Positions 1-64,000 of a stretch of DNA of 64,000 nucleotides are shown piece after piece. Source of the stretch: Thermoplasmataceae archaeon (lineage in GTDB: Archaea > Thermoplasmatota > Thermoplasmata > Thermoplasmatales > Thermoplasmataceae); contig JAVYSB010000001.1 of assembly GCA_038729425.1 (NCBI GenBank), forward strand, positions 60,523 to 124,522, in the 5' to 3' direction. Every line of letters begins with the position of its first letter. Within the stretch, counting starts at the first letter, position 1. The notes beneath the pieces were generated by a model. That model ran no database searches. It was not told where the DNA came from and saw only the letters and a list, made by a program, of their open reading frames with translations. The translations under genes were made by a program, and so were the position numbers.

Positions 1-25
1 TCCTATTGATAATATTTCCATCTAT

Positions 26-673
26 CTAAAATATCATTCTTTGGTTAAGCCGTTCCCTTTCTTCCAGAAGAGATTCCCTCAAGGAGATCATTCTTCTCTT
101 CCTGATGAGGGGATAGTCAAAAAGGATATGATCCTTGATGTATTGCTTTGCATCATCCAGAAGTCTGTCCTTATTAAAGATGACATCAGCATTGACACCC
201 ACTGAAGCTTTTCTTATGTCGAAGTTATTGAATCTGATTGATGTTACGGATCCGCCAAGTTTGAATGTGTAAGAACCGCCCAACCCCAATGAAACGTCGC
301 CGGAAGCGAGAATTACATCCCCAAGAAGGGCAATTTCGTAACCTGCACCAATGGCATCGCCATTCAGGATTGTAAAGATTGGCTTTTCGATTGAATAGAC
401 CAGTGATAGCAGAGTTTGGCTGTACTGTTCCAGCGTTTTCGCATCTGCCCTGCTGTCAATTTTGAGATCTCCTGCAAACCTCATGTTCATTCCGGTGATA
501 GCCACTGCCCTAACCTTGTCATCCATCGCGGCAGTGCCCAGAGCTGTGATAAGCTCGCTCAGGTGGTTGAGGCTGAGTTCAGCATTCTCGTCTGTCCTAA
601 GCACTATGATGCCGATCTCTTCTTCTCTCCAGAAGCTCAGGGATACGTACCCATCCACCCTGATATCACTCAT
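26..673 (-). CDS. Divergent crotonase (enoyl-CoA hydratase/isomerase) family protein
   Basis: 215 residues, shorter than the usual 250-270 of the family. The crotonase fold is indicated by the oxyanion-hole segment GDAIGAGYEIALLGD (about residues 105-119), which keeps the glutamate matching Glu144 of rat enoyl-CoA hydratase. The stretch that should carry the second acid (Glu164, in QPE) reads LGLGGSYTFKLGG and has none, so hydratase activity is doubtful by inference. The start ATG lies inside the last codons of the cytochrome b gene (8 bp overlap), which suggests translational coupling to the bc-complex genes. No substrate can be assigned. Confidence 0.75.
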   Translation of the reverse strand: MSDIRVDGYVSLSFWREEEIGIIVLRTDENAELSLNHLSELITALGTAAMDDKVRAVAITGMNMRFAGDLKIDSRADAKTLEQYSQTLLSLVYSIEKPIFTILNGDAIGAGYEIALLGDVILASGDVSLGLGGSYTFKLGGSVTSIRFNNFDIRKASVGVNADVIFNKDRLLDDAKQYIKDHILFDYPLIRKRRMISLRESLLEERERLNQRMIF

Positions 674-2378
674 GGTAGAAGGCCGCCCTGTAGAGCCTCA
701 TTACAATACCACCTATTACCAGAATCCCCCCAAGTCCAAGTCCAAATTCGCCTTCGGATATAACTCCAACCGGATTAAGAGACCACATCATAACAATCAC
801 CGCCAAGGCAAAAATGCCTAGTAGTGCAGATATGATCACAGCGGTATTAACGCTTATGACGTGCTGTTTCTGAACTTTCCTTGGCTGTATCCTCTCAGCA
901 ACCTGGGCCGATTTCATGGTACCCAGAGCAAGGAACGATGCCGCGCCGCCAGCCAGAACTGTAGATACTAAATTCAATGCGGAAGAATGGCCCACAAAGG
1001 CTGAGAAATTCTGAGCCAGTTCTATGACCATGACAATGAGGAGGAACAGGAAAATGAAGAATGAGGCTATGGTCTTATGCGAGGTCAACCTGAATTTGTT
1101 CTGTTTGTACATCCTGTTAAGGAAAAACATACCCCCCACCACCACTATCCACGGAGGGACCAGAACCGCGAGTATCTCATTCGGTGGAATTGGTACCCCT
1201 GGAGACAGAGCTCCCCACGCGGAGAATATGATCATGTATATCACAGCAAGAATCCCGAATGCAGTAACCAATGGCCTAGCAAGCGGATGAAGGTCCTTGC
1301 TTCCATCCATGAATGGTATGAGGAGGAAATACAGAAGCGGAACAACTCCAAATACGGTGGAAAGTATCAACGGAGACATTGGACCGGAGAATAACTGGAA
1401 GTCAACAGCCTTGTATATGAATAGTAAGAACCATGGTGGATAAGCCGGAACATATCCCGCAAGTGGACTGGTTGGAGCATAAGATGGAAATGGTGAGAAC
1501 AGCGGTGGGATCGGGGGGTTCACAGCACTTGCCGGTACGGCAGCACCGTTTATTAGCATCAAGACTGATGGGATTATTATCAGAGCTCCAAACGTGTATA
1601 AAGCCAACTGAGTCATGAAAGCCATGTTGTAAGGATACCAGGGCCTGTATGATGGATCCTCCTTGTCAACTGCGGGGGCTTTGTACTTCGACTTTCTGTT
1701 TGACGGCATCATGCCATTTGCTTCAGCCAAGAAGAAATGCAGCCCAAAGAGGAGCCCTATGATTAGCGTGAGAATTATGTGTAGCGCAAGCATGTGTGTG
1801 AACAGCGAGAGCGAGGTCCCGTTGCCGAATACCAGTGATTCGAGTGCTGAACCTATAATCGGAGAAGAGAGAGCTATGCCCCTTCCAACATCCGTGGCAT
1901 CTGACGACAGGACGTCCCCCGTCATCGAATACCCGAAGAAACCAACACCTATGGTCACTGCAAGCAGCAAAACGCCAAGGATCCATTGGAGCCTTCTAGG
2001 AGTTTTATATGCACCCATGAAGTAATTCCTGAACATGTGAACATAAATCAGGACTATCATTGCGTATGCTCCATAAAGGTGCGAGGCAAGGAACAGGGCA
2101 CCAAATGGGACTGTGTCTATAAGAACGTTGACTGTAGAATAATACGGATTCGCAGGATCATAATAAATGAGGAGCAAGAGACCACTGATTATCTGGTACA
2201 CGAAAGCCATAGTTATCAGGGCTCCTGTCCAGTACCAGATGCCTCTCTTTCGCCTCATGTAGTCCGGAACTGTTTTCAATGGTAGTTCATCGATCTTCAG
2301 TGTCTCAACTACGCTCGGGACGTTAGGTTTTCCTTTCATGAATTTCAACTTAATTTTGTTCAGATCCATTGCAATCAT
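666..2378 (-). CDS. Cytochrome b of a bc-type quinol oxidoreductase, long form
   Basis: 570-residue polytopic membrane protein. The N-terminal half has the cytochrome b core: paired histidines in HLYGAYAMIVLIYVHMF (about 100-116) and in THMLALH...GLHFF (about 194-215), spaced as for two b haems. A Qo-site-like segment reads YPPWFLLF (about 315), so the family PEWY motif has become PPWF and lacks its Glu. Further hydrophobic segments run to the C terminus, making the protein longer than a standard b6/subunit-IV pair. No CxxCH haem-c protein is encoded beside it. It starts in an ATGA overlap with the Rieske gene. An alternative ATG three codons downstream (MDLNKIK) is possible. Confidence 0.9.
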   Translation of the reverse strand: MIAMDLNKIKLKFMKGKPNVPSVVETLKIDELPLKTVPDYMRRKRGIWYWTGALITMAFVYQIISGLLLLIYYDPANPYYSTVNVLIDTVPFGALFLASHLYGAYAMIVLIYVHMFRNYFMGAYKTPRRLQWILGVLLLAVTIGVGFFGYSMTGDVLSSDATDVGRGIALSSPIIGSALESLVFGNGTSLSLFTHMLALHIILTLIIGLLFGLHFFLAEANGMMPSNRKSKYKAPAVDKEDPSYRPWYPYNMAFMTQLALYTFGALIIIPSVLMLINGAAVPASAVNPPIPPLFSPFPSYAPTSPLAGYVPAYPPWFLLFIYKAVDFQLFSGPMSPLILSTVFGVVPLLYFLLIPFMDGSKDLHPLARPLVTAFGILAVIYMIIFSAWGALSPGVPIPPNEILAVLVPPWIVVVGGMFFLNRMYKQNKFRLTSHKTIASFFIFLFLLIVMVIELAQNFSAFVGHSSALNLVSTVLAGGAASFLALGTMKSAQVAERIQPRKVQKQHVISVNTAVIISALLGIFALAVIVMMWSLNPVGVISEGEFGLGLGGILVIGGIVMRLYRAAFYHE

Positions 2379-3085
2379 CCGTTTATAGATTCAACAGTGA
2401 CATCAGTATATGTCTGTCCAGCTGGAAATGGAGTTCCGCCGGTTAGATCGCTTGTCTTCCCGTAAATAGTTGGGCCCGTTAAACCAACCACGCTAAAGTT
2501 TCCGGAAAGAGGATCGTATTTCAAAACGGTAGCTGGAAGAGGGTGTGTAGTAGGTCCAGTGACAACCTTAGCGCCCTTGCTGGGATCGTAAGTGCTTCCG
2601 TGGCAATTACAGTGTATATATTTTGGAAAAGCTGGGCTTCCAGCGGGATAATAATGTATAATTGGCGGGACACAACCAAGATGCTGGCATATTGCGCTGA
2701 ACGCGACAACAGAGTTGTAAGGTCCGACTCCAGCAGGGGAATTATATGTTCCTCCGGTTGCAGGAATAAAAACTGACACCGGATCGACCGATATTGGATT
2801 TTTATTGTCATCGCTTACGTTGATCAGGAAATTAGGCTCGCTGCTCAGCGGATAATCGAACAATACAATGTTGTTTCCTGTTTCCTGCGGAGGAATGTCG
2901 CTATAAGCGAGCGGCCTGCCGTTGAAATATAAGGTAAGTTCGGGAAACGCCGTTAGGCCGACAGCCGGAGGAAGTATATTCTGTACAACGCCCTTTACGA
3001 CGCCGGCTACGGCAGCTCCGGCCGATATAACAACCATTGCCTTCAAAAAATTACGCTTCCCAGAATCAATGGATTCATCGTCCAT
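2375..3085 (-). CDS. Rieske [2Fe-2S] protein of the bc complex
   Basis: 236 residues. Both cluster-binding boxes are visible: CQHLGC (about residue 134) and CNCHGS (about 159), giving the two Cys and two His ligands, with extra Cys in the usual disulfide positions. The N terminus KRNFLKAMVVISAGAAVAG is one hydrophobic segment after a KR-x-FLK sequence. This resembles a Tat signal anchor with the first Arg replaced by Lys, so the soluble domain would be placed outside the membrane. First gene of the minus-strand set Rieske - cytochrome b - crotonase, whose product moves electrons from quinol to the cytochrome chain. Confidence 0.93.
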   Translation of the reverse strand: MDDESIDSGKRNFLKAMVVISAGAAVAGVVKGVVQNILPPAVGLTAFPELTLYFNGRPLAYSDIPPQETGNNIVLFDYPLSSEPNFLINVSDDNKNPISVDPVSVFIPATGGTYNSPAGVGPYNSVVAFSAICQHLGCVPPIIHYYPAGSPAFPKYIHCNCHGSTYDPSKGAKVVTGPTTHPLPATVLKYDPLSGNFSVVGLTGPTIYGKTSDLTGGTPFPAGQTYTDVTVESING

Positions 3086-3104
3086 ATTTGGAAATAACGT
3101 CTAG

Positions 3105-3116
3105 CATTTAATATTT
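3105..3116 (-). promoter_or_regulatory. TATA box of the Rieske/cytochrome b operon
   Basis: Minus-strand AAATATTAAATG is centred about 26 nt before the Rieske ATG at 3085. That spacing predicts transcription starting at or next to the start codon, i.e. a leaderless mRNA. Confidence 0.55.
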
Positions 3117-3201
3117 TTCCCCAGATTGGCACTAGAATCAATTGATACTGCGTGATTGAGAACAAATATTATAACAACATTGCGATATATGCTCCAAGTC
3201 T

Positions 3202-3274
3202 GGGCTCGTAGTCTAGTGGTTATGATACCGCCCTTACAAGGCGGTGGTCACCGGTTCGAATCCGGTCGAGCCCA
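3202..3274 (+). tRNA. tRNA-Val (anticodon TAC)
   Basis: Full cloverleaf readable by eye. The acceptor stem GGGCTCG pairs with CGAGCCC, the anticodon arm is CCGCC-CTTACAA-GGCGG with TAC at positions 34-36, and the T arm is ACCGG-TTCGAAT-CCGGT. Discriminator base A; no encoded CCA and no intron. A T-rich stretch just downstream may end transcription. Confidence 0.97.
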
Positions 3275-3901
3275 TGTAGACTTTTTAAATTGGAAAACTA
3301 GAAGGACTTCATGAACACATGGAATTCTGCTTGACCATGTCTCGTATTAAATTATAACCTCATTGGCCTACCCCGCATTTCACCATGCGATTAGCACTTG
3401 AGTGTTTAGTCGGCTCTGGTAAACCCTTGTGCGACTTTTTCATTCCAGAAAATTACGCCAAAAATTTGCTCATTCCAGGGAAACAAATTACTTTACAGAT
3501 AAGCATTTTCTAGCCTCAACGGGCTTGATACTCAGAAATCCTGCATTATGGACTTCTGATCTCGTCATTCCCGATGACGGGCGGTACCATTACGAAGCTC
3601 AGTTCTGGATCTGACCTGCTTGCCACCCTCAGAAGTCTGCTCGCGAGCACTGACAGCTCTGCAAACCTTCTCGGTGCTTTTCGGATTGGCGGTGGGTTGG
3701 ATCAAGCTGAAGATCTTCTGATGGTCCTTGGAATATTCACAGAGATCGCAATTCCAATTTCCAGGGCTTTCTTCACAATATTCACGTTTTCCCCTAAACG
3801 AGAGAGAAGTTACGTCATCATGACCGTTACAGTTATCCTAACAATTAGAGGGGGCTTCCTTTTTGCAGGTTCCTTTGAGGCAGGCGTTCTATATGACACT
3901 T
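3275..3901. other. Long intergenic stretch, possibly a decayed gene
   Basis: 627 bases without a credible gene. On the minus strand, runs of protein-like sequence are broken by stops: GENVNIVKKALEIGIAISVN, then after a stop PPPIRKAPRRFAELSVLASR, then a tail containing SHKGLPEPTKHSSANRM. This is what a degenerate gene, perhaps a transposase, might look like, but I cannot name a parent family. A perfect hairpin CGTCAT-tcccg-ATGACG lies at 3563-3579. The plus-strand frame at 3574-3951 runs over this and into the next gene and is not convincing. Confidence 0.3.
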
Positions 3902-5003
3902 TCACTTGGGTTCTTCTTCACTTTGCTTGGGCCAGACAAACATCTCGCTGAATACGTAATTTGCGAACACACCAAAGATTATTGCCAACAGGTTCAGAGC
4001 GAGGTAGTTGAAAGGTATACCGTATGCAAGAAGGACGAATGCAACATAATTGATCATACCTCCTATGCCAGCAAATCCATTATACCTGGCAACCTTGGAT
4101 AACACGTGTCCACTCCTGCGGTTGCCAAAAGTCCAGAAATTATTAATGACGAAATTAGAAAGAATGGAGAATTCAATAGCAGGTATGGCAGCAAATATGG
4201 GGTGAGTAATTGCTCCGTGAAACAACCCGGAGTAAATAAGGAGATAGAGTATGCCTTCATTGACCAGTATCCCGGACAGACCTACAGAGACAAATTTCAA
4301 TGGCCTGTAGCCTGATAAACTGAATACAAGCTTGAGATAGTTGAGATTCTCTGTTATACCGAGTTTGCTCTTCCCCTTCATTCTCGGATTGAAGGTGTAT
4401 GGAATCTCGACAAGTTTTGTTCCGGATCCCTTTACCAGTATCTCAAGAAGGATCTTGTATCCGCTCGAGTTTATTCTTTCCTGATCAATAATTTCCTTCC
4501 TGAAGATGAAGAAACCGGACATGGGATCAGTGAGGGTTTTCGTCTCCTGGATCATCAGGTGAGCGATGAATGTCGCGCCCTTAGATACTAATTTCCTGAA
4601 GAAAGAGAACTCCTGCGCACTTCCTCCGGCCATATATCTAGAAGCTATGACCATGTCATTCCCTTTCTGGATTGCCGAGTACATGTTCACAAGGGCCTCT
4701 GGCGGATGCTGGAGATCAGCATCCATAACCGCTATATACTTACCGGTTGCCAACTTCATTCCATCCCGTATGGCGGTTGCGAGACCAAGCTTGGATCCGC
4801 GTTCAAGGACCTTCACATTCCCGTATTTATCCCCTATGCTTTCAGCGATCTTTGCAGTTCCATCAGGGCTCCCATCATCTATTATAATTATCTCCAGGTC
4901 GAGTTTCAGTGCTTCAAGTTTCTGGATGAGATCTGCAATGTTTTCTGCCTCATTATACGTGGGTATTTCAACGGAAATTTCGACCAGGGTTATCCCTCTC
5001 CAT
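3902..5003 (-). CDS. Family 2 glycosyltransferase (dolichol-phosphate-sugar synthase type) with C-terminal GtrA domain
   Basis: The N-terminal GT2 domain begins ISVEIPTYNEAENI, with the acidic motifs IIIDDGSPDG and DADLQHPPE. The C-terminal GtrA-like part has about four membrane segments (LKFVSVGLSGILVNE onward). By family it transfers a sugar from a nucleotide sugar to a polyprenyl phosphate at the membrane. The first in-frame ATG (4816) lies inside the GT2 fold. The coding frame continues upstream to about 4990 with no ATG/GTG/TTG. An ATG at 5003 behind the upstream gene enters this frame if one base of the GGG at 4987-4989 is removed (MERDNLVEISVEIPT). A CTG at 4987 behind GGAGAGG is the alternative. 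The gene follows the GT-C-like gene in an operon. Confidence 0.85.
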
Positions 5004-5012
5004 TAATCAATT

Positions 5013-7481
5013 TCAATCTACTGTTCTGCCTTCCTGCGGCGTCACTGTCAAGAGGAGGGAACCCATGAAAGCATTAAAATTATCGCTTTTGTACTGTAAA
5101 TGGGCGAAAGCGAATTGAATTGTGCCTGGCAGAGAGGGTTTTGCTGAGCCATTTATAAGAGAAAGGTTGGAGATCCTCACAGACGAGAAGCCCTGATACT
5201 GCGAGTTCAGTTCGTAGCTAAGAGATGATAAGGGTTGATCCAGTGGAATATTCGGATATTGTGAATGAATTGATCTGTTAAACGCATTGAAGTTCAGGGA
5301 TTTTTGGTCTGTAAAGTAAACGTAACTCCCATCGCTCAAAGGGCTTACAAGGTTATTTAGATTACTGTTGCCGTTGTATTCAATGTAAAAGAGGAATTCA
5401 TTTATTGAAAGCACAGGACCATATGATGATGTCCATGGCGCAGTTTCATTGTATGTCAGACCACCGGCGATAACGGAGGCTGAATAATTGAGGGAATAGT
5501 TGAATTTGACAAGGTAGCTGTAGTCAATATAGGAAGTGATGCTCTCCTTCACTGGTGACTTCATGCCTGAGTCGTTGGCAGTCATTATTACGCCGTTGGG
5601 AATTGATACAGGTAACGATCCGCCGGCCGAAGAAAGCCATTTCCAGCCAGGGTATGCGTACCCGGTTGTTACATCCATGGGATACATGAGGCTCGGATTA
5701 TTTATCGGGGTAAAAACTGAAGGAAGCGTCTTATTATAGAGAAATGTTGCAGGGGCCATTGTGGTGATGTTACTGTATGCAGTCACCGTAAAGAATGTTG
5801 TCTTTGCGGGAAGAAGATAGCTGGCATCCAAAGGATAGATGTCGATTATGTTATTTCCGGCATGTACGTGATATGTATCTCCATACCATAGCATGCCGTT
5901 TGATCCGCCATTTCCATCGGCTATGGAATTTGGAAAGATCCTGTAATTAAGCCCAAGGCTGGGCGGATCCCCCATAGAGGGCAAATAGGACACATTGAGC
6001 TGCATGTAGGTGATGTTACCCGCTATCAAATCTGGATTACCAACGCTGTTTACTTTAATTGTCACTGGGCTAGTTACTGTCTGAGAGTAATAAAATCCAG
6101 CCGAAATCACAGTGGCGAGAAATATAAGTATAACAACGACCACCGCCGTAGCTTTCTTGTTCCTTATTGCTGACTTCTCAAAAGCTAAAAGGAAATATAA
6201 TTTTGATCTTGGTACTGCTTTGGGCGAAGCATTATTTGAGGGCTCTTTTGTGAGGAAATCAGGCAGGATCAGGAGTACCAGGAGAGGCCAGTATATGAGG
6301 TAATTTATCAGAGACCTGTAATCCAGGAGAAGTATGATCACAGGGAAAGCAAAAAAACCGTACTTGAAACGGTCATAATGGATAATATATATAAAAAACA
6401 GCGTAATCGTGAGGGCAATCAGGCATACTGAAAAAAATTCTGGAGGGAGAGGGATAACGCCTGTGAATGAAAGTATTGAAGGCCCAATACCTATCCCTAT
6501 AATCTTCTGGGAGATTATTGAAACAACATTTGAAAGCCAGTCCATGGGATTCTGCGCTATATACAGGGCATTAACAGAAAAAAAGGAAATAGCTGTGAAT
6601 CCGGTGAAAGAGAACACACTTCTTTCCCTGGAAACGTTCTCCTTGTAAATAAAGTAGAGAAAGAATGGAAATATTATGGCAGGTATTTGTTTGAATGCCA
6701 CTGACAATCCATAAAAGAGGCCAGAAATCCACGGCTTTTTTCTGAATGCGTATGAGAGCCCTAGGAAAAATACCCAGATTATATCTGTTACACCGGCAGA
6801 TGAGAATATTCCGTACTCTGCTACAAGGCCCATTACCAGCGCGAGCACTAGCGTGCTGGGCGCGAATTTTTTCTTCTTATAATATAAGAATACGAGGAAT
6901 AAAGAAGCTATATCAAAAAACACCGTAACTGAAAACGCCGGGACACCGAGAATAATTGCTGGTATGTAGATGAGTGCCGCAAGGCCAGGATATTCAAAAA
7001 AAGTGACGAGTCCGCCGGACAGTAAAGGCGTGGAAAGGAAGCCATTTATGTTAATTCCAACGAAGACGTTTGCCATGTTTGCGTTTACGTAAGGATCTAT
7101 TCCGTGAAGTGTGAGATTCGCCGCATAACTGTCAATAATCATCTCATCTGTTGTCGCGCCGGGAAAGAACTGAACATAAGCCGCAATTACTGCGACCAGG
7201 GCAAACGAGAATGCAATTAGCGGAAGTATCCTGGATGGAAAATCCCTTGTCTTGAATGCAACTGCATACAGAATGAAGAAAGCAGAAATAACGATCATTG
7301 CCCATATTGCCACTAGTGCTGCAATATTCAGGTATCCCACATAGTACCACATCACGAAAGAAAAGTTCAGGTAAATTATTGCATAGACCAGAAAATGAAT
7401 CCGCCATTTCTCCATCTGGTGATGCTCCACCGTCTCCTGGTCCAGTACCTCTTCTTCTTTTCGTTCAGTTATCTCCGGCAT
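5013..7481 (-). CDS. Large polytopic membrane protein, probable GT-C-fold glycosyltransferase
   Basis: 822 residues. The first roughly 440 hold about 11-12 hydrophobic helices. After the second helix comes a loop with acidic residues, TTDEMIIDSYAANL and HGIDPY, the kind of first extracytoplasmic acidic motif seen in GT-C mannosyl- and oligosaccharyl-transferases. One more helix (about 448-468, KKATAVVVVILIFLATVI) precedes a C-terminal extracytoplasmic beta-rich domain of about 350 residues, rich in Asn-x-Ser/Thr sequons. Its stop is 10 bases before the ATG at 5003 of the GT2-GtrA gene, so both probably act in making or transferring lipid-linked sugars. The enzyme class is inferred from architecture, not from a diagnostic motif. 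Confidence 0.6.
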   Translation of the reverse strand: MPEITERKEEEVLDQETVEHHQMEKWRIHFLVYAIIYLNFSFVMWYYVGYLNIAALVAIWAMIVISAFFILYAVAFKTRDFPSRILPLIAFSFALVAVIAAYVQFFPGATTDEMIIDSYAANLTLHGIDPYVNANMANVFVGININGFLSTPLLSGGLVTFFEYPGLAALIYIPAIILGVPAFSVTVFFDIASLFLVFLYYKKKKFAPSTLVLALVMGLVAEYGIFSSAGVTDIIWVFFLGLSYAFRKKPWISGLFYGLSVAFKQIPAIIFPFFLYFIYKENVSRERSVFSFTGFTAISFFSVNALYIAQNPMDWLSNVVSIISQKIIGIGIGPSILSFTGVIPLPPEFFSVCLIALTITLFFIYIIHYDRFKYGFFAFPVIILLLDYRSLINYLIYWPLLVLLILPDFLTKEPSNNASPKAVPRSKLYFLLAFEKSAIRNKKATAVVVVILIFLATVISAGFYYSQTVTSPVTIKVNSVGNPDLIAGNITYMQLNVSYLPSMGDPPSLGLNYRIFPNSIADGNGGSNGMLWYGDTYHVHAGNNIIDIYPLDASYLLPAKTTFFTVTAYSNITTMAPATFLYNKTLPSVFTPINNPSLMYPMDVTTGYAYPGWKWLSSAGGSLPVSIPNGVIMTANDSGMKSPVKESITSYIDYSYLVKFNYSLNYSASVIAGGLTYNETAPWTSSYGPVLSINEFLFYIEYNGNSNLNNLVSPLSDGSYVYFTDQKSLNFNAFNRSIHSQYPNIPLDQPLSSLSYELNSQYQGFSSVRISNLSLINGSAKPSLPGTIQFAFAHLQYKSDNFNAFMGSLLLTVTPQEGRTVD

Positions 7482-7637
7482 TTAGGGCAACCTACATAAA
7501 TATTTTCAATCCGCAAAGTGGAATTCGGTTTAATAACTTTTTGTGCATATTTTCCCGTTCTATGCGAATAATACTCATGTTGCAACATGAATTATGTAAA
7601 TCTTCGTATCTTCAAAAATGAACTACTTGTAAAGAAC

Positions 7638-7648
7638 TTTTATATTTT
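7638..7648 (+). promoter_or_regulatory. TATA box of the succinate dehydrogenase operon
   Basis: TTTATATTTTA, followed about 26 nt later by a predicted transcription start near 7669. This leaves a leader of about 24 nt before the sdhA ATG at 7693. Confidence 0.5.
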
Positions 7649-7692
7649 ATGGATCAATGGCAGTACTGGCAAGACGCCACTGAAGTGTTGAA

Positions 7693-9408
7693 ATGACAGA
7701 CAAACACGTTGACTATGAAACAGATGTACTTATAATTGGGGCGGGTGGTGCAGGCCTGAGAGCTGCAATTGCCGCCAATGACTCCGGCAACAAGGTAACG
7801 GTTGTTACGAAATCGCTCCTTGGAAAGGCGCATACAGTGATGGCAGAGGGTGGGATAGCGGCCTCCCTTGGGAATCTCGATAGCAAGGATAGCTGGGAGG
7901 TGCATTTCAATGATACATTTGTGGAAGGAGTTTACATCTCCAACTGGAAGATGGCAGAACTGCTTGCAAAAGAGGCACCGGAGAGAGTTATAGAACTGGA
8001 AAAGTACGGTGCATTGTTTGACAGGACCCCTGAAGGGAAGATTTCACAGAGAGCCTTCGGCGCACACACCTATAGGAGACTTTGTCACGTAGGAGATCGC
8101 ACTGGGCTCGAGATCATCAAGACGCTTGAAGACCAGGTACTGCACAGGGACATTGTTTTCTTCGATGAGCTTTACATAACAAAAATTCTTAAAAAGGATG
8201 AAAAGGTAATCGGCGCCATTGGCCTGAAGCTTAATTCTGGAGAATTCTATGTGTTTCGTGCAAAGGCCGTGATAATTGCGACCGGTGGTTGCGGAAAGAT
8301 ATACAAGGTGACGTCAAACTCCTGGGAATCGACTGGCGACGGCCTTGGACTGGCTTTCAACGCTGGTGCTGAGCTGATGGACATGGAGATGATACAATTT
8401 CACCCCACGGGAATGGTATACCCTCCTGGAGTCAAGGGACTCCTTGTCACGGAGGGGGTAAGGGGTGATGGTGGCATTCTTCTTAATTCTCAAGGTGAGA
8501 GATATATGCTGAGATACTCCCCCAAGAAGAAAGAACTTGATGCAAGGGATATAGTTGCTAGGGCGAACTACGCGGAGATAATGGCTGGCAGGGGTACACC
8601 GCATGGAGGAGTGTACCTGGACATCACACATAAGGGCGCAGATTACATAAAGACAAAACTACCCAGCATGTACGCACAGTTCAAGGATTTCGCGGGGGTT
8701 GACATAACGAAAGAAAAGATGGAAGTTGCCCCGACAGTGCATTATCAGATGGGTGGTATCAAGGTCGACCCAGAAACGACCAAAACAAACGTTGAGGGGC
8801 TTTTTGCTGCTGGAGAAGTCGCCAGCGGTTTGCACGGAGCTAACAGGCTTGGAGGGAATTCCCTAGCAGATATCCTGGTATTCGGAAGACGCAGTGGATT
8901 GGGAGCAGGAGGATACGCTAGGGACAAGAAGCTCGAAACGGTCAATCCTCCAGACGTAGATACGGAAATAGCGCGCGTAAAATCTTTCCTGAGGGAGGGC
9001 GGGAAGAACCCATACGACATCATAGAATCCCTTTCAGCAAATATGAGTGACAATGTCGGAATCATCCGAAATGAGGAGAATCTGGAAAAAGCCCTGAAGA
9101 ACCTGCAGGATTTGAAATTGCAGGTACCGTCAGTCAGCGTTGGCGGGAACCTGAAGTACAACAAAGGGCTCCTGGCCTGCCTTGAGCTTCCCAATATGAT
9201 CATAGCCGCAGAGGCGGTCATCCGAGGAGCTCTCATGCGGAAGGAAAGTAGGGGGGCGCACGCGAGAAGCGATTACCCGAAAAAGGATCCAAATTTCAGG
9301 AAAAACATAATCTACACAAAGATAGGAAATGATATGAAATTAGAATTACGGCCTGTTCCAGAAATGCCGGATGAAATTAAGAAACTTGTAGACCCGGAGG
9401 AATACTGA
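7693..9408 (+). CDS. sdhA: Succinate dehydrogenase flavoprotein subunit
   Basis: 571 residues, normal for SdhA/FrdA. It has the Rossmann FAD motif VLIIGAGGAGLRAAIAA (about 12-28), AHTVMAEGGIAASLG (flavin region, about 47-61), the histidine-containing active-site segments QFHPTGM and PTVHYQMGGI, the Arg-bearing LDARDIVAR, and the late FAD motif GANRLGGNSLADILVFG. It oxidises succinate to fumarate and passes electrons to SdhB. Its stop overlaps the next start (TGATG). The choice between dehydrogenase and fumarate reductase rests on the aerobic-type bc complex nearby and is inference. Confidence 0.95.
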   Translation: MTDKHVDYETDVLIIGAGGAGLRAAIAANDSGNKVTVVTKSLLGKAHTVMAEGGIAASLGNLDSKDSWEVHFNDTFVEGVYISNWKMAELLAKEAPERVIELEKYGALFDRTPEGKISQRAFGAHTYRRLCHVGDRTGLEIIKTLEDQVLHRDIVFFDELYITKILKKDEKVIGAIGLKLNSGEFYVFRAKAVIIATGGCGKIYKVTSNSWESTGDGLGLAFNAGAELMDMEMIQFHPTGMVYPPGVKGLLVTEGVRGDGGILLNSQGERYMLRYSPKKKELDARDIVARANYAEIMAGRGTPHGGVYLDITHKGADYIKTKLPSMYAQFKDFAGVDITKEKMEVAPTVHYQMGGIKVDPETTKTNVEGLFAAGEVASGLHGANRLGGNSLADILVFGRRSGLGAGGYARDKKLETVNPPDVDTEIARVKSFLREGGKNPYDIIESLSANMSDNVGIIRNEENLEKALKNLQDLKLQVPSVSVGGNLKYNKGLLACLELPNMIIAAEAVIRGALMRKESRGAHARSDYPKKDPNFRKNIIYTKIGNDMKLELRPVPEMPDEIKKLVDPEEY

Positions 9409-10172
9409 TGGATAAAATAACGCTTAGTATATTTAGGCAGGACCCGGCCCTTGAGGCTGAGGGGAAATTTGTTGATTATGAAGTCCCGACCGAAGATGGG
9501 ATGGTTGTGCTTGATGCCGTAAAGTATGTCGAAACGCATATAGACCCAACTCTTTCACTCCGGTGGAACTGCAAAGCCGGAAAGTGCGGATCATGTTCAG
9601 CCGAGATAAACCGCAAACCATCGCTAATGTGCAAGACGAGAGTCGATGAGGCGGGAAAACATATCACTGTAGCCCCCATGGCGGCATTCCCTCTCATTAA
9701 GGATCTAGTGACGGATGTATCCGGCAACTGGGTAAGCCTCAAGAAAATACCGATATTCACTCCAAGAGAAAATGACGAAAAAGCATGGACGGTGGCTCAG
9801 ATTGACATTGAGAGATCAAAGGAATTCAAGAAATGCATTGAATGTTTTCTGTGCCAGGATGTTTGCCACGTGGTGAGGGAACATGGTTCCTCTGGGTATT
9901 TTGGACCAAGGCATGTGGTGAAGGCTGCCTCTGCCGATATGCACCCCATGGATACTCTTGATAGGTCAGAATTCCTGAACTTGAGTGCGGGCCTTGGGTA
10001 CTGCAATATCACAAAATGCTGCCAGAACGTTTGTCCAGAGGGCATCCACATAACAGACAATGCGATAATACCGGAGAAAGAGCGCGCTGTCAACGCATAC
10101 TATGACCCTATTTCAATTATTTTAAGATCAAGAAGGAAGAGGAAGGAGGCGAAAAACAATGGAAAACACTAA
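9408..10172 (+). CDS. sdhB: Succinate dehydrogenase iron-sulfur subunit
   Basis: 254 residues. The N-terminal plant-ferredoxin domain binds [2Fe-2S] through CKAGKCGSCSAEIN plus a downstream Cys in LMCKT. The C-terminal helical domain has CIECFLCQDVCH (about 143-154) and CNITKCCQNVCPEG (about 199-212), supplying Cys for the [4Fe-4S] and third clusters. It relays electrons from the flavin to the membrane quinone. The start shares one base with the sdhA stop, and the end overlaps sdhC by 14 bp, so the three are translationally coupled. Confidence 0.95.
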   Translation: MDKITLSIFRQDPALEAEGKFVDYEVPTEDGMVVLDAVKYVETHIDPTLSLRWNCKAGKCGSCSAEINRKPSLMCKTRVDEAGKHITVAPMAAFPLIKDLVTDVSGNWVSLKKIPIFTPRENDEKAWTVAQIDIERSKEFKKCIECFLCQDVCHVVREHGSSGYFGPRHVVKAASADMHPMDTLDRSEFLNLSAGLGYCNITKCCQNVCPEGIHITDNAIIPEKERAVNAYYDPISIILRSRRKRKEAKNNGKH

Positions 10173-10875
10173 ATCTAAAGCAATAAATAGCATAATACCT
10201 TCAGAATTCCTTGAACCAAACTGGAGATTCTGGTCATTCGTACTCGTATCGGTAATAGGGACTTATCTTATGGTACTCTATCAGGTTCCTGTTCACAATG
10301 GCCTCACAGATCCATTCTATTCCCCGACAGTCCTTGTACTTCCTCTAGTAGTGTTGTTCAGGTTGACATGCTACGCATACAGGAAAGATTACCACAGGCA
10401 CCTTTTTAATCACCCTAACAGTTGCCTTACTGGAGAAAGACTAGACAGCAAGGCGAGAACCTACACTGGGGAGACCAGGTTTTTCAGGGTTGAGAATTTC
10501 CACAGATACTTCATGTACACGGCATGGGCGATCCTGCCATTCTTCTTCTATGACGTGTACACGGCAATCGCATATTCAGACTCAGTGACCCTGGCCTCCA
10601 TAATCTTACTGATCAATGCAATAGCCGTAACGCTCTACACGTTCTCGTGCCACTCCGTCAGGCACCTTACAGGCGGTTACAAGGACTGCTTCAGTTGCCC
10701 GTCTAATAACCTGAACAAGAAGAGATCATTTTTCACCGTTCAATCCAGATTCAATGCTCACCATGAAGCACTTGCCTGGACGAGCCTGATCATGTTCATA
10801 TTCACAGATCTCTATCTCAGGGGCTTGCTTATCAATCTGCCGTTGAATATCACGCTGTTTCATCTGGGGTTGTGA
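10159..10875 (+). CDS. sdhC: Succinate dehydrogenase membrane subunit
   Basis: 238 residues with about five hydrophobic helices. Conserved-looking polar patches lie at membrane edges: FRLTCYAYRKDYHRHLF (about 74-90), the histidine of ENFHRYFMYTAW, CHSVRHLTGGYKDC and NAHHEALAW. From memory these resemble the membrane anchor of the actinobacterial Sdh1-type enzyme rather than the classical SdhC/SdhD pair or the SdhE type. Histidines in the first and third patches are candidate haem or quinone ligands. Position and overlap with sdhB make the assignment firm even though the sequence is divergent. Confidence 0.85.
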   Translation: MENTKSKAINSIIPSEFLEPNWRFWSFVLVSVIGTYLMVLYQVPVHNGLTDPFYSPTVLVLPLVVLFRLTCYAYRKDYHRHLFNHPNSCLTGERLDSKARTYTGETRFFRVENFHRYFMYTAWAILPFFFYDVYTAIAYSDSVTLASIILLINAIAVTLYTFSCHSVRHLTGGYKDCFSCPSNNLNKKRSFFTVQSRFNAHHEALAWTSLIMFIFTDLYLRGLLINLPLNITLFHLGL

Positions 10876-10880
10876 TTAGA

Positions 10881-11051
10881 ATGATAAAAATACTGCCTTC
10901 AAGATTCAGATACCCGCTTTTCTTTCTCGGCCTCCTGATAATGGAACTATCAGGTCTCCTGCTGAAGTTCGCAAATCTAGCGTTCAGTGGCGTGGAAGTC
11001 ATGATAGCGGCTGGGTTCCTTGTTTTCGTTTTTTCTATCGTGGCTACTTAG
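10881..11051 (+). CDS. Small hydrophobic protein, candidate fourth succinate dehydrogenase subunit
   Basis: 56-residue frame beginning MIKILPSRFRYPLFFLG five bases after the sdhC stop. It has two predicted membrane helices (about 12-30 and 38-55) joined by a short loop with a Glu. The sequence just upstream (GATTAGA) gives only a weak Shine-Dalgarno match. In trimeric Sdh1-type complexes a small helical subunit accompanies the large anchor, and this would be the natural candidate. That role is inferred from position and hydrophobicity only. Confidence 0.6.
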   Translation: MIKILPSRFRYPLFFLGLLIMELSGLLLKFANLAFSGVEVMIAAGFLVFVFSIVAT

Positions 11052-11311
11052 TTCAAATGGCGTTTAGTATTTCAACCATATTTTTTTATTCTTTATCTTG
11101 ACCTTTCTATGATTATAAATGCGGATATGACAGGTTACTTCAATCATAATGAGAAATTTTACACGGCGGTAGTAAGAGCCAGTGTTCCAAGATTCTGTCA
11201 GACTCTACGGAAAAGAAATTGTATCAGGCTCTCTGAGAGCAGAGATCATCCCTTTTCTTTTTGTGCAAAAATCATTATCGATGGAAAGATAAATATCTTG
11301 TAAAATGAGCC

Positions 11312-12787
11312 CTAGCCATCTAAATTAGGCTGGCGCTGAACAGTCTCCCCAGTTTCATTATCTGTTTCCCCTTTACCGCCATCTTTGAGGATCACATTTT
11401 TCATCAACAGGGTGAAGAATACAGAAACGAGCAGGAACACCATTCCTATCAGGTAAACATAACTGAACGCCTGCGAAGATGGGAACATCCTGACATAGGA
11501 ACCCTGCACTGTTTGAATCGTAACTGGCATCACATACATTGTCTCAAGAACGCCACTTATGGCCGGAGCTATGGACGAACCTATGTTCCTGAATACAACA
11601 TTCATGCCGGTTGAAGCCCCAGATTCCTTGCTAGGTGTGGAGACCAAAAGGATATTGATCACCCCTACAAATATAAAAGAAAGTCCTATGCCCATAATCA
11701 CTGCCTCTTCCGTTATGTTCAGCACCGTGGACCTGTACAGGTATAGGCCCACATATGCAGCGAAGAGCACGATGGTACCAATGAGTATTGAAATCTTCGG
11801 GCCCCGAGCCTTTGTGACCAGGGCTGAAAGTGGTGCAAAAAGCATCGAAACAAGCGCAGCAGGGAGCATTACAAGCCCCGCGCTGAATATACTAAGGCCA
11901 AATCCAGAAGGCGATGGATCTTGAAGCAGCGTGGGTACGCTGTAAAATAGGAAAAACATACCAGCCATTGCAAAGAGTCCTGTGAAATTTGAGAGTAATA
12001 CATTTCTGATCCTTAGCAGCTTCATGCTTATGAATGGGGATTCCGCCCTTCTCTCCACTAGGACGAACGCTATAAGCGACAGTACTGAGACCGCAAAAGA
12101 AGCAGTAATACGTATCGAAGACCAGCCCCAGTATTCTCCCTCAGATATTCCAAGAATAAGAGTAACCACTCCCACAGCAAGTAACCCAACTCCTGCAAAA
12201 TCTATCCTCTGCTTGGAGCGTGTTGAACTGTCCTTGAGGACTATAAGAGCCAGGAAAAAGAGGCCAAAGGCAAAAGGTATAGCAGAATGGTACGACCATT
12301 CCCACGAGTAATTCTGGGTTATCCACGCCCCAAAAACAAGTCCAATAGCAGCGCCGCCGGTGAAGGTGGAACTCAAAATCCCTTGAGCAAGTGCCAGATC
12401 GTGCTTTGGCACCTGATCGTTGAGGAGAGCAAACGCAACCGGAAACATACCCATACCCAGCCCCTGAATAGATCGAATAAATATCAACTGATCAAGGGTT
12501 GTGGCAAATCCCCCAAAAGAAACCGCGACCGCATAAATCAGAGCAAGTATGAGAAATATATTTTTCTTGCCGTACATGTCAGCCAATCTGCCGAACAGGG
12601 CGGCTGAAATCGTGCCTGAAATTACATAGGCCGTTATAATCCATGATAGTGAATCGTAATTTGTGCTGAAGAATTTTTCAAGCACGGGGGTTGCTGGCAT
12701 TATCATTGTCTCTACATAATTTATAAGAATGCCCATGAAGGCCATTATGCCTATGGTTAGCCCCGCATGCCTTGTGAACCTGACCAA
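11312..12787 (-). CDS. MFS drug-exporter-type transporter (DHA2-like, about 14 helices)
   Basis: 491 residues, the length of 14-helix DHA2 (EmrB/QacA) exporters. The loop between helices 2 and 3 has the MFS signature LFGRLADMYGKKNIFLI. An acidic residue sits in helix 1 (INYVETMIMPATPVL), and motif-C-like GGAAIGLVFGAWIT is near residue 147, as in proton-coupled antiporters. Substrate unknown. The Gln/Asp-rich C-terminal tail is cytoplasmic. It lies 75 bases downstream of the DedA gene on the same strand. Confidence 0.85.
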   Translation of the reverse strand: MVRFTRHAGLTIGIMAFMGILINYVETMIMPATPVLEKFFSTNYDSLSWIITAYVISGTISAALFGRLADMYGKKNIFLILALIYAVAVSFGGFATTLDQLIFIRSIQGLGMGMFPVAFALLNDQVPKHDLALAQGILSSTFTGGAAIGLVFGAWITQNYSWEWSYHSAIPFAFGLFFLALIVLKDSSTRSKQRIDFAGVGLLAVGVVTLILGISEGEYWGWSSIRITASFAVSVLSLIAFVLVERRAESPFISMKLLRIRNVLLSNFTGLFAMAGMFFLFYSVPTLLQDPSPSGFGLSIFSAGLVMLPAALVSMLFAPLSALVTKARGPKISILIGTIVLFAAYVGLYLYRSTVLNITEEAVIMGIGLSFIFVGVINILLVSTPSKESGASTGMNVVFRNIGSSIAPAISGVLETMYVMPVTIQTVQGSYVRMFPSSQAFSYVYLIGMVFLLVSVFFTLLMKNVILKDGGKGETDNETGETVQRQPNLDG

Positions 12788-12862
12788 TCTAGATCATGTC
12801 TCCCTCATTGCCTGTTTATTCCAAGTACAACATCCTGCTTTGCATATTTTTCAGGACGAATC

Positions 12863-13534
12863 TCAGTGCTTAGCCACAGCACCTTCCATTTTCCCTTTCT
12901 TTCGCAAGTGACCCCTGTAGATGATCCATATCAATACTGCCACAAATGCTGCGGCTGCAACGTAGGTATACTGGTCGAAATAACTGAGTATATCCTGCCA
13001 GTGAGGGCCAAGGGAATATCCTAGATACACAAGCAGGATATCCCATAAAATGCTCCCAACAAGTGTGAGTATGGTGAAGTCTCTGAGCCGCATCTTAGCA
13101 ACACCGGCCGGTATGGAGATGAATGACCTGAACACGGGAACGAGCCTGGTGAAGAATACCGATGAGTCTCCATACTTAACAAACCACCTGTGTGTCCGCT
13201 GAATTGAGCCCTCGTCCAGCCCGAAATATTTACCGTACCTCATTATAAGCGGGATTCCCCCCTTGTCTCCAAGGACATAAGCTAAAAGGGCACCCACTAA
13301 ATTTCCCAGCGATCCCGCAATCAATACTATTATATAAGCAGAAATACCAAAATATGGCGGAAGAGCACCTGTCAGAGCTAGGTAACCCCCAAATGCCAAG
13401 ACCACTTCGGAAGGTACTGGAATGAGAAGCCCTTCAAGCACCATAAGGCCGAATATTCCAGGGTAACCAATAGTGCTGATCAGGTTTTGCACGAATAAAA
13501 CTACACTATCTACTATTGATAGTAATACAGACAC
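12863..13534 (-). CDS. DedA family membrane protein
   Basis: 223 residues. The family hallmarks are LIPVPSEVVLAFGGYLA near the N terminus, GNLVGALLAYVLGDKGG in the middle, and the conserved FFTRLVPVFRSFISIPAGVAKM, whose Arg residues are needed in bacterial DedA proteins. DedA proteins are linked to lipid scrambling or polyprenyl-phosphate recycling and proton-gradient homeostasis. The role here is by family only. The start is a GTG (MSVLLSIVD). Confidence 0.9.
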   Translation of the reverse strand: MSVLLSIVDSVVLFVQNLISTIGYPGIFGLMVLEGLLIPVPSEVVLAFGGYLALTGALPPYFGISAYIIVLIAGSLGNLVGALLAYVLGDKGGIPLIMRYGKYFGLDEGSIQRTHRWFVKYGDSSVFFTRLVPVFRSFISIPAGVAKMRLRDFTILTLVGSILWDILLVYLGYSLGPHWQDILSYFDQYTYVAAAAFVAVLIWIIYRGHLRKKGKMEGAVAKH

Positions 13535-13589
13535 AAAACCTTATACTTATCCTATTATAAAATAATTGTAGATAAAATATGGAAAGGCT

Positions 13590-14102
13590 TCAGTCCTCCC
13601 CAGCCTTGAGAGAATAGTCACCGATCATGGCAATTACTTCATTCGGAGGTAGCGAAAACCTGCGCTTCTTGATATCGCTCTCGAGCAGCATCAACTCAGA
13701 AAGCTCGTCGGGATAGCCATCCGCGTAAATGATCTCCTCGATTTTTGCGTTCATCAGCATTTTAGAGCACACCACGCACGGATGAGTCGTGACATAGATC
13801 TTAGAATTAGCAATGCTCACGCCGTGAACTGCGGCCTGAATTATGGCATTTTGTTCTGCGTGCAACCCCCTGCACAATTCGTGCCTCTCCCCCGAAGGAA
13901 TGTCGAGATCATCCCTAATGCAGCCAACAGCATCACAATTGGCCGTGTTGCTTGGAGGACCATTATATCCAGTTGCGAGCACGTTTTTATCGTTGACTAT
14001 TACCGCCCCCACTTTTCTGCGGGTGCATGATGATCTGGAAGCAGCTAGATACGCCATTCTCATAAAGTACTGATCCCAGGTGGGTTTTTCAAATTTTGGC
14101 AC
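13590..14102 (-). CDS. Deoxycytidylate (dCMP) deaminase family protein
   Basis: 170 residues. It carries the zinc-dependent deaminase motifs HAEQNAI (His ligand and catalytic Glu, about 80-86) and PCVVCSKML (two Cys ligands, about 107-115). Further Cys/His (GCIRDD, HELC) match the second structural zinc site common in dCMP deaminases. It probably converts dCMP to dUMP for thymidylate synthesis. Starts with GTG. Same strand as DedA but 55 bases upstream of it with an A/T-rich gap, so co-transcription is uncertain. Confidence 0.88.
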
Positions 14103-14164
14103 GTTTCATTCATGAAACCAGCCTTAATAACCTTTGTTAGATACTATTGCGGGAGAGACCCCCA

Positions 14165-14176
14165 ATATTTATATAT
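14165..14176 (+). promoter_or_regulatory. TATA box of the Hsp20 operon
   Basis: The A/T-rich ATATTTATATAT segment sits about 26 nt before a predicted start near 14195-14198, inside the palindrome described next. Confidence 0.55.
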
Positions 14177-14190
14177 GCGTAGGTTATACA

Positions 14191-14217
14191 TAGTTGACAA
14201 CTAAAGGTTGTTAACTA
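14191..14217 (+). promoter_or_regulatory. Palindromic operator upstream of hsp20
   Basis: TAGTTGACAAC and GTTGTTAACTA are inverted repeats (10 of 11 positions match) separated by 5 bases. They cover the predicted transcription start, a position where a bound dimeric repressor would block initiation. The obvious candidate ligand is the HTH regulator encoded second in the same operon. This is inference from position and symmetry. Confidence 0.6.
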
Positions 14218-14227
14218 GGTGATTAAA

Positions 14228-14782
14228 ATGGTTGGAAAAAGAGAAAAGAGAGATGACTGGGATGACGACTTTTTCGGCGATTTCTTCAACGACTTTGGCT
14301 TTGACTTCAAGAGAATGAATGATCGGATGCAAAGGATATTCCAGCGGTTGATGAAAGAAGACGTACAGGATTTCGACGAGAGAGGACCATTTGTTTATGG
14401 ATTCACGTATCGCGTTGGACCCGATGGAAAGCCTCAATTCCAGGAATTTGGCAATGTTCCTGGCCCCGGAAGATTTGCAGGAAGGGAACTTGAAGGAGAC
14501 GTTCGGGAACCCATAACCGATTTTAACGATGACAAAGAAAAAGTATATGTTACAGTGGAACTGCCAGGAGTATCCAAGGAGAATATTGAGCTGAAGATAT
14601 CCGAGAGAAACATTACCATCAATGCAAAAGAGGAAGACCGCAAATACCACAAATCCATCGATCTTCAGGACAAAATAAAGACCGACAGCGCCAGCGCTAA
14701 GTTCAGGAACGGGATTCTGGACATAGTTGTCAACAAAGAATCACCTGAATCCAGCGCAGGCAAGAGCGTCAAGATAGAGTGA
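14228..14782 (+). CDS. Small heat-shock protein (Hsp20/alpha-crystallin family)
   Basis: 184 residues from the ATG at 14228, preceded by AGGTGA five bases upstream; a GTG three codons earlier overlaps that ribosome site and is less likely. The N-terminal region is acidic and Phe/Asp-rich (DDWDDDFFGDFFNDFGFDF). The alpha-crystallin domain includes VYVTVELPGVSKENIELKIS and ends FRNGILDIVVNKE. The C-terminal I-x-I oligomerisation motif appears only as KSVKIE. An ATP-independent holdase chaperone. Overlaps the regulator gene by 4 bp. Confidence 0.92.
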   Translation: MVGKREKRDDWDDDFFGDFFNDFGFDFKRMNDRMQRIFQRLMKEDVQDFDERGPFVYGFTYRVGPDGKPQFQEFGNVPGPGRFAGRELEGDVREPITDFNDDKEKVYVTVELPGVSKENIELKISERNITINAKEEDRKYHKSIDLQDKIKTDSASAKFRNGILDIVVNKESPESSAGKSVKIE

Positions 14783-15387
14783 ATATACTCATGACGGAAG
14801 ACCTGGACGAAATTATGAATGCCCTCCTCAATAATACGAGGAGGGAAATTTTGAAGATACTTACCGTAGATAATTCCTACGCACTCGAGATGAGCAAATG
14901 GCTTGGGGTTTCTCAGCAGGCAATAAACAAGCAGCTTGAAATGCTTGAGAAGGCAAAACTGATTAGCCTTGCTGGACTTGTTCCCAGCAATGCCGGGGCC
15001 TCTAGGAAACTTTACAGACCATCTGGCTTTTCTACCATAACAATAGACTATTCAAGAAACTTCTTCGAAATCAAGAGAATGGAACTTCAGTATTCAAACG
15101 ACGACTATGTCCTGAAGAGTGAAGGCAATAGAGAACTCCTTCAGGATCTAGAGAAGATAAACGGTGAGATTGACGAACTTATGTCAATGAGAACAAACCT
15201 GCTTAATAGGAAGGACGAGATTCTTGATGCACTGCACCGTAGCGTTTCGGACAACTCTGATTCGTCTCTCGAAAGAAACATACTTCTTTCATACCTTGAA
15301 CAGATGGACCAGGAAGCGGTTGCAGAGAAACTGAGTATTCCAATAGATTTAGTGAGTCACGTTGTAGGAAAATTCATGAATCAGTGA
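14779..15387 (+). CDS. ArsR-like winged-helix transcriptional regulator, partner of Hsp20
   Basis: 202 residues. The N-terminal winged HTH (about 5-80) contains LLNNTRREILKILTVDN, with the recognition-helix region WLGVSQQAINKQLEMLEKAK. A coiled-coil-like charged segment (about 110-155, LLQDLEKINGEIDELMSMR) is suited to dimerisation, and a helical tail contains a second short HTH-like stretch (EAVAEKLSIP). It starts at GTG 14779 overlapping the hsp20 stop by 4 bp, or at ATG 14791. Co-transcription with hsp20 plus the upstream palindrome suggests an autoregulated heat-shock repressor similar in logic to archaeal Phr. The function is inferred. Confidence 0.75.
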   Translation: MNILMTEDLDEIMNALLNNTRREILKILTVDNSYALEMSKWLGVSQQAINKQLEMLEKAKLISLAGLVPSNAGASRKLYRPSGFSTITIDYSRNFFEIKRMELQYSNDDYVLKSEGNRELLQDLEKINGEIDELMSMRTNLLNRKDEILDALHRSVSDNSDSSLERNILLSYLEQMDQEAVAEKLSIPIDLVSHVVGKFMNQ

Positions 15388-15408
15388 TATCCCCCTCCAG
15401 CTCTCTTT

Positions 15409-16164
15409 TTAATTTCCTGAAAATGAGCGTAAATTTTCTATTTCAAACGCATCTGGTTTGCTTAGGATTACTATGGATGATGGTGAGTCAAACTCCAGGC
15501 GCATCAGGTCATCGATATTTCCGCAAACTATTTTTTCAGTATCATGATAAAGCGCTGAGACCACGCAAATGGTCTCCCCTGAAAGAAAATGCTTAAGGGC
15601 AGACCTATTCTCAAGCTCCTTTAGCCAGATAAATGCCTGATAAGGTTCAATGGTTTTCCCGTCTTTCAGATCCAGAAGAACGATTGTATGCATTCCGTTT
15701 TCATGATTTCTGTATATTTTGGAGAACACACTTTGTGGAAAGAAGCCATCCGTTAAGAATGGGAGCGAAACAGGTGGACCCATCCTATAACCATACAGCC
15801 CAAGCCGTCCCGGGATTGCATTGACAATGGACGCGTTCTCATACACCTTCACATCAATGCCGCGTGATCTGCAACTGGCTGCAAGAACACCGTGTGTGGT
15901 GGCTGACATTCCATCTCCAACCACAAGCAGTACGACATTTTTTGATTCGCAAGATTCAACAATCGGTGATTTTCCTTCGATGAACTCTCTACCAACAGAG
16001 ATGATCTTTCTCTGGAAAAAGCCGGAGATCTCGCCAATGGTACCAGCTGGTGGCACGGAAGTGTACTCATCGATGTAGATAATGTCACCAGATCTGATTA
16101 CATCGGCCTCCTCCAGCGTGATACTCTTAAGGCCACGAAGGCCTATTCCAATAATATTAAGCAT
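15409..16164 (-). CDS. dphB: Diphthine synthase
   Basis: 251 residues. Begins [20 protein letters not shown] and has the tetrapyrrole-methylase fold motifs [10 protein letters not shown] (about 83-92, SAM binding) and [16 protein letters not shown] (about 114-129). It methylates the 3-amino-3-carboxypropyl group on the elongation factor 2 histidine during diphthamide synthesis. Its ATG overlaps the enolase 3' end by 8 bp, so the two are in one operon. The overlap is with an unrelated glycolytic gene. Confidence 0.93.
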
Positions 16165-17377
16165 TAGCAGTGCCCAGGTTTTCCTCTATGTATGCCAGTT
16201 CATTTAGTTTTGCAAGCCTTTCACCACCGATAGTTCCAGTTTTTATGAACACTGACCCAAATGCGACAGCAAGGTGGGCAATGTAATTGTCTGTTGTTTC
16301 ACCACTTCTGTGTGAGATAACGGTTTTCATCCCAGCTTTCTTGGATGCTTCAACTGCCCGGTACGTGTCAGTCAACGTGCCTATCTGATTTACCTTTATC
16401 AGAACGGCGTTTGTGGATTTCATTTCAATTCCCTTCTTTATTCTCTTCTCGTCCGTCGTGTATATGTCGTCACCGACAACGAGAGCACGGTCCCCGATCT
16501 TGGAGGTCACGGCTGCAAATCCCTCGAAATCGGTTTCCTCAATCGGGTCTTCAATGAAATAAAATCCATGTTCCTTGACAAATGACGTCGCATAATCCAC
16601 CTGCTGGTCTGTGGTGAGTTTCCTATTTTTGTAGACGTACTTGCCATCCTCAAAATAAGACGTAGCGGCAAAATCAACACCAAGCAATATTTTGACCTTG
16701 TGCTCACCTGAAATCTCCTTCGCAGAATCCTTCACAATCTCTATGGCTTCCTCGTCGGATATGTTTGCCGTCCAGGCTCTCTCGTCGCCGACACCAACAC
16801 TCTGACCCTTGAGCTTTTCAGATAGTTTCTGGCCGATTCTCCTGTGAACCAGTGCATTGTAATATATAGATTCCAGGAACGTAGATCCTTGAGAGGAAAC
16901 AAGAAATTCCTGTATTGTTGTTCCGTTTTTCGAGTGTTTTCCACCGCCGATGACGTTTCCCATGGGCCTTGGGATTGATCGTGCCATTGCCCCCCCAACG
17001 TATGAATAGAGTGGTATGCCAAGTTTTATGGAGGACGCCTTAGCCACAGCCATTGAGATCGCTGTGGACATGTTTCCGCCGAGTCGCGAAAAATTATCAG
17101 TTCCATCTATTTCCTGAAGTATCCTGTCAACTCCCACCTGGTCAAGTGCATTTAAGCCAATAAGCGCCTTTCTTGCATGATCCCTGAAGTAATTGATGGA
17201 AGAATCTATACCATTTGCCGAGAATGCCACGACCTCAGTTGCTCCTGTGCTTGCTCCTGACGCGGCAGATGCTATTCCCTTAACACCGTCCAGATGTACT
17301 TCGGCTTCGATGGTAAAATTCCCCCTAGAGTCAAGAATTTTCCTTGCCCTTACGTCTCTTATTGTGAAATCATTCAT
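16157..17377 (-). CDS. eno: Enolase (2-phosphoglycerate dehydratase)
   Basis: 406 residues, slightly shorter than the usual 410-430. It has the signature [15 protein letters not shown], the loop GASTG (about 41-45), metal ligands in [15 protein letters not shown] and VGDDIYTT, the catalytic Lys in LIKVNQIGT, and SHRSGETTD near the end. Catalyses 2-phosphoglycerate to phosphoenolpyruvate in glycolysis/gluconeogenesis. Apparently leaderless (see its TATA box). Confidence 0.96.
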
Positions 17378-17400
17378 GATGTATGTAATGAGACGAACTG

Positions 17401-17410
17401 ATAAATAGTT
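17401..17410 (-). promoter_or_regulatory. TATA box of the enolase-dphB operon
   Basis: Minus-strand AACTATTTAT centred about 28 nt upstream of the enolase ATG at 17377, which predicts a leaderless transcript. Confidence 0.5.
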
Positions 17411-17650
17411 AATTCAGAATGAAATACTGATCCAAGGCTAAAGCTTAAATTCACATTTGTAGACCTTAATTTTAGGCCTATCTTTTAAGAAGATTGCACT
17501 GCATTTGCGGCTACTCATATTACCAGTCACAATAGCGACCAAAATGAAACGGAAACTCTTATAACCCTTCGATTTCATCCTGAACTTGACCATTTCTGAC
17601 ATTTCAAATGCATTAATTCACTTGATATCACTGAGCTAAATGATTGGGAT

Positions 17651-18172
17651 TTACCGTATTTCCCTTAAATTCTGGCGATATCTGTCGACAAAGGTGTTAT
17701 AATTGCTCTTGTAGCCGGTCCACAGATCCTTGTAGGCACTGTCTATTTTTCCCACAATCTTGGCAGGCACACCAACAGCAATGCTTTCATCCGGGATTTC
17801 AAATTTGTTCTTAACAACAGCGCCCTCGCCTACCACAGCCCATGCGCCAACGGTAGCAAAATCCGATACCGTAGCACCCATGCCTATTACAGCCCAGTCT
17901 TTCACTCGGCCGGTGTGTATCACAGAAAGATGCCCTATTGTTGCATGTTCTCCTATGACCGTGGTCTCCCCCGGCCTGGCGTGAACCACACAGTTATCTT
18001 CAATTGCACTGTAGCTCCCGATCTCGATCCTGCCATAATCCCCTCTAAGCACGGCTCCTGGGCCTATCCAGACGCCGTCACCAATCTTTATATTTCCAAT
18101 CACAGTAGCATTTGGGAAGATATACGATCTGCCAATTTCTGGGTGCTTTCCCTCAAACGAATACACTGGCAT
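17651..18172 (-). CDS. Gamma-carbonic-anhydrase-like left-handed beta-helix protein
   Basis: 173 residues made of hexapeptide repeats (for example VIGNIKIGDGVWIGPGAVLR), predicting a left-handed beta-helix trimer. Histidines in CVVHA, IGEHATIGH and SVIHT match the three zinc/iron ligands of the Cam family. The acidic loop of true Cam is not evident, so the protein belongs to the CamH/YrdA-like group, whose carbonic anhydrase activity is variable. Same strand as the upstream PfkB gene, 36 bases apart. Confidence 0.85.
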   Translation of the reverse strand: MPVYSFEGKHPEIGRSYIFPNATVIGNIKIGDGVWIGPGAVLRGDYGRIEIGSYSAIEDNCVVHARPGETTVIGEHATIGHLSVIHTGRVKDWAVIGMGATVSDFATVGAWAVVGEGAVVKNKFEIPDESIAVGVPAKIVGKIDSAYKDLWTGYKSNYNTFVDRYRQNLREIR

Positions 18173-18208
18173 AAACCTGAAACCTTTGCAGGCTTATAAA
18201 TTGACTTT

Positions 18209-19108
18209 TTAGAAGATCAACCTGGTTGATTCGTTGAGAATTTTTTCAATGTTAGGCTTCATGGCATCTATTCCCTCACGTATTGCTTCTGCGGCAACTA
18301 CCGATGCAATTGCCATTGATTCGCGCATGCTCTTTCCCATGGAGAGTCCGAAATAGAGGCCCGCCCGATAGGAGTCACCTGCACCTGTACTGTCCCTTGG
18401 CGGCCCCAGTTTAAGAGGCGGAACATCAACGCGTGAATTTTTTGTATAGAGAGATGATCCGCGTTCTCCAAGGGTTGCTATGACATCTGTTCCATTCGCC
18501 GTGATTTCCCGGATACCAAGACCGGTCATTTTCTGCAGGGTTTCGAATTCACTCAGGTTGCCAATGAAAAAATCAGCAAGGTCGAGCATTGAAATTAGCG
18601 TTTCTCTGTCCCACTTGTAGGATATTTCCTGGCTCGGATCAAAGACAATCACTGAATCTTCACTGATCTGCTGTGCTATTCGCAAATATTCTTCAGCTGG
18701 TCCCGTGGAGAAGTGAGCGTACCTGTACCTGTTATTTTTGAAGCCCAACGAGGGTTTCCATGAGTCCATTGGTCCCTGAAAAACATAAGCAATCTGATCA
18801 GAACCGTCTGAAACTATGTAACATACTGGTCCCATACCTGTTCCCTGTATCGTGATATGACTAATGTCAATACCCATTTTTTCAAGCTTTTCGAGATAAT
18901 CGCGATGCGTGACAGAAGATACGGAAGAGTATAGATCAAAATTGATTCCGAGTTTTGAGGAGATGATGGCAAAATTACCTGCCGTCCCCCCGAAGACCTC
19001 GGACATTCTTTCAACACCAATAGATCCGTGGGTTGGAATGGACTTGACCTTGATCATTACATCGATATTCACGTGACCAAAGTATGCGAGGAATGGCTCT
19101 TTCACCAC
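18209..19108 (-). CDS. PfkB-family carbohydrate or nucleoside kinase
   Basis: 299 residues. N-terminal substrate motif FGHVNIDVMIKV and GGTAGNFAI (glycines of the family signature 1, about 39-47). The C-terminal signature PRDSTGAGDSYRAGL holds the catalytic Asp of GAGD. Ribokinase-fold enzymes phosphorylate sugars, nucleosides or aminosugars. No residue allows the substrate to be named. Starts at a GTG, with AAAAGG about ten bases upstream. Confidence 0.85.
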   Translation of the reverse strand: MVKEPFLAYFGHVNIDVMIKVKSIPTHGSIGVERMSEVFGGTAGNFAIISSKLGINFDLYSSVSSVTHRDYLEKLEKMGIDISHITIQGTGMGPVCYIVSDGSDQIAYVFQGPMDSWKPSLGFKNNRYRYAHFSTGPAEEYLRIAQQISEDSVIVFDPSQEISYKWDRETLISMLDLADFFIGNLSEFETLQKMTGLGIREITANGTDVIATLGERGSSLYTKNSRVDVPPLKLGPPRDSTGAGDSYRAGLYFGLSMGKSMRESMAIASVVAAEAIREGIDAMKPNIEKILNESTRLIF

Positions 19109-19140
19109 ACACTATATCCTTTTCATAGATATTTCTTTGT

Positions 19141-19338
19141 TTAATCATTTCTGGGTCGCGTGGGGCCTATGGCAGGTATATCGAAGATGATATAGCGCCC
19201 AATATCCGGTGAAATAGATCCGGGATCGGAATAGTGCTTACCGATTCCCTGATCGCGACTGAGGTTGCGAAGAGTATAACGTCTCATTCCTCCATATTGG
19301 TCATAATCTTCGACCTGAGCGAAATATTTAAGGTTCAT
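19141..19338 (-). CDS. Small uncharacterised protein
   Basis: 65 residues, MNLKYFAQVEDYDQYGGMRR at the start and PAIGPTRPRND at the end; no domain recognised. It is rich in Tyr, Arg, Asp and Gly and has no membrane segment. Support for a real gene is a minus-strand TATA-like TTTATATTA around 19376-19384, about 42 nt from the ATG, which predicts a leader of roughly 15 nt. No Shine-Dalgarno is visible. It lies just upstream of, and in the same direction as, the PfkB gene. Confidence 0.45.
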   Translation of the reverse strand: MNLKYFAQVEDYDQYGGMRRYTLRNLSRDQGIGKHYSDPGSISPDIGRYIIFDIPAIGPTRPRND

Positions 19339-19758
19339 AAGAAGTTGTATCTACCGGAACACATGACCAGATTGTAATATAAATAACCCATGTTTCGGCG
19401 AGATAGAATGATGGCCATGAGAAAATGCGGAAAGAAATTGGTCGTGAAAAAATGAAGAGCTAATTTCCCGAAATAAGCCAGACGGCACCGGGATGGGCAG
19501 GAGATCCAAGACTGTGAGGCTTGAAAATACGAAGGTATTCATTGGTTGCGCGGTATGCGGTACTGATTTGATCATCGGCTGTGTGAATGAAAGTGAATTT
19601 CTCATGTGAGAACTTTCTATATACCATATTTGGCCTCTCTGGACTGGAAAACCATATTAGCTTCCAGCAGGAAGTGAAAAGAATCTCCTTCGGAAAGGAT
19701 AGCCAGAAAGAAAAAAGGAATTCTCCAAAGAGAAGAGAATGCAAAGAGGGAACCTGAT
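19339..19758. other. Region upstream of cobS: possible leader and tiny ORF
   Basis: 420 bases. A plus-strand TATA-like TTCTATATACC lies near 19613-19623, so a cobS transcript could start near 19645 with a leader of about 110 nt. That leader holds two short hairpins, GCTTCC-agca-GGAAGT and TCCTT-cgga-AAGGA. Upstream, 19493-19609 encodes a 38-residue frame with GCAVCGTDLIIGC, too short and without a ribosome site to call. A B12-riboswitch core was looked for and not convincingly seen. Confidence 0.35.
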
Positions 19759-20550
19759 ATGGCTGAAAAAAATGGAATAGTCGAAGATATAAAGTCACTG
19801 GTTAGTTATTTCACGATCCTGCCTGTAAAATCTGATGATGTTCCTACAGTGCGGGGACTCTATTTCCTTTCTATTCTTGGCCTTTTCCTTGGGTTTATCG
19901 AGGGTGTAATATACTACTTCCTCGCCACCTATGTTAGTCTATTCTCCGCCGCCGTAGTTTACGTGATATTGGTGACAGCCCTTTCAGGTTTTCATGCACT
20001 TGATTCGGTTCTAAACACAGGAAATGCACTGATGCTGAGAAATGACAGATCCAGATTGGTCAAGATGATGAAGAACCCAGCTGCTGGAACTGGAGGCATT
20101 GGATCAGTTCTTGTAGTATATGGTCTTACGGTAGCTTTCGTTCTCTCCATACCTCCTTTCTATGCCCTAATAGCCATCACTCTCGCAGAAGGAGCTGCAA
20201 AATTAACATTTGTAACAACCTCCTTCGGTAAGAAATCTATAGGGAACGAAACCGTATCCGGCATAGTTGAGAACATTAACATGGGAGGGCCCGCCACCAT
20301 CTACCTGAATATGATTATACTGATAGTACTCTCTTTAATCTTGGGGATTGACTTCCTTATCGCACTTGTGCTCACCCTGTTGGTTGCATATCTCGTACTG
20401 AAAAAAACTGCAAACGTGCTCTCAGGTATCAGCAGTGATGTCCTCGGATTCGCCGGAGAGATTGCAAGAATGACATATATCGCTGTATTTGCAATCCTTA
20501 TCGCGGTGACTATGCATTATGGGGTTCTAAATCTCATAGTCCACGTTTGA
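19759..20550 (+). CDS. cobS: Adenosylcobinamide-GDP ribazoletransferase (cobalamin synthase)
   Basis: 263 residues with about six membrane helices. It carries the CobS pattern of LSGFHALDSVLNTGNALM followed by NPAAGTGGIGSV, equivalent to GGFHLDGLADTADGL and the downstream GxxG region in canonical enzymes. The acidic residues of the first motif are reduced, so the protein is divergent. It would join the lower ligand nucleoside to adenosylcobinamide-GDP at the membrane. AGAGGGA precedes the ATG. No other cobalamin gene is in the window. Its 3' end overlaps the convergent Cgi121 gene by 24 bp. Confidence 0.8.
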   Translation: MAEKNGIVEDIKSLVSYFTILPVKSDDVPTVRGLYFLSILGLFLGFIEGVIYYFLATYVSLFSAAVVYVILVTALSGFHALDSVLNTGNALMLRNDRSRLVKMMKNPAAGTGGIGSVLVVYGLTVAFVLSIPPFYALIAITLAEGAAKLTFVTTSFGKKSIGNETVSGIVENINMGGPATIYLNMIILIVLSLILGIDFLIALVLTLLVAYLVLKKTANVLSGISSDVLGFAGEIARMTYIAVFAILIAVTMHYGVLNLIVHV

Positions 20551-20964
20551 CATGGCAGTCAATGTGTCCCTGTCCCTAACCTGGTCATCGTATACCAGAG
20601 GAGATTCTTGTAACCTTCCAACTCTTCCGGAAAAACGCTCCAGAAATTCATAGAACTCACTCGGACTGCTGCAGATCACTATTGCTTTTTTGGTGTTCTT
20701 TGATATCCCAGCAGAGTGCAATGCACTTACGATCTGAGGCGACCCCGTGATATACATCATTACCAGCGATCCAAAATCGTGTATACGAGAGCTATAAGCA
20801 AGCCTCCTAGTAGCACGTTCGACGGCTATCCTCACTTGGAGCTCTGTAATGACTGCTTTCAAGTCAATGACAACAAATGTATCGGTCTGCTGCTTTGAAA
20901 AATCGATGATTTCACTCACACAGTTTGGTTCAAGAATAGAAATATAAAATAAATTAACCAACAT
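20527..20964 (-). CDS. KEOPS complex subunit Cgi121
   Basis: 145 residues from the ATG at 20964, which lies 11 bp inside the end of the LonB gene; the same frame is open further upstream but that part is antisense-like noise inside lon. Family features: the helical [20 protein letters not shown] followed by [19 protein letters not shown], matching the Cgi121 pattern where conserved residues contact the Bud32 kinase. KEOPS makes the t6A37 modification of ANN-decoding tRNAs, and Cgi121 helps hold the tRNA 3' tail. Called from fold pattern and length, so less certain than catalytic subunits would be. Confidence 0.75.
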
Positions 20965-22900
20965 TGGCTCCAGCGCGTCCCGTTCCGGGGCCAATTTTTG
21001 GCTTAAGAAATTGTGATATTCTGTCAAGGAATTTCTGCCTGTCCGGTCCGGAAACGAAGGCGGTCTCGAGCACCTGCTGGATATTATCCACGGGAACGAT
21101 TTCGATCCTGTCCTTGTGTTTCTCGTCCAGTATGACGTCGCCATAGTTGGCATTTGGTAGTATTACTTTCTTCATGCCTGATTCGATTGCGGCCTCAACC
21201 TTAGCAGTCACGCCACCTACAGGAAGAACCGCTCCTCTCACGCTCAGTGAACCGGTCATAGCTATAGTCTGGTCGATAGGAATGTTCTCAATAGCCGATA
21301 TAACTGCGGTTGCGATTGAAACGCTGGCGGAGTCACCCTCAACTCCATCGTATGAACCAACAAACTGGATGTGAATATCCATGTCAGTTATGTCCTTGCC
21401 ACTTATTTTCTTGAACACGGCGGAGACATTTTCAACAGCTTCCTTGGCGATCTCCCCGAGTTTTCCTGTTGCAATAACGCTTCCGTTACCCTTCTTCTGT
21501 GCAGGGGTAACTTCGGCAACTATGGGCATAACGATACCGGTATAATCTGCCATTCCACTGTTTGCGCCCATGACAGCGAGGCCGTTGACCATTCCGACAG
21601 CCTCTCCTTCAGAAAGGAACGTCTTGTAGTTCTTTCTCACCTCAATCATTTTGTCGGCAACTTGCTGCTCAAGCGGCTTGCTTAGGTTTTTAGCGTCCAT
21701 AACATGCTTTGAAGTAACAATATCGGCCTTCTCGCTAATTGCTATGTCTCCCGCAACCCGGATAAGACCGCCAAGTTCTCTCAGTCTGAGGGTAAGTTTC
21801 CCCTTTCTCCCCGATCTCTTCTGCGCCTCCTTTATTATTTCGACGACTGCGCCTTTGTCAAGATGAGGGATCTTCTTGTCCTTCTGAACTTCTTGAGCGA
21901 TAAATTGAACTATTTTTTGCCTATTTTCGTCACTATCATCAAAAACATTGTTGACATAGACTTCGTACCCATATCCCCTTATTCTAGACCGAAGGGCAGG
22001 GTGTATTCCCTGAACTGCGTCAAGATTCCCCGCGGCAACCAGTACAAAGTCGCAAGGTACCGGTTCTGTCTGAACCATTGCACCAGCGCTCCTTTCGCTC
22101 TGTCCGGATATTGAAAATTTCTTCTCCTGCATTGCTGTAAGAAGAGCCTGCTGGCTTTCCGGCCTCAGGAGGTTCATTTCATCTACGAACAGCACGCCTT
22201 TGTGTGCCTTGTGAATATTGCCCGCTTCGACTCTATCGTGCGCTGGAGTCTCAAGCCCGCCAGACTGAAATGGATCATGTCTGACGTCTCCCAGCAACGC
22301 ACCGGAATGAGCCCCAGTAGAATCTATAAAAGGCGGTTTCTCGTTTCCCGTATGCGAAACAAGAAGTTTAGGGATCATTGCTTTTTCCTGTCTGAAGCTT
22401 GGATTCATGGCAAGTGCCACATACAGGATTGCAGCTGCTATAATGGCATAAAAGAGTATAATTATGCCATACATAACCGCGAAAATTATTCCTATGAACA
22501 CGATTGAGAAAATCACGAGCATGATGGATCTGGCCCTGTCCCGCTTTACCCTTTCAGCCTTGATCTGATACTGTTTTACGACCTCTCTGCCTTTCCCGGC
22601 AGGTAACGTCTTTACCTTTGGCCTGTTTGAGTCCTCAGGGTTCGGGAATACAAGTATATCCTCCAGTTCTTCTTTTGGCAGAAAGTCCACCATAGACTGG
22701 GCAAGCATTGACTTTCCAGTTCCAGGGTCCCCGATGAGTAATACATGTCTTTTCTGGAGCGCGGCTTTCTTTACTACTTCCCCTGCGCTCTCCTGTCCTA
22801 TGACCTGATCAAAGAGGACTGGTGGGACCTTGATGTCCTTTGTCGATGTAATATTTAATTTGTCAACCCATTCCTCTACACTGTCGACTGTATCTTCCAC
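20954..22900 (-). CDS. lonB: Membrane-anchored archaeal Lon protease (LonB)
   Basis: 648 residues. AAA+ module with Walker [18 protein letters not shown] (about 54-70) and Walker [11 protein letters not shown] (about 236-245). Between them sits the LonB-specific insertion with two membrane helices (about 124-165). The protease domain has the catalytic Ser in [12 protein letters not shown] and Lys in [14 protein letters not shown], the Lon Ser-Lys dyad. There is no N-terminal LAN domain, as expected for LonB. It degrades membrane and misfolded proteins from the cytoplasmic face. Starts with GTG. Co-transcribed with Cgi121. Confidence 0.96.
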
Positions 22901-23067
22901 ACTTACGTATCCAAATTCAATAATTAAGCCTTTTCAATATTGAGTTAATTTTGTCTTTTGTAACTTATAATATATATACCCACAGCGGAAGTTGCAAAAT
23001 TAAAGAAAAATACCGAAATAAACATGATTTAAAAAATGGGGATATTTAGGAAACGGTAAACTGTGGT

Positions 23068-23424
23068 TTAACCTATTTCTACGGCAAATATCTTCTTCTG
23101 GGTGAACATTGCTTTCATGGCTCTGACTTCATCCACAACGTCGGGGTTCACCTTGAAGTACTTGAAACCATTCTTAGTTTGCTCCGCCTTAACGAGTCCA
23201 AGACCAACCAGGCTTTCTTCTACGGTGTATCTCACACCGAGTCCCTCAAGGCATCCTTTCACGTTGGAGGGATCCGACTTGATTGCCCTGGAGATTTCCG
23301 AAAGATACGACCTGTACGGATATATGCTAAGCAGATAGAAGAGAGCTTTTCTTCTAAGCTCACTCCTGTTAAGTGATCTTATGACGTTTCCGTCTGCCAC
23401 CGTTTCCATACGCTTATATTCCAT
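23068..23424 (-). CDS. Winged-helix DNA-binding protein
   Basis: 118 residues. The core SELRRKALFYLLSIYPYRSY followed by LSEISRAIKSDPSNVKGCLEG is a winged HTH of the archaeal PadR/ArsR-like sort, and the wing includes KNGFKYFKVN. The family is common in Euryarchaeota and usually uncharacterised. The gene stands alone between lonB and ilvE. Palindromic sites just upstream of its own TATA box suggest autoregulation. It could equally regulate other genes carrying the same half-sites. Confidence 0.75.
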   Translation of the reverse strand: MEYKRMETVADGNVIRSLNRSELRRKALFYLLSIYPYRSYLSEISRAIKSDPSNVKGCLEGLGVRYTVEESLVGLGLVKAEQTKNGFKYFKVNPDVVDEVRAMKAMFTQKKIFAVEIG

Positions 23425-23442
23425 AGACTATATTTAAAACTT

Positions 23443-23455
23443 TTTGTCTGACAAA
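23443..23455 (-). promoter_or_regulatory. Palindromic site TTTGTC-T-GACAAA next to the winged-helix gene promoter
   Basis: A perfect 13-base palindrome with one central base. On the minus strand it lies immediately upstream of the TATA-like GTTTTAAATATAG (about 23428-23441), which is about 10 nt from the ATG and could serve a short or internal start. The location next to a DNA-binding protein gene suggests an operator. Confidence 0.55.
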
Positions 23456-23506
23456 CCACAGATAGCTTCTAATACATTCCCACTGCACAAACTACCTACA
23501 TAAGAG

Positions 23507-23525
23507 GTATTTAAGTCAGACAAAA
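23507..23525 (-). promoter_or_regulatory. Second promoter-like element with GTCAGAC half-site
   Basis: On the minus strand TTTTGTCTGAC runs directly into the TATA-like TTAAATACC. The 11-base TTTTGTCTGAC is an exact inverted copy of the sequence at 23442-23452, 62 bases away. It would place a transcription start near 23485 and a leader of about 60 nt for the winged-helix gene. Confidence 0.5.
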
Positions 23526-23552
23526 CAATAAACCCCAAATTAACCTGTCCAT

Positions 23553-24467
23553 TTAAGTGATCCTGGTAAGCCAAGTTTCATATTTCCCTACTTTTCCCGT
23601 TACGGTGTCACTGTACAGTTTTGCAATCTTCCCAGTAATCTTGCCAGTTGAACCTTCCGAAACAATGATCCCATCCACCTCCACTATTGGGGATATCTCG
23701 GCAGCCGTACCTGCGAAAAACAGCTCATCAGCGTTATACAGTTCTTCTCTGTGCACAAATCTCTCAATGACCTCTACCCCCATATCTGCTGCAAGTTTCA
23801 TCACTGTGTCCCGAGTTATGCCGACAAGAATATCCGATTCAACGCTCGGCGTTATCAGCCTATTTCCGCTTACGAGAAATATATTTTCCCCGGGACCTTC
23901 GGTTATATATCCTGCTGTACTTGTTAGGATAGCTTCATCATAGCCCATGCTCACCGCTTCCCTGTTTGCAATTATCGAATTAAGATAATTTCCGCTGGCT
24001 TTTGCCTCGATAGGCAAAACCGCTGACGATGGCCTGTGCCAAGAGGAAACCTTGCACTTGAGACCTTTCATTTCTTTTGCAGAATAGTAACTTTTGAATG
24101 GCACTGCTCCGATGAAAACGCTCACTTTTTTGCCAACAGTACTGAGCCCTATCCGATCATCGTTGTAGAACGCAAAGGGTCTGATATACGCGTTCCGGTA
24201 TTCATTTAGTGAAATGATATCTCTGATCCCTTTCTCGATGTCATCAGCAGTGAAGGGAATTGACATGGAATATATTTTCATGGATCTCAGAAACCTCAGT
24301 ACATGTTCCCGCAACCTGAAGATTGAAGCAGACTCGCTGGTATCGTAGCTCCTGATCCCCTCAAATATTCCGCTTCCATACTGCAGGGAATGCGTCAGGA
24401 CAGGCACCCTGGACTCTGAATATCTTACGATCTTGCCATCAAGCCAAACACGCGCTTCGCTTTCCAT
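23553..24467 (-). CDS. ilvE: Branched-chain amino acid aminotransferase (fold-type IV)
   Basis: 304 residues. It has LTHSLQYGSGIFEGIRSYDT (about 25-44), the PLP lysine in KASGNYLNSI (about 159), and ITEGPGENIFLV and ELFFAGTAAEISPIVEVDG, the phosphate-cup and substrate segments typical of IlvE. Interconverts branched-chain amino acids and 2-oxo acids. Close relatives include D-amino acid aminotransferase and aminodeoxychorismate lyase; the EGIR and FAGTAAE motifs favour IlvE. Confidence 0.92.
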   Translation of the reverse strand: MESEARVWLDGKIVRYSESRVPVLTHSLQYGSGIFEGIRSYDTSESASIFRLREHVLRFLRSMKIYSMSIPFTADDIEKGIRDIISLNEYRNAYIRPFAFYNDDRIGLSTVGKKVSVFIGAVPFKSYYSAKEMKGLKCKVSSWHRPSSAVLPIEAKASGNYLNSIIANREAVSMGYDEAILTSTAGYITEGPGENIFLVSGNRLITPSVESDILVGITRDTVMKLAADMGVEVIERFVHREELYNADELFFAGTAAEISPIVEVDGIIVSEGSTGKITGKIAKLYSDTVTGKVGKYETWLTRIT

Positions 24468-24542
24468 GATGATCCTTCTGCTATCCCGTCTCGATATAAT
24501 TTATTGATGTTTATCCTTCGATCAAGAGGAACCTGCAAAATT

Positions 24543-24554
24543 AGATATAATAAA
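24543..24554 (+). promoter_or_regulatory. TATA box of chorismate synthase
   Basis: AGATATAATAAA centred about 23 nt before the GTG at 24571, consistent with a leaderless transcript beginning at the GTG. Confidence 0.5.
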
Positions 24555-24570
24555 CTTATGATATAGATCA

Positions 24571-25659
24571 GTGTCGTTTACCATTGGAAACGATCTCAGG
24601 TTTACCGTTTTTGGAGAATCTCACGGCCCAGCAGTGGGGGGGGTCATTGATGGTTTCCCATCTGGATTTGCTCTGAATCTGGATGGCGCCTCAAAATGGA
24701 TGGAACGTAGACGCCCCGGCCAGAGCGAGATCACCACAAGACGCAATGAATCAGATATTGTCAGTGTGCTGTCTGGGCTGAGTGACGGTTACACCAATGG
24801 GGGGCCACTTGCTTTTTACATCAATAACAGCGATGTTATAAGCGAGCATTATTCTGAACTTAAATACAAACCAAGGCCAGGGCATGCTGACTTCTCGATG
24901 CTGATGAAGTACGGGAAACACAGACCTTTTCAAGGCGGAGGATTCCTTTCTGGAAGGCTTACTGCACCACTAGTATTTGCGGGCGCAACCTGTATTCAGT
25001 TGCTTGAAAAGTATAACATCACCATTACATCGTACATTGACAGGATTGGTGATACCAACCTCGATCATGAGGTAGAGATTCGTCCGGAAGATGCATATTC
25101 CTTCAAGACAAGGATCCCTGACCAGAGTGTTGATGAGGCGGCTTACTCTGCCATCAGGGCGGCATTAGGGAGAGGAGACAGCCTCGGTTCGTCAGTACGC
25201 ACGGTCGTCACCGGCCTTCCCCCCGGTATCGGTGAGCCTATTTTCGATTCCATGGAAAGTGAGATCAGCAGGATGATGTTTTCTATACCGGCAATAAAGG
25301 GAATTGAGTTTGGCCTTGGATTTGACTTCGCCAGCTCTGCTGGCTCGACGGTCAGGGATGAGATGTACGTTAAGGAAGGTAAAGTATCATTCCTGAGCAA
25401 CAATAACGGCGGCATCCTTGGTGGAATTTCCAACGGAATGCCCATGACTTTCAGGGTGGCCGTGAAACCAACATCTTCCATAAGAATGGAGGAGAGGACC
25501 GTGAACCTCGAAACCATGGAGGATACGTCTATCTTGATAAAGGGCAGGCACGACCCCTGTATAGGAATACGCGCTCTTCCTGTAATCCAGACTGCAACTG
25601 CGATTGTTATAGCAGACTTTATGATTACAGCGGATCGCATTCCAAGGGTGTTGACCTAG
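24571..25659 (+). CDS. aroC: Chorismate synthase
   Basis: 362 residues, full length. FTVFGESHGPAVGGVIDGFP at the N terminus holds the catalytic His. RRRPGQSEITTRRNESD, KYRPGHAD-like YKPRPGHADFSM and FSGR-like GGGFLSGRLTA follow, with a second His in KGRHDPCIGIRA near the end. It uses reduced FMN to convert EPSP to chorismate in aromatic amino acid synthesis. GTG start. No other shikimate gene is nearby. Convergent with the DUF2070 gene (4 bp overlap). Confidence 0.96.
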   Translation: MSFTIGNDLRFTVFGESHGPAVGGVIDGFPSGFALNLDGASKWMERRRPGQSEITTRRNESDIVSVLSGLSDGYTNGGPLAFYINNSDVISEHYSELKYKPRPGHADFSMLMKYGKHRPFQGGGFLSGRLTAPLVFAGATCIQLLEKYNITITSYIDRIGDTNLDHEVEIRPEDAYSFKTRIPDQSVDEAAYSAIRAALGRGDSLGSSVRTVVTGLPPGIGEPIFDSMESEISRMMFSIPAIKGIEFGLGFDFASSAGSTVRDEMYVKEGKVSFLSNNNGGILGGISNGMPMTFRVAVKPTSSIRMEERTVNLETMEDTSILIKGRHDPCIGIRALPVIQTATAIVIADFMITADRIPRVLT

Positions 25660-27425
25660 AACAGGCTTGAGAACGGGATAAGGAAGAGCAGAAATGAAAT
25701 AATCAGTGCGAGGGGAAGAGTAAATGCGATCGCTCTCTTGGCCTTCTTCACAGTGGAAAGGACGCTTGCCGTCAGCTTGTGATAGCTGTTCTCTTCACCC
25801 ATCTTCACCCCGACATCTACTGACGCCATACCTAACTCAACGTTGCCAGTATTCCTCACTGCGTCCCTGATAGTTCCTACAATGAGATCAGAGATTATGT
25901 CCAGGTCTCCGTCCATACCCAGCGGAAAAACATCCAAAGTGCTCGCGTTGACTATATGATTGTCCGTGGTATAGATTTCAACGTTAGATACAATATGAGC
26001 TGACTTCTTTCTGACCATGTCTATGACCTCCCGCGTTACATTGTTTGAATCCGTCAAGACAATGGCATCATTTCTTTCTCCAGAATTGATAGCAAGGGTC
26101 TGAATTCCCATTTTAGCCAAGCCTGGGAAAGTTGCTTTCAAAGATGCAAATCCTACCTTTGCAGGTAAATTTGGATTGGATCTCACAAATTCTCTGGTAA
26201 ATGGCTTTATTAAATCAGAACAGTCCCTGAGCTCGTTTGCTCCTTTGGTAAAATTGTTCTGGGCATCAACCAGCGCAAATTCACTTGCTCCGTGAGCTTT
26301 TATAGCCTCCATTACCCTCATTCCCTCACCGAGCTCGATGTCGTCGAACGGTTCCAAGTCGGGCACTACACCACCAAATCCAAAATTTCCGAATCTCATG
26401 AGGGTTATGCTGTATCTGCCCGCGTTAAGCTTTCTGAATCGTGACATCACTTTTGTGTACTTCATTTTGCGAAGTGCCTCACGAATTCCTGATGCAATGT
26501 TATCAATGTCATTTTCTCCCTGGCAGTTGTTCGCGTGGGTTGTTGAAGTGTGAAATACCATGAGTTCCCTGCCCATATCTGAAAGCTTATCCTGCAGCCT
26601 GATTGGCAGGTCGCTGCAGCCAAGACGCCCAAACGGTCCGGGGTGCACATATGGAAAAATGAGTGACACAAGCGGTCCATGCGAATTCCGGATGTCAATT
26701 ACCTTGACAGGAACGATCTGCTCTTTCTTGTATATCCTGTCAAAGAACTCTTTGCCAACCTGATCCGAATCTCCCATGGATCGAAAGTTGAGGAAAAACT
26801 GCAAAAGTTTCATAGGGCTTACGCCGTAGTCTGTCGCGAAGTCCGAAAGCACTGATCTTGCAAACAGGATTGCAATCAGGGCACTAATAACGGATGAAAG
26901 AACAAAGGGTATTATGAGTGAGTATCCCCCAAAAAGGTATCCAAACGTTATTATTGCGGCATATGTGTAATTAAGGGATGGGGGGAGGAGGTACGATATT
27001 TTCTCAGTATAGTACACCTCAAAGATAAGAACTCTGAAAAATGAGACGAATGACACAGCAAAGAACAACTGCGCTTCCACGCTTCCAAAAGCATCCAAAA
27101 GATGGGAAATCCAAAAGATGACTGTCCACAAACCGTAGCTTATAAAGTCCAGATATACAATCCTTCTAAGCGGGAAATGGAATTTTCCAATCTTAATAAA
27201 TATGGAATCGAAGATTATCACAAGTATGAATGAGAGAATGAAGCCGATCGCAACCTCCAGGATTGACCCTACCAGAACATAATCAACAACTGCGAGAATG
27301 AAAATTGGAACTATGTAGAATTTCCATCCCGGCGCCCCTCTGACAAATCTGCTGAGGTCTTCAATTGATCTGTGTTTCTTAGGTACTGGCTGCGTTGGTG
27401 TGAATACGCTGTGATTTAATAATGC
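25656..27425 (-). CDS. DUF2070 family membrane protein
   Basis: An archaeal-only family. About six to seven N-terminal helices are followed by a soluble domain with conserved polar motifs YVHPGPFGRLGCSDLP, FHTSTTHANNCQGENDID and EFALVDAQNNFTKGAN, rich in His, Asp and Glu as in a metal- or phosphate-binding enzyme. A final hydrophobic helix sits near the C terminus (IAFTLPLALIISFLLFLIPF). Function unknown. The first canonical start is a GTG at 27221, but the same frame continues upstream as credible protein (KKHRSIEDLSRFVRGAPGWK, then two hydrophobic stretches) to a stop just above 27425, with no ATG, GTG or TTG. A TTG at 27433 would join if one A were added in GTAAGC. Confidence 0.85.
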   Translation of the reverse strand, partial: ALLNHSVFTPTQPVPKKHRSIEDLSRFVRGAPGWKFYIVPIFILAVVDYVLVGSILEVAIGFILSFILVIIFDSIFIKIGKFHFPLRRIVYLDFISYGLWTVIFWISHLLDAFGSVEAQLFFAVSFVSFFRVLIFEVYYTEKISYLLPPSLNYTYAAIITFGYLFGGYSLIIPFVLSSVISALIAILFARSVLSDFATDYGVSPMKLLQFFLNFRSMGDSDQVGKEFFDRIYKKEQIVPVKVIDIRNSHGPLVSLIFPYVHPGPFGRLGCSDLPIRLQDKLSDMGRELMVFHTSTTHANNCQGENDIDNIASGIREALRKMKYTKVMSRFRKLNAGRYSITLMRFGNFGFGGVVPDLEPFDDIELGEGMRVMEAIKAHGASEFALVDAQNNFTKGANELRDCSDLIKPFTREFVRSNPNLPAKVGFASLKATFPGLAKMGIQTLAINSGERNDAIVLTDSNNVTREVIDMVRKKSAHIVSNVEIYTTDNHIVNASTLDVFPLGMDGDLDIISDLIVGTIRDAVRNTGNVELGMASVDVGVKMGEENSYHKLTASVLSTVKKAKRAIAFTLPLALIISFLLFLIPFSSLF

Positions 27426-27460
27426 TTACTCAATTGCTTAATTCTTGCCTTTAAGTATCT

Positions 27461-28582
27461 TCAGGAGCTTTTTTTCAACTCAATGAGACTCTTATAATGA
27501 TTTTCAAGCATTTCCACATGTGTATGAGGATCATACCTGCCGGATATGTACTTTCTCGCGCTTTCGCACAATTCTGTGTGCTTGTTATTGTTGCTCTTCA
27601 ATTCTCGAATCTTCTCCGCAACTTCCTTCGGCTTTGAAAAATCAACGCCTATCATGCCGTTTTCAGGTGAATTAGTGTTTATAAGTGGGAATTTATTTGA
27701 AACGATTGCCGGTTTTCCACACGCCATAGCTTCGAGAACTGCTATACCAAAAGTATCCGTCTCTGAAGGGTGCACGAAGACAGAAGCATTAGAAAGGGCA
27801 CTCAGCTTCTCCTGCTCCCCAATATAGCCCGTCATCTGCACAAGATCCTCAAGATCCATCTTGGATATCATTTTCCTGATCTTATCCTCCTCTGGTCCAG
27901 TGCCGGATATGACAAACCTGACGCCATTGTTTCTAGGGAACTCATTGGCTACGTCCAGTATATTGTAAATACCCTTGTCCTTGGTGATCCTCCCTATATA
28001 TTGAACCACGAATTTGTTTTCCCTGCTCTTCCCCGGTTTATACCTGTCTGTACGAACGAAGAGTGGAAGCTCAATGGCATTTCTTATACCATTTTCCTTC
28101 AGGAATTCCACTGCAGATTGACTCGGTGCCGTTACCATGTCACATTTATCGTAAAGGTAAACATTGTATCTCCATGAAAGATCAAACAACTGGCTCTTGA
28201 AGGGAAGTTTTATGGATTCCTGCATCCGTATAAAATCCGTGTGAAACGTGGCGACAACCGGTATGTTTTTCTTTCTTGCGGTGTGATACCCTATTGACCC
28301 CATGAAGAACGAGGAATGTATATGAACAACGTCTAGCTCAAGTGAATTCAGTTTCCTGAACAGTAGAAAAGGATAGAGAGCCAGTGGCCATCTGTATTGC
28401 GGATACACGAAAATGGGAACGGACTGGCTTATGAATACATTCTTCTCGTGCCTATCCCCGCTCAACGAAAAAACAAAGACCTCGTGCCCCCGATCCTCCA
28501 ATGCTCTCTTGGTATCACGGAGATAATGGGAAACGCCATCCGGCGTTGGGTAATATGTATCCGTGAAGAATCCTATCTTCAT
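27461..28582 (-). CDS. Family 4 glycosyltransferase (GT-B fold)
   Basis: 373 residues. The N-terminal FFTDTYYPTPDGVSHYLRD is the acceptor-domain glycine loop of GT4. The C-terminal domain has FVVQYIGRITKDKG and VFVHPSETDTFGIAVLEAMA, the EX7E-type donor site, then CGKPAIVSN. It probably transfers a hexose to a lipid or to another sugar; diacylglycerol glucosyltransferase-like enzymes look alike, but the acceptor cannot be read from sequence. Seven bases separate it from the upstream kinase-like gene, so they share an operon with AlaRS. Confidence 0.88.
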   Translation of the reverse strand: MKIGFFTDTYYPTPDGVSHYLRDTKRALEDRGHEVFVFSLSGDRHEKNVFISQSVPIFVYPQYRWPLALYPFLLFRKLNSLELDVVHIHSSFFMGSIGYHTARKKNIPVVATFHTDFIRMQESIKLPFKSQLFDLSWRYNVYLYDKCDMVTAPSQSAVEFLKENGIRNAIELPLFVRTDRYKPGKSRENKFVVQYIGRITKDKGIYNILDVANEFPRNNGVRFVISGTGPEEDKIRKMISKMDLEDLVQMTGYIGEQEKLSALSNASVFVHPSETDTFGIAVLEAMACGKPAIVSNKFPLINTNSPENGMIGVDFSKPKEVAEKIRELKSNNNKHTELCESARKYISGRYDPHTHVEMLENHYKSLIELKKSS

Positions 28583-28589
28583 TACTCTA

Positions 28590-29663
28590 TCAGCCTTCTA
28601 TTTTAACTATCTTGAACATGCCATATCCGGTCAGTACTCTTACATATTTTGGTACTAAGATAGAGCTAATATTGTCAAGATCAATATATAACTTTTTTGT
28701 ATAGGTTAACTTTTCTTCTGCCGATATTACAATTATATTTGAAAACCCAAGCCTGGTCACTATTCTACCTGAAATCTGCTTATTTCCCCTCCCAAGAAGG
28801 AAATTCTGCCCACCCACCGGAGATATCACCAGCATACAGCTGCCTTCACAAACCACTTCGTATATCCTTTCCTCAGTAATATCCTGCTCCTCTACATTCC
28901 CATCAAATACTAGATCGAATCCGAGCAAGCTCGTTTCCTTTCCTAGGCGCCTTATAATTGCCTTGCATGTTGATCCCGGACCTAAAATGTATCTGACATT
29001 TTTGTCTAGATGTTCCAGAAAATAATCCACGATTCCTTCAACATCACCTCCGAAGAAGTCCATTTTGGGTGAATTTATTATTCCCTCGCTGATTGGAGTT
29101 CGTAATTCTCCGTATAGTCTTGGTGATGGATGCAGATCCCCAATTTCTTCTTCCGGAATGTCCACGATTTCAGCTTTCACTGTTTCGAAGGTACCCGCAG
29201 ATAAAATATTCCTCATAACATTAACAGCGAACTGAACACTAGCAGCAAAGACAGAACTTTCCATTTTGACTCCGGATGGTACCCCAAGAACTGGGATATC
29301 ACTGTGCCCTGATGATAGTATATCCCTGGCTGTCCCGTCTCCACCACAGAACACAACGAGATCTGGATCTTTCTCGGCGACACGATCCATAAAGCACCTG
29401 GTGTCAACGCTGGTCGAAGGGTTACCCGGTTGATAGATGATCCCGTAACTCCTAATGCCAAGATCATCCATTTCATCAGCACCCATGATTCCTGAAGGGA
29501 CAAGGTAATCTATTGCCAGATCCTTCACTTCGGAAAGAAATTTAAGGCCACGCGTCACAGACACACTCATTTCGCCCTTAACATCTTCAACAGAATCTGA
29601 TCCCTTTCTGCCCACCAGCGCTCCGTAACCGGCCCTTGGATTTATGAAGAAGCCTACTCTCAT
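28590..29663 (-). CDS. ATP-NAD kinase-like protein (COG3199/AcoX type)
   Basis: 357 residues. FFINPRAGYGALVGRKGSD is the first nucleotide motif. VVFCGGDGTARDIL (about 103-116) contains the NAD-kinase/diacylglycerol-kinase signature GGDGT, and PVLGVPSGVKMESSVFA follows. The C-terminal domain (about 215-357) is beta-rich as in the AcoX group. The group includes long NAD kinases of Archaea but also enzymes of other specificity, so the substrate is an inference. The gene is 7 bases downstream of the M50 homologue and 7 upstream of the GT4 gene. Confidence 0.8.
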   Translation of the reverse strand: MRVGFFINPRAGYGALVGRKGSDSVEDVKGEMSVSVTRGLKFLSEVKDLAIDYLVPSGIMGADEMDDLGIRSYGIIYQPGNPSTSVDTRCFMDRVAEKDPDLVVFCGGDGTARDILSSGHSDIPVLGVPSGVKMESSVFAASVQFAVNVMRNILSAGTFETVKAEIVDIPEEEIGDLHPSPRLYGELRTPISEGIINSPKMDFFGGDVEGIVDYFLEHLDKNVRYILGPGSTCKAIIRRLGKETSLLGFDLVFDGNVEEQDITEERIYEVVCEGSCMLVISPVGGQNFLLGRGNKQISGRIVTRLGFSNIIVISAEEKLTYTKKLYIDLDNISSILVPKYVRVLTGYGMFKIVKIEG

Positions 29664-29670
29664 TGAGGGT

Positions 29671-31443
29671 TTATGTTATTTGCCCTATATATCTTGGCTC
29701 TGATGGCGGGGGCTGAAACGAAATGTATACCACCGCAGCGTCGAACTGAGTATCCGTCACCAGGAGGGTCATTTCACCGGTCACATTAACGGGGGTTACC
29801 TGCAGCTGGAGTTGTCCTTTAACCTGAAGATTTCCACCCGGAGACAATATAGTTGCTGACCCGTATGCGCTCCTGTTAACGGTTTCTGTTCCCACTGTAT
29901 AGCGGTATGAATTACCGGTGTCTGTAAATATATACGCTGAAATGTTAAGGCCCACTTCCCCGGTATTCTCGACCGTTATATTTACGGTTCCATTCCACGT
30001 TTCAGATAATTTACCACCGTTGTTGGCAAATCCAGGGGGGTTCAGTGTCAGAGGGTCTGTCCTGAAATTGGTATTCACGAGAATTACAGTCAACTGGATA
30101 TTCGAACTGCTTCCCCCGTAGTAAGTGGTAAGGGTATAGTTATAATAACCTGTCCTGTTTAGATTCTGTGTTTCCAGCGTTACATGATAGAGAGCAGAAC
30201 CCCCAGGATCTATGGGCGAAGATCGCTCTGAGGAAAATGTGTATCCAATGAGCGGAGATACTGAAAACGCCGGAACCATAGAGGATATGCCTCCGTTTTT
30301 CACGTATACTGTAAAATTGGCATTCTGTGGGGTTCCATTAATGATCAGGAAGTTTGGATCACTTACGCTTGCGGTTATATGGCTCTCTGAGACATGAAAT
30401 GGAAAAGGAACAAGCCCAAGGAACAGGATGATTATGGCAATGCCGCCTATAACTCTGGAAAATTTGAGCGGCCGGTATATGTTGCCCAATGGTTCAGGTC
30501 CACGAATGCCTAATATGACGACAAAAACGGCGAGTATGAACCATGGAGTGTAGGTTAATCCAATGAGCACAAGCCCGATGATAGAAATGTAAGAAACGTA
30601 CCTAGAATAGCCGCCGAATAGTCCCACAGACACCAAACCTCCATCAAGGAATCCGGCTGGAATTGCATTGAACGAGTTGACAATGAGGCACACCCATCCG
30701 CTGTAAGCTATTATATTAGGCACTGAAGAAACAGGATAGAAGAAATTTATCAGAATTGGATATATGATAGGAAGGCTGACGGTATTAATGGGGGAATTTA
30801 CGCCTGGTGCGTATGAGTTTGAAGCTGGAATGGCAATGTTGCCTACTATTATCAAAAATAAAGAACCGATAAAACCCGCAATGATTGGAAAAGACCCGGC
30901 TTCAAGGAGAGACCTCCGCGTCTTGAATGGCCGGGACGGCAAATTGATCACACCCATTGTCCCTATCCCGAATGGATCTGGTATGAAGAGAGGTGCCTCA
31001 TATTTCATACTGTTTCTCCTTAGAGCATAGAATCTGGCAAGCTCCCGCAGCCCGAGAACCCCAATTATGGGCAAAACAAACAAGAGAAATGCCACGGCGG
31101 TGTTGGCAAAAAAACTGGTTGTATGCGTGTATTGTTCCTGATAAGTGTATCCTGTGTACCAGAGACTTGCAATGGTAAGGGCAACCATAATCGATCTGAT
31201 CAGGTTCCTGTTCCTATGCTGAGAAACGCTCTTGATTACATAAAGCTCGTCACCGAACATGCCGGACGTGAATACCACATACCCGTGGGATGAAAGTTCG
31301 TCCACCAGTTCTGAAAATTTCCCCTCTGGGTAATTGGCAAGACCAGGTATCCTGAAATAATATGAACCACCCCTCTCCCCGGTTTCTGAAATTTCATAAT
31401 GAGATGCAACGATCTTCTGTATCCTATTGTATTCATCATCCAT
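29671..31443 (-). CDS. Inactive site-2-protease (M50) homologue with C-terminal beta domains
   Basis: 590 residues. After an N-terminal soluble region of about 75 residues come some nine membrane helices. The helix that should carry HExxH reads LGLRELARFYALRR: the Glu is kept but both His ligands are Arg. The second family motif, normally NLLPxxPLDGG, is NSFNAIPAGFLDGGLV, keeping the Asp ligand. Loops PDPFGIGTMGVINLPSRPFK and LLEAGSFPIIAGF match the family between those motifs. The last 230 residues form extracytoplasmic CARDB-like beta domains. Zinc-dependent cleavage is therefore unlikely; a scaffold or substrate-binding role is inferred. Confidence 0.8.
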   Translation of the reverse strand: MDDEYNRIQKIVASHYEISETGERGGSYYFRIPGLANYPEGKFSELVDELSSHGYVVFTSGMFGDELYVIKSVSQHRNRNLIRSIMVALTIASLWYTGYTYQEQYTHTTSFFANTAVAFLLFVLPIIGVLGLRELARFYALRRNSMKYEAPLFIPDPFGIGTMGVINLPSRPFKTRRSLLEAGSFPIIAGFIGSLFLIIVGNIAIPASNSYAPGVNSPINTVSLPIIYPILINFFYPVSSVPNIIAYSGWVCLIVNSFNAIPAGFLDGGLVSVGLFGGYSRYVSYISIIGLVLIGLTYTPWFILAVFVVILGIRGPEPLGNIYRPLKFSRVIGGIAIIILFLGLVPFPFHVSESHITASVSDPNFLIINGTPQNANFTVYVKNGGISSMVPAFSVSPLIGYTFSSERSSPIDPGGSALYHVTLETQNLNRTGYYNYTLTTYYGGSSSNIQLTVILVNTNFRTDPLTLNPPGFANNGGKLSETWNGTVNITVENTGEVGLNISAYIFTDTGNSYRYTVGTETVNRSAYGSATILSPGGNLQVKGQLQLQVTPVNVTGEMTLLVTDTQFDAAVVYISFQPPPSEPRYIGQIT

Positions 31444-31454
31444 TATTCTTTACC

Positions 31455-34145
31455 TTACTGAAGCTTACTATCGAAAAAACTCCTTATTAACTTTTCATCC
31501 AGATTCCTTGATGAAATCGCAGAGTAGTATCTGTCTGATCCGTTGTTTCCATTGTCTGGAAGCCCCAAGCCTTGTGCTATTTTCCTGGCACTGGATTGAT
31601 CTCTAACGAAGATCATGTGCTTTTTTGAATCATGTCTGTCAAGGGAAACTATTACGACATTAGCCTCCAGTCCGTAAGCAGCTTTTGACAGATCTTTTTC
31701 TGCATCCTCGTCGAGGGAGCCATGGATAAATATTACCCTTTCCTTTCCGGATTCTATCGTTTTCCCTGTGTGGATTAGTGCCTTCACAGACTCTTTCAGG
31801 TGCTTCTCATGGTTCTTTCTAGCATCAATGTTTTCGTTGACGATAACCCTGATGGCGTCTGAAATATTGCCCTCACTATAACCAATGATTTTCCTGATTT
31901 CTGCAAGTTCCTTATAGCTATTGTTAAATAAATTGACTGCAGCAGGACCGGCCACAAATATTATTCTCTGGATCCCTTCCTGTATGTTCTCCACGCTTTT
32001 TATCTTGACGAGTCCTATCTCCGCAGTTGATGAGAGATGTGTGCCGCCGCAACCCTCTGCGTCAACTCCGTCAATCTCGACGACCCGGAGTTTGTCCGAG
32101 AGGGGGACGCCACCTTGAAAGAGCCTGAAACCATATCGTTCAATAGCGTTGTTCCACTCTATGTTCTTCACTGTAATCTTTCTGCTTTCTGTAATAATTT
32201 TGTGGCATTCGCGCTCAATCTTCAGAATGGTATCTGCATCGATCTTCCGGTAGTTGGTTATATCTATTCTCGAATCTGCAACTTCCTTCTGGACACCGCT
32301 CTGCCATACGTGATCGCCGATAACTCGCCTCATTGCGCCTAGCAAGAGGTGCGTTGCCGAGTGGTGTACCATCAGCTGCCACCTTCTCTCGTAGTCTATT
32401 ATGCCCTTTACCCTTGATTTCTCTGGTATATTTCCATTTATATAGTGAACTATTGCCTTTCCGTGTTTCTCTACCCTTGTAACTTCTACTTCATAGTTCC
32501 CGTATTTCAGGACACCCAGATCATACGGCTGTCCTCCACCTTCTGGATAGAAGGCTGTCTGGTCAAGAATGACATACCCATTTCCTGAATACATTACGGA
32601 AGCAGTGAATTCTCTCATGTTTACATCATCATAATAAAGCGACCGCGTGAAAATATCAGGAAACCTTTCAGTCGGTTCCCTTTGCAGCTTTTTCACGTCA
32701 TGAAGGGATACAACCTTGGCCTGGAAGTTATGCGGTATTTCCAAATTCTTTCCAGTTATTTCCTTGTAGATCTGTGACGCAAATTCAGGATATATTCCAT
32801 ATGAATCGTATAATTCCAGCAGTTGTTCCTCGCCAACAGATCCTGCTTTTTCTATGGTTCTTCGCAGGACAGCTTCTCCTCTTTTCAGGGCAGCCTCGTA
32901 TTTGGTAGTTTCCTCCTCGATAACATCCCTGATAAATTCCTCTGGGAAGTTGAGCTTCATGTCTCCTAGATTATCCTTCTGCATCCTTATGAGATCAAGA
33001 AGCGTGATACCAGAGCCAATTTCACTGAGATACCTTAGAGATCTTCTGATAAGCAGCCGTGAAAGATACCCGACCTTGACATTGGAAGGGATGACATAGT
33101 CGCTGAACATGAATAAAAGCGATCTGCTGTGATCGGCTAGTATGAAAGCTGCCATCAGCTTCTCCATTTCCTTTGTAATCTCATCTGAATTATTCCCATT
33201 TTCTGTTGCATGGCTGGTAATTACCCGTCGGATTATTGCAAGGGGCAACTCTGTTTCGTCAGACGCCATAGCCCTGACAATTCTGGCAATCATGTTCTCG
33301 TCAGGTCTCGTGATACCTGCTTCATTCAGAATTGCCGACAATATCTTCGGAAAAATTGAGTCATAGACTGTGGAAGTACCGTTGCTGAGCCATACTAGCC
33401 TCTCAAGGCCGTACCCAGTATCCACAATCCTCTGAGGCATAGGGGAATACCTCTTCCCTTCAATTTCAATCTCCCCATCTTCATCTTCGGAAAGATCCAT
33501 GAAAACGAGCGTTGCGACTTCCAGACCAAGTACGAAGACTTCCAGGGCATTACCAGCATTTCCGCCTCCGGACCATGGTTTTTCCTTGAATGTGATGAGC
33601 TTCTGGTCAATACCCAGTTTCTGGGTCAGAAATTCGTTGCAGTACCGGACTGTGCCTTCCTTCCAGTAAATTTCCTTGTTGTCTGTATTGAAGGAGTCAT
33701 GACAGAGCATCTCAAAACTGGTGAGATGCCTACCGGTTACGCCGACCTGATCGATATCATTCATCCTGATGCATGGCTGTGACATTGCCAGAGGATTACC
33801 GGGAGGAGCCACAAGCCCAGAAGTCACCTGAGGTTGGAAATCATATATTGAGGCATTTACGAGTAGAACATCATCCCGCCATCTGGGGACTATGGGGTAT
33901 GGAGAAACAATCTTATGGGTGGCCCTGAAGAAATCAAGGAATTCTTTCCTCATCTCGTCAAGGTTGTATTTTGTAGCAGTAGGGGGCATTCCGATGAACC
34001 CGTATTCGTCGCAGGGAGGGTCTCCGCAAGTCTTTCTTTTATCGTCAGATGTCCAGAAATACGATAAACACGATGTGCACTGTTTCCTCTTCATGGATCT
34101 GGACTTGAAGAATTCCAGCTCAAAAGCCTTGGTTTCGCCCGACAT
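31455..34145 (-). CDS. alaS: Alanyl-tRNA synthetase, archaeal type
   Basis: 896 residues. The archaeal N-terminal zinc-ribbon-like part has CTSCLSYFWTSDDKRKTCGD; class II motifs follow around PIVPRWRDDVLLVNASIYDF and GYGLERLVWL. The editing domain keeps HHSATHLL and CGGTH, which clear mischarged Ser/Gly-tRNA-Ala. The C-terminal C-Ala region completes a full-length enzyme. It charges tRNA-Ala by recognising the G3:U70 pair. It heads a minus-strand operon with the M50 homologue (11-base gap), the kinase-like protein and the GT4 enzyme. Confidence 0.97.
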   Translation of the reverse strand: MSGETKAFELEFFKSRSMKRKQCTSCLSYFWTSDDKRKTCGDPPCDEYGFIGMPPTATKYNLDEMRKEFLDFFRATHKIVSPYPIVPRWRDDVLLVNASIYDFQPQVTSGLVAPPGNPLAMSQPCIRMNDIDQVGVTGRHLTSFEMLCHDSFNTDNKEIYWKEGTVRYCNEFLTQKLGIDQKLITFKEKPWSGGGNAGNALEVFVLGLEVATLVFMDLSEDEDGEIEIEGKRYSPMPQRIVDTGYGLERLVWLSNGTSTVYDSIFPKILSAILNEAGITRPDENMIARIVRAMASDETELPLAIIRRVITSHATENGNNSDEITKEMEKLMAAFILADHSRSLLFMFSDYVIPSNVKVGYLSRLLIRRSLRYLSEIGSGITLLDLIRMQKDNLGDMKLNFPEEFIRDVIEEETTKYEAALKRGEAVLRRTIEKAGSVGEEQLLELYDSYGIYPEFASQIYKEITGKNLEIPHNFQAKVVSLHDVKKLQREPTERFPDIFTRSLYYDDVNMREFTASVMYSGNGYVILDQTAFYPEGGGQPYDLGVLKYGNYEVEVTRVEKHGKAIVHYINGNIPEKSRVKGIIDYERRWQLMVHHSATHLLLGAMRRVIGDHVWQSGVQKEVADSRIDITNYRKIDADTILKIERECHKIITESRKITVKNIEWNNAIERYGFRLFQGGVPLSDKLRVVEIDGVDAEGCGGTHLSSTAEIGLVKIKSVENIQEGIQRIIFVAGPAAVNLFNNSYKELAEIRKIIGYSEGNISDAIRVIVNENIDARKNHEKHLKESVKALIHTGKTIESGKERVIFIHGSLDEDAEKDLSKAAYGLEANVVIVSLDRHDSKKHMIFVRDQSSARKIAQGLGLPDNGNNGSDRYYSAISSRNLDEKLIRSFFDSKLQ

Positions 34146-34214
34146 TTAACCACCACGCCATTTTTCTAGTCCAAAATATTACGCCATTATTATAAGCTTG
34201 CCGAACAGATCGGT

Positions 34215-34884
34215 TCACTGCCTTTCCAGATAAATCATGTAGTTGGCGCGGTCATACGGGATCAAGTTCACTTTCTGTACTACCCTGAAACCTTTGATCT
34301 CCCGGATAGCTGCATTGAGGATCTTTTCCTCATCGGATCGCGAGGATATTGCCCTGATCTTCACCACGAGCAGGGCCTTTTTTGCTTCAGGAAAGGCAGA
34401 GGCATTGTTGTTGAATATCTGTATCTGGTTTCTCTGGGAAATGTCCTGATACAGCACATCCACATCCTCCACCAAGAAAGAATATTTCTCCACGAGATTC
34501 GCGTCCTCCAGTATGGGATAAATATTATTGCGACTTTCTGCGAGGGTAAGCAGTTTCATGAAAGGCTCATATGCAAGTTCAACCGCATATATCCTTCCGG
34601 AGACACAGATATCGGAAAGATGGCTCACCGTGGTTCCCGTGGATGCCCCCAGATAAAGAACCCTAGTATCTTCCCCAAATGGGAAGAATTTAAGACCTTT
34701 CAGGAAGCCGGCAGAGAGTTTGCTCCTCTTGGGGTCCCAGTATCGGAAAAACCTGTCAGAAGACCTCTTGGTAACCTCGCCGTACACGCTTCTGGGCACC
34801 TCAGACTGTGTGTAAAGCCTCCGCCCTTCTATTAAAATCCTGCGCGAATCAAATGCTGCCAGATCAATAAACCCCCAGAATCAT
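34215..34884 (-). CDS. flpA: Fibrillarin-like rRNA/tRNA 2'-O-methyltransferase
   Basis: Fibrillarin core: VYGEVTKRS, the conserved YWDPKRSKLSAGFLKGL, SAM motif VLYLGASTGTTVSHLSDI, YAVELAYEPF and DVLYQDISQ. It uses C/D-box guide RNAs in the sRNP. The first canonical start in frame is a GTG at 34799 (MPRSVYGE), but credible sequence continues upstream (FDSRRILIEGRRLYTQSEV, typical of the N-terminal domain) to a stop near 34896 without ATG/GTG/TTG. The ATG at 34884 enters this frame if one C of the run 34872-34876 is removed, giving 222 residues beginning MILGFIDLAAFD. The family has 210-230 residues, so the longer form is expected. Divergent from the aMBF1 gene. Confidence 0.88.
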
Positions 34885-34941
34885 ATCAAAACAGAAAAAG
34901 AGAGAGATAAAACATATTTATCTTTTTAGAAATAGGGTAGC

Positions 34942-35397
34942 ATGGCATCGATTGAATGCGAGATGTGCGGTAAGAAAGTGCAGAAAACGACTAAAATTAG
35001 GGTTGACGGCGCGATTCTCAATGTGTGTGATGCTTGTGCTAAATTCGGCAGGCCAGTTGAAAACATGAGAAGCTATAGCCCAGCACAGCGTGTTACTTCC
35101 GCCAGCACAGTGATGATGCCTGAGAAGCCGAAGTATACTCCGCCTCCAGTCCGATCGAAACAGGTTTACCGAAAACCCAGGGATGACATAGAGAACTTGG
35201 ACATCGACCCAGACTATGCGATCATTATAAGGGAAGCCCGCGAGAAATTGTCATGGACACAAGAGGAACTTGCAAGGAAGATCCAGGAAAGGAAAAATGT
35301 GCTTTCAAGCATTGAAAGAGGAGAGTTGATGCCCGACGTGAGGGTTGCAAGGAAACTCGAGAAACTGCTTGAGGTGAAGATCATCCAGAAGGGATAA
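34942..35397 (+). CDS. Archaeal multiprotein bridging factor 1 (aMBF1)
   Basis: 151 residues. The N-terminal zinc ribbon has CEMCGKKV and CDACAK (four Cys, about 6-34), followed by a Pro-rich linker. The C-terminal Cro/C1 HTH starts at DYAIIIREAREKLSWTQEEL and ends ERGELMPDVRVARKLEKLL. In Archaea this protein associates with 30S ribosomes and may act in translation as well as transcription. A TATA-like ACATATTTATC (34912-34922) lies about 25 nt before the ATG. Confidence 0.93.
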   Translation: MASIECEMCGKKVQKTTKIRVDGAILNVCDACAKFGRPVENMRSYSPAQRVTSASTVMMPEKPKYTPPPVRSKQVYRKPRDDIENLDIDPDYAIIIREAREKLSWTQEELARKIQERKNVLSSIERGELMPDVRVARKLEKLLEVKIIQKG

Positions 35398-35507
35398 TTC
35401 ACTGAATTTTCAATATAATTTTCATTTTCTACTCGTATTATTGTACCATTTACCTGTGAAAAAAGATTAAATAATAATGTTTTTATGTGTTATCTAAGGT
35501 ACCAGAA

Positions 35508-35795
35508 TTGAAAATAGAAATAGGTCAGCGGCTGGAATTTGAAGTGGACCGTGAGGACATATTGGAAGCAGACAGCAGATCCATCATTGCAACTTGGTAT
35601 CACCTTGGAACACCCATTTTCGTTGAGCTCACGGTCAGCAAGACGCTATTGGCAGAACTAAGGAAACTGTTCAAGGGAAACGAGAGAAAGAGTGCGTTGG
35701 TTTCCATTGCTAGAGTTTCCAAGACAAAGTACAACATTGAGCCAACCATGGTACTCGTTAACGCCCCGAAAAAGAACATCACACCATTGAAGTGA
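35508..35795 (+). CDS. Uncharacterised small protein, likely beta-rich
   Basis: 95 residues from a TTG at 35508 behind AAGGT; a GTG at 35487 in the same frame would add seven residues. Sequence begins LKIEIGQRLEFEVDREDILE and contains FVELTVSKTLLAELRKLFKG; strongly charged, with no membrane segment, Cys or recognised motif. The pattern suggests beta strands around one helix. It follows aMBF1 by about 110 bases and has its own TATA-like element (35466-35477). I do not recognise the family. Confidence 0.6.
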   Translation: MKIEIGQRLEFEVDREDILEADSRSIIATWYHLGTPIFVELTVSKTLLAELRKLFKGNERKSALVSIARVSKTKYNIEPTMVLVNAPKKNITPLK

Positions 35796-35839
35796 GTTGT
35801 GACTACGAAATAATTGCCTCTCACGAGGCATTTCCAAAA

Positions 35840-36805
35840 TTATTTATTGTACTGGTAGAACCCCCTACCCGATTTTTTCCCCAGCATACCTGCAGAGACC
35901 ATTCGCTTTAGAAGGTTAGATGGCCGGTATTTGCTATCTCCGTATTCATGGTATAATATGTTGGCAACATCGTACGTTATATCTAGTCCCACCATATCTG
36001 CGAGCTCAAGAGGGCCCATGGGAAACCCCGCGCCTGCTTTCATTGCCCTGTCAATGTCCTCAGCTTTTGCTACACCTTCGTCCAGCATGAAAGCGGCTTC
36101 ATTCATCACTGGAACGAGTATCCTGTTAACGAGGAATCCGGGTACCTCCTTGACCCTTATCGGTATCATCTGAGTTCTGTGGTTATGCAAGCCACCAATG
36201 AAGTCCGATATCGTCCTGAATGTCTCTTCCGATGTCTGGATCGCAGGAACAATCTCAACAAGCGGCAGTGTATATGGTGGGTTGAAGAAGTGGGTGATAA
36301 TTACGCGCGACGCATTGGAGACGTTTCCCGCCATTGCACTTATGCTTAATGATGAGGTGTTGGATGCAACAATGGTATCTTCCCTGCAGTTTTCAGAAAT
36401 CGCCTTGAATATTTCCTTCTTGACTTGCATGCTTTCAAATGCAGCCTCTATTACAATATCTACGTTCCTGAATTCTGTGTACGAGTCCGTTCCACGTACT
36501 CGCTTCATAGCGGCCTCAACAAATCTCTGATCATAATTCGGCCTGAGTTTTTCCTGTATAGCTGCTTTCTGATCGGCAGAAAGCTTTACGCCATAATTCT
36601 CGATACGCATGATCTCCTTGCTGGCCTTTGATGCGTCATAGGATGCAAGATCATCGAGAATCTTTTTGATACGCTTAATTCCCTTCTCCGCAAGCTCCAT
36701 GTTCACATCCTTTACTACAACTTCAAATCCATTGAATGCCATGAGCTCCGCAATTGCAGCACCCATGTTTCCGGCACCGATAACTGCTATCTTCTGCTTC
36801 ACCAT
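35840..36805 (-). CDS. 3-Hydroxyacyl-CoA dehydrogenase
   Basis: 321 residues. The NAD-binding motif IAVIGAGNMGAAIAELMAFNG is at the N terminus. VASNTSSLSISAMA and ITHFFNPPYTLPLVEIVP contain the Ser and catalytic His-Asn region, and VKEVPGFLVNRILVPVMNEA and AGFPMGPLELADMVGLD form the dimerisation domain. It oxidises 3-hydroxyacyl-CoA to 3-oxoacyl-CoA in fatty-acid oxidation or a butyryl-CoA-like pathway. About 40 extra residues between the Rossmann motif and VIEAAFES are longer than usual. No enoyl-CoA hydratase fusion is present. Confidence 0.93.
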   Translation of the reverse strand: MVKQKIAVIGAGNMGAAIAELMAFNGFEVVVKDVNMELAEKGIKRIKKILDDLASYDASKASKEIMRIENYGVKLSADQKAAIQEKLRPNYDQRFVEAAMKRVRGTDSYTEFRNVDIVIEAAFESMQVKKEIFKAISENCREDTIVASNTSSLSISAMAGNVSNASRVIITHFFNPPYTLPLVEIVPAIQTSEETFRTISDFIGGLHNHRTQMIPIRVKEVPGFLVNRILVPVMNEAAFMLDEGVAKAEDIDRAMKAGAGFPMGPLELADMVGLDITYDVANILYHEYGDSKYRPSNLLKRMVSAGMLGKKSGRGFYQYNK

Positions 36806-36874
36806 TGAAAACGACCGTTACTGCATTCCGTGAGCTTTTATAAATATGCCAGGGCCAAAAATATCGTTTTCAGA

Positions 36875-37801
36875 TCAATACAGCAGGTTTCTGAGTGCAT
36901 CCTCAAGGTTAGGGAAACTAAACTTGAAGCCATTATCCAATGCGACCTTCGGATATACCTTCAAGCCGCGAGATATAACAGATGAACCTTTGCCTAGTAT
37001 AAGTCTCAGCAGCGACGGAGGAATTCTAATCGAACTCCTCTTATTCAAGACCTTCCCGAGGGTGGCCGAAAATTCCTGCATGGTCGGAATGTTCGGAGAA
37101 GAGGCATTGATTGCCCCATAAATCTGGTTGTTCTCGATTGCAAACTTAATCAGGGATACTTCATCTGACATGTGTATCCATGGAAACCACGGGGTGGCGG
37201 ACTTCACGTAGCCACCTATGCCTTTCCGGAATAGCGGGACCAACAAACCCAACGCCCCTTCGCCCTTGACTAGAACGACAGTAGTTCGGATGAGAGAAAC
37301 CCTGACTCCCAGATCATTTGCCTTCTTCGCTTCCCCTTCCCATTTTGAAACAAATTTTCCCCAGAAATCGTTCCCGGCCGGACTTGATTCGGTCACAGTG
37401 TCGACGCCACCCCCGTCATACCCATAATATCCTGCAGCAGAAGCGTTCACCAGAAAACGTGGTCTGTCCTTTGCTATTCTTATTGCATCCACGATTGCCC
37501 CTGTGGTTTTTACCCTGCTGTCTATTATCTCATTCATGTATCGTTTGGTCCACCTTTTGAAAATGGGAGCGCCAGACAGGTTTATGACCCCCAATGAGCC
37601 GTCCAGTTCTCTGAACCAGCCGTCACCGCCTTCATAATCGAATTTCACAATTTTCTTTGCGGATGGTACCGCGGTCCTCGCCCCCGTGGGGTCTCTCGCT
37701 AAGACCGTGATCTCATATCCAGAATTCCCCAGCTCCTGACACAAATACCTGCCTATTGATCCGGTTGCTCCAGCAATTACAAGGCGCTTATTTTGACTCA
37801 T
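36875..37801 (-). CDS. SDR39U1-like NAD(P)-dependent epimerase (TIGR01777 family)
   Basis: 308 residues from the ATG at 37801 (MSQNKRLVIAGATGSIG); a frame extension to 37849 contains unlikely sequence. The nucleotide motif is GATGSIG. The family-specific block VINLSGAPIFKRWTKRYMNEI (about 72-92) and SRVKTT, then NASAAGYYGYDG carrying the family active-site segment, are visible. The C-terminal domain includes GAINASSPNIPTMQEF. Biochemical substrates of the family are mostly unknown. Confidence 0.88.
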   Translation of the reverse strand: MSQNKRLVIAGATGSIGRYLCQELGNSGYEITVLARDPTGARTAVPSAKKIVKFDYEGGDGWFRELDGSLGVINLSGAPIFKRWTKRYMNEIIDSRVKTTGAIVDAIRIAKDRPRFLVNASAAGYYGYDGGGVDTVTESSPAGNDFWGKFVSKWEGEAKKANDLGVRVSLIRTTVVLVKGEGALGLLVPLFRKGIGGYVKSATPWFPWIHMSDEVSLIKFAIENNQIYGAINASSPNIPTMQEFSATLGKVLNKRSSIRIPPSLLRLILGKGSSVISRGLKVYPKVALDNGFKFSFPNLEDALRNLLY

Positions 37802-37913
37802 AATAAAATGGAGACAAAACATTCTAAAATATATTTGTATCTTTACCATTGAAAGAATAGGTAATTACAATCGGTGGCGTATCTGGGCGAATAAATCTTG
37901 AATGTATATAAGA

Positions 37914-37922
37914 AGATAGTAC
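37914..37922 (+). promoter_or_regulatory. TATA box upstream of the membrane protein gene at 37996
   Basis: TGTATATAA element. A start about 25 nt on gives a leader of some 50 nt to the ATG at 37996, with AGGGAA seven bases before that ATG. Confidence 0.5.
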
Positions 37923-37995
37923 TGATAGAATTCACTGCGGCCATCACTTTCAATCTCAGCGAGTATGCCATCACAGAGGGTTAGGGAAGTTGAAA

Positions 37996-38679
37996 ATGGC
38001 AGAATTTAGAATTAACAGGTGGAGGGTGGACGTTGATAAGCTCAAATATGCAGTTGGGAGCTCATTGTTTCTTGTTGGTGCTTTCGTTTCCATAATAATA
38101 ATTCTCGAGTTATCCATACTCCAGATTCCATTCTCAATTGACGGATACCGGGTCCATGCGATTGGATTTCCATGGTTAACTGAGCAGGTAGCAAATTCGA
38201 CCGGGTTATGGAGAATGCCAGACTACACTCAGCAATTTCCAAATGTATACTTCCTCAACTACGGGGAAGCGCTATTTATTGCACTGGCATTTACAGTATA
38301 CGGGAGAGCACTCAGGAATTCATTTAATGTCATTAATAGGAATGCAAGAGATACCATATCAAGAATCGGTTTTATAAGTACAATTCTGTCAATGGCAGGA
38401 CTGCTATATTATTGGGTCAGAATGACAGTGTTGTTCAATACATACGTTCTTGGAAACAGTGTTTATTACCCCGCCAGTACGCCTGCACCCGGTGTGGGTT
38501 GGTTGAAGCAATTCAATTTACCCTTGACGATGAATATAAAACCTTACTCCGGTGCTCTTGTTTATCACATATATACGAGTACAATATCCATTGGTGCCGG
38601 TTTACGCATTGATATGGGTTTATACATTGTAGCGTTCATTTTTTTCATCTCTATAATTATATGGAAATATTTCATTTAA
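37996..38679 (+). CDS. Uncharacterised membrane protein (about five helices)
   Basis: 227 residues, starting MAEFRINRWRVDVDKLKYAV. Hydrophobic helices lie at roughly 24-44, 90-107, 128-150 and 206-227, with polar loops rich in Tyr, Asn and Pro (YYPASTPAPGVGW). No recognised motif. ATG preferred over the TTG at 37990 because AGGGAA is correctly spaced from it. Isolated, with its own promoter and intergenic space on both sides. Codon use looks more A/T-rich than the housekeeping neighbours, by eye only. Confidence 0.7.
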   Translation: MAEFRINRWRVDVDKLKYAVGSSLFLVGAFVSIIIILELSILQIPFSIDGYRVHAIGFPWLTEQVANSTGLWRMPDYTQQFPNVYFLNYGEALFIALAFTVYGRALRNSFNVINRNARDTISRIGFISTILSMAGLLYYWVRMTVLFNTYVLGNSVYYPASTPAPGVGWLKQFNLPLTMNIKPYSGALVYHIYTSTISIGAGLRIDMGLYIVAFIFFISIIIWKYFI

Positions 38680-39056
38680 AATGGGGTTTCAAATGAGATA
38701 ACAGGTGTCCAAAACAAATGAACACGGCGTTGTATAGTTTTTTTTACGTAGTCAATTTTCAGTTGACAGACAGCGATCATATCAGTAGCATATTTTCGAG
38801 GGCCATTGCTTGATCTTGGACTGTACCATTGCTACCATTACTGTATTGGAGAATGCTGCTCGGCCTATTTGAGGTCCTCCTCTCCATTGAGTCATAAAGA
38901 AACAGAATATTTCCTTCCTTTTCTTCTTTGTATATCTGAACCGAGGTACGCCCCTTTGACCTCAAATATATAATGGGAGGCACTGATTGACCTGCACCCC
39001 TCTTCTCGGAATAACAAAAAAAATAGAGCTAGATGTGATCGCATATTGCACACAAT
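38680..39056. other. Intergenic region with possible insertion-sequence remnant
   Basis: 377 bases. A minus-strand frame at 38777-38983 reads MPPIIYLRSKGRTSVQIYKE for its first 20 residues (68 in all). This resembles the N-terminal end of IS4/IS1634-like transposases, which often start with a short basic strand-turn-strand sequence, but the rest is not recognisable and there is no downstream transposase body. I would treat it as a remnant at best. No terminal repeats are evident. Confidence 0.25.
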
Positions 39057-40184
39057 ATGGAGCAGCACACCGGAACTCGCAAACCGCTGACGGAAGCGAA
39101 CCTTGGCAATCAGATTCTGCAGGATCATCAGATATATATGATCAGGGAGGCACTCAAAGATATTCTTGTTGAAACGGACATGGAAATTCTGAGGAACAAG
39201 GCAGCAGCAATCCGAGATAAAATATCAAGACCTATGGCACCGATTGCGCCCGTGCCTGGCCAAGAAAGGCGTATCTCAAAGGATGTTGTGACAAGCGAGA
39301 TTGAGCAGATTATTTCCTCGGCAACATTGGAACGTGCACTATATTATGCGAGAAGACTTAAGCACAGCCTCGAATCAAGCAAGCACAACCGCGTAAACGA
39401 CCTTGATTTATCCAGGTGGAAGGAGTATGGGGAAGTAATAACCGACAGCCTGTGGCTGGAAGAGAAGAGGAGCCGATCGGGCGAACACAGTGCATGGTAC
39501 TGGGGAAATTTTATTCCTCAGATCCCAAGGCAGATGATGTTGAGATACACCAAAAGGGGAGACTGGGTTCTTGATCCTTTTCTCGGAAGCGGAACCACAC
39601 TGATCGAGTGCAGGAGAATGGGGAGGAATGGAATAGGTCTTGAGTTGAACGAGAATATCATGAACAGATCTTCAGAAATAATAGAAAGGGAGAAGAACCC
39701 ATTTAATGCGAGGACGAAGACGTACGTAGGAAATGCCCTAGCTGCTGATTATAAAAAGATACGCGAGGATAATGGAATCGAGAGATTCCAGCTTGTAATA
39801 TTGCACCCCCCGTACCAGGACATCATAAAATTTTCAGAATCCCCCGATGACCTTTCCACAATTAAAGACACTGAGCAATTCGTCCATAAAATCGGCGAAC
39901 TTTCATCCAGGCTGCATCCGCACATTCAGGAAGGAAGAATACTGACCCTTGTGATTGGAGACAAATATGAGAACGGGTTGCACATTCCCCTTGGGTTTTA
40001 TTGCATGAATGAGATTATGTCAAGGGGGTATGCCCTCAAAACGATGGCAGTCAAGAATTTTGATACAACGAGAGGAAAAAGGTCATCGGAACAGCTCTGG
40101 AGATACAGGGCACTTGCAGGCGGGTTTTATATCTTTAAACACGAATACATCTTTGTTTTCACTAGGATTAAGCTTAATGATTAG
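39057..40184 (+). CDS. Solitary DNA methyltransferase (amino-methyltransferase class)
   Basis: 375 residues. The N-terminal helical region (about 1-110) is unassigned. Then a target-type segment HSAWYWGNFIPQIPRQMMLR precedes motif I, WVLDPFLGSGTTLIECRRMG (about 178-197). Motif IV is ILHPPYQDII (about 246), an HPPY variant of the D/S/N-PP-Y active site of N6-adenine and N4-cytosine methyltransferases. The order I before IV fits the beta/gamma-like groups with a separate N-terminal extension. No restriction endonuclease is encoded nearby. No clear ribosome site precedes ATG 39057, so the exact start is uncertain. Confidence 0.82.
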   Translation: MEQHTGTRKPLTEANLGNQILQDHQIYMIREALKDILVETDMEILRNKAAAIRDKISRPMAPIAPVPGQERRISKDVVTSEIEQIISSATLERALYYARRLKHSLESSKHNRVNDLDLSRWKEYGEVITDSLWLEEKRSRSGEHSAWYWGNFIPQIPRQMMLRYTKRGDWVLDPFLGSGTTLIECRRMGRNGIGLELNENIMNRSSEIIEREKNPFNARTKTYVGNALAADYKKIREDNGIERFQLVILHPPYQDIIKFSESPDDLSTIKDTEQFVHKIGELSSRLHPHIQEGRILTLVIGDKYENGLHIPLGFYCMNEIMSRGYALKTMAVKNFDTTRGKRSSEQLWRYRALAGGFYIFKHEYIFVFTRIKLND

Positions 40185-40202
40185 ATAATCAACCAGTGCC
40201 AA

Positions 40203-40796
40203 TCACGCTATATAGGAAGTTGCCGAGGAATCAAATTTGCTGACGATCCTCAGCGAATCCCCGTTTCCACTGGCTACATACCTTAGTTGTGGGTATAGAT
40301 TCCAGAGATCGCCTGAACTCATTCTCGATGCATGGTGTTTCTCGCCAAACGCAACGGAAGCGACCATGGCTGTCACACGTCTGGCTTCTAATTCATCTAT
40401 AAAACCAAGTGAATGCACATACTCGTGTGTTAGTATCATATATACAAAAGAGTTAAATTCACGAAACGAGGAGGCCAGGCGCTCCATTGCTCTGACAAGG
40501 TTTTCATTCATCACTATGTAGTTCCCCCCTATCTGCCAGTACGCCCCCATTGTGGAGGGTAAGTTTGAAAGAGCAAGTCCAAGTCCAGATCTTTCTTTTC
40601 CCAACACGAATTTCACTGAGTCCTTGACCACTTCAAAAACTGCATCGAAATCCATCTTTGAATCAAGACCATTTACAAACGGATGGGCGTTTTCAATTTC
40701 GTGCATATGTTTCGATTTTGCAAATTCAGGTGTATGATCATACGAATTATGTGTTTCAAATTTGATCCTAGAATCATGATCTTCAAAATTTATCAT
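40203..40796 (-). CDS. Putative zinc metallopeptidase (zincin-like), uncharacterised
   Basis: 197 residues. FVYMILTHEYVHSLGFIDELEARRVT (about 116-141; central part HEYVH) is an HExxH zinc motif followed ten residues later by an acidic DELEARR, the arrangement of gluzincin peptidases. There is no signal peptide or membrane helix, so the protein would be cytoplasmic. The rest has no recognised domain. Convergent with the methyltransferase (18-base gap), and promoter-to-promoter with the membrane protein at 40946. A TATA-like AGTTATTATAG near 40822-40832 predicts a leaderless start. Confidence 0.65.
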   Translation of the reverse strand: MINFEDHDSRIKFETHNSYDHTPEFAKSKHMHEIENAHPFVNGLDSKMDFDAVFEVVKDSVKFVLGKERSGLGLALSNLPSTMGAYWQIGGNYIVMNENLVRAMERLASSFREFNSFVYMILTHEYVHSLGFIDELEARRVTAMVASVAFGEKHHASRMSSGDLWNLYPQLRYVASGNGDSLRIVSKFDSSATSYIA

Positions 40797-40916
40797 GAAT
40801 ACCAGCTAATAATTTTGCGCTTCTATAATAACTTAATGTTTTGTGGTGCAAGAAGTCGTCTGTACAAAATAAAGCATTCAGATCCTCAGATACTTGCACT
40901 TTCTTGCCAATAAAAA

Positions 40917-40930
40917 TAAATATATATAAA
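40917..40930 (+). promoter_or_regulatory. TATA box of the membrane protein gene at 40946
   Basis: TAAATATATATAAA centred about 22 nt before the GTG at 40946. It decides the start: the longer frame opening at 40841 would begin upstream of its own promoter. Confidence 0.6.
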
Positions 40931-40945
40931 TTGGCACATATCTCA

Positions 40946-41842
40946 GTGAAACTTGAGAAAAGATTGGTTATGGCAGCAGGAATTATAATCAGTATTTCAA
41001 ATATATACTTCTTTCTTCCAGAATACTTCATAGCCACTGCCCTGGCACTTCTCACATTCAACCTCATTGACAGGATAAGGAAGCCGAAGATAGTCCCGGT
41101 CCTACCCAAAAATCCCACATCAGATGACTGGATTATACTGTGTTGTTCATTTCGGAGCATCCTTTCCCAAAGCAAAAGTGAAATTCTGGAATTTTACGCC
41201 CAAGAGCTTCTATCCACAGGTATGTCCGAGAAACTTGTGACTCCGGTTTCAAAGCGTAAAACGCCCATTCCGGCACCCATCTTGCTTAAGAAAGAGTCAT
41301 CGTTCACTGCAAGTGTGTACCCAAGAGAACGACTCCCAGACAGTGAAATTTACCAAGAAGATAACCTATTTTTCATTTACAGGGTCGCGATCTCGGTCTC
41401 CGTGTGGGGTGGTTCCTTTCTGTTGATAACTCCTTTCAACTACTTACGATTCTTCCTTCCGAATTTCGGCCTCAGTGTTAATGTTTTGATCGACGTTGTT
41501 CTTGGCGTGTCCATATTTGAATCTATAATCACAGGGATTGCTACCAAGACCGGCAAAAACTACCTGTGGATCCTCGTTACCGAATTCCTGGTTGTCTTAC
41601 TTGTCTCTTCTGCTCTCTTCCTCCCTGCTATGTCATGGTTTAGGGCAGAACCCCTAATTCCGCAGCTTTTAATTTATCTTATACTTATTATGCTTGTATC
41701 CGTGATAACGGTACTTGCGTTCTTGATAGGCAAAAGGCGATATACCTTCGTACTCTCATTTGTTTTCGCATCCGTAGCCTACGCAATTTTCCTTTCAACT
41801 ACCATAATTAACATCATAACTTTCGTATTGGCAAGAGTATGA
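40946..41842 (+). CDS. Uncharacterised membrane protein (about seven helices)
   Basis: 298 residues from the leaderless GTG (VKLEKRLVMAAGIIISISNI). Two N-terminal helices are followed by a cytoplasmic loop of about 100 residues (KPKIVPVLPKNPTSDDW onward, Ser/Pro/Lys-rich). Then come five more helices, starting FIYRVAISVSVWGGSFLL and ending near VLARV. This shape is reminiscent of archaeal FlaJ/TadC-like T2SS-F membrane proteins, which also have helices flanking a large cytoplasmic loop, but I see no diagnostic residue and no secretion ATPase nearby. Confidence 0.65.
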   Translation: MKLEKRLVMAAGIIISISNIYFFLPEYFIATALALLTFNLIDRIRKPKIVPVLPKNPTSDDWIILCCSFRSILSQSKSEILEFYAQELLSTGMSEKLVTPVSKRKTPIPAPILLKKESSFTASVYPRERLPDSEIYQEDNLFFIYRVAISVSVWGGSFLLITPFNYLRFFLPNFGLSVNVLIDVVLGVSIFESIITGIATKTGKNYLWILVTEFLVVLLVSSALFLPAMSWFRAEPLIPQLLIYLILIMLVSVITVLAFLIGKRRYTFVLSFVFASVAYAIFLSTTIINIITFVLARV

Positions 41843-41911
41843 AACTGCTTTTGGAACAGAGAGATTTCACCGTAGGGTACGCATTGATCCCTGTGAAAAT
41901 AAGAGTAATAA

Positions 41912-43195
41912 TCAAACCGATGTGCCGCCTTTAATGGTTCTCAGTACAGAAAAATGCCTTGTATATATCAGTGAAATCAGGAAAGCAACTATGCTGACGA
42001 TGATCACGTAGCCTATGAAAGCAAGAATTATGACTGATATCGCAAGAGATATCCATGGCAGCATCTTTTGGTTTCCCCGTAGCCTGAGAAGCCGTATTCC
42101 GGCCGATGATCCTGCTATGTAGGTAAGGACACCAGCACCGCTAACTGCAAGGAACGCTGTAGAGAATGGGATGTTGAATATCTGGTAAACGACAAGCGTC
42201 AGTGTACCTAGGCCTGTCATCAGTAGTATAGCTTTGGACGAGGACCCCGTCTGACTGTTGCCCCTTGAAAAGTACCGCGGGATTCCTCCATTCTGGGCTA
42301 GTGTCTGTATAAGTCTGCTTACTCCTGCATAATATGCATTCATCGTACTGAATATTGCAACTACCGCCACAATTGCGGCAGCCACAGCACCATATCGCCC
42401 AAACACTGTCGACAGGATTATTGAAAATGGAGCGATGCTTTCGCCTGCAATATATGACCTAGTTCCGACTGTCACGATTGCCAGAGATGTATAGAGCACC
42501 CTTATGATAACTACACTGTATTTTACGGCCCTCTGCATATCCCTTCTGGGATCCAGGAATTCTCCCGCAAGATTGGGTACGTTTTCATATCCAAAATATG
42601 CCCAGATTATGAGAGCCATTGAAATTCCGATGGATGAGACACTGTTTCCACCCGGGTACTAGATTAAACTCACAGTGGAAATTTTGAAGGAAGCGGCCGT
42701 TATGGAAACGATAAGGATTCCAACGATAGCGATTATTACCACCAGTTGCACCGTTGCACTGAACCTTATTCCGAAATAATTTACCAGGGCAACAGAGAGT
42801 ATCATGATCAACGCGAAGGCAAAAATCTCCATTTCGCTCATGGGAATAGCAAATGATAAGTATGTTCCGGCAGCTAGCGCTATCGCGGGGGCACCCAGGG
42901 CAACCCATGCAAGGAAGAGCCATCCAACCCCATTGCTGACATATGGTCCGTAGGCATCGCGGGTAAATGTATATATCCCTCCTGATCGGGGTTTTAGGAG
43001 CGCAAGGCGTGAAAAAGTGAATGCAAATGGGTAACTTGCTATGGACAGGATGATCCATGCTATTATTGAGAGTGAGCCTGCCTCCTGCGCAGCAAGGCCT
43101 GGAAGCACCAATATGCCTCCTCCCAGAACCGAGGCCAAGTATATGGCAACGCCATGTTTGAATGATATTCCACGTTCTTTTGAAGGATCAGTCAT
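41912..43195 (-). pseudogene. Amino acid permease (APC family) interrupted by an in-frame TAG
   Basis: The two halves are in the same frame. Residues 1-178 begin MTDPSKERGISFKHGVAIYL, with the APC helix-1 motif GGGILVLPGLA. They end at TAG (42659-42661). The next 13 codons (YPGGNSVSSIGIS) and a further 235 residues continue the protein, including ALIIWAYFGYENVPNLAGEF, the family helix-6 region, and DPRRDMQRA. Without the stop it would be a normal 12-helix transporter of about 426 residues. It begins 8 bp inside the end of the ada-like gene. A single substitution would create the stop, so inactivation is recent, or TAG is read through. Confidence 0.85.
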
Positions 43196-44270
43196 CTAAG
43201 CTACCGTTGGTTCTAGTTTCATTTTCCAGTTCAAGCAACTGTCTTTTCCTTTCAAGACCAAGGCCGTAACCTCCCAGATTTCCGCCTTTCCTGATAACCC
43301 TGTGGCACGGGACAATGAGCGGCACCGGATTACTGGCACAGGCGTTTGCCACCGCACGAACCGCCTTTGGCTTTCCAATCATGTCTGCTACATCGCTGTA
43401 CGTTACTGTTGTTCCGTGAGGTATTCTTCTTATGGCACCCCATACCTTCAATTGGAAATCAGTCCCATGAAAATCCAGCGGGACATCTACCACCTTACCC
43501 TTCAGGTAGTCAAGTATCCCACTTATGTAATTATTGGTATCATCGGAACGGGTAATAATTGCTTTTGGAAATTCCTTCCTGAGGTATCCCATTATCATTT
43601 CCTCTGAGTCTACAAGGGTTACTCCGCAAATCCCATGATCGGTATATGCCACGATCATCTCTCCGAAATCTGTATGGCCAGTGACGTAAAGGATGCTTTC
43701 TCCCTTGCTCCCGTTTCTGTACTTTGAAGGGGTCATGCCAAGCATTGATCTGGAATCTGTGTATATCCAGCTCGTAGAATTATGGCCAACTGCATAAATG
43801 GCGGATGAAACGGGCTGCCCTGAACTGAGTCTCTCCTTTAGTTTTGTTATCCTGTACTCTTCAACATATTTCCTCGGAGAAACCCCAACAGTGCTCATGA
43901 AAACGGAATGTATGCGATGCGAACTCATACCGAACGTACCTGAGAGTGAACCGAGTGTTATCTTTTCTCGATAATTTTCTTTCAGATAATTGCATATTAC
44001 GCTCACAGTATTCATCTTCTCAAGCCTTTTCGTTTCCTGAGTCCTACAGTGACCGCACAGCCTGAATCCAGCACTTTCCGCTTCTTCCACATTGCCGAAT
44101 GCAACAGCACGAGTTTTCTGCGGCCTAATAAGTCTGCAATCAGGATAGTAGTATATACCCGTTCTAAGGTTCGCCAGGATAGGTTTATCCAATTGCCCTT
44201 TCGGGGGCTCAGCAAGTACATTGGCGCTTAACCCAACGATGGGGTTAAACGAAGGTTTATCCATTGTCAT
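43188..44270 (-). CDS. ada: Ada-like protein: AraC-type DNA-binding domain fused to O6-alkylguanine-DNA methyltransferase
   Basis: 360 residues from ATG 44270 (MTMDKPSF); an ATG at 44348 would add 26 residues of doubtful sequence but sits better behind a TATA-like TTTTATTATG. Three parts: an Ada zinc domain (RTGIYYYPDCRLIRPQKTRA ... AGFRLCGHCR), an AraC HTH pair (ITLGSLSGTFGMSSHRIHSV, GMTPSKYR), and a methyltransferase domain with the acceptor Cys in LIVPCHRVIRKGG and helix FQLKVWGAIRRIPHGTTVTY. In E. coli Ada the first Cys of GIFCRPSC is Cys38, which takes the methyl from phosphotriesters and switches on DNA binding; here it is Tyr. The other three zinc Cys remain. Strong bacterial resemblance suggests lateral transfer. 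Confidence 0.88.
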   Translation of the reverse strand: MTMDKPSFNPIVGLSANVLAEPPKGQLDKPILANLRTGIYYYPDCRLIRPQKTRAVAFGNVEEAESAGFRLCGHCRTQETKRLEKMNTVSVICNYLKENYREKITLGSLSGTFGMSSHRIHSVFMSTVGVSPRKYVEEYRITKLKERLSSGQPVSSAIYAVGHNSTSWIYTDSRSMLGMTPSKYRNGSKGESILYVTGHTDFGEMIVAYTDHGICGVTLVDSEEMIMGYLRKEFPKAIITRSDDTNNYISGILDYLKGKVVDVPLDFHGTDFQLKVWGAIRRIPHGTTVTYSDVADMIGKPKAVRAVANACASNPVPLIVPCHRVIRKGGNLGGYGLGLERKRQLLELENETRTNGSLDD

Positions 44271-44433
44271 TTTCTTTTTCAACATTTGACACAGGTGCAG
44301 CCGGACAAAAAGATTTTGTCTGAATCTTGCCGGCAATACTAACCCCATGGAATCTGGATGTGTTGATTATACTGATTCCCGGAAAACATAATAAAAGAAT
44401 CAGTTTTCCCGCATAACTGCAGGAATTTTCTTT

Positions 44434-45237
44434 TTATTCTTTGCCGTTTTTGTTTGTATTGTAGATATCTACTGCTTCCTTTACGGTTGCATTTTCATGC
44501 ACAAGAGACCTTATTGCCTTGATCATGGCAACCGGATAATCATTCTGCCAGATATTTCTTCCCATATCCACCCCAACGGCCCCATCCTCGATTGCGTTGT
44601 GGACCAAGTTGAACACGTCTTCAACAGTCTCAAATTTTGGCCCTCCTGCTACCACAAGTGGTGCCGGAGATCCGTTTACCACCTTACTGAAATTCTCGCA
44701 GTAGTAGGTTTTTACTATCTGTGCGCCTATTTCTGCTGCAAGCCTGCACGCAAGGCCGAGATATTTAGCGTCCCGTTTCTCAAGTTCCTTTCCAACAGCT
44801 GTAATTGCCACAACCGGCATTCCGTATTCGTAGCCTTCATCGACCAGTTTTGAAAGGTTTACCAGAGACTGTTTCTCGTGCGGCGTGCCCACAAATATGG
44901 AGAGTGCAACGGCAGCAACGTTGAGCCTGATGGAATCTCTCATGGATGCCGTGATTTCTTCATCGCTAAGGTCATCCTTGAGAACACTGGCTCCTCCTGA
45001 TACTCTCAGTAGTATTGGAGTATCCCACTTGGGGTCAACGGATGTCCTCAGCACACCCCTCGTCACTGCAAGAGTATCAGCATATGGAAGAAGAGGCTCA
45101 ATTGTCTTGCGTGGGTTTTCGAGTTTGCGTGTCGGTCCCATGAAGTACCCATGATCCGCGGCCAACATAACAGACCGGCCCGTTGCGGGTTTGATCATTC
45201 TGTTGATTCTGTTAGTCATTCCCCAATCCATTTCCAT
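44434..45237 (-). CDS. LsrF-like class I aldolase/thiolase
   Basis: 267 residues. DWGMTNRINRMIKPATGRSV and ADHGYFMGPTRKLEN at the N terminus, CENFSKVVNGS after the Schiff-base region IVKTYYCENF, and GVDMGRNIWQNDYPVAMIKA at the C terminus match LsrF, the enterobacterial 3-hydroxy-5-phosphonooxypentane-2,4-dione thiolase of autoinducer-2 breakdown. The match runs almost end to end from memory. No lsr transporter or kinase is present, so in this organism it could instead act as a fructose-bisphosphate-type or ADH-synthase-type aldolase of the same DeoC/FbaB superfamily. Confidence 0.75.
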   Translation of the reverse strand: MEMDWGMTNRINRMIKPATGRSVMLAADHGYFMGPTRKLENPRKTIEPLLPYADTLAVTRGVLRTSVDPKWDTPILLRVSGGASVLKDDLSDEEITASMRDSIRLNVAAVALSIFVGTPHEKQSLVNLSKLVDEGYEYGMPVVAITAVGKELEKRDAKYLGLACRLAAEIGAQIVKTYYCENFSKVVNGSPAPLVVAGGPKFETVEDVFNLVHNAIEDGAVGVDMGRNIWQNDYPVAMIKAIRSLVHENATVKEAVDIYNTNKNGKE

Positions 45238-45567
45238 TACCTTCCGAAGTAAGTACGGATGCCTTTCCTATCTAATAACATTTTGTCTTCATATTATGTC
45301 GTGCCCAAGGTTTCCCACGGCTACAGTAAGTAGATTTAAATAATGTACGATTTAACGAATTCCTTTCTGACTTTTCAGGGAAAACTGAGATTTTATTACA
45401 TTATACCGTGCCATTCCACCTCCTTTCCATGCAATTTTGACCGTGGGCAGAAAAATTTTCTTTCCCTCGATGAATAGTGAAGAGCTGGATCGGGTGTAGA
45501 TTATGTAAGAAGAGAATCTTTCCTTAAAGCAGTCATAGGTGCTTATGTGAGAAATTTTGCCCGCTTT
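45238..45567. other. Intergenic region between the LsrF-like gene and a pseudogene
   Basis: 330 bases, A/T-rich, without a recognisable gene. A minus-strand ATG at 45414 stands four bases after a textbook GGAGGTGG and opens a 20-codon frame (MARYNVIKSQFSLKSQKGIR) that ends at 45352. It is too short to call, but the ribosome site is the strongest seen in the window. Confidence 0.3.
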
Positions 45568-46086
45568 TCAGGTTTGGTTTTTGCCGTAGAGGGTTTTCTC
45601 TTTACCCAGAAACTCTACGAAATCTTTAATTTTCCCTGCAACCTGCATCCAACATTTGTATCTTTCTCTTATCCCGGTTCTGCGAATAATCCATTGATAT
45701 TGAGGATACTACGATTTCTGTCTAATTTTGCATCTATCCATCCTACAAGTTCGCTATCCCACATGATGGGAAGAATATAGATCCCAAACTTTGTCTTTTC
45801 TCTGGGAACAAAACTGTTCTAAACTGTAATAAGAATTGAACATATTTTTGGTTCTATCTCTCAGCGTAATTGAATTGTCGAACGGAGAAATGAGATTCAA
45901 GCTTGGTTCCCATTTATCCGATATGATAGGCTCGGTCGCGCTAATGTAGCTTGACAACAGGAAAAATGGCTTTTTGCTGGCATTCTCACCTATCTCCACA
46001 TTTACCACCTTCTCCTCTTCGATCAGCTGCCTCAGGCTGCCCTTGAGATTCGTATACCTACCTCTAATAAAATAGCTGTTAATCAA
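45568..46086 (-). pseudogene. Decayed YcaQ-like (HTH_42, DNA-glycosylase family) gene, 3' part
   Basis: The frame from 46086 reads LRQLIEEEKVVNVEIG and SLNLISPFDNSITLRDRT, the last matching the LLSPFDxxxxDRxR motif of the YcaQ/AlkX family. At about 45805-45815 the frame changes: with one T of TTTT removed it continues EQFVPREKTKFGIYILPIMW and DSELVGWIDAKLDRNRSIL, again as in the family. After a stop at 45669 a third frame continues IRERYKCWMQVAGKIKDFVE to a stop at 45568. The N-terminal half is missing. At least two frameshifts plus truncation make this a pseudogene. Confidence 0.75.
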
Positions 46087-46350
46087 AGCGTTGCAATTTC
46101 AATTGACAGATTAGAGCACATAGAGTAATCTGGCCTATTTTTGGTGCCAATTAAAGGTTGTGGATGAGGCGTTCAAGATCATTAGAGAAACGAGTCCGGT
46201 AATGCCGAATTTATCCAGAGAAAGATCACTTTCATATGTGCCGCATTGACAGTTAAATATTAGTATATTCCGGGACCAACACCGTTACAAATAAAAGATA
46301 TAGACAATATAAGACATGTCAACGGATAATGAGTCTGGTTTTTATTTTGA

Positions 46351-46424
46351 CGCCCGAGCCGGGATTTGAACCCGAATCTGAGGCTCCGCAGGCCCCTAGG
46401 ATATCCAGATTACCCCACTCGGGC
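46351..46424 (-). tRNA. tRNA-Arg (anticodon GCG)
   Basis: Minus strand: acceptor GCCCGAG with CTCGGGC, anticodon arm GGGGC-CTGCGGA-GCCTC giving GCG at 34-36, T arm CGGG-TTCAAAT-CCCG, discriminator G. No intron and no encoded CCA. It reads CGC and CGU codons. Confidence 0.95.
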
Positions 46425-46537
46425 ACGAGTTTAGTCCTATATTATGCATTGATATGTATTTTTGCCAATGAACGATTATAAACGTTCGGCTTTAAAGTAC
46501 AAAAAAAGTGTTATTATGTACCTCTATATACGGAGGG

Positions 46538-47758
46538 ATGAACCGGGGAGTAAGGGCATTAGCTTTCACATCGCTTGCACATTTCGCAAATGATGGGACC
46601 GCATTCATATTTCCCGTTCTGATTGTATTCTACACAAAGTATGCAAACGTACCAATAACGATTCTCGGAGCTTTGGCCATTGTCTATGAGATTATATCCG
46701 GGGTCCTCAGTACAAGAGTTGGAGCAAAAGCAGACGCTGGTGACAGGGATGGCTTGCTAATAGCAACTGGGATCTTTATACTTGCTGGATCAGTCCTTTC
46801 ATTTGCGATTTCTTTCATTTTCTTGCCAGCTCTTTACGAGTTTATGTTTATTGGTACTGCAATGCTGGGAATTGGCCAGGCTTTTTACCATCCGATTGGC
46901 GCGACAGTCCTGTCACAGTCTTTTGAAAAAAGTAGATCACCGTTTGCCTTGGGGATTAACGGAGCTATCGCGAGCTCCGGGAGGGCTGTTATGCCATCTA
47001 TCCTGGTATTCACCTTTGCGTTTATTGTCCGTGGGGGCGGTCTTGGAATAATATCTGCGTATATGTTTGCCGCCGCAATTGCCATATACTTTGGGCTGAG
47101 ATTCTTTCACAGACCCGCGAAGGATGCTTCCGCTTCAAAAATGTCATTCAGACACGGAGGAGGGATTGAAAAGTACTGGAGATTTCTTATATTACTCACA
47201 ATAATAGTGTTCATACGTTCTATGTTCATGCTGGGGGTCCAGACTTTTTCCCCGGACTACCTGACGAATGTGTTGAATTCAGAGAGTTTAATGGGCATTC
47301 TTCTGACAGCAAGCCTTTTCACTTCCGTACTGGGACAACCGTTATTCGGTTACCTTACGTCGATCAGAGGTGGAAAATTCACCATAACCATTACTTCGGT
47401 CTTTTCTCTTGTTGGATTCTTCATCTTCCTTATTACCGATAGTTTCCCCATCATTTTCTTCGGATATGCGTTATTCACATTTATGGCTTTTACCGGTTTT
47501 CCTGTCCTTCTTGGATATGTTGGGCAGATGATACCCTCGGAATTTTCCACCAGATCAAATTCAATGGTGTGGGGAATAGGCAACACTATCGGGGGCGCTG
47601 CAGGAATCGCCGTATATACCGGCCTGTACCCATTCATTGGATACGCGGACTCCATGTGGGTTATGTTCGTTTTCGCCCTCGTATCTGTCCTGATGATACC
47701 TTTGTTGCCAAGCCGCAATATTACGGTTAAAGTTTACAAGTCTGGAAATGATAAATGA
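46538..47758 (+). CDS. MFS transporter (about 12 helices)
   Basis: 406 residues from ATG 46538 (MNRGVRALAFTSLAHFANDG); GGAGG sits only one base before it, so the upstream GTG at 46508 remains possible. The N-terminal HFANDG and the loop RVGAKADAGDRDGLL are of the fosmidomycin-resistance/sugar-phosphate-like MFS group. GIGQAFYHPIGATVLSQSF (about 110-128) includes a conserved His-Pro. Twelve hydrophobic segments. Substrate unknown. Divergent from tRNA-Arg. Confidence 0.82.
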   Translation: MNRGVRALAFTSLAHFANDGTAFIFPVLIVFYTKYANVPITILGALAIVYEIISGVLSTRVGAKADAGDRDGLLIATGIFILAGSVLSFAISFIFLPALYEFMFIGTAMLGIGQAFYHPIGATVLSQSFEKSRSPFALGINGAIASSGRAVMPSILVFTFAFIVRGGGLGIISAYMFAAAIAIYFGLRFFHRPAKDASASKMSFRHGGGIEKYWRFLILLTIIVFIRSMFMLGVQTFSPDYLTNVLNSESLMGILLTASLFTSVLGQPLFGYLTSIRGGKFTITITSVFSLVGFFIFLITDSFPIIFFGYALFTFMAFTGFPVLLGYVGQMIPSEFSTRSNSMVWGIGNTIGGAAGIAVYTGLYPFIGYADSMWVMFVFALVSVLMIPLLPSRNITVKVYKSGNDK

Positions 47759-47837
47759 ATTTTTGCATCGCTAGCTTCCGGGTTTGCCGATTCTTATGAC
47801 GTTTCGATAAGGTTAAATACAGATCTTAAATCAGCAA

Positions 47838-47854
47838 TTGTCTTTTTTAGACAA
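47838..47854 (+). promoter_or_regulatory. Inverted repeat TTGTCT-TTTTT-AGACAA in the SSB leader
   Basis: Perfect 6-base arms around five T residues. A TATA-like GGTTAAATAC (47811-47820) would start transcription at about 47840, inside the repeat, an operator-like position. The half-site TTGTC/GACAA recurs upstream of the winged-helix gene at 23443. It could also be an early terminator, since the loop is T-rich. Confidence 0.45.
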
Positions 47855-47868
47855 AAGGAAGTAATAGA

Positions 47869-48357
47869 ATGGAAGGAACTACCAAAATAAAAGACCTTAC
47901 ACCTTCTTCAAGGCGTGTAAACGTTCTTGCTAAGGTTGTATCAGTGGGCGAGCCAAAGTCGATCCAGACAAGATTCGGAGAGGAAAAATCAGTCACGGAA
48001 GTAATCATTGCCGATGAAACCGGAAAGATCATACTTTCACTGTGGGGAGACCAGGCAGCTCAGGCTACCGATGGAGCAACACTCTACATTGACAATGGAT
48101 ACGTTTCCCTTGTCAGAGGTCATATGAGACTCAATGTAGGCAAATACGGCACTCTGAGCGAGGGCACCGAAGAGGTCCCCAGCACAAACGAAGAACTCGA
48201 CATGAGCGAGAAAGAATACGAAAACCAGTTCAGGGGTGGCGGCGGCTTTAGAGGCGGCAACTCCGGTGGTTCTTACCGCAGATACGGAAGCGGCGGCGGA
48301 AGAGGCGGCTTCGGTGGCGGTAGGGACAGAAGAGATTCAAACAACAATGAGGATTAA
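47869..48357 (+). CDS. Single-stranded DNA-binding protein (single OB fold with Gly/Arg-rich tail)
   Basis: 162 residues. The OB-fold (about 1-105) starts KIKDLTPSSRRVNVLAKVVS and contains VIIADETGKIILSLWGDQAA, as in the crenarchaeal/thermoplasmatal SSB and RPA-like single OB proteins. The tail (about 120-162) is a flexible Gly-Gly-Arg sequence, GGGRGGFGGGRDRRD, ending acidic. It coats ssDNA in replication and repair. AAAAGGAAG precedes the ATG by about six bases. Convergent with DNA ligase. Confidence 0.9.
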   Translation: MEGTTKIKDLTPSSRRVNVLAKVVSVGEPKSIQTRFGEEKSVTEVIIADETGKIILSLWGDQAAQATDGATLYIDNGYVSLVRGHMRLNVGKYGTLSEGTEEVPSTNEELDMSEKEYENQFRGGGGFRGGNSGGSYRRYGSGGGRGGFGGGRDRRDSNNNED

Positions 48358-48385
48358 TTTTTAATCCTTTCCCTTTTTTAATTTA
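48358..48385 (+). terminator. T-rich terminator after the SSB gene
   Basis: TTTTAATCC...CCCTTTTTTAATTTATT directly after the stop contains the oligo-T runs that end archaeal transcription without a hairpin. The same region also falls between two convergent genes. Confidence 0.45.
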
Positions 48386-48399
48386 TTAGTTTTAACGTT

Positions 48400-50157
48400 T
48401 CATTCCAGGAGTGATTTTTTCTGGCTGTGAAACATCTCAAGAATTTCATTGCTTGTAGTGGCATCTTCGGGTTTTTTGTCCTGGCGCATATTTCCGCTGA
48501 ACCTTGGGAAGCGTATTGCCAAGCCAGAATCCTTTTCCACAAGATCTAGAGCGCATGTATGAACCGGGCTGACCGTGATCTCAGCGCCAATGATCTCCAT
48601 AACGATACCTGGGTTGATCCAGACGTCGGGAGTCACCTTTGATACTACTCTTGCAGGTTTTTCCGGCACTATCCACTCTGAGATCCAACTTGGCATGGAT
48701 GAGAGGAATTCGTCAGTGAACCCCGAACCAAGTTTACACACAGTCTCAAAGGTGTCGTTGTCCTGATTGTACGCCGCCATAAGTAGCGCACCGTATTTTC
48801 CCCTTCTTCGGCCCTGGCCTCCAAAAGCCCCTACGACCACAAGGTCAATGGTATCTGATAGCTGTGCCTGATAATCCTTTTTCAATTTTATCCACAACCA
48901 CCCTCGTGCTCCTGCCCTATAAATCGAGTTTTCAGCAAGACTCTTGGCGACCACGCCCTCACAACCATCTTCTATAGACGATTCGAAGAATGCCTTGATC
49001 TTGCTTTCGTCAGCAGAGATCAGCTGCTTCGCTAATTTTATGGCCTGGTTTTCCTTAAAAATGCCCCCAAGGATCTTTCTCCTCTGCAGATATGGAATGC
49101 CGTTGAGCTCCTTTCCATCAAGATATAGGATGTCAAACAGGAAAACTGTGAGCGGTATCTCGTTCTGCTTCTCCTTGAGATCGTATTTCCTGCCCCTTCT
49201 CTGCGACACAAACTGGAACGGATAGAGTTCGCCTGTCTCTGGGTTGTAAGGAACTGTTTCTCCATCCAGAATGCAGGTATCGCAGGAAAATGTATCTATA
49301 ATTGCCATTTTTACGTCTGGGTACTGGTCTGTAACCTCTTCATTACCCCTTGAAAAGATCTTTATCTGCGAACCTTTCTTGTGGATCTGCGTTCTCAGGC
49401 CGTCATACTTGTACTCGAATGCTGCGCCTTCCACCATCTTACCAAGTATTGCATTTATGTCTGGAAGCCTTTCCGCAAGCATAACCTTGAAAGGTATCAT
49501 TGGCTGCGGGCCAGTTTTGCGTATTTTATCCATAAACCCGTCTCTTAGCAGTTCAGCAATGTAGCCTATGTCAGGGTGGAAATTGTAGGCTGTATCCACA
49601 TCTTCCTGATCTTCCTTATTGGCGAATGCAAGCGTAAGTGCATCTATGATGGTAGAGTCGGCTATCCCAAGCCTCAATTTTCCCTCAACGATCCTGGAAA
49701 TGTATTTAGATTCCGTTGGTGATCCATTGATAAACAGATGCATCAGTATGTTTATTCTCGTGTTAAGGCTCCCTGAACCCTTCGCTTCAGATAAGCTCAG
49801 CAGAGATTCATGGACAGATCTGACCGTCAGGTCCTCGGACAGAAGGGCCGATTGTCTTTTTCCAGACAGTGCCGACTCTACCAGGTCACCGAAGTCACCC
49901 TCCTTTATAAGCCTGGACTCAAGTTCAACATCCGGAATGCCAGAAACAGCAGAAAGTGCCTTGATCATGATCTTTGCCGAAACGCCTGTTTCGATCCCTT
50001 CATAATCCGGCGCGATCCTCCCCTGGAGCAGATATGTGAGTGTCTTCAGATCACTTCCCGCTAGTTTTAGAAGATCAACAAGAATAGAACTGAGTTCAAG
50101 CCTCTTGGTTGTCTTTGAGAGTTTTTCAAAGGTGTCACATACTATGGAAAATTTCAC
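48400..50157 (-). CDS. lig: ATP-dependent DNA ligase (archaeal LigI-like)
   Basis: 585 residues. The N-terminal DNA-binding domain is helical. The adenylation domain has the lysine motif EYKYDGLRTQIHKKG (about 248-262), motif III TCILDGETVPYN, motif IV EGCEGVVAK and motif V WLWIKLKKDYQ. The C-terminal OB domain ends with RFPRFSGNMRQDKKPEDATT, the usual ligase tail. It seals nicks in replication and repair. Its start overlaps the truA stop by 4 bp. Confidence 0.96.
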   Translation of the reverse strand: MKFSIVCDTFEKLSKTTKRLELSSILVDLLKLAGSDLKTLTYLLQGRIAPDYEGIETGVSAKIMIKALSAVSGIPDVELESRLIKEGDFGDLVESALSGKRQSALLSEDLTVRSVHESLLSLSEAKGSGSLNTRINILMHLFINGSPTESKYISRIVEGKLRLGIADSTIIDALTLAFANKEDQEDVDTAYNFHPDIGYIAELLRDGFMDKIRKTGPQPMIPFKVMLAERLPDINAILGKMVEGAAFEYKYDGLRTQIHKKGSQIKIFSRGNEEVTDQYPDVKMAIIDTFSCDTCILDGETVPYNPETGELYPFQFVSQRRGRKYDLKEKQNEIPLTVFLFDILYLDGKELNGIPYLQRRKILGGIFKENQAIKLAKQLISADESKIKAFFESSIEDGCEGVVAKSLAENSIYRAGARGWLWIKLKKDYQAQLSDTIDLVVVGAFGGQGRRRGKYGALLMAAYNQDNDTFETVCKLGSGFTDEFLSSMPSWISEWIVPEKPARVVSKVTPDVWINPGIVMEIIGAEITVSPVHTCALDLVEKDSGLAIRFPRFSGNMRQDKKPEDATTSNEILEMFHSQKKSLLE

Positions 50158-50969
50158 TTATGATGATCGCGCATTTGGTTAAAAGGGTAACTAAATTCCT
50201 CCCTGCTTTCATTCACTATAGAATTGAGGAACCTGACAAATTCCAGTCTTGATTCTGTAAGAAGCAGTTCTCTGGCCGTCTTTCTGGAGTATCTTTTCAA
50301 ATGGAGCGGTACAAAGGAGATTTCTTTATAGAATATATCCATGAGGATCAGATGCCTTGGATCAGCGAGTCCTGGAAATCGCTCTCCCAACTTGAATGGA
50401 TCCGTCGCCTGATCAACTTGGGAGAACTGATCTGCAAAGGCTATCATGGATCTTATCTGGTTCCACAGAAAACTCTGCCCGTAAAAGTCTACATAGACGA
50501 TATCCCAATATTTCCGGGCATTTATTTTATCGACCGACCGAATGGGATTCCGTCCGTCTGATCTTGAGAAATTGGAAAAATCATGAGTTCCTTCAAATTT
50601 TCTCAATATTTTAATAAACGCTGGTCTCCCTGCGACTTCTGCCGGTAATATATAGCGGTATACCTTCATGTCACAGTGCCTTGGCCGGAATTCCTCGTTA
50701 ACTTCAGCATATGAGTGAAACATGATGTCGTCTCCGCCGGCGTTTATTATGCCTGCAAGTTTCTCAGGCTTCTCTCCTGAGTCTATATACATTACGTTTG
50801 ACATGGCGGAAACCCCCCTGTCTGTCCTTGCCGCTGATTTTATCATAACATCTATGCCCGAAGCCGTGAGGCGGCGAGTGACCGTGTCCTCTACGCTCCT
50901 CTCGCCGTTTCCCTTTTGGAAACCAGTGAATTTTGTTCCTTCATATGCAAACTTGAATGCGTATCCCAT
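50154..50969 (-). CDS. truA: tRNA pseudouridine synthase TruA
   Basis: 271 residues. FAYEGTKFTGFQ opens the N-terminal half, SAARTDRGVSAMSN (about 46-59) contains the catalytic Asp, and GTHDFSNFSRSDGRNPIRSV and FLWNQIRSMI are family blocks of the C-terminal half. It isomerises U38-40 of the tRNA anticodon stem. Coupled to lig through an ATGA-type overlap. Confidence 0.93.
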   Translation of the reverse strand: MGYAFKFAYEGTKFTGFQKGNGERSVEDTVTRRLTASGIDVMIKSAARTDRGVSAMSNVMYIDSGEKPEKLAGIINAGGDDIMFHSYAEVNEEFRPRHCDMKVYRYILPAEVAGRPAFIKILRKFEGTHDFSNFSRSDGRNPIRSVDKINARKYWDIVYVDFYGQSFLWNQIRSMIAFADQFSQVDQATDPFKLGERFPGLADPRHLILMDIFYKEISFVPLHLKRYSRKTARELLLTESRLEFVRFLNSIVNESREEFSYPFNQMRDHHK

Positions 50970-51017
50970 TTAACATCAGCCAGCGAGGTTAATTATCTAC
51001 TTCGACATTTTACCATA

Positions 51018-51983
51018 ATGATAAATGTTGCTGGCCTGGGTATGGCCGGGTCTTACCTCATGAGAAGATTGAGGCAAGAAGGGTTGGAAGCAAGGGGATT
51101 TGACCCGAAACGACCGGACTTCTATATACCCTGCGGCTATGCAACAAACCTCAACAGGCTGAAATCCTTCGCGACCAGAGCGGGGATAGACCCTGAGAAT
51201 TACGTACTGTATGAATCTAAAGGCGTAACATTTTCCGGAAACAATTTCGAACCGGTTACTTTTCCTGCTCGTGGCATCGGGACATTCGACAAAAATCAAA
51301 TGGAAAAAGATATGGTAGCTGGTCTTGAAATATACCGTGAACCATTGAGGATAAGTAACAATGCCATCACAGTGGACGCAACAGGGATATCGCGATCACT
51401 CCTGGGGAAGCATAATGGCGACGAGCAGATGTATGCCGTTGAATATGTTACAGATAAAGCAATGCACGAGGATTTCTACTTCCATTTCTTTGCGAGGGGT
51501 GTTGGCTACTATTGGGAATTTCCTCTTGGCGAGCATTATCACGTGGGAGCGGGAGCAGTATCTAGGGAAATCGTAATGGAATCGTTGAAGGGGATAAAAG
51601 GGAGGAGGGTAACGGGGAGGAAAATCAGAATGAAGCCCCTCCTCGACATTGTTTCCTCTGGAAATATTATAGGAGTAGGAGAATCCATTGGCCTGGTATC
51701 GCCAATAACTGGAGAAGGCATCCTTCCCGCCCTGGAGTCGGCTGAGATACTTGTACAATGCCTCAAAAGATACGATGACCTGGAAAGCGTAAAACAAGAA
51801 TTCAAAAAGAAAGTGAGTGAAAAATTCAACTATTATTATGGATTGCACGAGTTGGTCTCAGCCGTCCAGCACGGGGAAAAACTTGGCCTGAAGAGCCTTA
51901 AGTGGGCAAACAGTGCGCGGAAAGACTTGGTTGGCTTCGGGATCGGTTTTTCCGTGATGAAGGTTATCAGGCACTTTCTCTGA
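51018..51983 (+). CDS. Geranylgeranyl reductase family protein
   Basis: 321 residues from the ATG at 51018; the same frame is open further upstream to 50916, but that part lies antisense to the truA start and reads poorly. The FAD motif is INVAGLGMAGSYLMRRLRQE. VDATGISRSLLG, FARGVGYYWEFPLGEHYHVG (substrate-channel block YxWxFP) and GVGESIGLVSPITGEGILPA (second FAD block) are those of archaeal GGR enzymes that saturate the isoprenoid chains of membrane lipids. The tail LGLKSLKWANSARKD follows. Stop one base from the convergent aldolase gene. Confidence 0.85.
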   Translation: MINVAGLGMAGSYLMRRLRQEGLEARGFDPKRPDFYIPCGYATNLNRLKSFATRAGIDPENYVLYESKGVTFSGNNFEPVTFPARGIGTFDKNQMEKDMVAGLEIYREPLRISNNAITVDATGISRSLLGKHNGDEQMYAVEYVTDKAMHEDFYFHFFARGVGYYWEFPLGEHYHVGAGAVSREIVMESLKGIKGRRVTGRKIRMKPLLDIVSSGNIIGVGESIGLVSPITGEGILPALESAEILVQCLKRYDDLESVKQEFKKKVSEKFNYYYGLHELVSAVQHGEKLGLKSLKWANSARKDLVGFGIGFSVMKVIRHFL

Positions 51984-51984
51984 T

Positions 51985-53946
51985 CTATATCACGCCACCA
52001 TCTACGGGTATCATGGCGTCCGTGGTCGCTCCAAACACATCCTCGTCTATAAGCGCAAGAAGAACATTTGCTACGTGTTCCGGCAGAACTTCTCTCCTGA
52101 GAAGGTTCTGTGTCTTGTATTCTTCAACGGTTTGTCCCTTTGCCTTTGCGCGTGCCTCTAGGACCCCATTCTCCCATATCTTTGATCCCTTGAAGATCTT
52201 GTCAGGATTGATTATATTTGCCCTGATTCCATATGGGCCTCCCTCTTTCGCCGCATAATGACAAACTTGAGCGGCAAATGCCTTGGAGGAGCCATAAGAT
52301 GCCATACCAACTCCTGGATGCGTAAGATTCTTGGTTATGTTGTAGACAAGGTTTCCCCCAAGGCCCTGTGTCTTCATGATCCTCATAGCCTCCTGTGTCA
52401 TTATGAAGCTTGCCCTTGAAATAACTGCGTAATGCAAATCCAGATCTTCCAGCTTTATATCCTCGATTCTGTCACTTTTGAGGATCCCTGCATTATTGAA
52501 GACAACGTCCACACCGCCAAATGTCCTGATCACGGTATCAAACATCGATCTTATTGCCTCCTCCTTGGAAAGATCAAGAATCACTGGAAGGCTCGCTGTC
52601 CCCGTTTCTCTTGATACCTCTGCAGCAACCTCTGGCATCTTCTTGTCCACATCGCATGCAATAACTACCGATCCGTTCTCGGATAATTTTTTGAAGGACT
52701 CCAGTCCGATTCCGTTTGCCGCACCGGTCACTATTGATATGCTTCCTTCATATTTTTTACGGGGTGACTTTTTTAGTTTTGCTTCCTGTAGCGGCCAGTA
52801 TTCCATATGGTACGAATCCTCTTTGGACACGAATTCGGGATTTCCAATCCTGGATGCGTTGGCGCTAACGATGTAACTGTGTACGGCAAAATCGTGGATT
52901 ATCGCTGCTTCCTGATTATTTATCCCAGCGGCTATTATTCCGAAACCGCGGATTACGATTACCGACGGGTATGGATCGTGAATCGATCTTCCCGAAACAT
53001 ATTTTGATGATTCTTCCCTGTATCTGGCTGCGAACTGATCTATTCTTTCCTTCACTCCATCCAGCGACGGAAGGTACAGGAAATCTTGCTTTGTTCTTAC
53101 TAGCATGTCCGGCGTAGCTGGGCCTCTGGTGGCCAATTGCTCACCTTCCTGAGATAGAGCAATATCCAGTGCTATCCCGGTTGAATCTATGTTAAGCACT
53201 TTCCTTTCCTGCGGTGATAAAGCGCCCCTTATTACAGGAATTACGTTCCGAACCTGCGCCCACGAGACCTGGTCAAATGATCTATGAAACCTCTCTTTTA
53301 CCTTTCCTTTAATGAACCGGTCTGCAGCGGCGATTATCTTGATGTGATTATTCCACGCTTCCTCTGCAGAGTCAGAGAATGTGAACAACCCGTGTTTCAT
53401 TAGCACAATACCGTCAGTTTCCTGGCTGATCTGCTCCACAACAGATAATACTTCCTTTGCAAGCTTAAACCCAGAGGGGATGTATGGAAGCACAATGACA
53501 TTTCCCAATATCTCCCTAACCTGTTCAGGGGACAGATCCGTGTTTGTGATTGATAGAACAGAATCCGCATGTGAATGAAACACGAATTTATGTGGAATGA
53601 AGGCGTGCAAGAATGACTCCACTGATGGAAAAGGATCATCAGGATCCAGCAAGCTCTTCCGCAGGTAATCCACCATGGCTTCGTCGGCCATGTCGCCAAG
53701 TTTCCCTGCTGCGAGGAGATCCTCAAGCTTCAGGCGGGAAAAGCCTTCCTTGCCAATCGTAGCGAGATCGGAACCACTGCCTTTTACATACAATGCTTTC
53801 AAGCTTCTGCCAGCATGATCCAGTATGACCATCTTTGCGGATGTATTTCCTCCCCCGTGCAGTACTAACTCGTTCTTCGATCCTAATCTTCTGGAATAAT
53901 TGACCAGTTCCTCTAAAGCCTCCGGTTCAGACCTACCCGTTTGCAT
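51985..53946 (-). CDS. Bifunctional class II aldolase / short-chain dehydrogenase (RhaD-like fusion)
   Basis: 653 residues. The N-terminal aldolase domain has GGGNTSAKM (about 31-39), KGSGSDLATIG, HSHADSVLSIT (zinc His) and MKHGLFTFSDSAEEAW. The C-terminal SDR begins SIVTGAANGIGLESFKKL (about 400), with NNAGIL, catalytic Ser and YGSSKAFAAQ (Tyr-x-x-x-Lys), and ends DAMIPVDGGVI. This arrangement is known from bacterial fused rhamnulose-1-phosphate aldolase/lactaldehyde dehydrogenases. The real sugar substrate here is unknown, and no isomerase, kinase or transporter for rhamnose lies nearby. Confidence 0.88.
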   Translation of the reverse strand: MQTGRSEPEALEELVNYSRRLGSKNELVLHGGGNTSAKMVILDHAGRSLKALYVKGSGSDLATIGKEGFSRLKLEDLLAAGKLGDMADEAMVDYLRKSLLDPDDPFPSVESFLHAFIPHKFVFHSHADSVLSITNTDLSPEQVREILGNVIVLPYIPSGFKLAKEVLSVVEQISQETDGIVLMKHGLFTFSDSAEEAWNNHIKIIAAADRFIKGKVKERFHRSFDQVSWAQVRNVIPVIRGALSPQERKVLNIDSTGIALDIALSQEGEQLATRGPATPDMLVRTKQDFLYLPSLDGVKERIDQFAARYREESSKYVSGRSIHDPYPSVIVIRGFGIIAAGINNQEAAIIHDFAVHSYIVSANASRIGNPEFVSKEDSYHMEYWPLQEAKLKKSPRKKYEGSISIVTGAANGIGLESFKKLSENGSVVIACDVDKKMPEVAAEVSRETGTASLPVILDLSKEEAIRSMFDTVIRTFGGVDVVFNNAGILKSDRIEDIKLEDLDLHYAVISRASFIMTQEAMRIMKTQGLGGNLVYNITKNLTHPGVGMASYGSSKAFAAQVCHYAAKEGGPYGIRANIINPDKIFKGSKIWENGVLEARAKAKGQTVEEYKTQNLLRREVLPEHVANVLLALIDEDVFGATTDAMIPVDGGVI

Positions 53947-53994
53947 TAACGGAGAATCTCATCTAGCTTTATAACTCTTGATCAGGGATTTCCT

Positions 53995-56724
53995 TTATTG
54001 GCTGAGAGTGATAATTGGCCGACCGGGCCATGGCACTTTTCCGTTTACCGGCTCATCTGAAACCTTAACGATAACGCGTGCATTCAGGATGGCCTGCAAA
54101 TACTCGATATTTGATTCAATGGTAGTTTTCTCATCAAGTCCCCTAACGGATATACCCTTCCGGTTCCTGTTGAAATCCGATATCATAGCTTTCTGTGGCT
54201 TGCTCAGGATCGAATAGTCACCCCTGATCATTATTTCAGTAACTTTTCTTATTTCATTTCCTGCAACAGTGATAAGGATGGTTTCAGGGTTAATCTTGGT
54301 GATGGACATTATGGACCTTGTGTCGTCAATGAGTTTCTGGACATATTCATCTTCCTCGATCACTGAACTGTCAATCCTATCTTTGAAGGACATATTCAGC
54401 TTCTCTGAGGAGACGAAGGAATCCTGGATAAACCTGTGCCAGTACTCCTCAGCTGTATGAGGTATAGCAGGGGAGAGGGCAATCAACCAGTCCCGCAAGA
54501 CTTCCCCCAGGACGACGTTTATACGCCCACCTCGGCTTTCGCATCTTCTAAGATCATTTATGACCTCATAGAAAATGCTGACAAAGGCAGATCTGATGTT
54601 GTACTTTTCCATGTTTTCGATATAACTTCTCAGGTGGATGTAGAATGAGGACACAAACCATTTCTCTGCACTGTTTATTCTGCCTTCAGACCTGCTGTAG
54701 GATTCAAGTATCTGGATGAAGTTATCATATCTCTTTTTGAGTGCGTTTACGTCCCCCTCGTTCCAGTCTAATGTTGAAGAGAAATCCGCTCCCACTGTCA
54801 CATACAACCTGTATATATCTGCAGAATACTTTTTAGAAACAACAAGGAGAGATTCACCTATCCCCTTGCTCTTTGACATCTTTCTGCCATCTGCCGTTAT
54901 TATGCCGGAGATAATCAGGGATGACGGCAATTTTTTACCTGTAAATAGGGCAGCGTGATTCATAATATAGAATGCAAGGTGATTTGTCAGGTGAGGGTAA
55001 GATGTGAGCCTGACATCAACACCATACCAGTAATCCATTTCCTTCCTGGCATTTACTATGGAATCCATTGCCTCTGGGGAGTATTTGTCTTGATCAGGCA
55101 TCGCCCCGTTCCCGAAAATGTACTCCATAATTTCACGATCTATTGTTCCAAGATCGATCTTGAGCGCGCGAAGATACCTGGAATTAGTGTAAACAGCAGG
55201 ATATATCGTGGAGTCGGAAAGCGATTCTATTACCCATCTTTCATCCATGGGCAGACGCGTTCCAAGACCTCTCATTCTTGCGCATGGCCTCTGCCTCAAC
55301 CAGTCTATTGTCTCCTGCATTGAACTCTTGTAATGATCGGGAATGAATGTCATCTTTCCAGTAAGCTCATGTGCCTTTGCCTTGAGCCACTCCGGTGAAT
55401 AATCTATAAACCACTGATCCTTCAAGACAGCTACCAGCACCTGGTCACCTGTCCTCGTCTCAGCCTGTCTGGAAGTTTCGTAAAATATCAGCGCATCCCC
55501 CTTTTTCGTAAGCGTGCCTCGAATCTTTTCCCTCGCAGCAATTACAGGCTCTCCGCCGATTATGGGCAAGTCAGAATTCATAACGCCGTTGTAATACTCC
55601 TCCCGGTACAATTCCACGTTTATCTCCTTCAGCCTTACAGGATCGGAAAGGTTCACCGTAGCAGCCCTGCTGATTACGCTTTTTTCTGGGTCTGGGACAG
55701 TGATTATAATCCTTGGAGTCACTGCGATCCCCTGGTTCATCACCTCTGCGTAGTCTATAATGGAGTGCCCTGGAACTGAATATACAACGCCTGTGCCGTT
55801 GGTCGATTCTACAAACCCCGCTTCGTAAACACTCAGGTGTTCGCCGTTTATTGGATTAATGTAAACCTGTGACAGGATCTCCTCTTTCGGAACTTCACGG
55901 ACAATCTTAACACCGTCGTGCTGCAGGTCAAGTTTTCTGCATGCTTCTGATGATGCCACGAGTTCTTGTTCTCCAAGCGTGAAGAGCATGTATTTTGCAG
56001 TGCCGTTTATCCAGAGATTGGTGATTCCGAATACGGTTTCCGGCCTGACGGATGCCGCAAGAAGCGTGAATTTGCCAGAACGGAATTTCACAGCAGTGAA
56101 TTCTTCAATTGCGACTTTGTCCGTGTCCCCATCGCTAATATCGTCTTCTCCCACAGCATTGTTCTCTGCTGGGCTAAAAAGAATGGGGTATTTTCCTTTC
56201 GTAATTAGGCCAAGTTCGTTCAGCTTGCCGAACTGCCACCTGACAAAATCCTGGTAGAAATTATCAGCGGAAGTGAATTTTCTTGTCCAGTCTATTGAAT
56301 AACCCATGGATGTGAAATCCTTCACTGTCGCATTTGAGAAATAGTCTGCAATTTTCTTCGGATCCGACATGGACTGCAGTATCTGTTTAGCTCTTTCCCC
56401 AGTCTCGTATGACTGGATATCCTTGGCAACCTGATTTATGGCCTTCAAGTCTCCATTTCTGAGGCGACTGGCCAGCGCAAGGATTGGAGTACCACTCTGG
56501 TGAAATCCCATTGGAAAAAGAACGTTAAATCCCGTAATTCGCTTATAACGGGCTACTACATCGCCAAGAGTGTAAGTTCTACCGTGCCCTACATGTAGTG
56601 ACCCATTTGTATATGGCCATGGAACAGTAATCAGAAATTTTTTCCTGTTAGGATCGACGGCTGGTTCAAATATCCTGGCACTGGACCAGGCTTCCTGCCA
56701 CTTTTTTTCTGTCTCATGATCCAA
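53995..56724 (-). CDS. leuS: Leucyl-tRNA synthetase, archaeal type
   Basis: 909 residues. Class I motifs: HVGHGRTYTLGDVVARYKR (HIGH as HVGH, after PWPYTNGSL) and GRKMSKSKG (KMSKS). The large CP1 editing insert lies between them, and the order of domains is the archaeal/eukaryotic one. The C-terminal region (TMTIQGN-like helical end to WPGRPIITLSQ) completes it. Starts at a TTG (LDHETEKKW) behind GGTGA. The PdaD stop lies 10 bases upstream. Confidence 0.96.
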   Translation of the reverse strand: MDHETEKKWQEAWSSARIFEPAVDPNRKKFLITVPWPYTNGSLHVGHGRTYTLGDVVARYKRITGFNVLFPMGFHQSGTPILALASRLRNGDLKAINQVAKDIQSYETGERAKQILQSMSDPKKIADYFSNATVKDFTSMGYSIDWTRKFTSADNFYQDFVRWQFGKLNELGLITKGKYPILFSPAENNAVGEDDISDGDTDKVAIEEFTAVKFRSGKFTLLAASVRPETVFGITNLWINGTAKYMLFTLGEQELVASSEACRKLDLQHDGVKIVREVPKEEILSQVYINPINGEHLSVYEAGFVESTNGTGVVYSVPGHSIIDYAEVMNQGIAVTPRIIITVPDPEKSVISRAATVNLSDPVRLKEINVELYREEYYNGVMNSDLPIIGGEPVIAAREKIRGTLTKKGDALIFYETSRQAETRTGDQVLVAVLKDQWFIDYSPEWLKAKAHELTGKMTFIPDHYKSSMQETIDWLRQRPCARMRGLGTRLPMDERWVIESLSDSTIYPAVYTNSRYLRALKIDLGTIDREIMEYIFGNGAMPDQDKYSPEAMDSIVNARKEMDYWYGVDVRLTSYPHLTNHLAFYIMNHAALFTGKKLPSSLIISGIITADGRKMSKSKGIGESLLVVSKKYSADIYRLYVTVGADFSSTLDWNEGDVNALKKRYDNFIQILESYSRSEGRINSAEKWFVSSFYIHLRSYIENMEKYNIRSAFVSIFYEVINDLRRCESRGGRINVVLGEVLRDWLIALSPAIPHTAEEYWHRFIQDSFVSSEKLNMSFKDRIDSSVIEEDEYVQKLIDDTRSIMSITKINPETILITVAGNEIRKVTEIMIRGDYSILSKPQKAMISDFNRNRKGISVRGLDEKTTIESNIEYLQAILNARVIVKVSDEPVNGKVPWPGRPIITLSQ

Positions 56725-56734
56725 AACATTTCAC

Positions 56735-57280
56735 CTATACTATCAATACAGCGGCGGCAACTGTGGTAGTCCATTCCCCTGATCTAAGAATTACAGCAGT
56801 AGAACATATATTCTTCGTGGTGAGAATCTTATCCTCAAGGACGTATTCCTTTTTGCCCTCATCCCATGCAAGTTTATCCTTTAGTCCCATAGTGCTTGCC
56901 AGCATCTCGGCTGCCAGTTTTTCCGCAAAGTACCCCGCCACTTTTTCGGTTTCCCCAAAGCTGTGATGTTCACTGAGATACCCCCATCTGCTTTGATCCC
57001 TTGGAATTGCATATCCAATAGCAGAGGAGATCATCCGGTTAAGTTCGTTGTCAGAGTTTCTTGCAAGAACGGTAAAAAGTATCTGACCTGGTGTAAGTAA
57101 TTTGAGACCTTCTTCTCTGGAGACAGTTTCCGCGTAGGGAGGGTATATTGAGCTGATACTCGAAAGGTTAAAGGGTGCGATACCAGCATCTCTCAGAGCT
57201 TCCTCGAAGGACAGTAGCTGACTCTCCCCCCTTCCTACACCGCGCGTGAAGAATATTTTCTTGGGAACAAGCGAAGACAT
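56735..57280 (-). CDS. pdaD: Pyruvoyl-dependent arginine decarboxylase
   Basis: 181 residues. [20 protein letters not shown], then [14 protein letters not shown] (about 38-51) with the Ser-Ser pair before IYPP where the proenzyme cleaves itself to make the pyruvoyl group, then [15 protein letters not shown]. The second half includes [19 protein letters not shown]. Product agmatine feeds polyamine synthesis (the archaeal spermidine route). It directly precedes leuS with a 10-base gap, so the two probably share a transcript. Confidence 0.92.
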
Positions 57281-57373
57281 TAAGCTTGATCATAAGCCCT
57301 TTTAAATCTTTTTTCATTGTGATTCCCGTAGTTCAGTCTCAGCCACAGTGTAAATTACATACCTGCTGCGGTT

Positions 57374-57778
57374 TCAGATATCAAAAAGTATTTTTGCATA
57401 CCCTCGGATCAGATTGATATCTAGGTCGTGATATGTCACTGCTTTCAGTACGTATTCGTATTCCATCCCCTCCACAATGCGCATTCCAGAAAGGCGTAAG
57501 TTTGCGCCGCCTGTGACAAAAGTGATCTGATCAACATCATAGTATATGGTCTCTTCCGAGTCCACAAGGGAGATCACACGGGATAGGAGGTTTATAAGTA
57601 TCTCCTCATTGCTATTTCCCTGAATTGTCATGTCGGACGTTATATCGGTTGAAGGTTTGCTTCCGGGAAAGGTCAGATCGAAAACTGCAATCAAAGCGTT
57701 CCTGAGAATCTCGGTGAAATTTTTCCCGTATACAATAATGCCGACATCGCCGGTATGATCGAAAATCTCGTATTTCAA
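57374..57778 (-). CDS. Archease (RtcB RNA-ligase activator)
   Basis: 134 residues. IFDHTGDVGIIVYG is the N-terminal archease motif with its metal-binding Asp. The middle has GNSNEEILINLLSRVISLVD, and the C-terminal KAVTYHDLDINLIRGYAKIL carries the second acidic site. It promotes multiple turnover of RtcB in tRNA splicing. RtcB is not in the window. The start is a TTG (LKYEIFDHT), with a TATA-like GTTTTATTTTAC about 25 nt before it, hence probably leaderless. Confidence 0.92.
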   Translation of the reverse strand: MKYEIFDHTGDVGIIVYGKNFTEILRNALIAVFDLTFPGSKPSTDITSDMTIQGNSNEEILINLLSRVISLVDSEETIYYDVDQITFVTGGANLRLSGMRIVEGMEYEYVLKAVTYHDLDINLIRGYAKILFDI

Positions 57779-57817
57779 TAAAAAGAGGAGTTTGGTAAAA
57801 TAAAAAAACTTTGGGTA

Positions 57818-59635
57818 TTACTCGGGCTTGTTTGATGATATTACTGGGATCGGCTCATCAAGGTTTAGCCCTATCTCGTCCTGTGATAGTTTCCTTCCTA
57901 TGCTTTTCTCATAGAACTCGATTATGTTCTTCTTCTCTTCCTTCGTGTAATCCCTGAAGTACTTGTCTTTCTTGAGTATCTTGCCGGTCCTCTCCTCGTA
58001 TGTCTTTGCTGGAATCGAGTATTTTCTCTGAGTAGCGTCTCTGTACAGTTCAGGTATCACGTTGAAAGCACAGAAAGGAACGACTCTACCGTCAGGCATG
58101 GCATAGTGTATGTCGCACCTCTCGACCCTGTCAACATCGTAGGTGTACGGGTCCATAAAGTGCATGAAACCTATGAACATGGACTTGTAATGGAACGCCT
58201 TTAGCCCGTGGTAATCTCCCTGGGTGAAAGCATTGTAGACCATATCCTTCAGCTTGAAATCCTTAGGCGCTTTCTCGTAGTCAACGAACTTCTTCAGCTT
58301 GAGGAGCAGTTTAGCGACAGACTCTGTTTTCTTCAACCTCTTGAAGCTTGATTCCTTGATTTCGTCTCCAAGATCCCCCATGTATTCAAACATGCCCTTT
58401 ACATCAATGAACCGTGTGATCGGTGTAACCCTGTCTCCCTCTTTGAAGATGTAGGTTCCCATCCCACAGGCAAAGTGTATGGACAGCTTGTATGTCTCGT
58501 GCCCCTTTAGGGCCTCTATGAAGTTTGAAACCTTGGTAGTTGCGGGTACGGTGAAGAAATCTTCCCTCCCGATCATTCCATCAGTCTGCTGCTCGATCTT
58601 CTTTATTGCGCCAGGTATGGTTATCCTCTGCTTTTCTCTCATCCTGTCCGGCATTCTCCCTACCAGGCTCACAGGCTGGAAGTTAACAGACCTTACCACG
58701 TCTATGTTCGCGAGACCGAATCTGATCATGTCTCCAAGGTATGCATCGTTGATTCCTCCGATTACCGTTGGAACAAGAACTACGCCGAGAGGAGCTTTCC
58801 TGTAATTTTCAAGTGCAGCCGGGATTTCCCAGAAATTCTTCGGGTTAGATCTGGGAGTCGGGCCATCAAAGCTCGTATAAATGACGTTTGATCCAGCAGC
58901 CCTGACCTTCTTTGGGAAGTCCGGGTCAAAAGCAGCTCTTATGCTGTTTGTGTTGAGCTGAATGTGTTCGTATCCCTCTTCCCTGGCAATCTTTATGATA
59001 TCAACTATATCGTCCCTGATCGTAGGCTCGCCGCCTGTGATCTGCACTGCGTTGGCGCCAACAGGTTTCTCGTTTCTCATCCTTCTGAGCATCATTCTTA
59101 CCTGATCCTGAGAAGGCTCGTAAATGGGCTCATTCTCCTTTGCATAGAAGAAGCAATACCAGCATGAAAGATCGCAGCGGTTGGTTACAACAACATTGCC
59201 GAGTCCGGTGTGAGATTTGTGTTTGACGCAAAGCCCACAGTGTGTCGGGCAGATGATCTTTTCCTCAAGGAATGCAACATGAGGATTCAGGATCTTTATT
59301 CCTTTGTCCTGGAATTTCTTGGCCTCCTGATACATATCATAATCTTCCCAGTATTTTTCCTTCGTAACACCGTGTTCAGAACACTCCTTTATAAGCTTGA
59401 CTTCTCCGCCGTTCTCATAGACAATGGCAGGGATCCTCATCTGGTCGAACTTTTCATCGTCCGCACAGAGAGGGCACAGACTTTCAGTTACCCTTAGAAC
59501 AAGCATATCAGATGTAACGAGATGCCCGAGACGCTGAACAAATTCATCAACCGTCTTGAATGGCGCGTTTCTGCTGATCTCGAAATCACTCGCAAAACGA
59601 ATTTCGGGATGCTTATTCATCTCTTCAGCGATCAT
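57818..59635 (-). CDS. tes: Radical SAM protein of the tetraether-lipid synthase (Tes) group
   Basis: 605 residues. The SAM cluster motif is TNRCDLSCWYCFFYAKE (about 151-167). Before it lie additional Cys clusters, ESLCPLCADD (about 51-60) and IICPTHCGLCVKH (about 127-139), as in MJ0619/Tes, where extra clusters assist joining of two archaeol chains. GGEPTIRDD is the SAM-binding motif 2. The C-terminal region has HYAMPDGRVVPFCAFNV, another Cys near the substrate. Making GDGT (caldarchaeol) fits an acidophile membrane. The Tes assignment is by overall pattern; related COG1964 proteins exist. Confidence 0.85.
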   Translation of the reverse strand: MIAEEMNKHPEIRFASDFEISRNAPFKTVDEFVQRLGHLVTSDMLVLRVTESLCPLCADDEKFDQMRIPAIVYENGGEVKLIKECSEHGVTKEKYWEDYDMYQEAKKFQDKGIKILNPHVAFLEEKIICPTHCGLCVKHKSHTGLGNVVVTNRCDLSCWYCFFYAKENEPIYEPSQDQVRMMLRRMRNEKPVGANAVQITGGEPTIRDDIVDIIKIAREEGYEHIQLNTNSIRAAFDPDFPKKVRAAGSNVIYTSFDGPTPRSNPKNFWEIPAALENYRKAPLGVVLVPTVIGGINDAYLGDMIRFGLANIDVVRSVNFQPVSLVGRMPDRMREKQRITIPGAIKKIEQQTDGMIGREDFFTVPATTKVSNFIEALKGHETYKLSIHFACGMGTYIFKEGDRVTPITRFIDVKGMFEYMGDLGDEIKESSFKRLKKTESVAKLLLKLKKFVDYEKAPKDFKLKDMVYNAFTQGDYHGLKAFHYKSMFIGFMHFMDPYTYDVDRVERCDIHYAMPDGRVVPFCAFNVIPELYRDATQRKYSIPAKTYEERTGKILKKDKYFRDYTKEEKKNIIEFYEKSIGRKLSQDEIGLNLDEPIPVISSNKPE

Positions 59636-60004
59636 CTTTTATTTCACCTATCACTTTATGCAGCAACTTGACGGTTATTAAAAGTGTTTTGTCTCCTTTT
59701 GTGCTAATTACTAATCAACCCTATTAGCTACGATACATACAATCATGAAGTTTATATATAGATAGCATCAGCAATCCGGACGTTCTTATAATATTGTTTG
59801 TTATGAATTTTTAGAGCTTCATCTAAAAGTAACGTTAGGAGACGTCGTTATATTTGTATTGGCTGACAGACGATTCATGTGCTTTCCATCTAGGGTGATA
59901 ACTATTCTTAATTTATGATCCTTAGCTACAACCATGGCTCATTCACCTTTGATCTCCGCGACCACACTTAAAATAATATACCTCCAAATCAATACACTGC
60001 GCGA
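59636..60004. other. Intergenic region upstream of tes and tRNA-Gly
   Basis: 369 bases, A/T-rich. A TATA-like TTTATATATAG at 59751-59761 could drive a plus-strand RNA, but no recognisable RNA fold or ORF follows. A further TATA-like ACTTAAAATAATATA (about 59967-59981) fits as the tRNA-Gly promoter. Box C/D-like motifs were looked for and are too weak to call. Confidence 0.35.
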
Positions 60005-60077
60005 GCGGGTGTGGTGTAGCCTGGTAACACGCGAGCTTGCCAAGCTCGTGCCTCGGGTCCAAATCCCGGCACCCGCA
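60005..60077 (+). tRNA. tRNA-Gly (anticodon GCC)
   Basis: Acceptor GCGGGTG with CACCCGC, anticodon arm CGAGC-TTGCCAA-GCTCG with GCC at 34-36, T arm CTCGG-GTCCAAAT-CCCGG with the normal GTCCAAAT loop, discriminator A. No intron and no CCA. It reads GGC and GGU. Confidence 0.95.
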
Positions 60078-60090
60078 TGTTTTCTTTTTT

Positions 60091-60885
60091 TCACGTGAGC
60101 CCTCTTAATATGGATCTTATTTCATGACCAGCGTTTTTACGTATTGATTCAACGATTTCCCTCCCGTTCCCGCTATATTCGCTGATCAATGCAGAACAAC
60201 CAGAATTTCTGGTACACTGATCCCTGACCCTGTTGCATATCATAATGTCGATCGGCAGCCCCATTTTCTTGAAATCACCCCTTATTTCATCAGACTGAAT
60301 CAGGCTTAAATCATCCATTGTAGTCACCATAATGAAGTGTGTTCTCTCAAGCCTTTTCCACACATGGTCTGCCAATTCTCTCCATTTAATGAGCGTTTCA
60401 ATTGCTTTTTTCCCTCCCAACCTCTGCTTTAACTTCAGGTAAAACTGGATGTCGCGGCCAATATGGTTGTAAAAGTCCTTTTCAAGATTTAAGAGATGCA
60501 TTGTAGACGATGAAGCTGGGGTATCCCATATCACGAAATCGTAATTACCGGATTCGTCAATATCTACAACGTTGGAAATCATGAATTCCTCCGCAACTCC
60601 TGGGGCACTGGCTATGTGCTCAAGGATGCTTCTGTCCGTATCCATGAACTCCGAAACAATTGACAGGACCTCATCACCGTACCTGGCGATCCATTTCGAG
60701 GATACTTCTTTCTCAGAAAGCTCCACGTATTCCAGCTTATCGCTTTGGTTGAATATGTAACGCAGAGATGGCATGAAATCAGTTGACACGATGATTGCCC
60801 TGCCCAGTGATGCAAGTTCTAGTGCAAACGCAGAGGCTATGGATGTTTTTCCAACACCTCCCTTTCCAATGAATGAAAGGATCAC
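60091..60885 (-). CDS. ArsA/Get3-like P-loop ATPase
   Basis: 264 residues. FIGKGGVGKTSIASAFAL at the very N terminus is the deviant Walker A of the SIMIBI ATPases. FVIWDTPASSSTMHLL (about 117-132) is the switch II segment with DTP-A. The C-terminal ICNRVRDQCTRNSGCSALIS has a Cys pair spaced CxxxxxC, unlike the CxxC of Get3. At 264 residues it is shorter than Get3 (about 330) and lacks the helical subdomain. Client binding or ion transport cannot be decided from sequence. Confidence 0.8.
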   Translation of the reverse strand: MILSFIGKGGVGKTSIASAFALELASLGRAIIVSTDFMPSLRYIFNQSDKLEYVELSEKEVSSKWIARYGDEVLSIVSEFMDTDRSILEHIASAPGVAEEFMISNVVDIDESGNYDFVIWDTPASSSTMHLLNLEKDFYNHIGRDIQFYLKLKQRLGGKKAIETLIKWRELADHVWKRLERTHFIMVTTMDDLSLIQSDEIRGDFKKMGLPIDIMICNRVRDQCTRNSGCSALISEYSGNGREIVESIRKNAGHEIRSILRGLT

Positions 60886-61012
60886 TTACCATTATTACGC
60901 CAGAAGTTAAAACCCTTGACTGCAGAGGTGTGCCACAGGATTAAAATAACACAGGAACGTAAACCTGCATTGGAATCTTGATAAGATAAATAGCTTGGAC
61001 CGATAATGGTTC

Positions 61013-61840
61013 ATGCCAACCTTGAAACAGGGAACCAGTCTTGCAAGAGTGGATCGATTGGGTGCGTACATTGATTCTTTTCAATTGTCAGGAAGGCAAA
61101 TTCTTATGGTTTCCCCTGACGGGAGGGATACACATGGAGGATGTGCAGTCCTTGCGCCATACGCAAACAGGGTAAGGAACGCAGTATATGTCTGGAACGA
61201 CAGGCCCTACATCCTTCCCAGGAACGACGGAATGAACAGTATTCATGGCCTAGTGAAACAGGAGAAATGGTCATATGATTCCGAAACCAGACAGGCGCCG
61301 AATATAACGGAACTGAAATACGATCTCGTGAGCCCGTGTTATCCTTCAAGAATTGTAATAAAGAACAAGTATGAAATCGAGACTGATTTTTTTGATGTCA
61401 CCTGCAACGTTACCAATGTCGGTGAATCAAGTTGTCCACTGGTGATCGGGTTTCATCCATACTTCCTTTTCAGGAATAAGTGGAGCCTTTCCCACGAAAA
61501 TGATCTTTATAAATTGCAGTACAAGGACTCCTATTTCCCAAGCGGAGAAATGGAAAAGACAGATTTCAACGGGGCGGGAGATCTGCAGTCTTCCAATTTT
61601 GACAATACGTTTTTTGGAGGTGGGAAAGTGACATTGAACGCTGGTGATCACTCTCTTGAGATAGAGAGGAGAAACATGGAATATCTAGTTATCTATAACG
61701 GAAAATATTCCAAGAACACTTCCGTAGCCTTAGAACCCATGACCGGAGCCCCAGATGCATTCAACAACCGGATAGGCCTGGTAACGCTTGATGCCGGCAA
61801 GGAATTCCAATGCGGCTTCAAAGTAAAGCTAGTTACTTAG
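61013..61840 (+). CDS. Aldose 1-epimerase family protein
   Basis: 275 residues. Galactose-mutarotase fold features: CAVLAPYANRVRNAVYVW (about 44-61, substrate Arg), MNSIHGLVKQEKW (first His), VIGFHPYFLFRN (second catalytic His region) and VALEPMTGAPDAFNNRIG (catalytic Glu). It interconverts alpha and beta anomers of hexoses. ATG preceded by a TATA-like AGATAAATAG at about 60983, consistent with a leaderless start. Nearby genes do not identify the sugar. Confidence 0.9.
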   Translation: MPTLKQGTSLARVDRLGAYIDSFQLSGRQILMVSPDGRDTHGGCAVLAPYANRVRNAVYVWNDRPYILPRNDGMNSIHGLVKQEKWSYDSETRQAPNITELKYDLVSPCYPSRIVIKNKYEIETDFFDVTCNVTNVGESSCPLVIGFHPYFLFRNKWSLSHENDLYKLQYKDSYFPSGEMEKTDFNGAGDLQSSNFDNTFFGGGKVTLNAGDHSLEIERRNMEYLVIYNGKYSKNTSVALEPMTGAPDAFNNRIGLVTLDAGKEFQCGFKVKLVT

Positions 61841-61909
61841 TAAAACTGGGCCCAGCAGCGTTGATGGGGAAACCCGCCTCCAATTGGCTCTTCGGTATAG
61901 CCAGAATTA

Positions 61910-62907
61910 ATGATTATTGATATACGATACTTTTTTATTTAGCAGTTGCTGTAAGTGCTTGTTTGATTGGCCTAACAAATATCATTCTTATTTCAATTAC
62001 AGCAGCTTCGATAGCAGGTTCGCTAGCTTACAGGTTCAAACTGTTCTGGAAAAAATATGCAATTTCTATACCTCTTCTGATTCTCTTGTATTACTTCTTT
62101 CCCACTATACTCGTATTCCCAGTATTTGTTCTTTCCCTCATATCAACGACCGCACTCTACTCTATGCAATTCTACCTTCCATTCTTCGCGGATTTTGCCA
62201 TTATTTTCTATTTTTTCTGGGTCGGGGGAAAAACCTACAGCTCTTCAGCCATAGATGTTGCAGTGTCCCTAAGTGTTATTCTGGTTATGATGGAGGACCG
62301 ACGCCTCCGAGACCACTCGCATAATAACGATGTCTCAAGGGGAAAGTCAAAGGAGAAGGAGGTTAACAGAGACTACGTGCAGATAGGCATCGGCGTAATT
62401 GCTCTTTTCATCCTGCTTTCATTCAAGTTCCACGACTCGTCGTGGATCTTCACGTTCTCGGCTTTGCTGTTATACCTTCTTGGTAACTATTTCTCCAACG
62501 ACGGCACCACATACCTCGGGAATTTCCTGAATTCCCTAGAAAGACCAAGCACGCCGCTAGGAATAGGCGCAATGTGGTTAGCTGCTGGCTTGCTGCTGGC
62601 AGTTGGAATTGTTGGGAACGTAAAAGTTTTGGCTCTTATCCTTTTCATTTTGATGATTGGCGACTCACTGGCCACCATAATCGGCTCAAACATCAAATCC
62701 CCAAAACTTCCGTACAATAAGAGAAAGTCTATCGCAGGACTTCTTGCTGATTTTTTGCCGGCGGCAATATTCGGATTTATTATCCTTGGATATTGGGGGG
62801 TAGCCTTTGCAGCTATTGGGTCTATTGTTGAAAGCGCGGCAAGGTATCCCTTCGATGACAACTACATGATCCCGCTTGTGCTTGCGGCTCTGTCACCGCT
62901 CGTCTGA
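61910..62907 (+). CDS. CTP-dependent dolichol/phytol-kinase-like membrane protein
   Basis: Eight or more membrane helices. The C-terminal half has the family block LMIGDSLATIIGSNIKSPKL followed by NKRKSIAGLLADFLP, as in Sec59/phytol kinase/Dgk1 enzymes that use CTP to phosphorylate polyprenols or lipids. The first canonical in-frame codon is a TTG at 61963, in the middle of a hydrophobic stretch. The frame continues upstream (FYLAVAVSACLIGLTNI) to a stop at 61918. The ATG at 61910 joins if the T6 run 61931-61936 had one more T, giving MIIDIRYFFYLAVAVSACLI and 332 residues. Its 3' end overlaps the convergent GNAT gene by 46 bp. Confidence 0.75.
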
Positions 62908-63839
62908 TCAGGAGGGATATAAAAGAATACCTCACGCGGTTGATGTCTGTCGGTAAATCCTAGGGAAGCGTACAGATTCCTGGCTGGATTGTTCTCCGAA
63001 ACCCATAGGTCTGCCCTGAGATACCCGATTCTGGACATTTCCGAAAGAGCCCTGGTGAGAATAACCCTTCCGACTCCTTTGCCGCGTAGATGTGGCAGTA
63101 GATCAATGTCTGCCAGCAAAGGAACGCTCTCAATTGCCCTTGGGCCCTCTCCGTTTGTAAATACTATGCAGCCGGACAGCGTATCTTTACTCCAGACTGC
63201 ATAGGACGCTTCCTTGATTATACTGCCATATTCCTCGCTGAAAAGTGACTTTGACATAGCTAGACTCTGTTCTAATGTCGGTGTGTAAAGGATCGAGTCT
63301 TCTGTTCCACTGTAGGCACGGTATGCAAGTTCAGCGTATTGTGCAGCGGTGAGGTCGGTGAATGGCGAAATCCTCATTCCGGATGGGATTTCAGAGATAG
63401 GAAATGACAGATCGTGAAGATCTATTGTCATTCTGGTTCTGGCAAATTTCCTGAAGCCATGTTCCTCTGCAATGGCCTCCCAGGACTCGGGAGCGTTGAA
63501 TATCTCATTTATCATGGGAATTTTCTTATCATTTTTGGACTCCGAAATGATCCAGTTCAGCAAGTTTTCCACTCGCTTTTCATTGTACATATCAGGATGC
63601 AGGAACCCTATGGAAGCATAATTGCGATCTTTCAATTCCTCAGATTCTACTATGTATGCATACGCTGCCACTTCCTTCCCAGACACTATTACCCGGGATC
63701 TGATCTTATTCTGGGTAAGTTTCTCAATTAGAAGTTCCATGGACTCCCTAATTGGTAACCCAGGATATTTTTCCTCGAGAAATTCAAGGTAACCTTTCAG
63801 AATAAGATTCCAGTCCATTTTTGCATTCTTTATCTCCAT
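62862..63839 (-). CDS. Tandem-domain GNAT acetyltransferase
   Basis: 325 residues. The C-terminal GNAT domain has ADIDLLPHLRGKGVGRVIL (acetyl-CoA binding Q/RxxGxG/A loop as HLRGKGVG) and then DLWVSENNPARNLYASLGFT. The N-terminal half (about 1-150) is a degenerate second GNAT-like domain (VAAYAYIVESEELKDRNYAS). Such two-domain enzymes include mycothiol-synthase-like proteins, but no substrate can be assigned. Confidence 0.82.
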   Translation of the reverse strand: MEIKNAKMDWNLILKGYLEFLEEKYPGLPIRESMELLIEKLTQNKIRSRVIVSGKEVAAYAYIVESEELKDRNYASIGFLHPDMYNEKRVENLLNWIISESKNDKKIPMINEIFNAPESWEAIAEEHGFRKFARTRMTIDLHDLSFPISEIPSGMRISPFTDLTAAQYAELAYRAYSGTEDSILYTPTLEQSLAMSKSLFSEEYGSIIKEASYAVWSKDTLSGCIVFTNGEGPRAIESVPLLADIDLLPHLRGKGVGRVILTRALSEMSRIGYLRADLWVSENNPARNLYASLGFTDRHQPREVFFYIPPDQTSGDRAASTSGIM

Positions 63840-63928
63840 ATGCTGTCATCTCTTTTTGAAATAAAACTGTAACCTCACTTGTAAGAGGAGATGTATTTAA
63901 CCGTATGCGCGATTATGAAAAGATATAG

Positions 63929-64000
63929 ATGGATGATGAGGAAAGAACCCGGATGTTCAACGAGGCGGCAATTCGCTATTCCGGGCTCTACAAAGGAAAG
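63929..64000 (+). CDS. N-terminal fragment of an unidentified protein, runs off the window
   Basis: 24 codons from ATG 63929: MDDEERTRMFNEAAIRYSGL then YKGK. A TATA-like TATTTAA around 63893-63899 lies about 32 nt upstream. No family can be recognised from this length. Confidence 0.5.
   Translation, partial: MDDEERTRMFNEAAIRYSGLYKGK

Follow-up and report, generated by a model that had tools for sequence, protein, structure and literature searches.

A conserved site-2 protease homologue without zinc histidines in Thermoplasmataceae: a putative pseudoprotease with an intact, tail-less paralogue

iRhoms are eukaryotic pseudoproteases that derive from rhomboids, proteases of the serine fold, and they restrain rhomboid signalling. 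Among site-2 proteases (S2P, M50) the described counterpart is EGY3 of plants, a pseudoprotease without the zinc motif that stabilises other chloroplast proteins and has been described as the only S2P pseudoenzyme, restricted to plants (PMC10978774, PMC9355673). M50 is absent from a review of inactive metallopeptidases (PMC11266112), and in the open-access literature S2P pseudoproteases are reported from plants only, with an earlier mention in a table being possible. Here we describe an S2P homologue from a Thermoplasmataceae archaeon that has lost both zinc histidines and is conserved across that archaeal family.

The protein of 590 AA is encoded within the window (the whole stretch of 64,000 nucleotides that was analysed) by a minus-strand open reading frame running from 31443 down to 29671 (Table 1). 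On the same strand, a gap of 11 bp separates it from the preceding gene for alanyl-tRNA synthetase (AlaRS); this adjacency is conserved in relatives, in line with the AlaRS operon proposed from the sequence alone. In most relatives the ATP-NAD kinase-like protein, here of 357 AA, belongs to a tight gene run with AlaRS and the S2P homologue. A fibrillarin gene (34215-34799, minus strand) lies upstream of AlaRS, as it does at variable distance in many relatives. The window also encodes a DUF2070 membrane protein of unknown function (25656-27221, minus strand), whose Pfam match spans nearly the whole length, and an archaeal membrane LonB protease (20954-22900, minus strand).

Table 1. Coordinates in the window of the zinc-less S2P homologue, its parts and its neighbours.
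Feature	Position	Strand	Basis
Zinc-less M50/S2P homologue, 590 AA	29671..31443	-	weak Pfam M50 match; strong profile match to intact homologues
N-terminal alpha/beta domain, residues 1-76, probably cytoplasmic	31216..31443	-	model secondary structure; alignment with intact homologues
Membrane domain, residues 77-344, S2P fold	30412..31215	-	structure models, 3b4r and SpoIVFB matches, dN/dS
Helix 111-143, counterpart of the catalytic helix	31015..31113	-	model; profile alignment with intact homologues
RELAR at the place of HExxH, residues 133-137	31033..31047	-	sequence and orthologue motif counts
Retained beta hairpin, residues 148-168, where S2Ps have their re-entrant beta loop	30940..31002	-	model; SpoIVFB loop in PMC11486902
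LDGGL at the place of LDGGH, residues 266-270, Asp267 kept	30634..30648	-	sequence and orthologue motif counts
C-terminal tail, residues 353-590, Ig-like beta domains, sequon-rich	29674..30387	-	model, sialidase linker/Ig-like matches, sequon count
AlaRS, conserved upstream neighbour of the zinc-less gene	31455..34145	-	
ATP-NAD kinase-like protein, 7 bp downstream of the zinc-less gene, neighbour in most relatives	28590..29663	-	
GT4 glycosyltransferase, 7 bp beyond the ATP-NAD kinase-like gene	27461..28582	-	same strand as the zinc-less gene

The Pfam M50 match of the 590-AA protein is weak (E 8e-4, below the curated cut-off) and falls over the LDGG region, and an NCBIfam search with the protein gave no meaningful match. 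A profile of the family, compared by hhalign with the intact long homologues, aligned over 558 columns (E 5e-80), pairing RELAR with HExGH and LDGGL with LDGGH; the tails were aligned as well. The intact homologues score above the Pfam M50 cut-off, and their HELGH and DGG motifs align with the solved archaeal S2P 3b4r. By fold and descent the 590-AA protein is thus a member of the M50/S2P superfamily.

A model of the whole protein (m25c035fc1b8e, pLDDT 77.6) begins with an alpha/beta domain, continues with a helical membrane domain and has beta domains from residue 356; the RELAR motif lies in helix 111-143, and a beta hairpin spans residues 152-166. Since the fold search with the whole protein was dominated by the Ig-like tail, the membrane domain was also folded separately (pLDDT 79.6, pTM 0.82). 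The separate model matched 3b4r with Z 10.1 over 182 residues and SpoIVFB with Z 8.5 and 7.0, and the next entry reached 5.3; over both models the Z for 3b4r was 9.3-10.1. The best fold matches are therefore S2Ps and the motif helix corresponds to the catalytic helix, an outcome in favour of the sequence-only reading, which had named this structural comparison as a check. In SpoIVFB a re-entrant beta loop stands in front of the zinc motif (PMC11486902), and at that position our model places a hairpin. The 3b4r protein, the S2P of Methanocaldococcus jannaschii, shares its membrane fold with the zinc-less protein but differs in its active-type zinc site, in having no N-terminal domain that could be aligned and in the absence of a tail.

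Motifs were counted in two partly overlapping sets, 30 orthologues from whole genomes and 44 readable loci of a named genome collection; in the scan of genome contigs a single-protein query gave nothing and an alignment-based query gave the loci. Carriers in the named collection include Ferroplasma acidarmanus Fer1, Thermoplasma sp., Acidiplasma aeolicum and Thermogymnomonas acidicola. The loss of both zinc histidines, first noticed in the present copy, extends to all sampled copies of the family: 30/30 whole-genome orthologues carry [RK]-E-x-x-[RK] and 44/44 loci R-E-x-x-[RK], so the loss is neither a one-off nor a sequencing error. When the orthologues at the AlaRS locus were aligned, as had been suggested, no sampled family member had HExxH. 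Only the His ligands of the motif are replaced, by Arg or Lys (position 133, Arg in 28 and Lys in two; position 137, Arg in 17 and Lys in 13; n = 30), and the motif Glu (Glu134) is kept. On the tree, position 137 switches four times between Arg and Lys and takes no other residue, compared with the 15 changes needed at neighbouring position 135. The LDG motif of active S2Ps is retained with its Asp ligand, as also read from the sequence alone. Glu134, Asp267, Gly268 and Gly269 are invariant among the 30 orthologues, the Glu and Asp also among the 44 loci, and the zinc-less copies keep further invariant Asn, Pro and Gly residues. The His that closes LDGGH has gone as well, giving way to Leu, Ile, Met or Val (n = 30), and with it the GP motif of the third helix. 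One assembly, G030, holds two zinc-less copies (contigs C15 and C1, L007), one of which sits at a contig edge and is 98% identical to the copy of another species, likely owing to contamination or a strain mix.

The C-terminal region, originally proposed to be an extracytoplasmic beta tail, is built of tandem Ig-like beta domains, with matches to the Ig-like linker of bacterial sialidases and to further Ig-like folds. Over the 30 orthologues, N-x-S/T sequons in the tail number 304, against 127 expected from composition (2.4x); the tails of intact copies are also enriched, and the other domains show no excess. As the excess is confined to the tail, the latter is probably exoplasmic and N-glycosylated. 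The zinc-less tail has conserved positions of its own, e.g., Pro391 and a PAF motif, that are absent from intact copies.

Every well-covered genome of the family contains two homologues, whereas almost everywhere else in the class there is one. The second, short copy (~365 AA) stops right after the membrane domain and has no tail, and its HExxH and LDGGH are intact in 28/28. This short M50 copy (e.g., L099, L100-L106) occurs in the same genomes as the zinc-less one and shares its N-terminal and membrane domains, but differs in the intact HExxH, the missing tail and the locus. The sister families of the order possess a single tailed copy of about 550-590 AA with both motifs intact in 15/15, and the motifs are likewise intact in 20/20 class outgroups. 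AlaRS immediately precedes the zinc-less copy, in the same orientation, in nearly all loci, and likewise precedes the intact tailed copy in 12/12 order loci with long flanks, plus L035; among the class outgroups the adjacency occurs in 3/20. The AlaRS-linked proteins of the sister families (L091-L098, L107-L110) agree with the zinc-less copy in locus, length and tail and in the 558-column profile match, and differ from it in their intact HExxH and LDGGH. Because AlaRS adjacency is common to the zinc-less and the intact tailed copies, the zinc-less copy is the positional heir of the ancestral gene, and because HExxH is intact in the syntenic genes of sister families, its loss is derived within Thermoplasmataceae. 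The short copy has been relocated, is not a neighbour of the zinc-less gene and often heads a NurA-HerA-Mre11 cluster. At more than half of the short-copy loci L099-L106 and L051-L070, homologues of NurA, HerA and Mre11 follow in the same orientation; genes for the processing of DNA ends are unexpected company for a membrane protease.

In a tree built with the motif columns removed, the zinc-less and the short copies each formed a clade at 100/100, and both grouped with the order at 98/97. A joint exclusive clade of the two is neither rejected nor supported (AU p 0.48); the zinc-less branch is long, and long-branch effects may bear on its placement. Elsewhere in the phylum, outside the class, 18/20 homologues are tail-less, and a lateral origin of the short copy from these was considered. 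With these homologues added and the fast zinc-less rows removed, the short copy fell inside the tailed order clade (98/99), which contradicts a lateral origin, with some doubt due to long branches, and indicates that its tail was most likely lost secondarily. The tail is present in the intact order copies too and was thus not acquired along with the loss of the zinc site. Alignments, synteny and trees show that a tailed protease of the ancestor was duplicated and its features were divided between the daughters: the gene that stayed beside AlaRS retained the tail but not the metal site, and the gene that moved away retained the metal site but not the tail. The intact tail-less paralogue turns a lone pseudoprotease into one half of a split gene pair.

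Values of dN/dS were obtained with YN00 for five pairs with usable synonymous divergence (four for the tail), of which the pair G014/G030 counts for little, since the second G030 copy, located at the edge of a contig, is a possible contaminant. For the zinc-less copy they were about 0.03-0.13 in the membrane domain and about 0.13-0.43 in the tail, and for the short copy 0.04-0.07. The zinc-less copy is the faster-evolving of the two, yet clearly constrained, and the purifying retention of the fold that had been postulated is borne out by the membrane domain. With the loss fixed in a single clade (100/100) under purifying selection, the protein is, on sequence evidence, a pseudoprotease. Such ratios speak for constraint, not for which function is constrained.

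The reading that we favour, with a probability of about 0.5, is that of a conserved S2P pseudoprotease, arisen by duplication and complementary loss, in which charges took the place of the metal and which binds without cleaving, perhaps in the service of the tail-less active copy. Such a protein would be unable to cut peptide bonds by the zinc mechanism. In place of the zinc ion with its +2 charge, two fixed positive charges (Arg/Lys) would form pairs with Glu134 and Asp267, and this pairing would maintain the fold of the helix bundle and of the substrate cleft when no metal is bound; alternatively, Arg/Lys may stand close to the end of a membrane helix owing to the positive-inside rule. The exoplasmic, probably glycosylated tail and the retained hairpin might bind segments of membrane proteins without cleavage, and the protein could thereby stabilise, gate or deliver substrates. 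The most economical client would be the tail-less active copy, which lacks the ancestral tail. A further-reaching version, which we put forward tentatively and consider doubtful, is a split intramembrane protease with two obligate partners, a heteromeric S2P complex of a tail-less catalytic subunit and a metal-free, sensor-tailed pseudo-subunit whose Arg/Lys would substitute electrostatically for zinc; if true, it would be unlike any complex described.

Co-evolution of the two copies was examined through their distance matrices. Corrected for AlaRS, these correlate at 0.56, but unrelated HerA controls were equally high and the HerA-controlled correlation was 0.15, so that against HerA, NurA, NADK and Mre11 controls the apparent signal is unspecific. 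The lack of specific co-evolution with the short copy favours a scaffold or receptor that works on its own and has no connection with the active copy, with a tail that senses or binds outside and a membrane domain acting as a platform or as a chaperone, for which the stabiliser EGY3 is a precedent (PMC10978774). The gene's own neighbours (AlaRS, NAD-kinase-like and glycosyltransferase) and the conserved tail positions not found in intact copies point the same way. However, that one copy has lost the tail and the other catalysis is most simply explained by a division of labour between them, and we regard full independence as possible though rather unlikely. By analogy with BofA/SpoIVFA or iRhoms, the zinc-less copy could also be a competitive regulator that binds the substrates of active copies or inserts beside them, restraining cleavage. 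Partner proteins are known to keep SpoIVFB inactive (PMC11486902), and the substrate-side hairpin and cleft are retained in the model; the faster evolution of the zinc-less than of the active copy speaks against this role, which seems improbable to us.

The same faster evolution relative to the short copy, with tail dN/dS up to about 0.4, would suit a relict gene that decays slowly and is kept merely through its operon with AlaRS. This is hardly credible, being already contradicted by constraint across the whole family: open frames are long throughout, dN/dS of the membrane domain is 0.03-0.13, the Glu, Asp, Asn, Pro and Gly residues are invariant, and the gene is present and alike in all sampled family loci. 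The invariance of Glu and Asp in all zinc-less copies, despite the lost zinc role, might instead hint at a protein that is still an enzyme, with a metal-free mechanism that relies on Glu134, Asp267 and the Arg/Lys pair. Other active-site features (the third-helix GP motif, the His of LDGGH) are gone, we know of no precedent for metal-free catalysis in the S2P fold, and we consider such an enzyme very unlikely.

Taken as a conserved, non-cleaving pseudoprotease, the protein would represent an old, family-wide prokaryotic S2P pseudoprotease. Sister families still carry the ancestral, intact form at the corresponding locus, and the genomes that encode the pseudoprotease also encode an intact paralogue. 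It is therefore possible to trace, one step after another, how catalysis was lost, how the tail was split off and how charges may have replaced the metal, and to test this by exchanging a few residues; these acid-loving archaea would provide a natural example of how an enzyme can become a conserved membrane protein that does not cut. Its nearest functional precedent is EGY3, likewise a conserved S2P/M50 homologue without the zinc motif. EGY3 is a plant plastid protein, and its loss is apparently unrelated to the archaeal one; the trees place the latter inside the archaeal family, which argues for independent loss. The archaeal protein differs further in its probably exoplasmic Ig-like tail, none being reported for EGY3 in the literature consulted, and in the proposed charge-for-metal swap and split-pair history. 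iRhoms, too, are pseudoproteases from an intramembrane protease family; they are eukaryotic and of the serine (rhomboid) fold, unlike the archaeal S2P homologue, and the likeness is one of principle only. In that sense the comparison of iRhoms with rhomboids, drawn in the sequence-only reading for a receptor or scaffold role, is a reasonable analogy.
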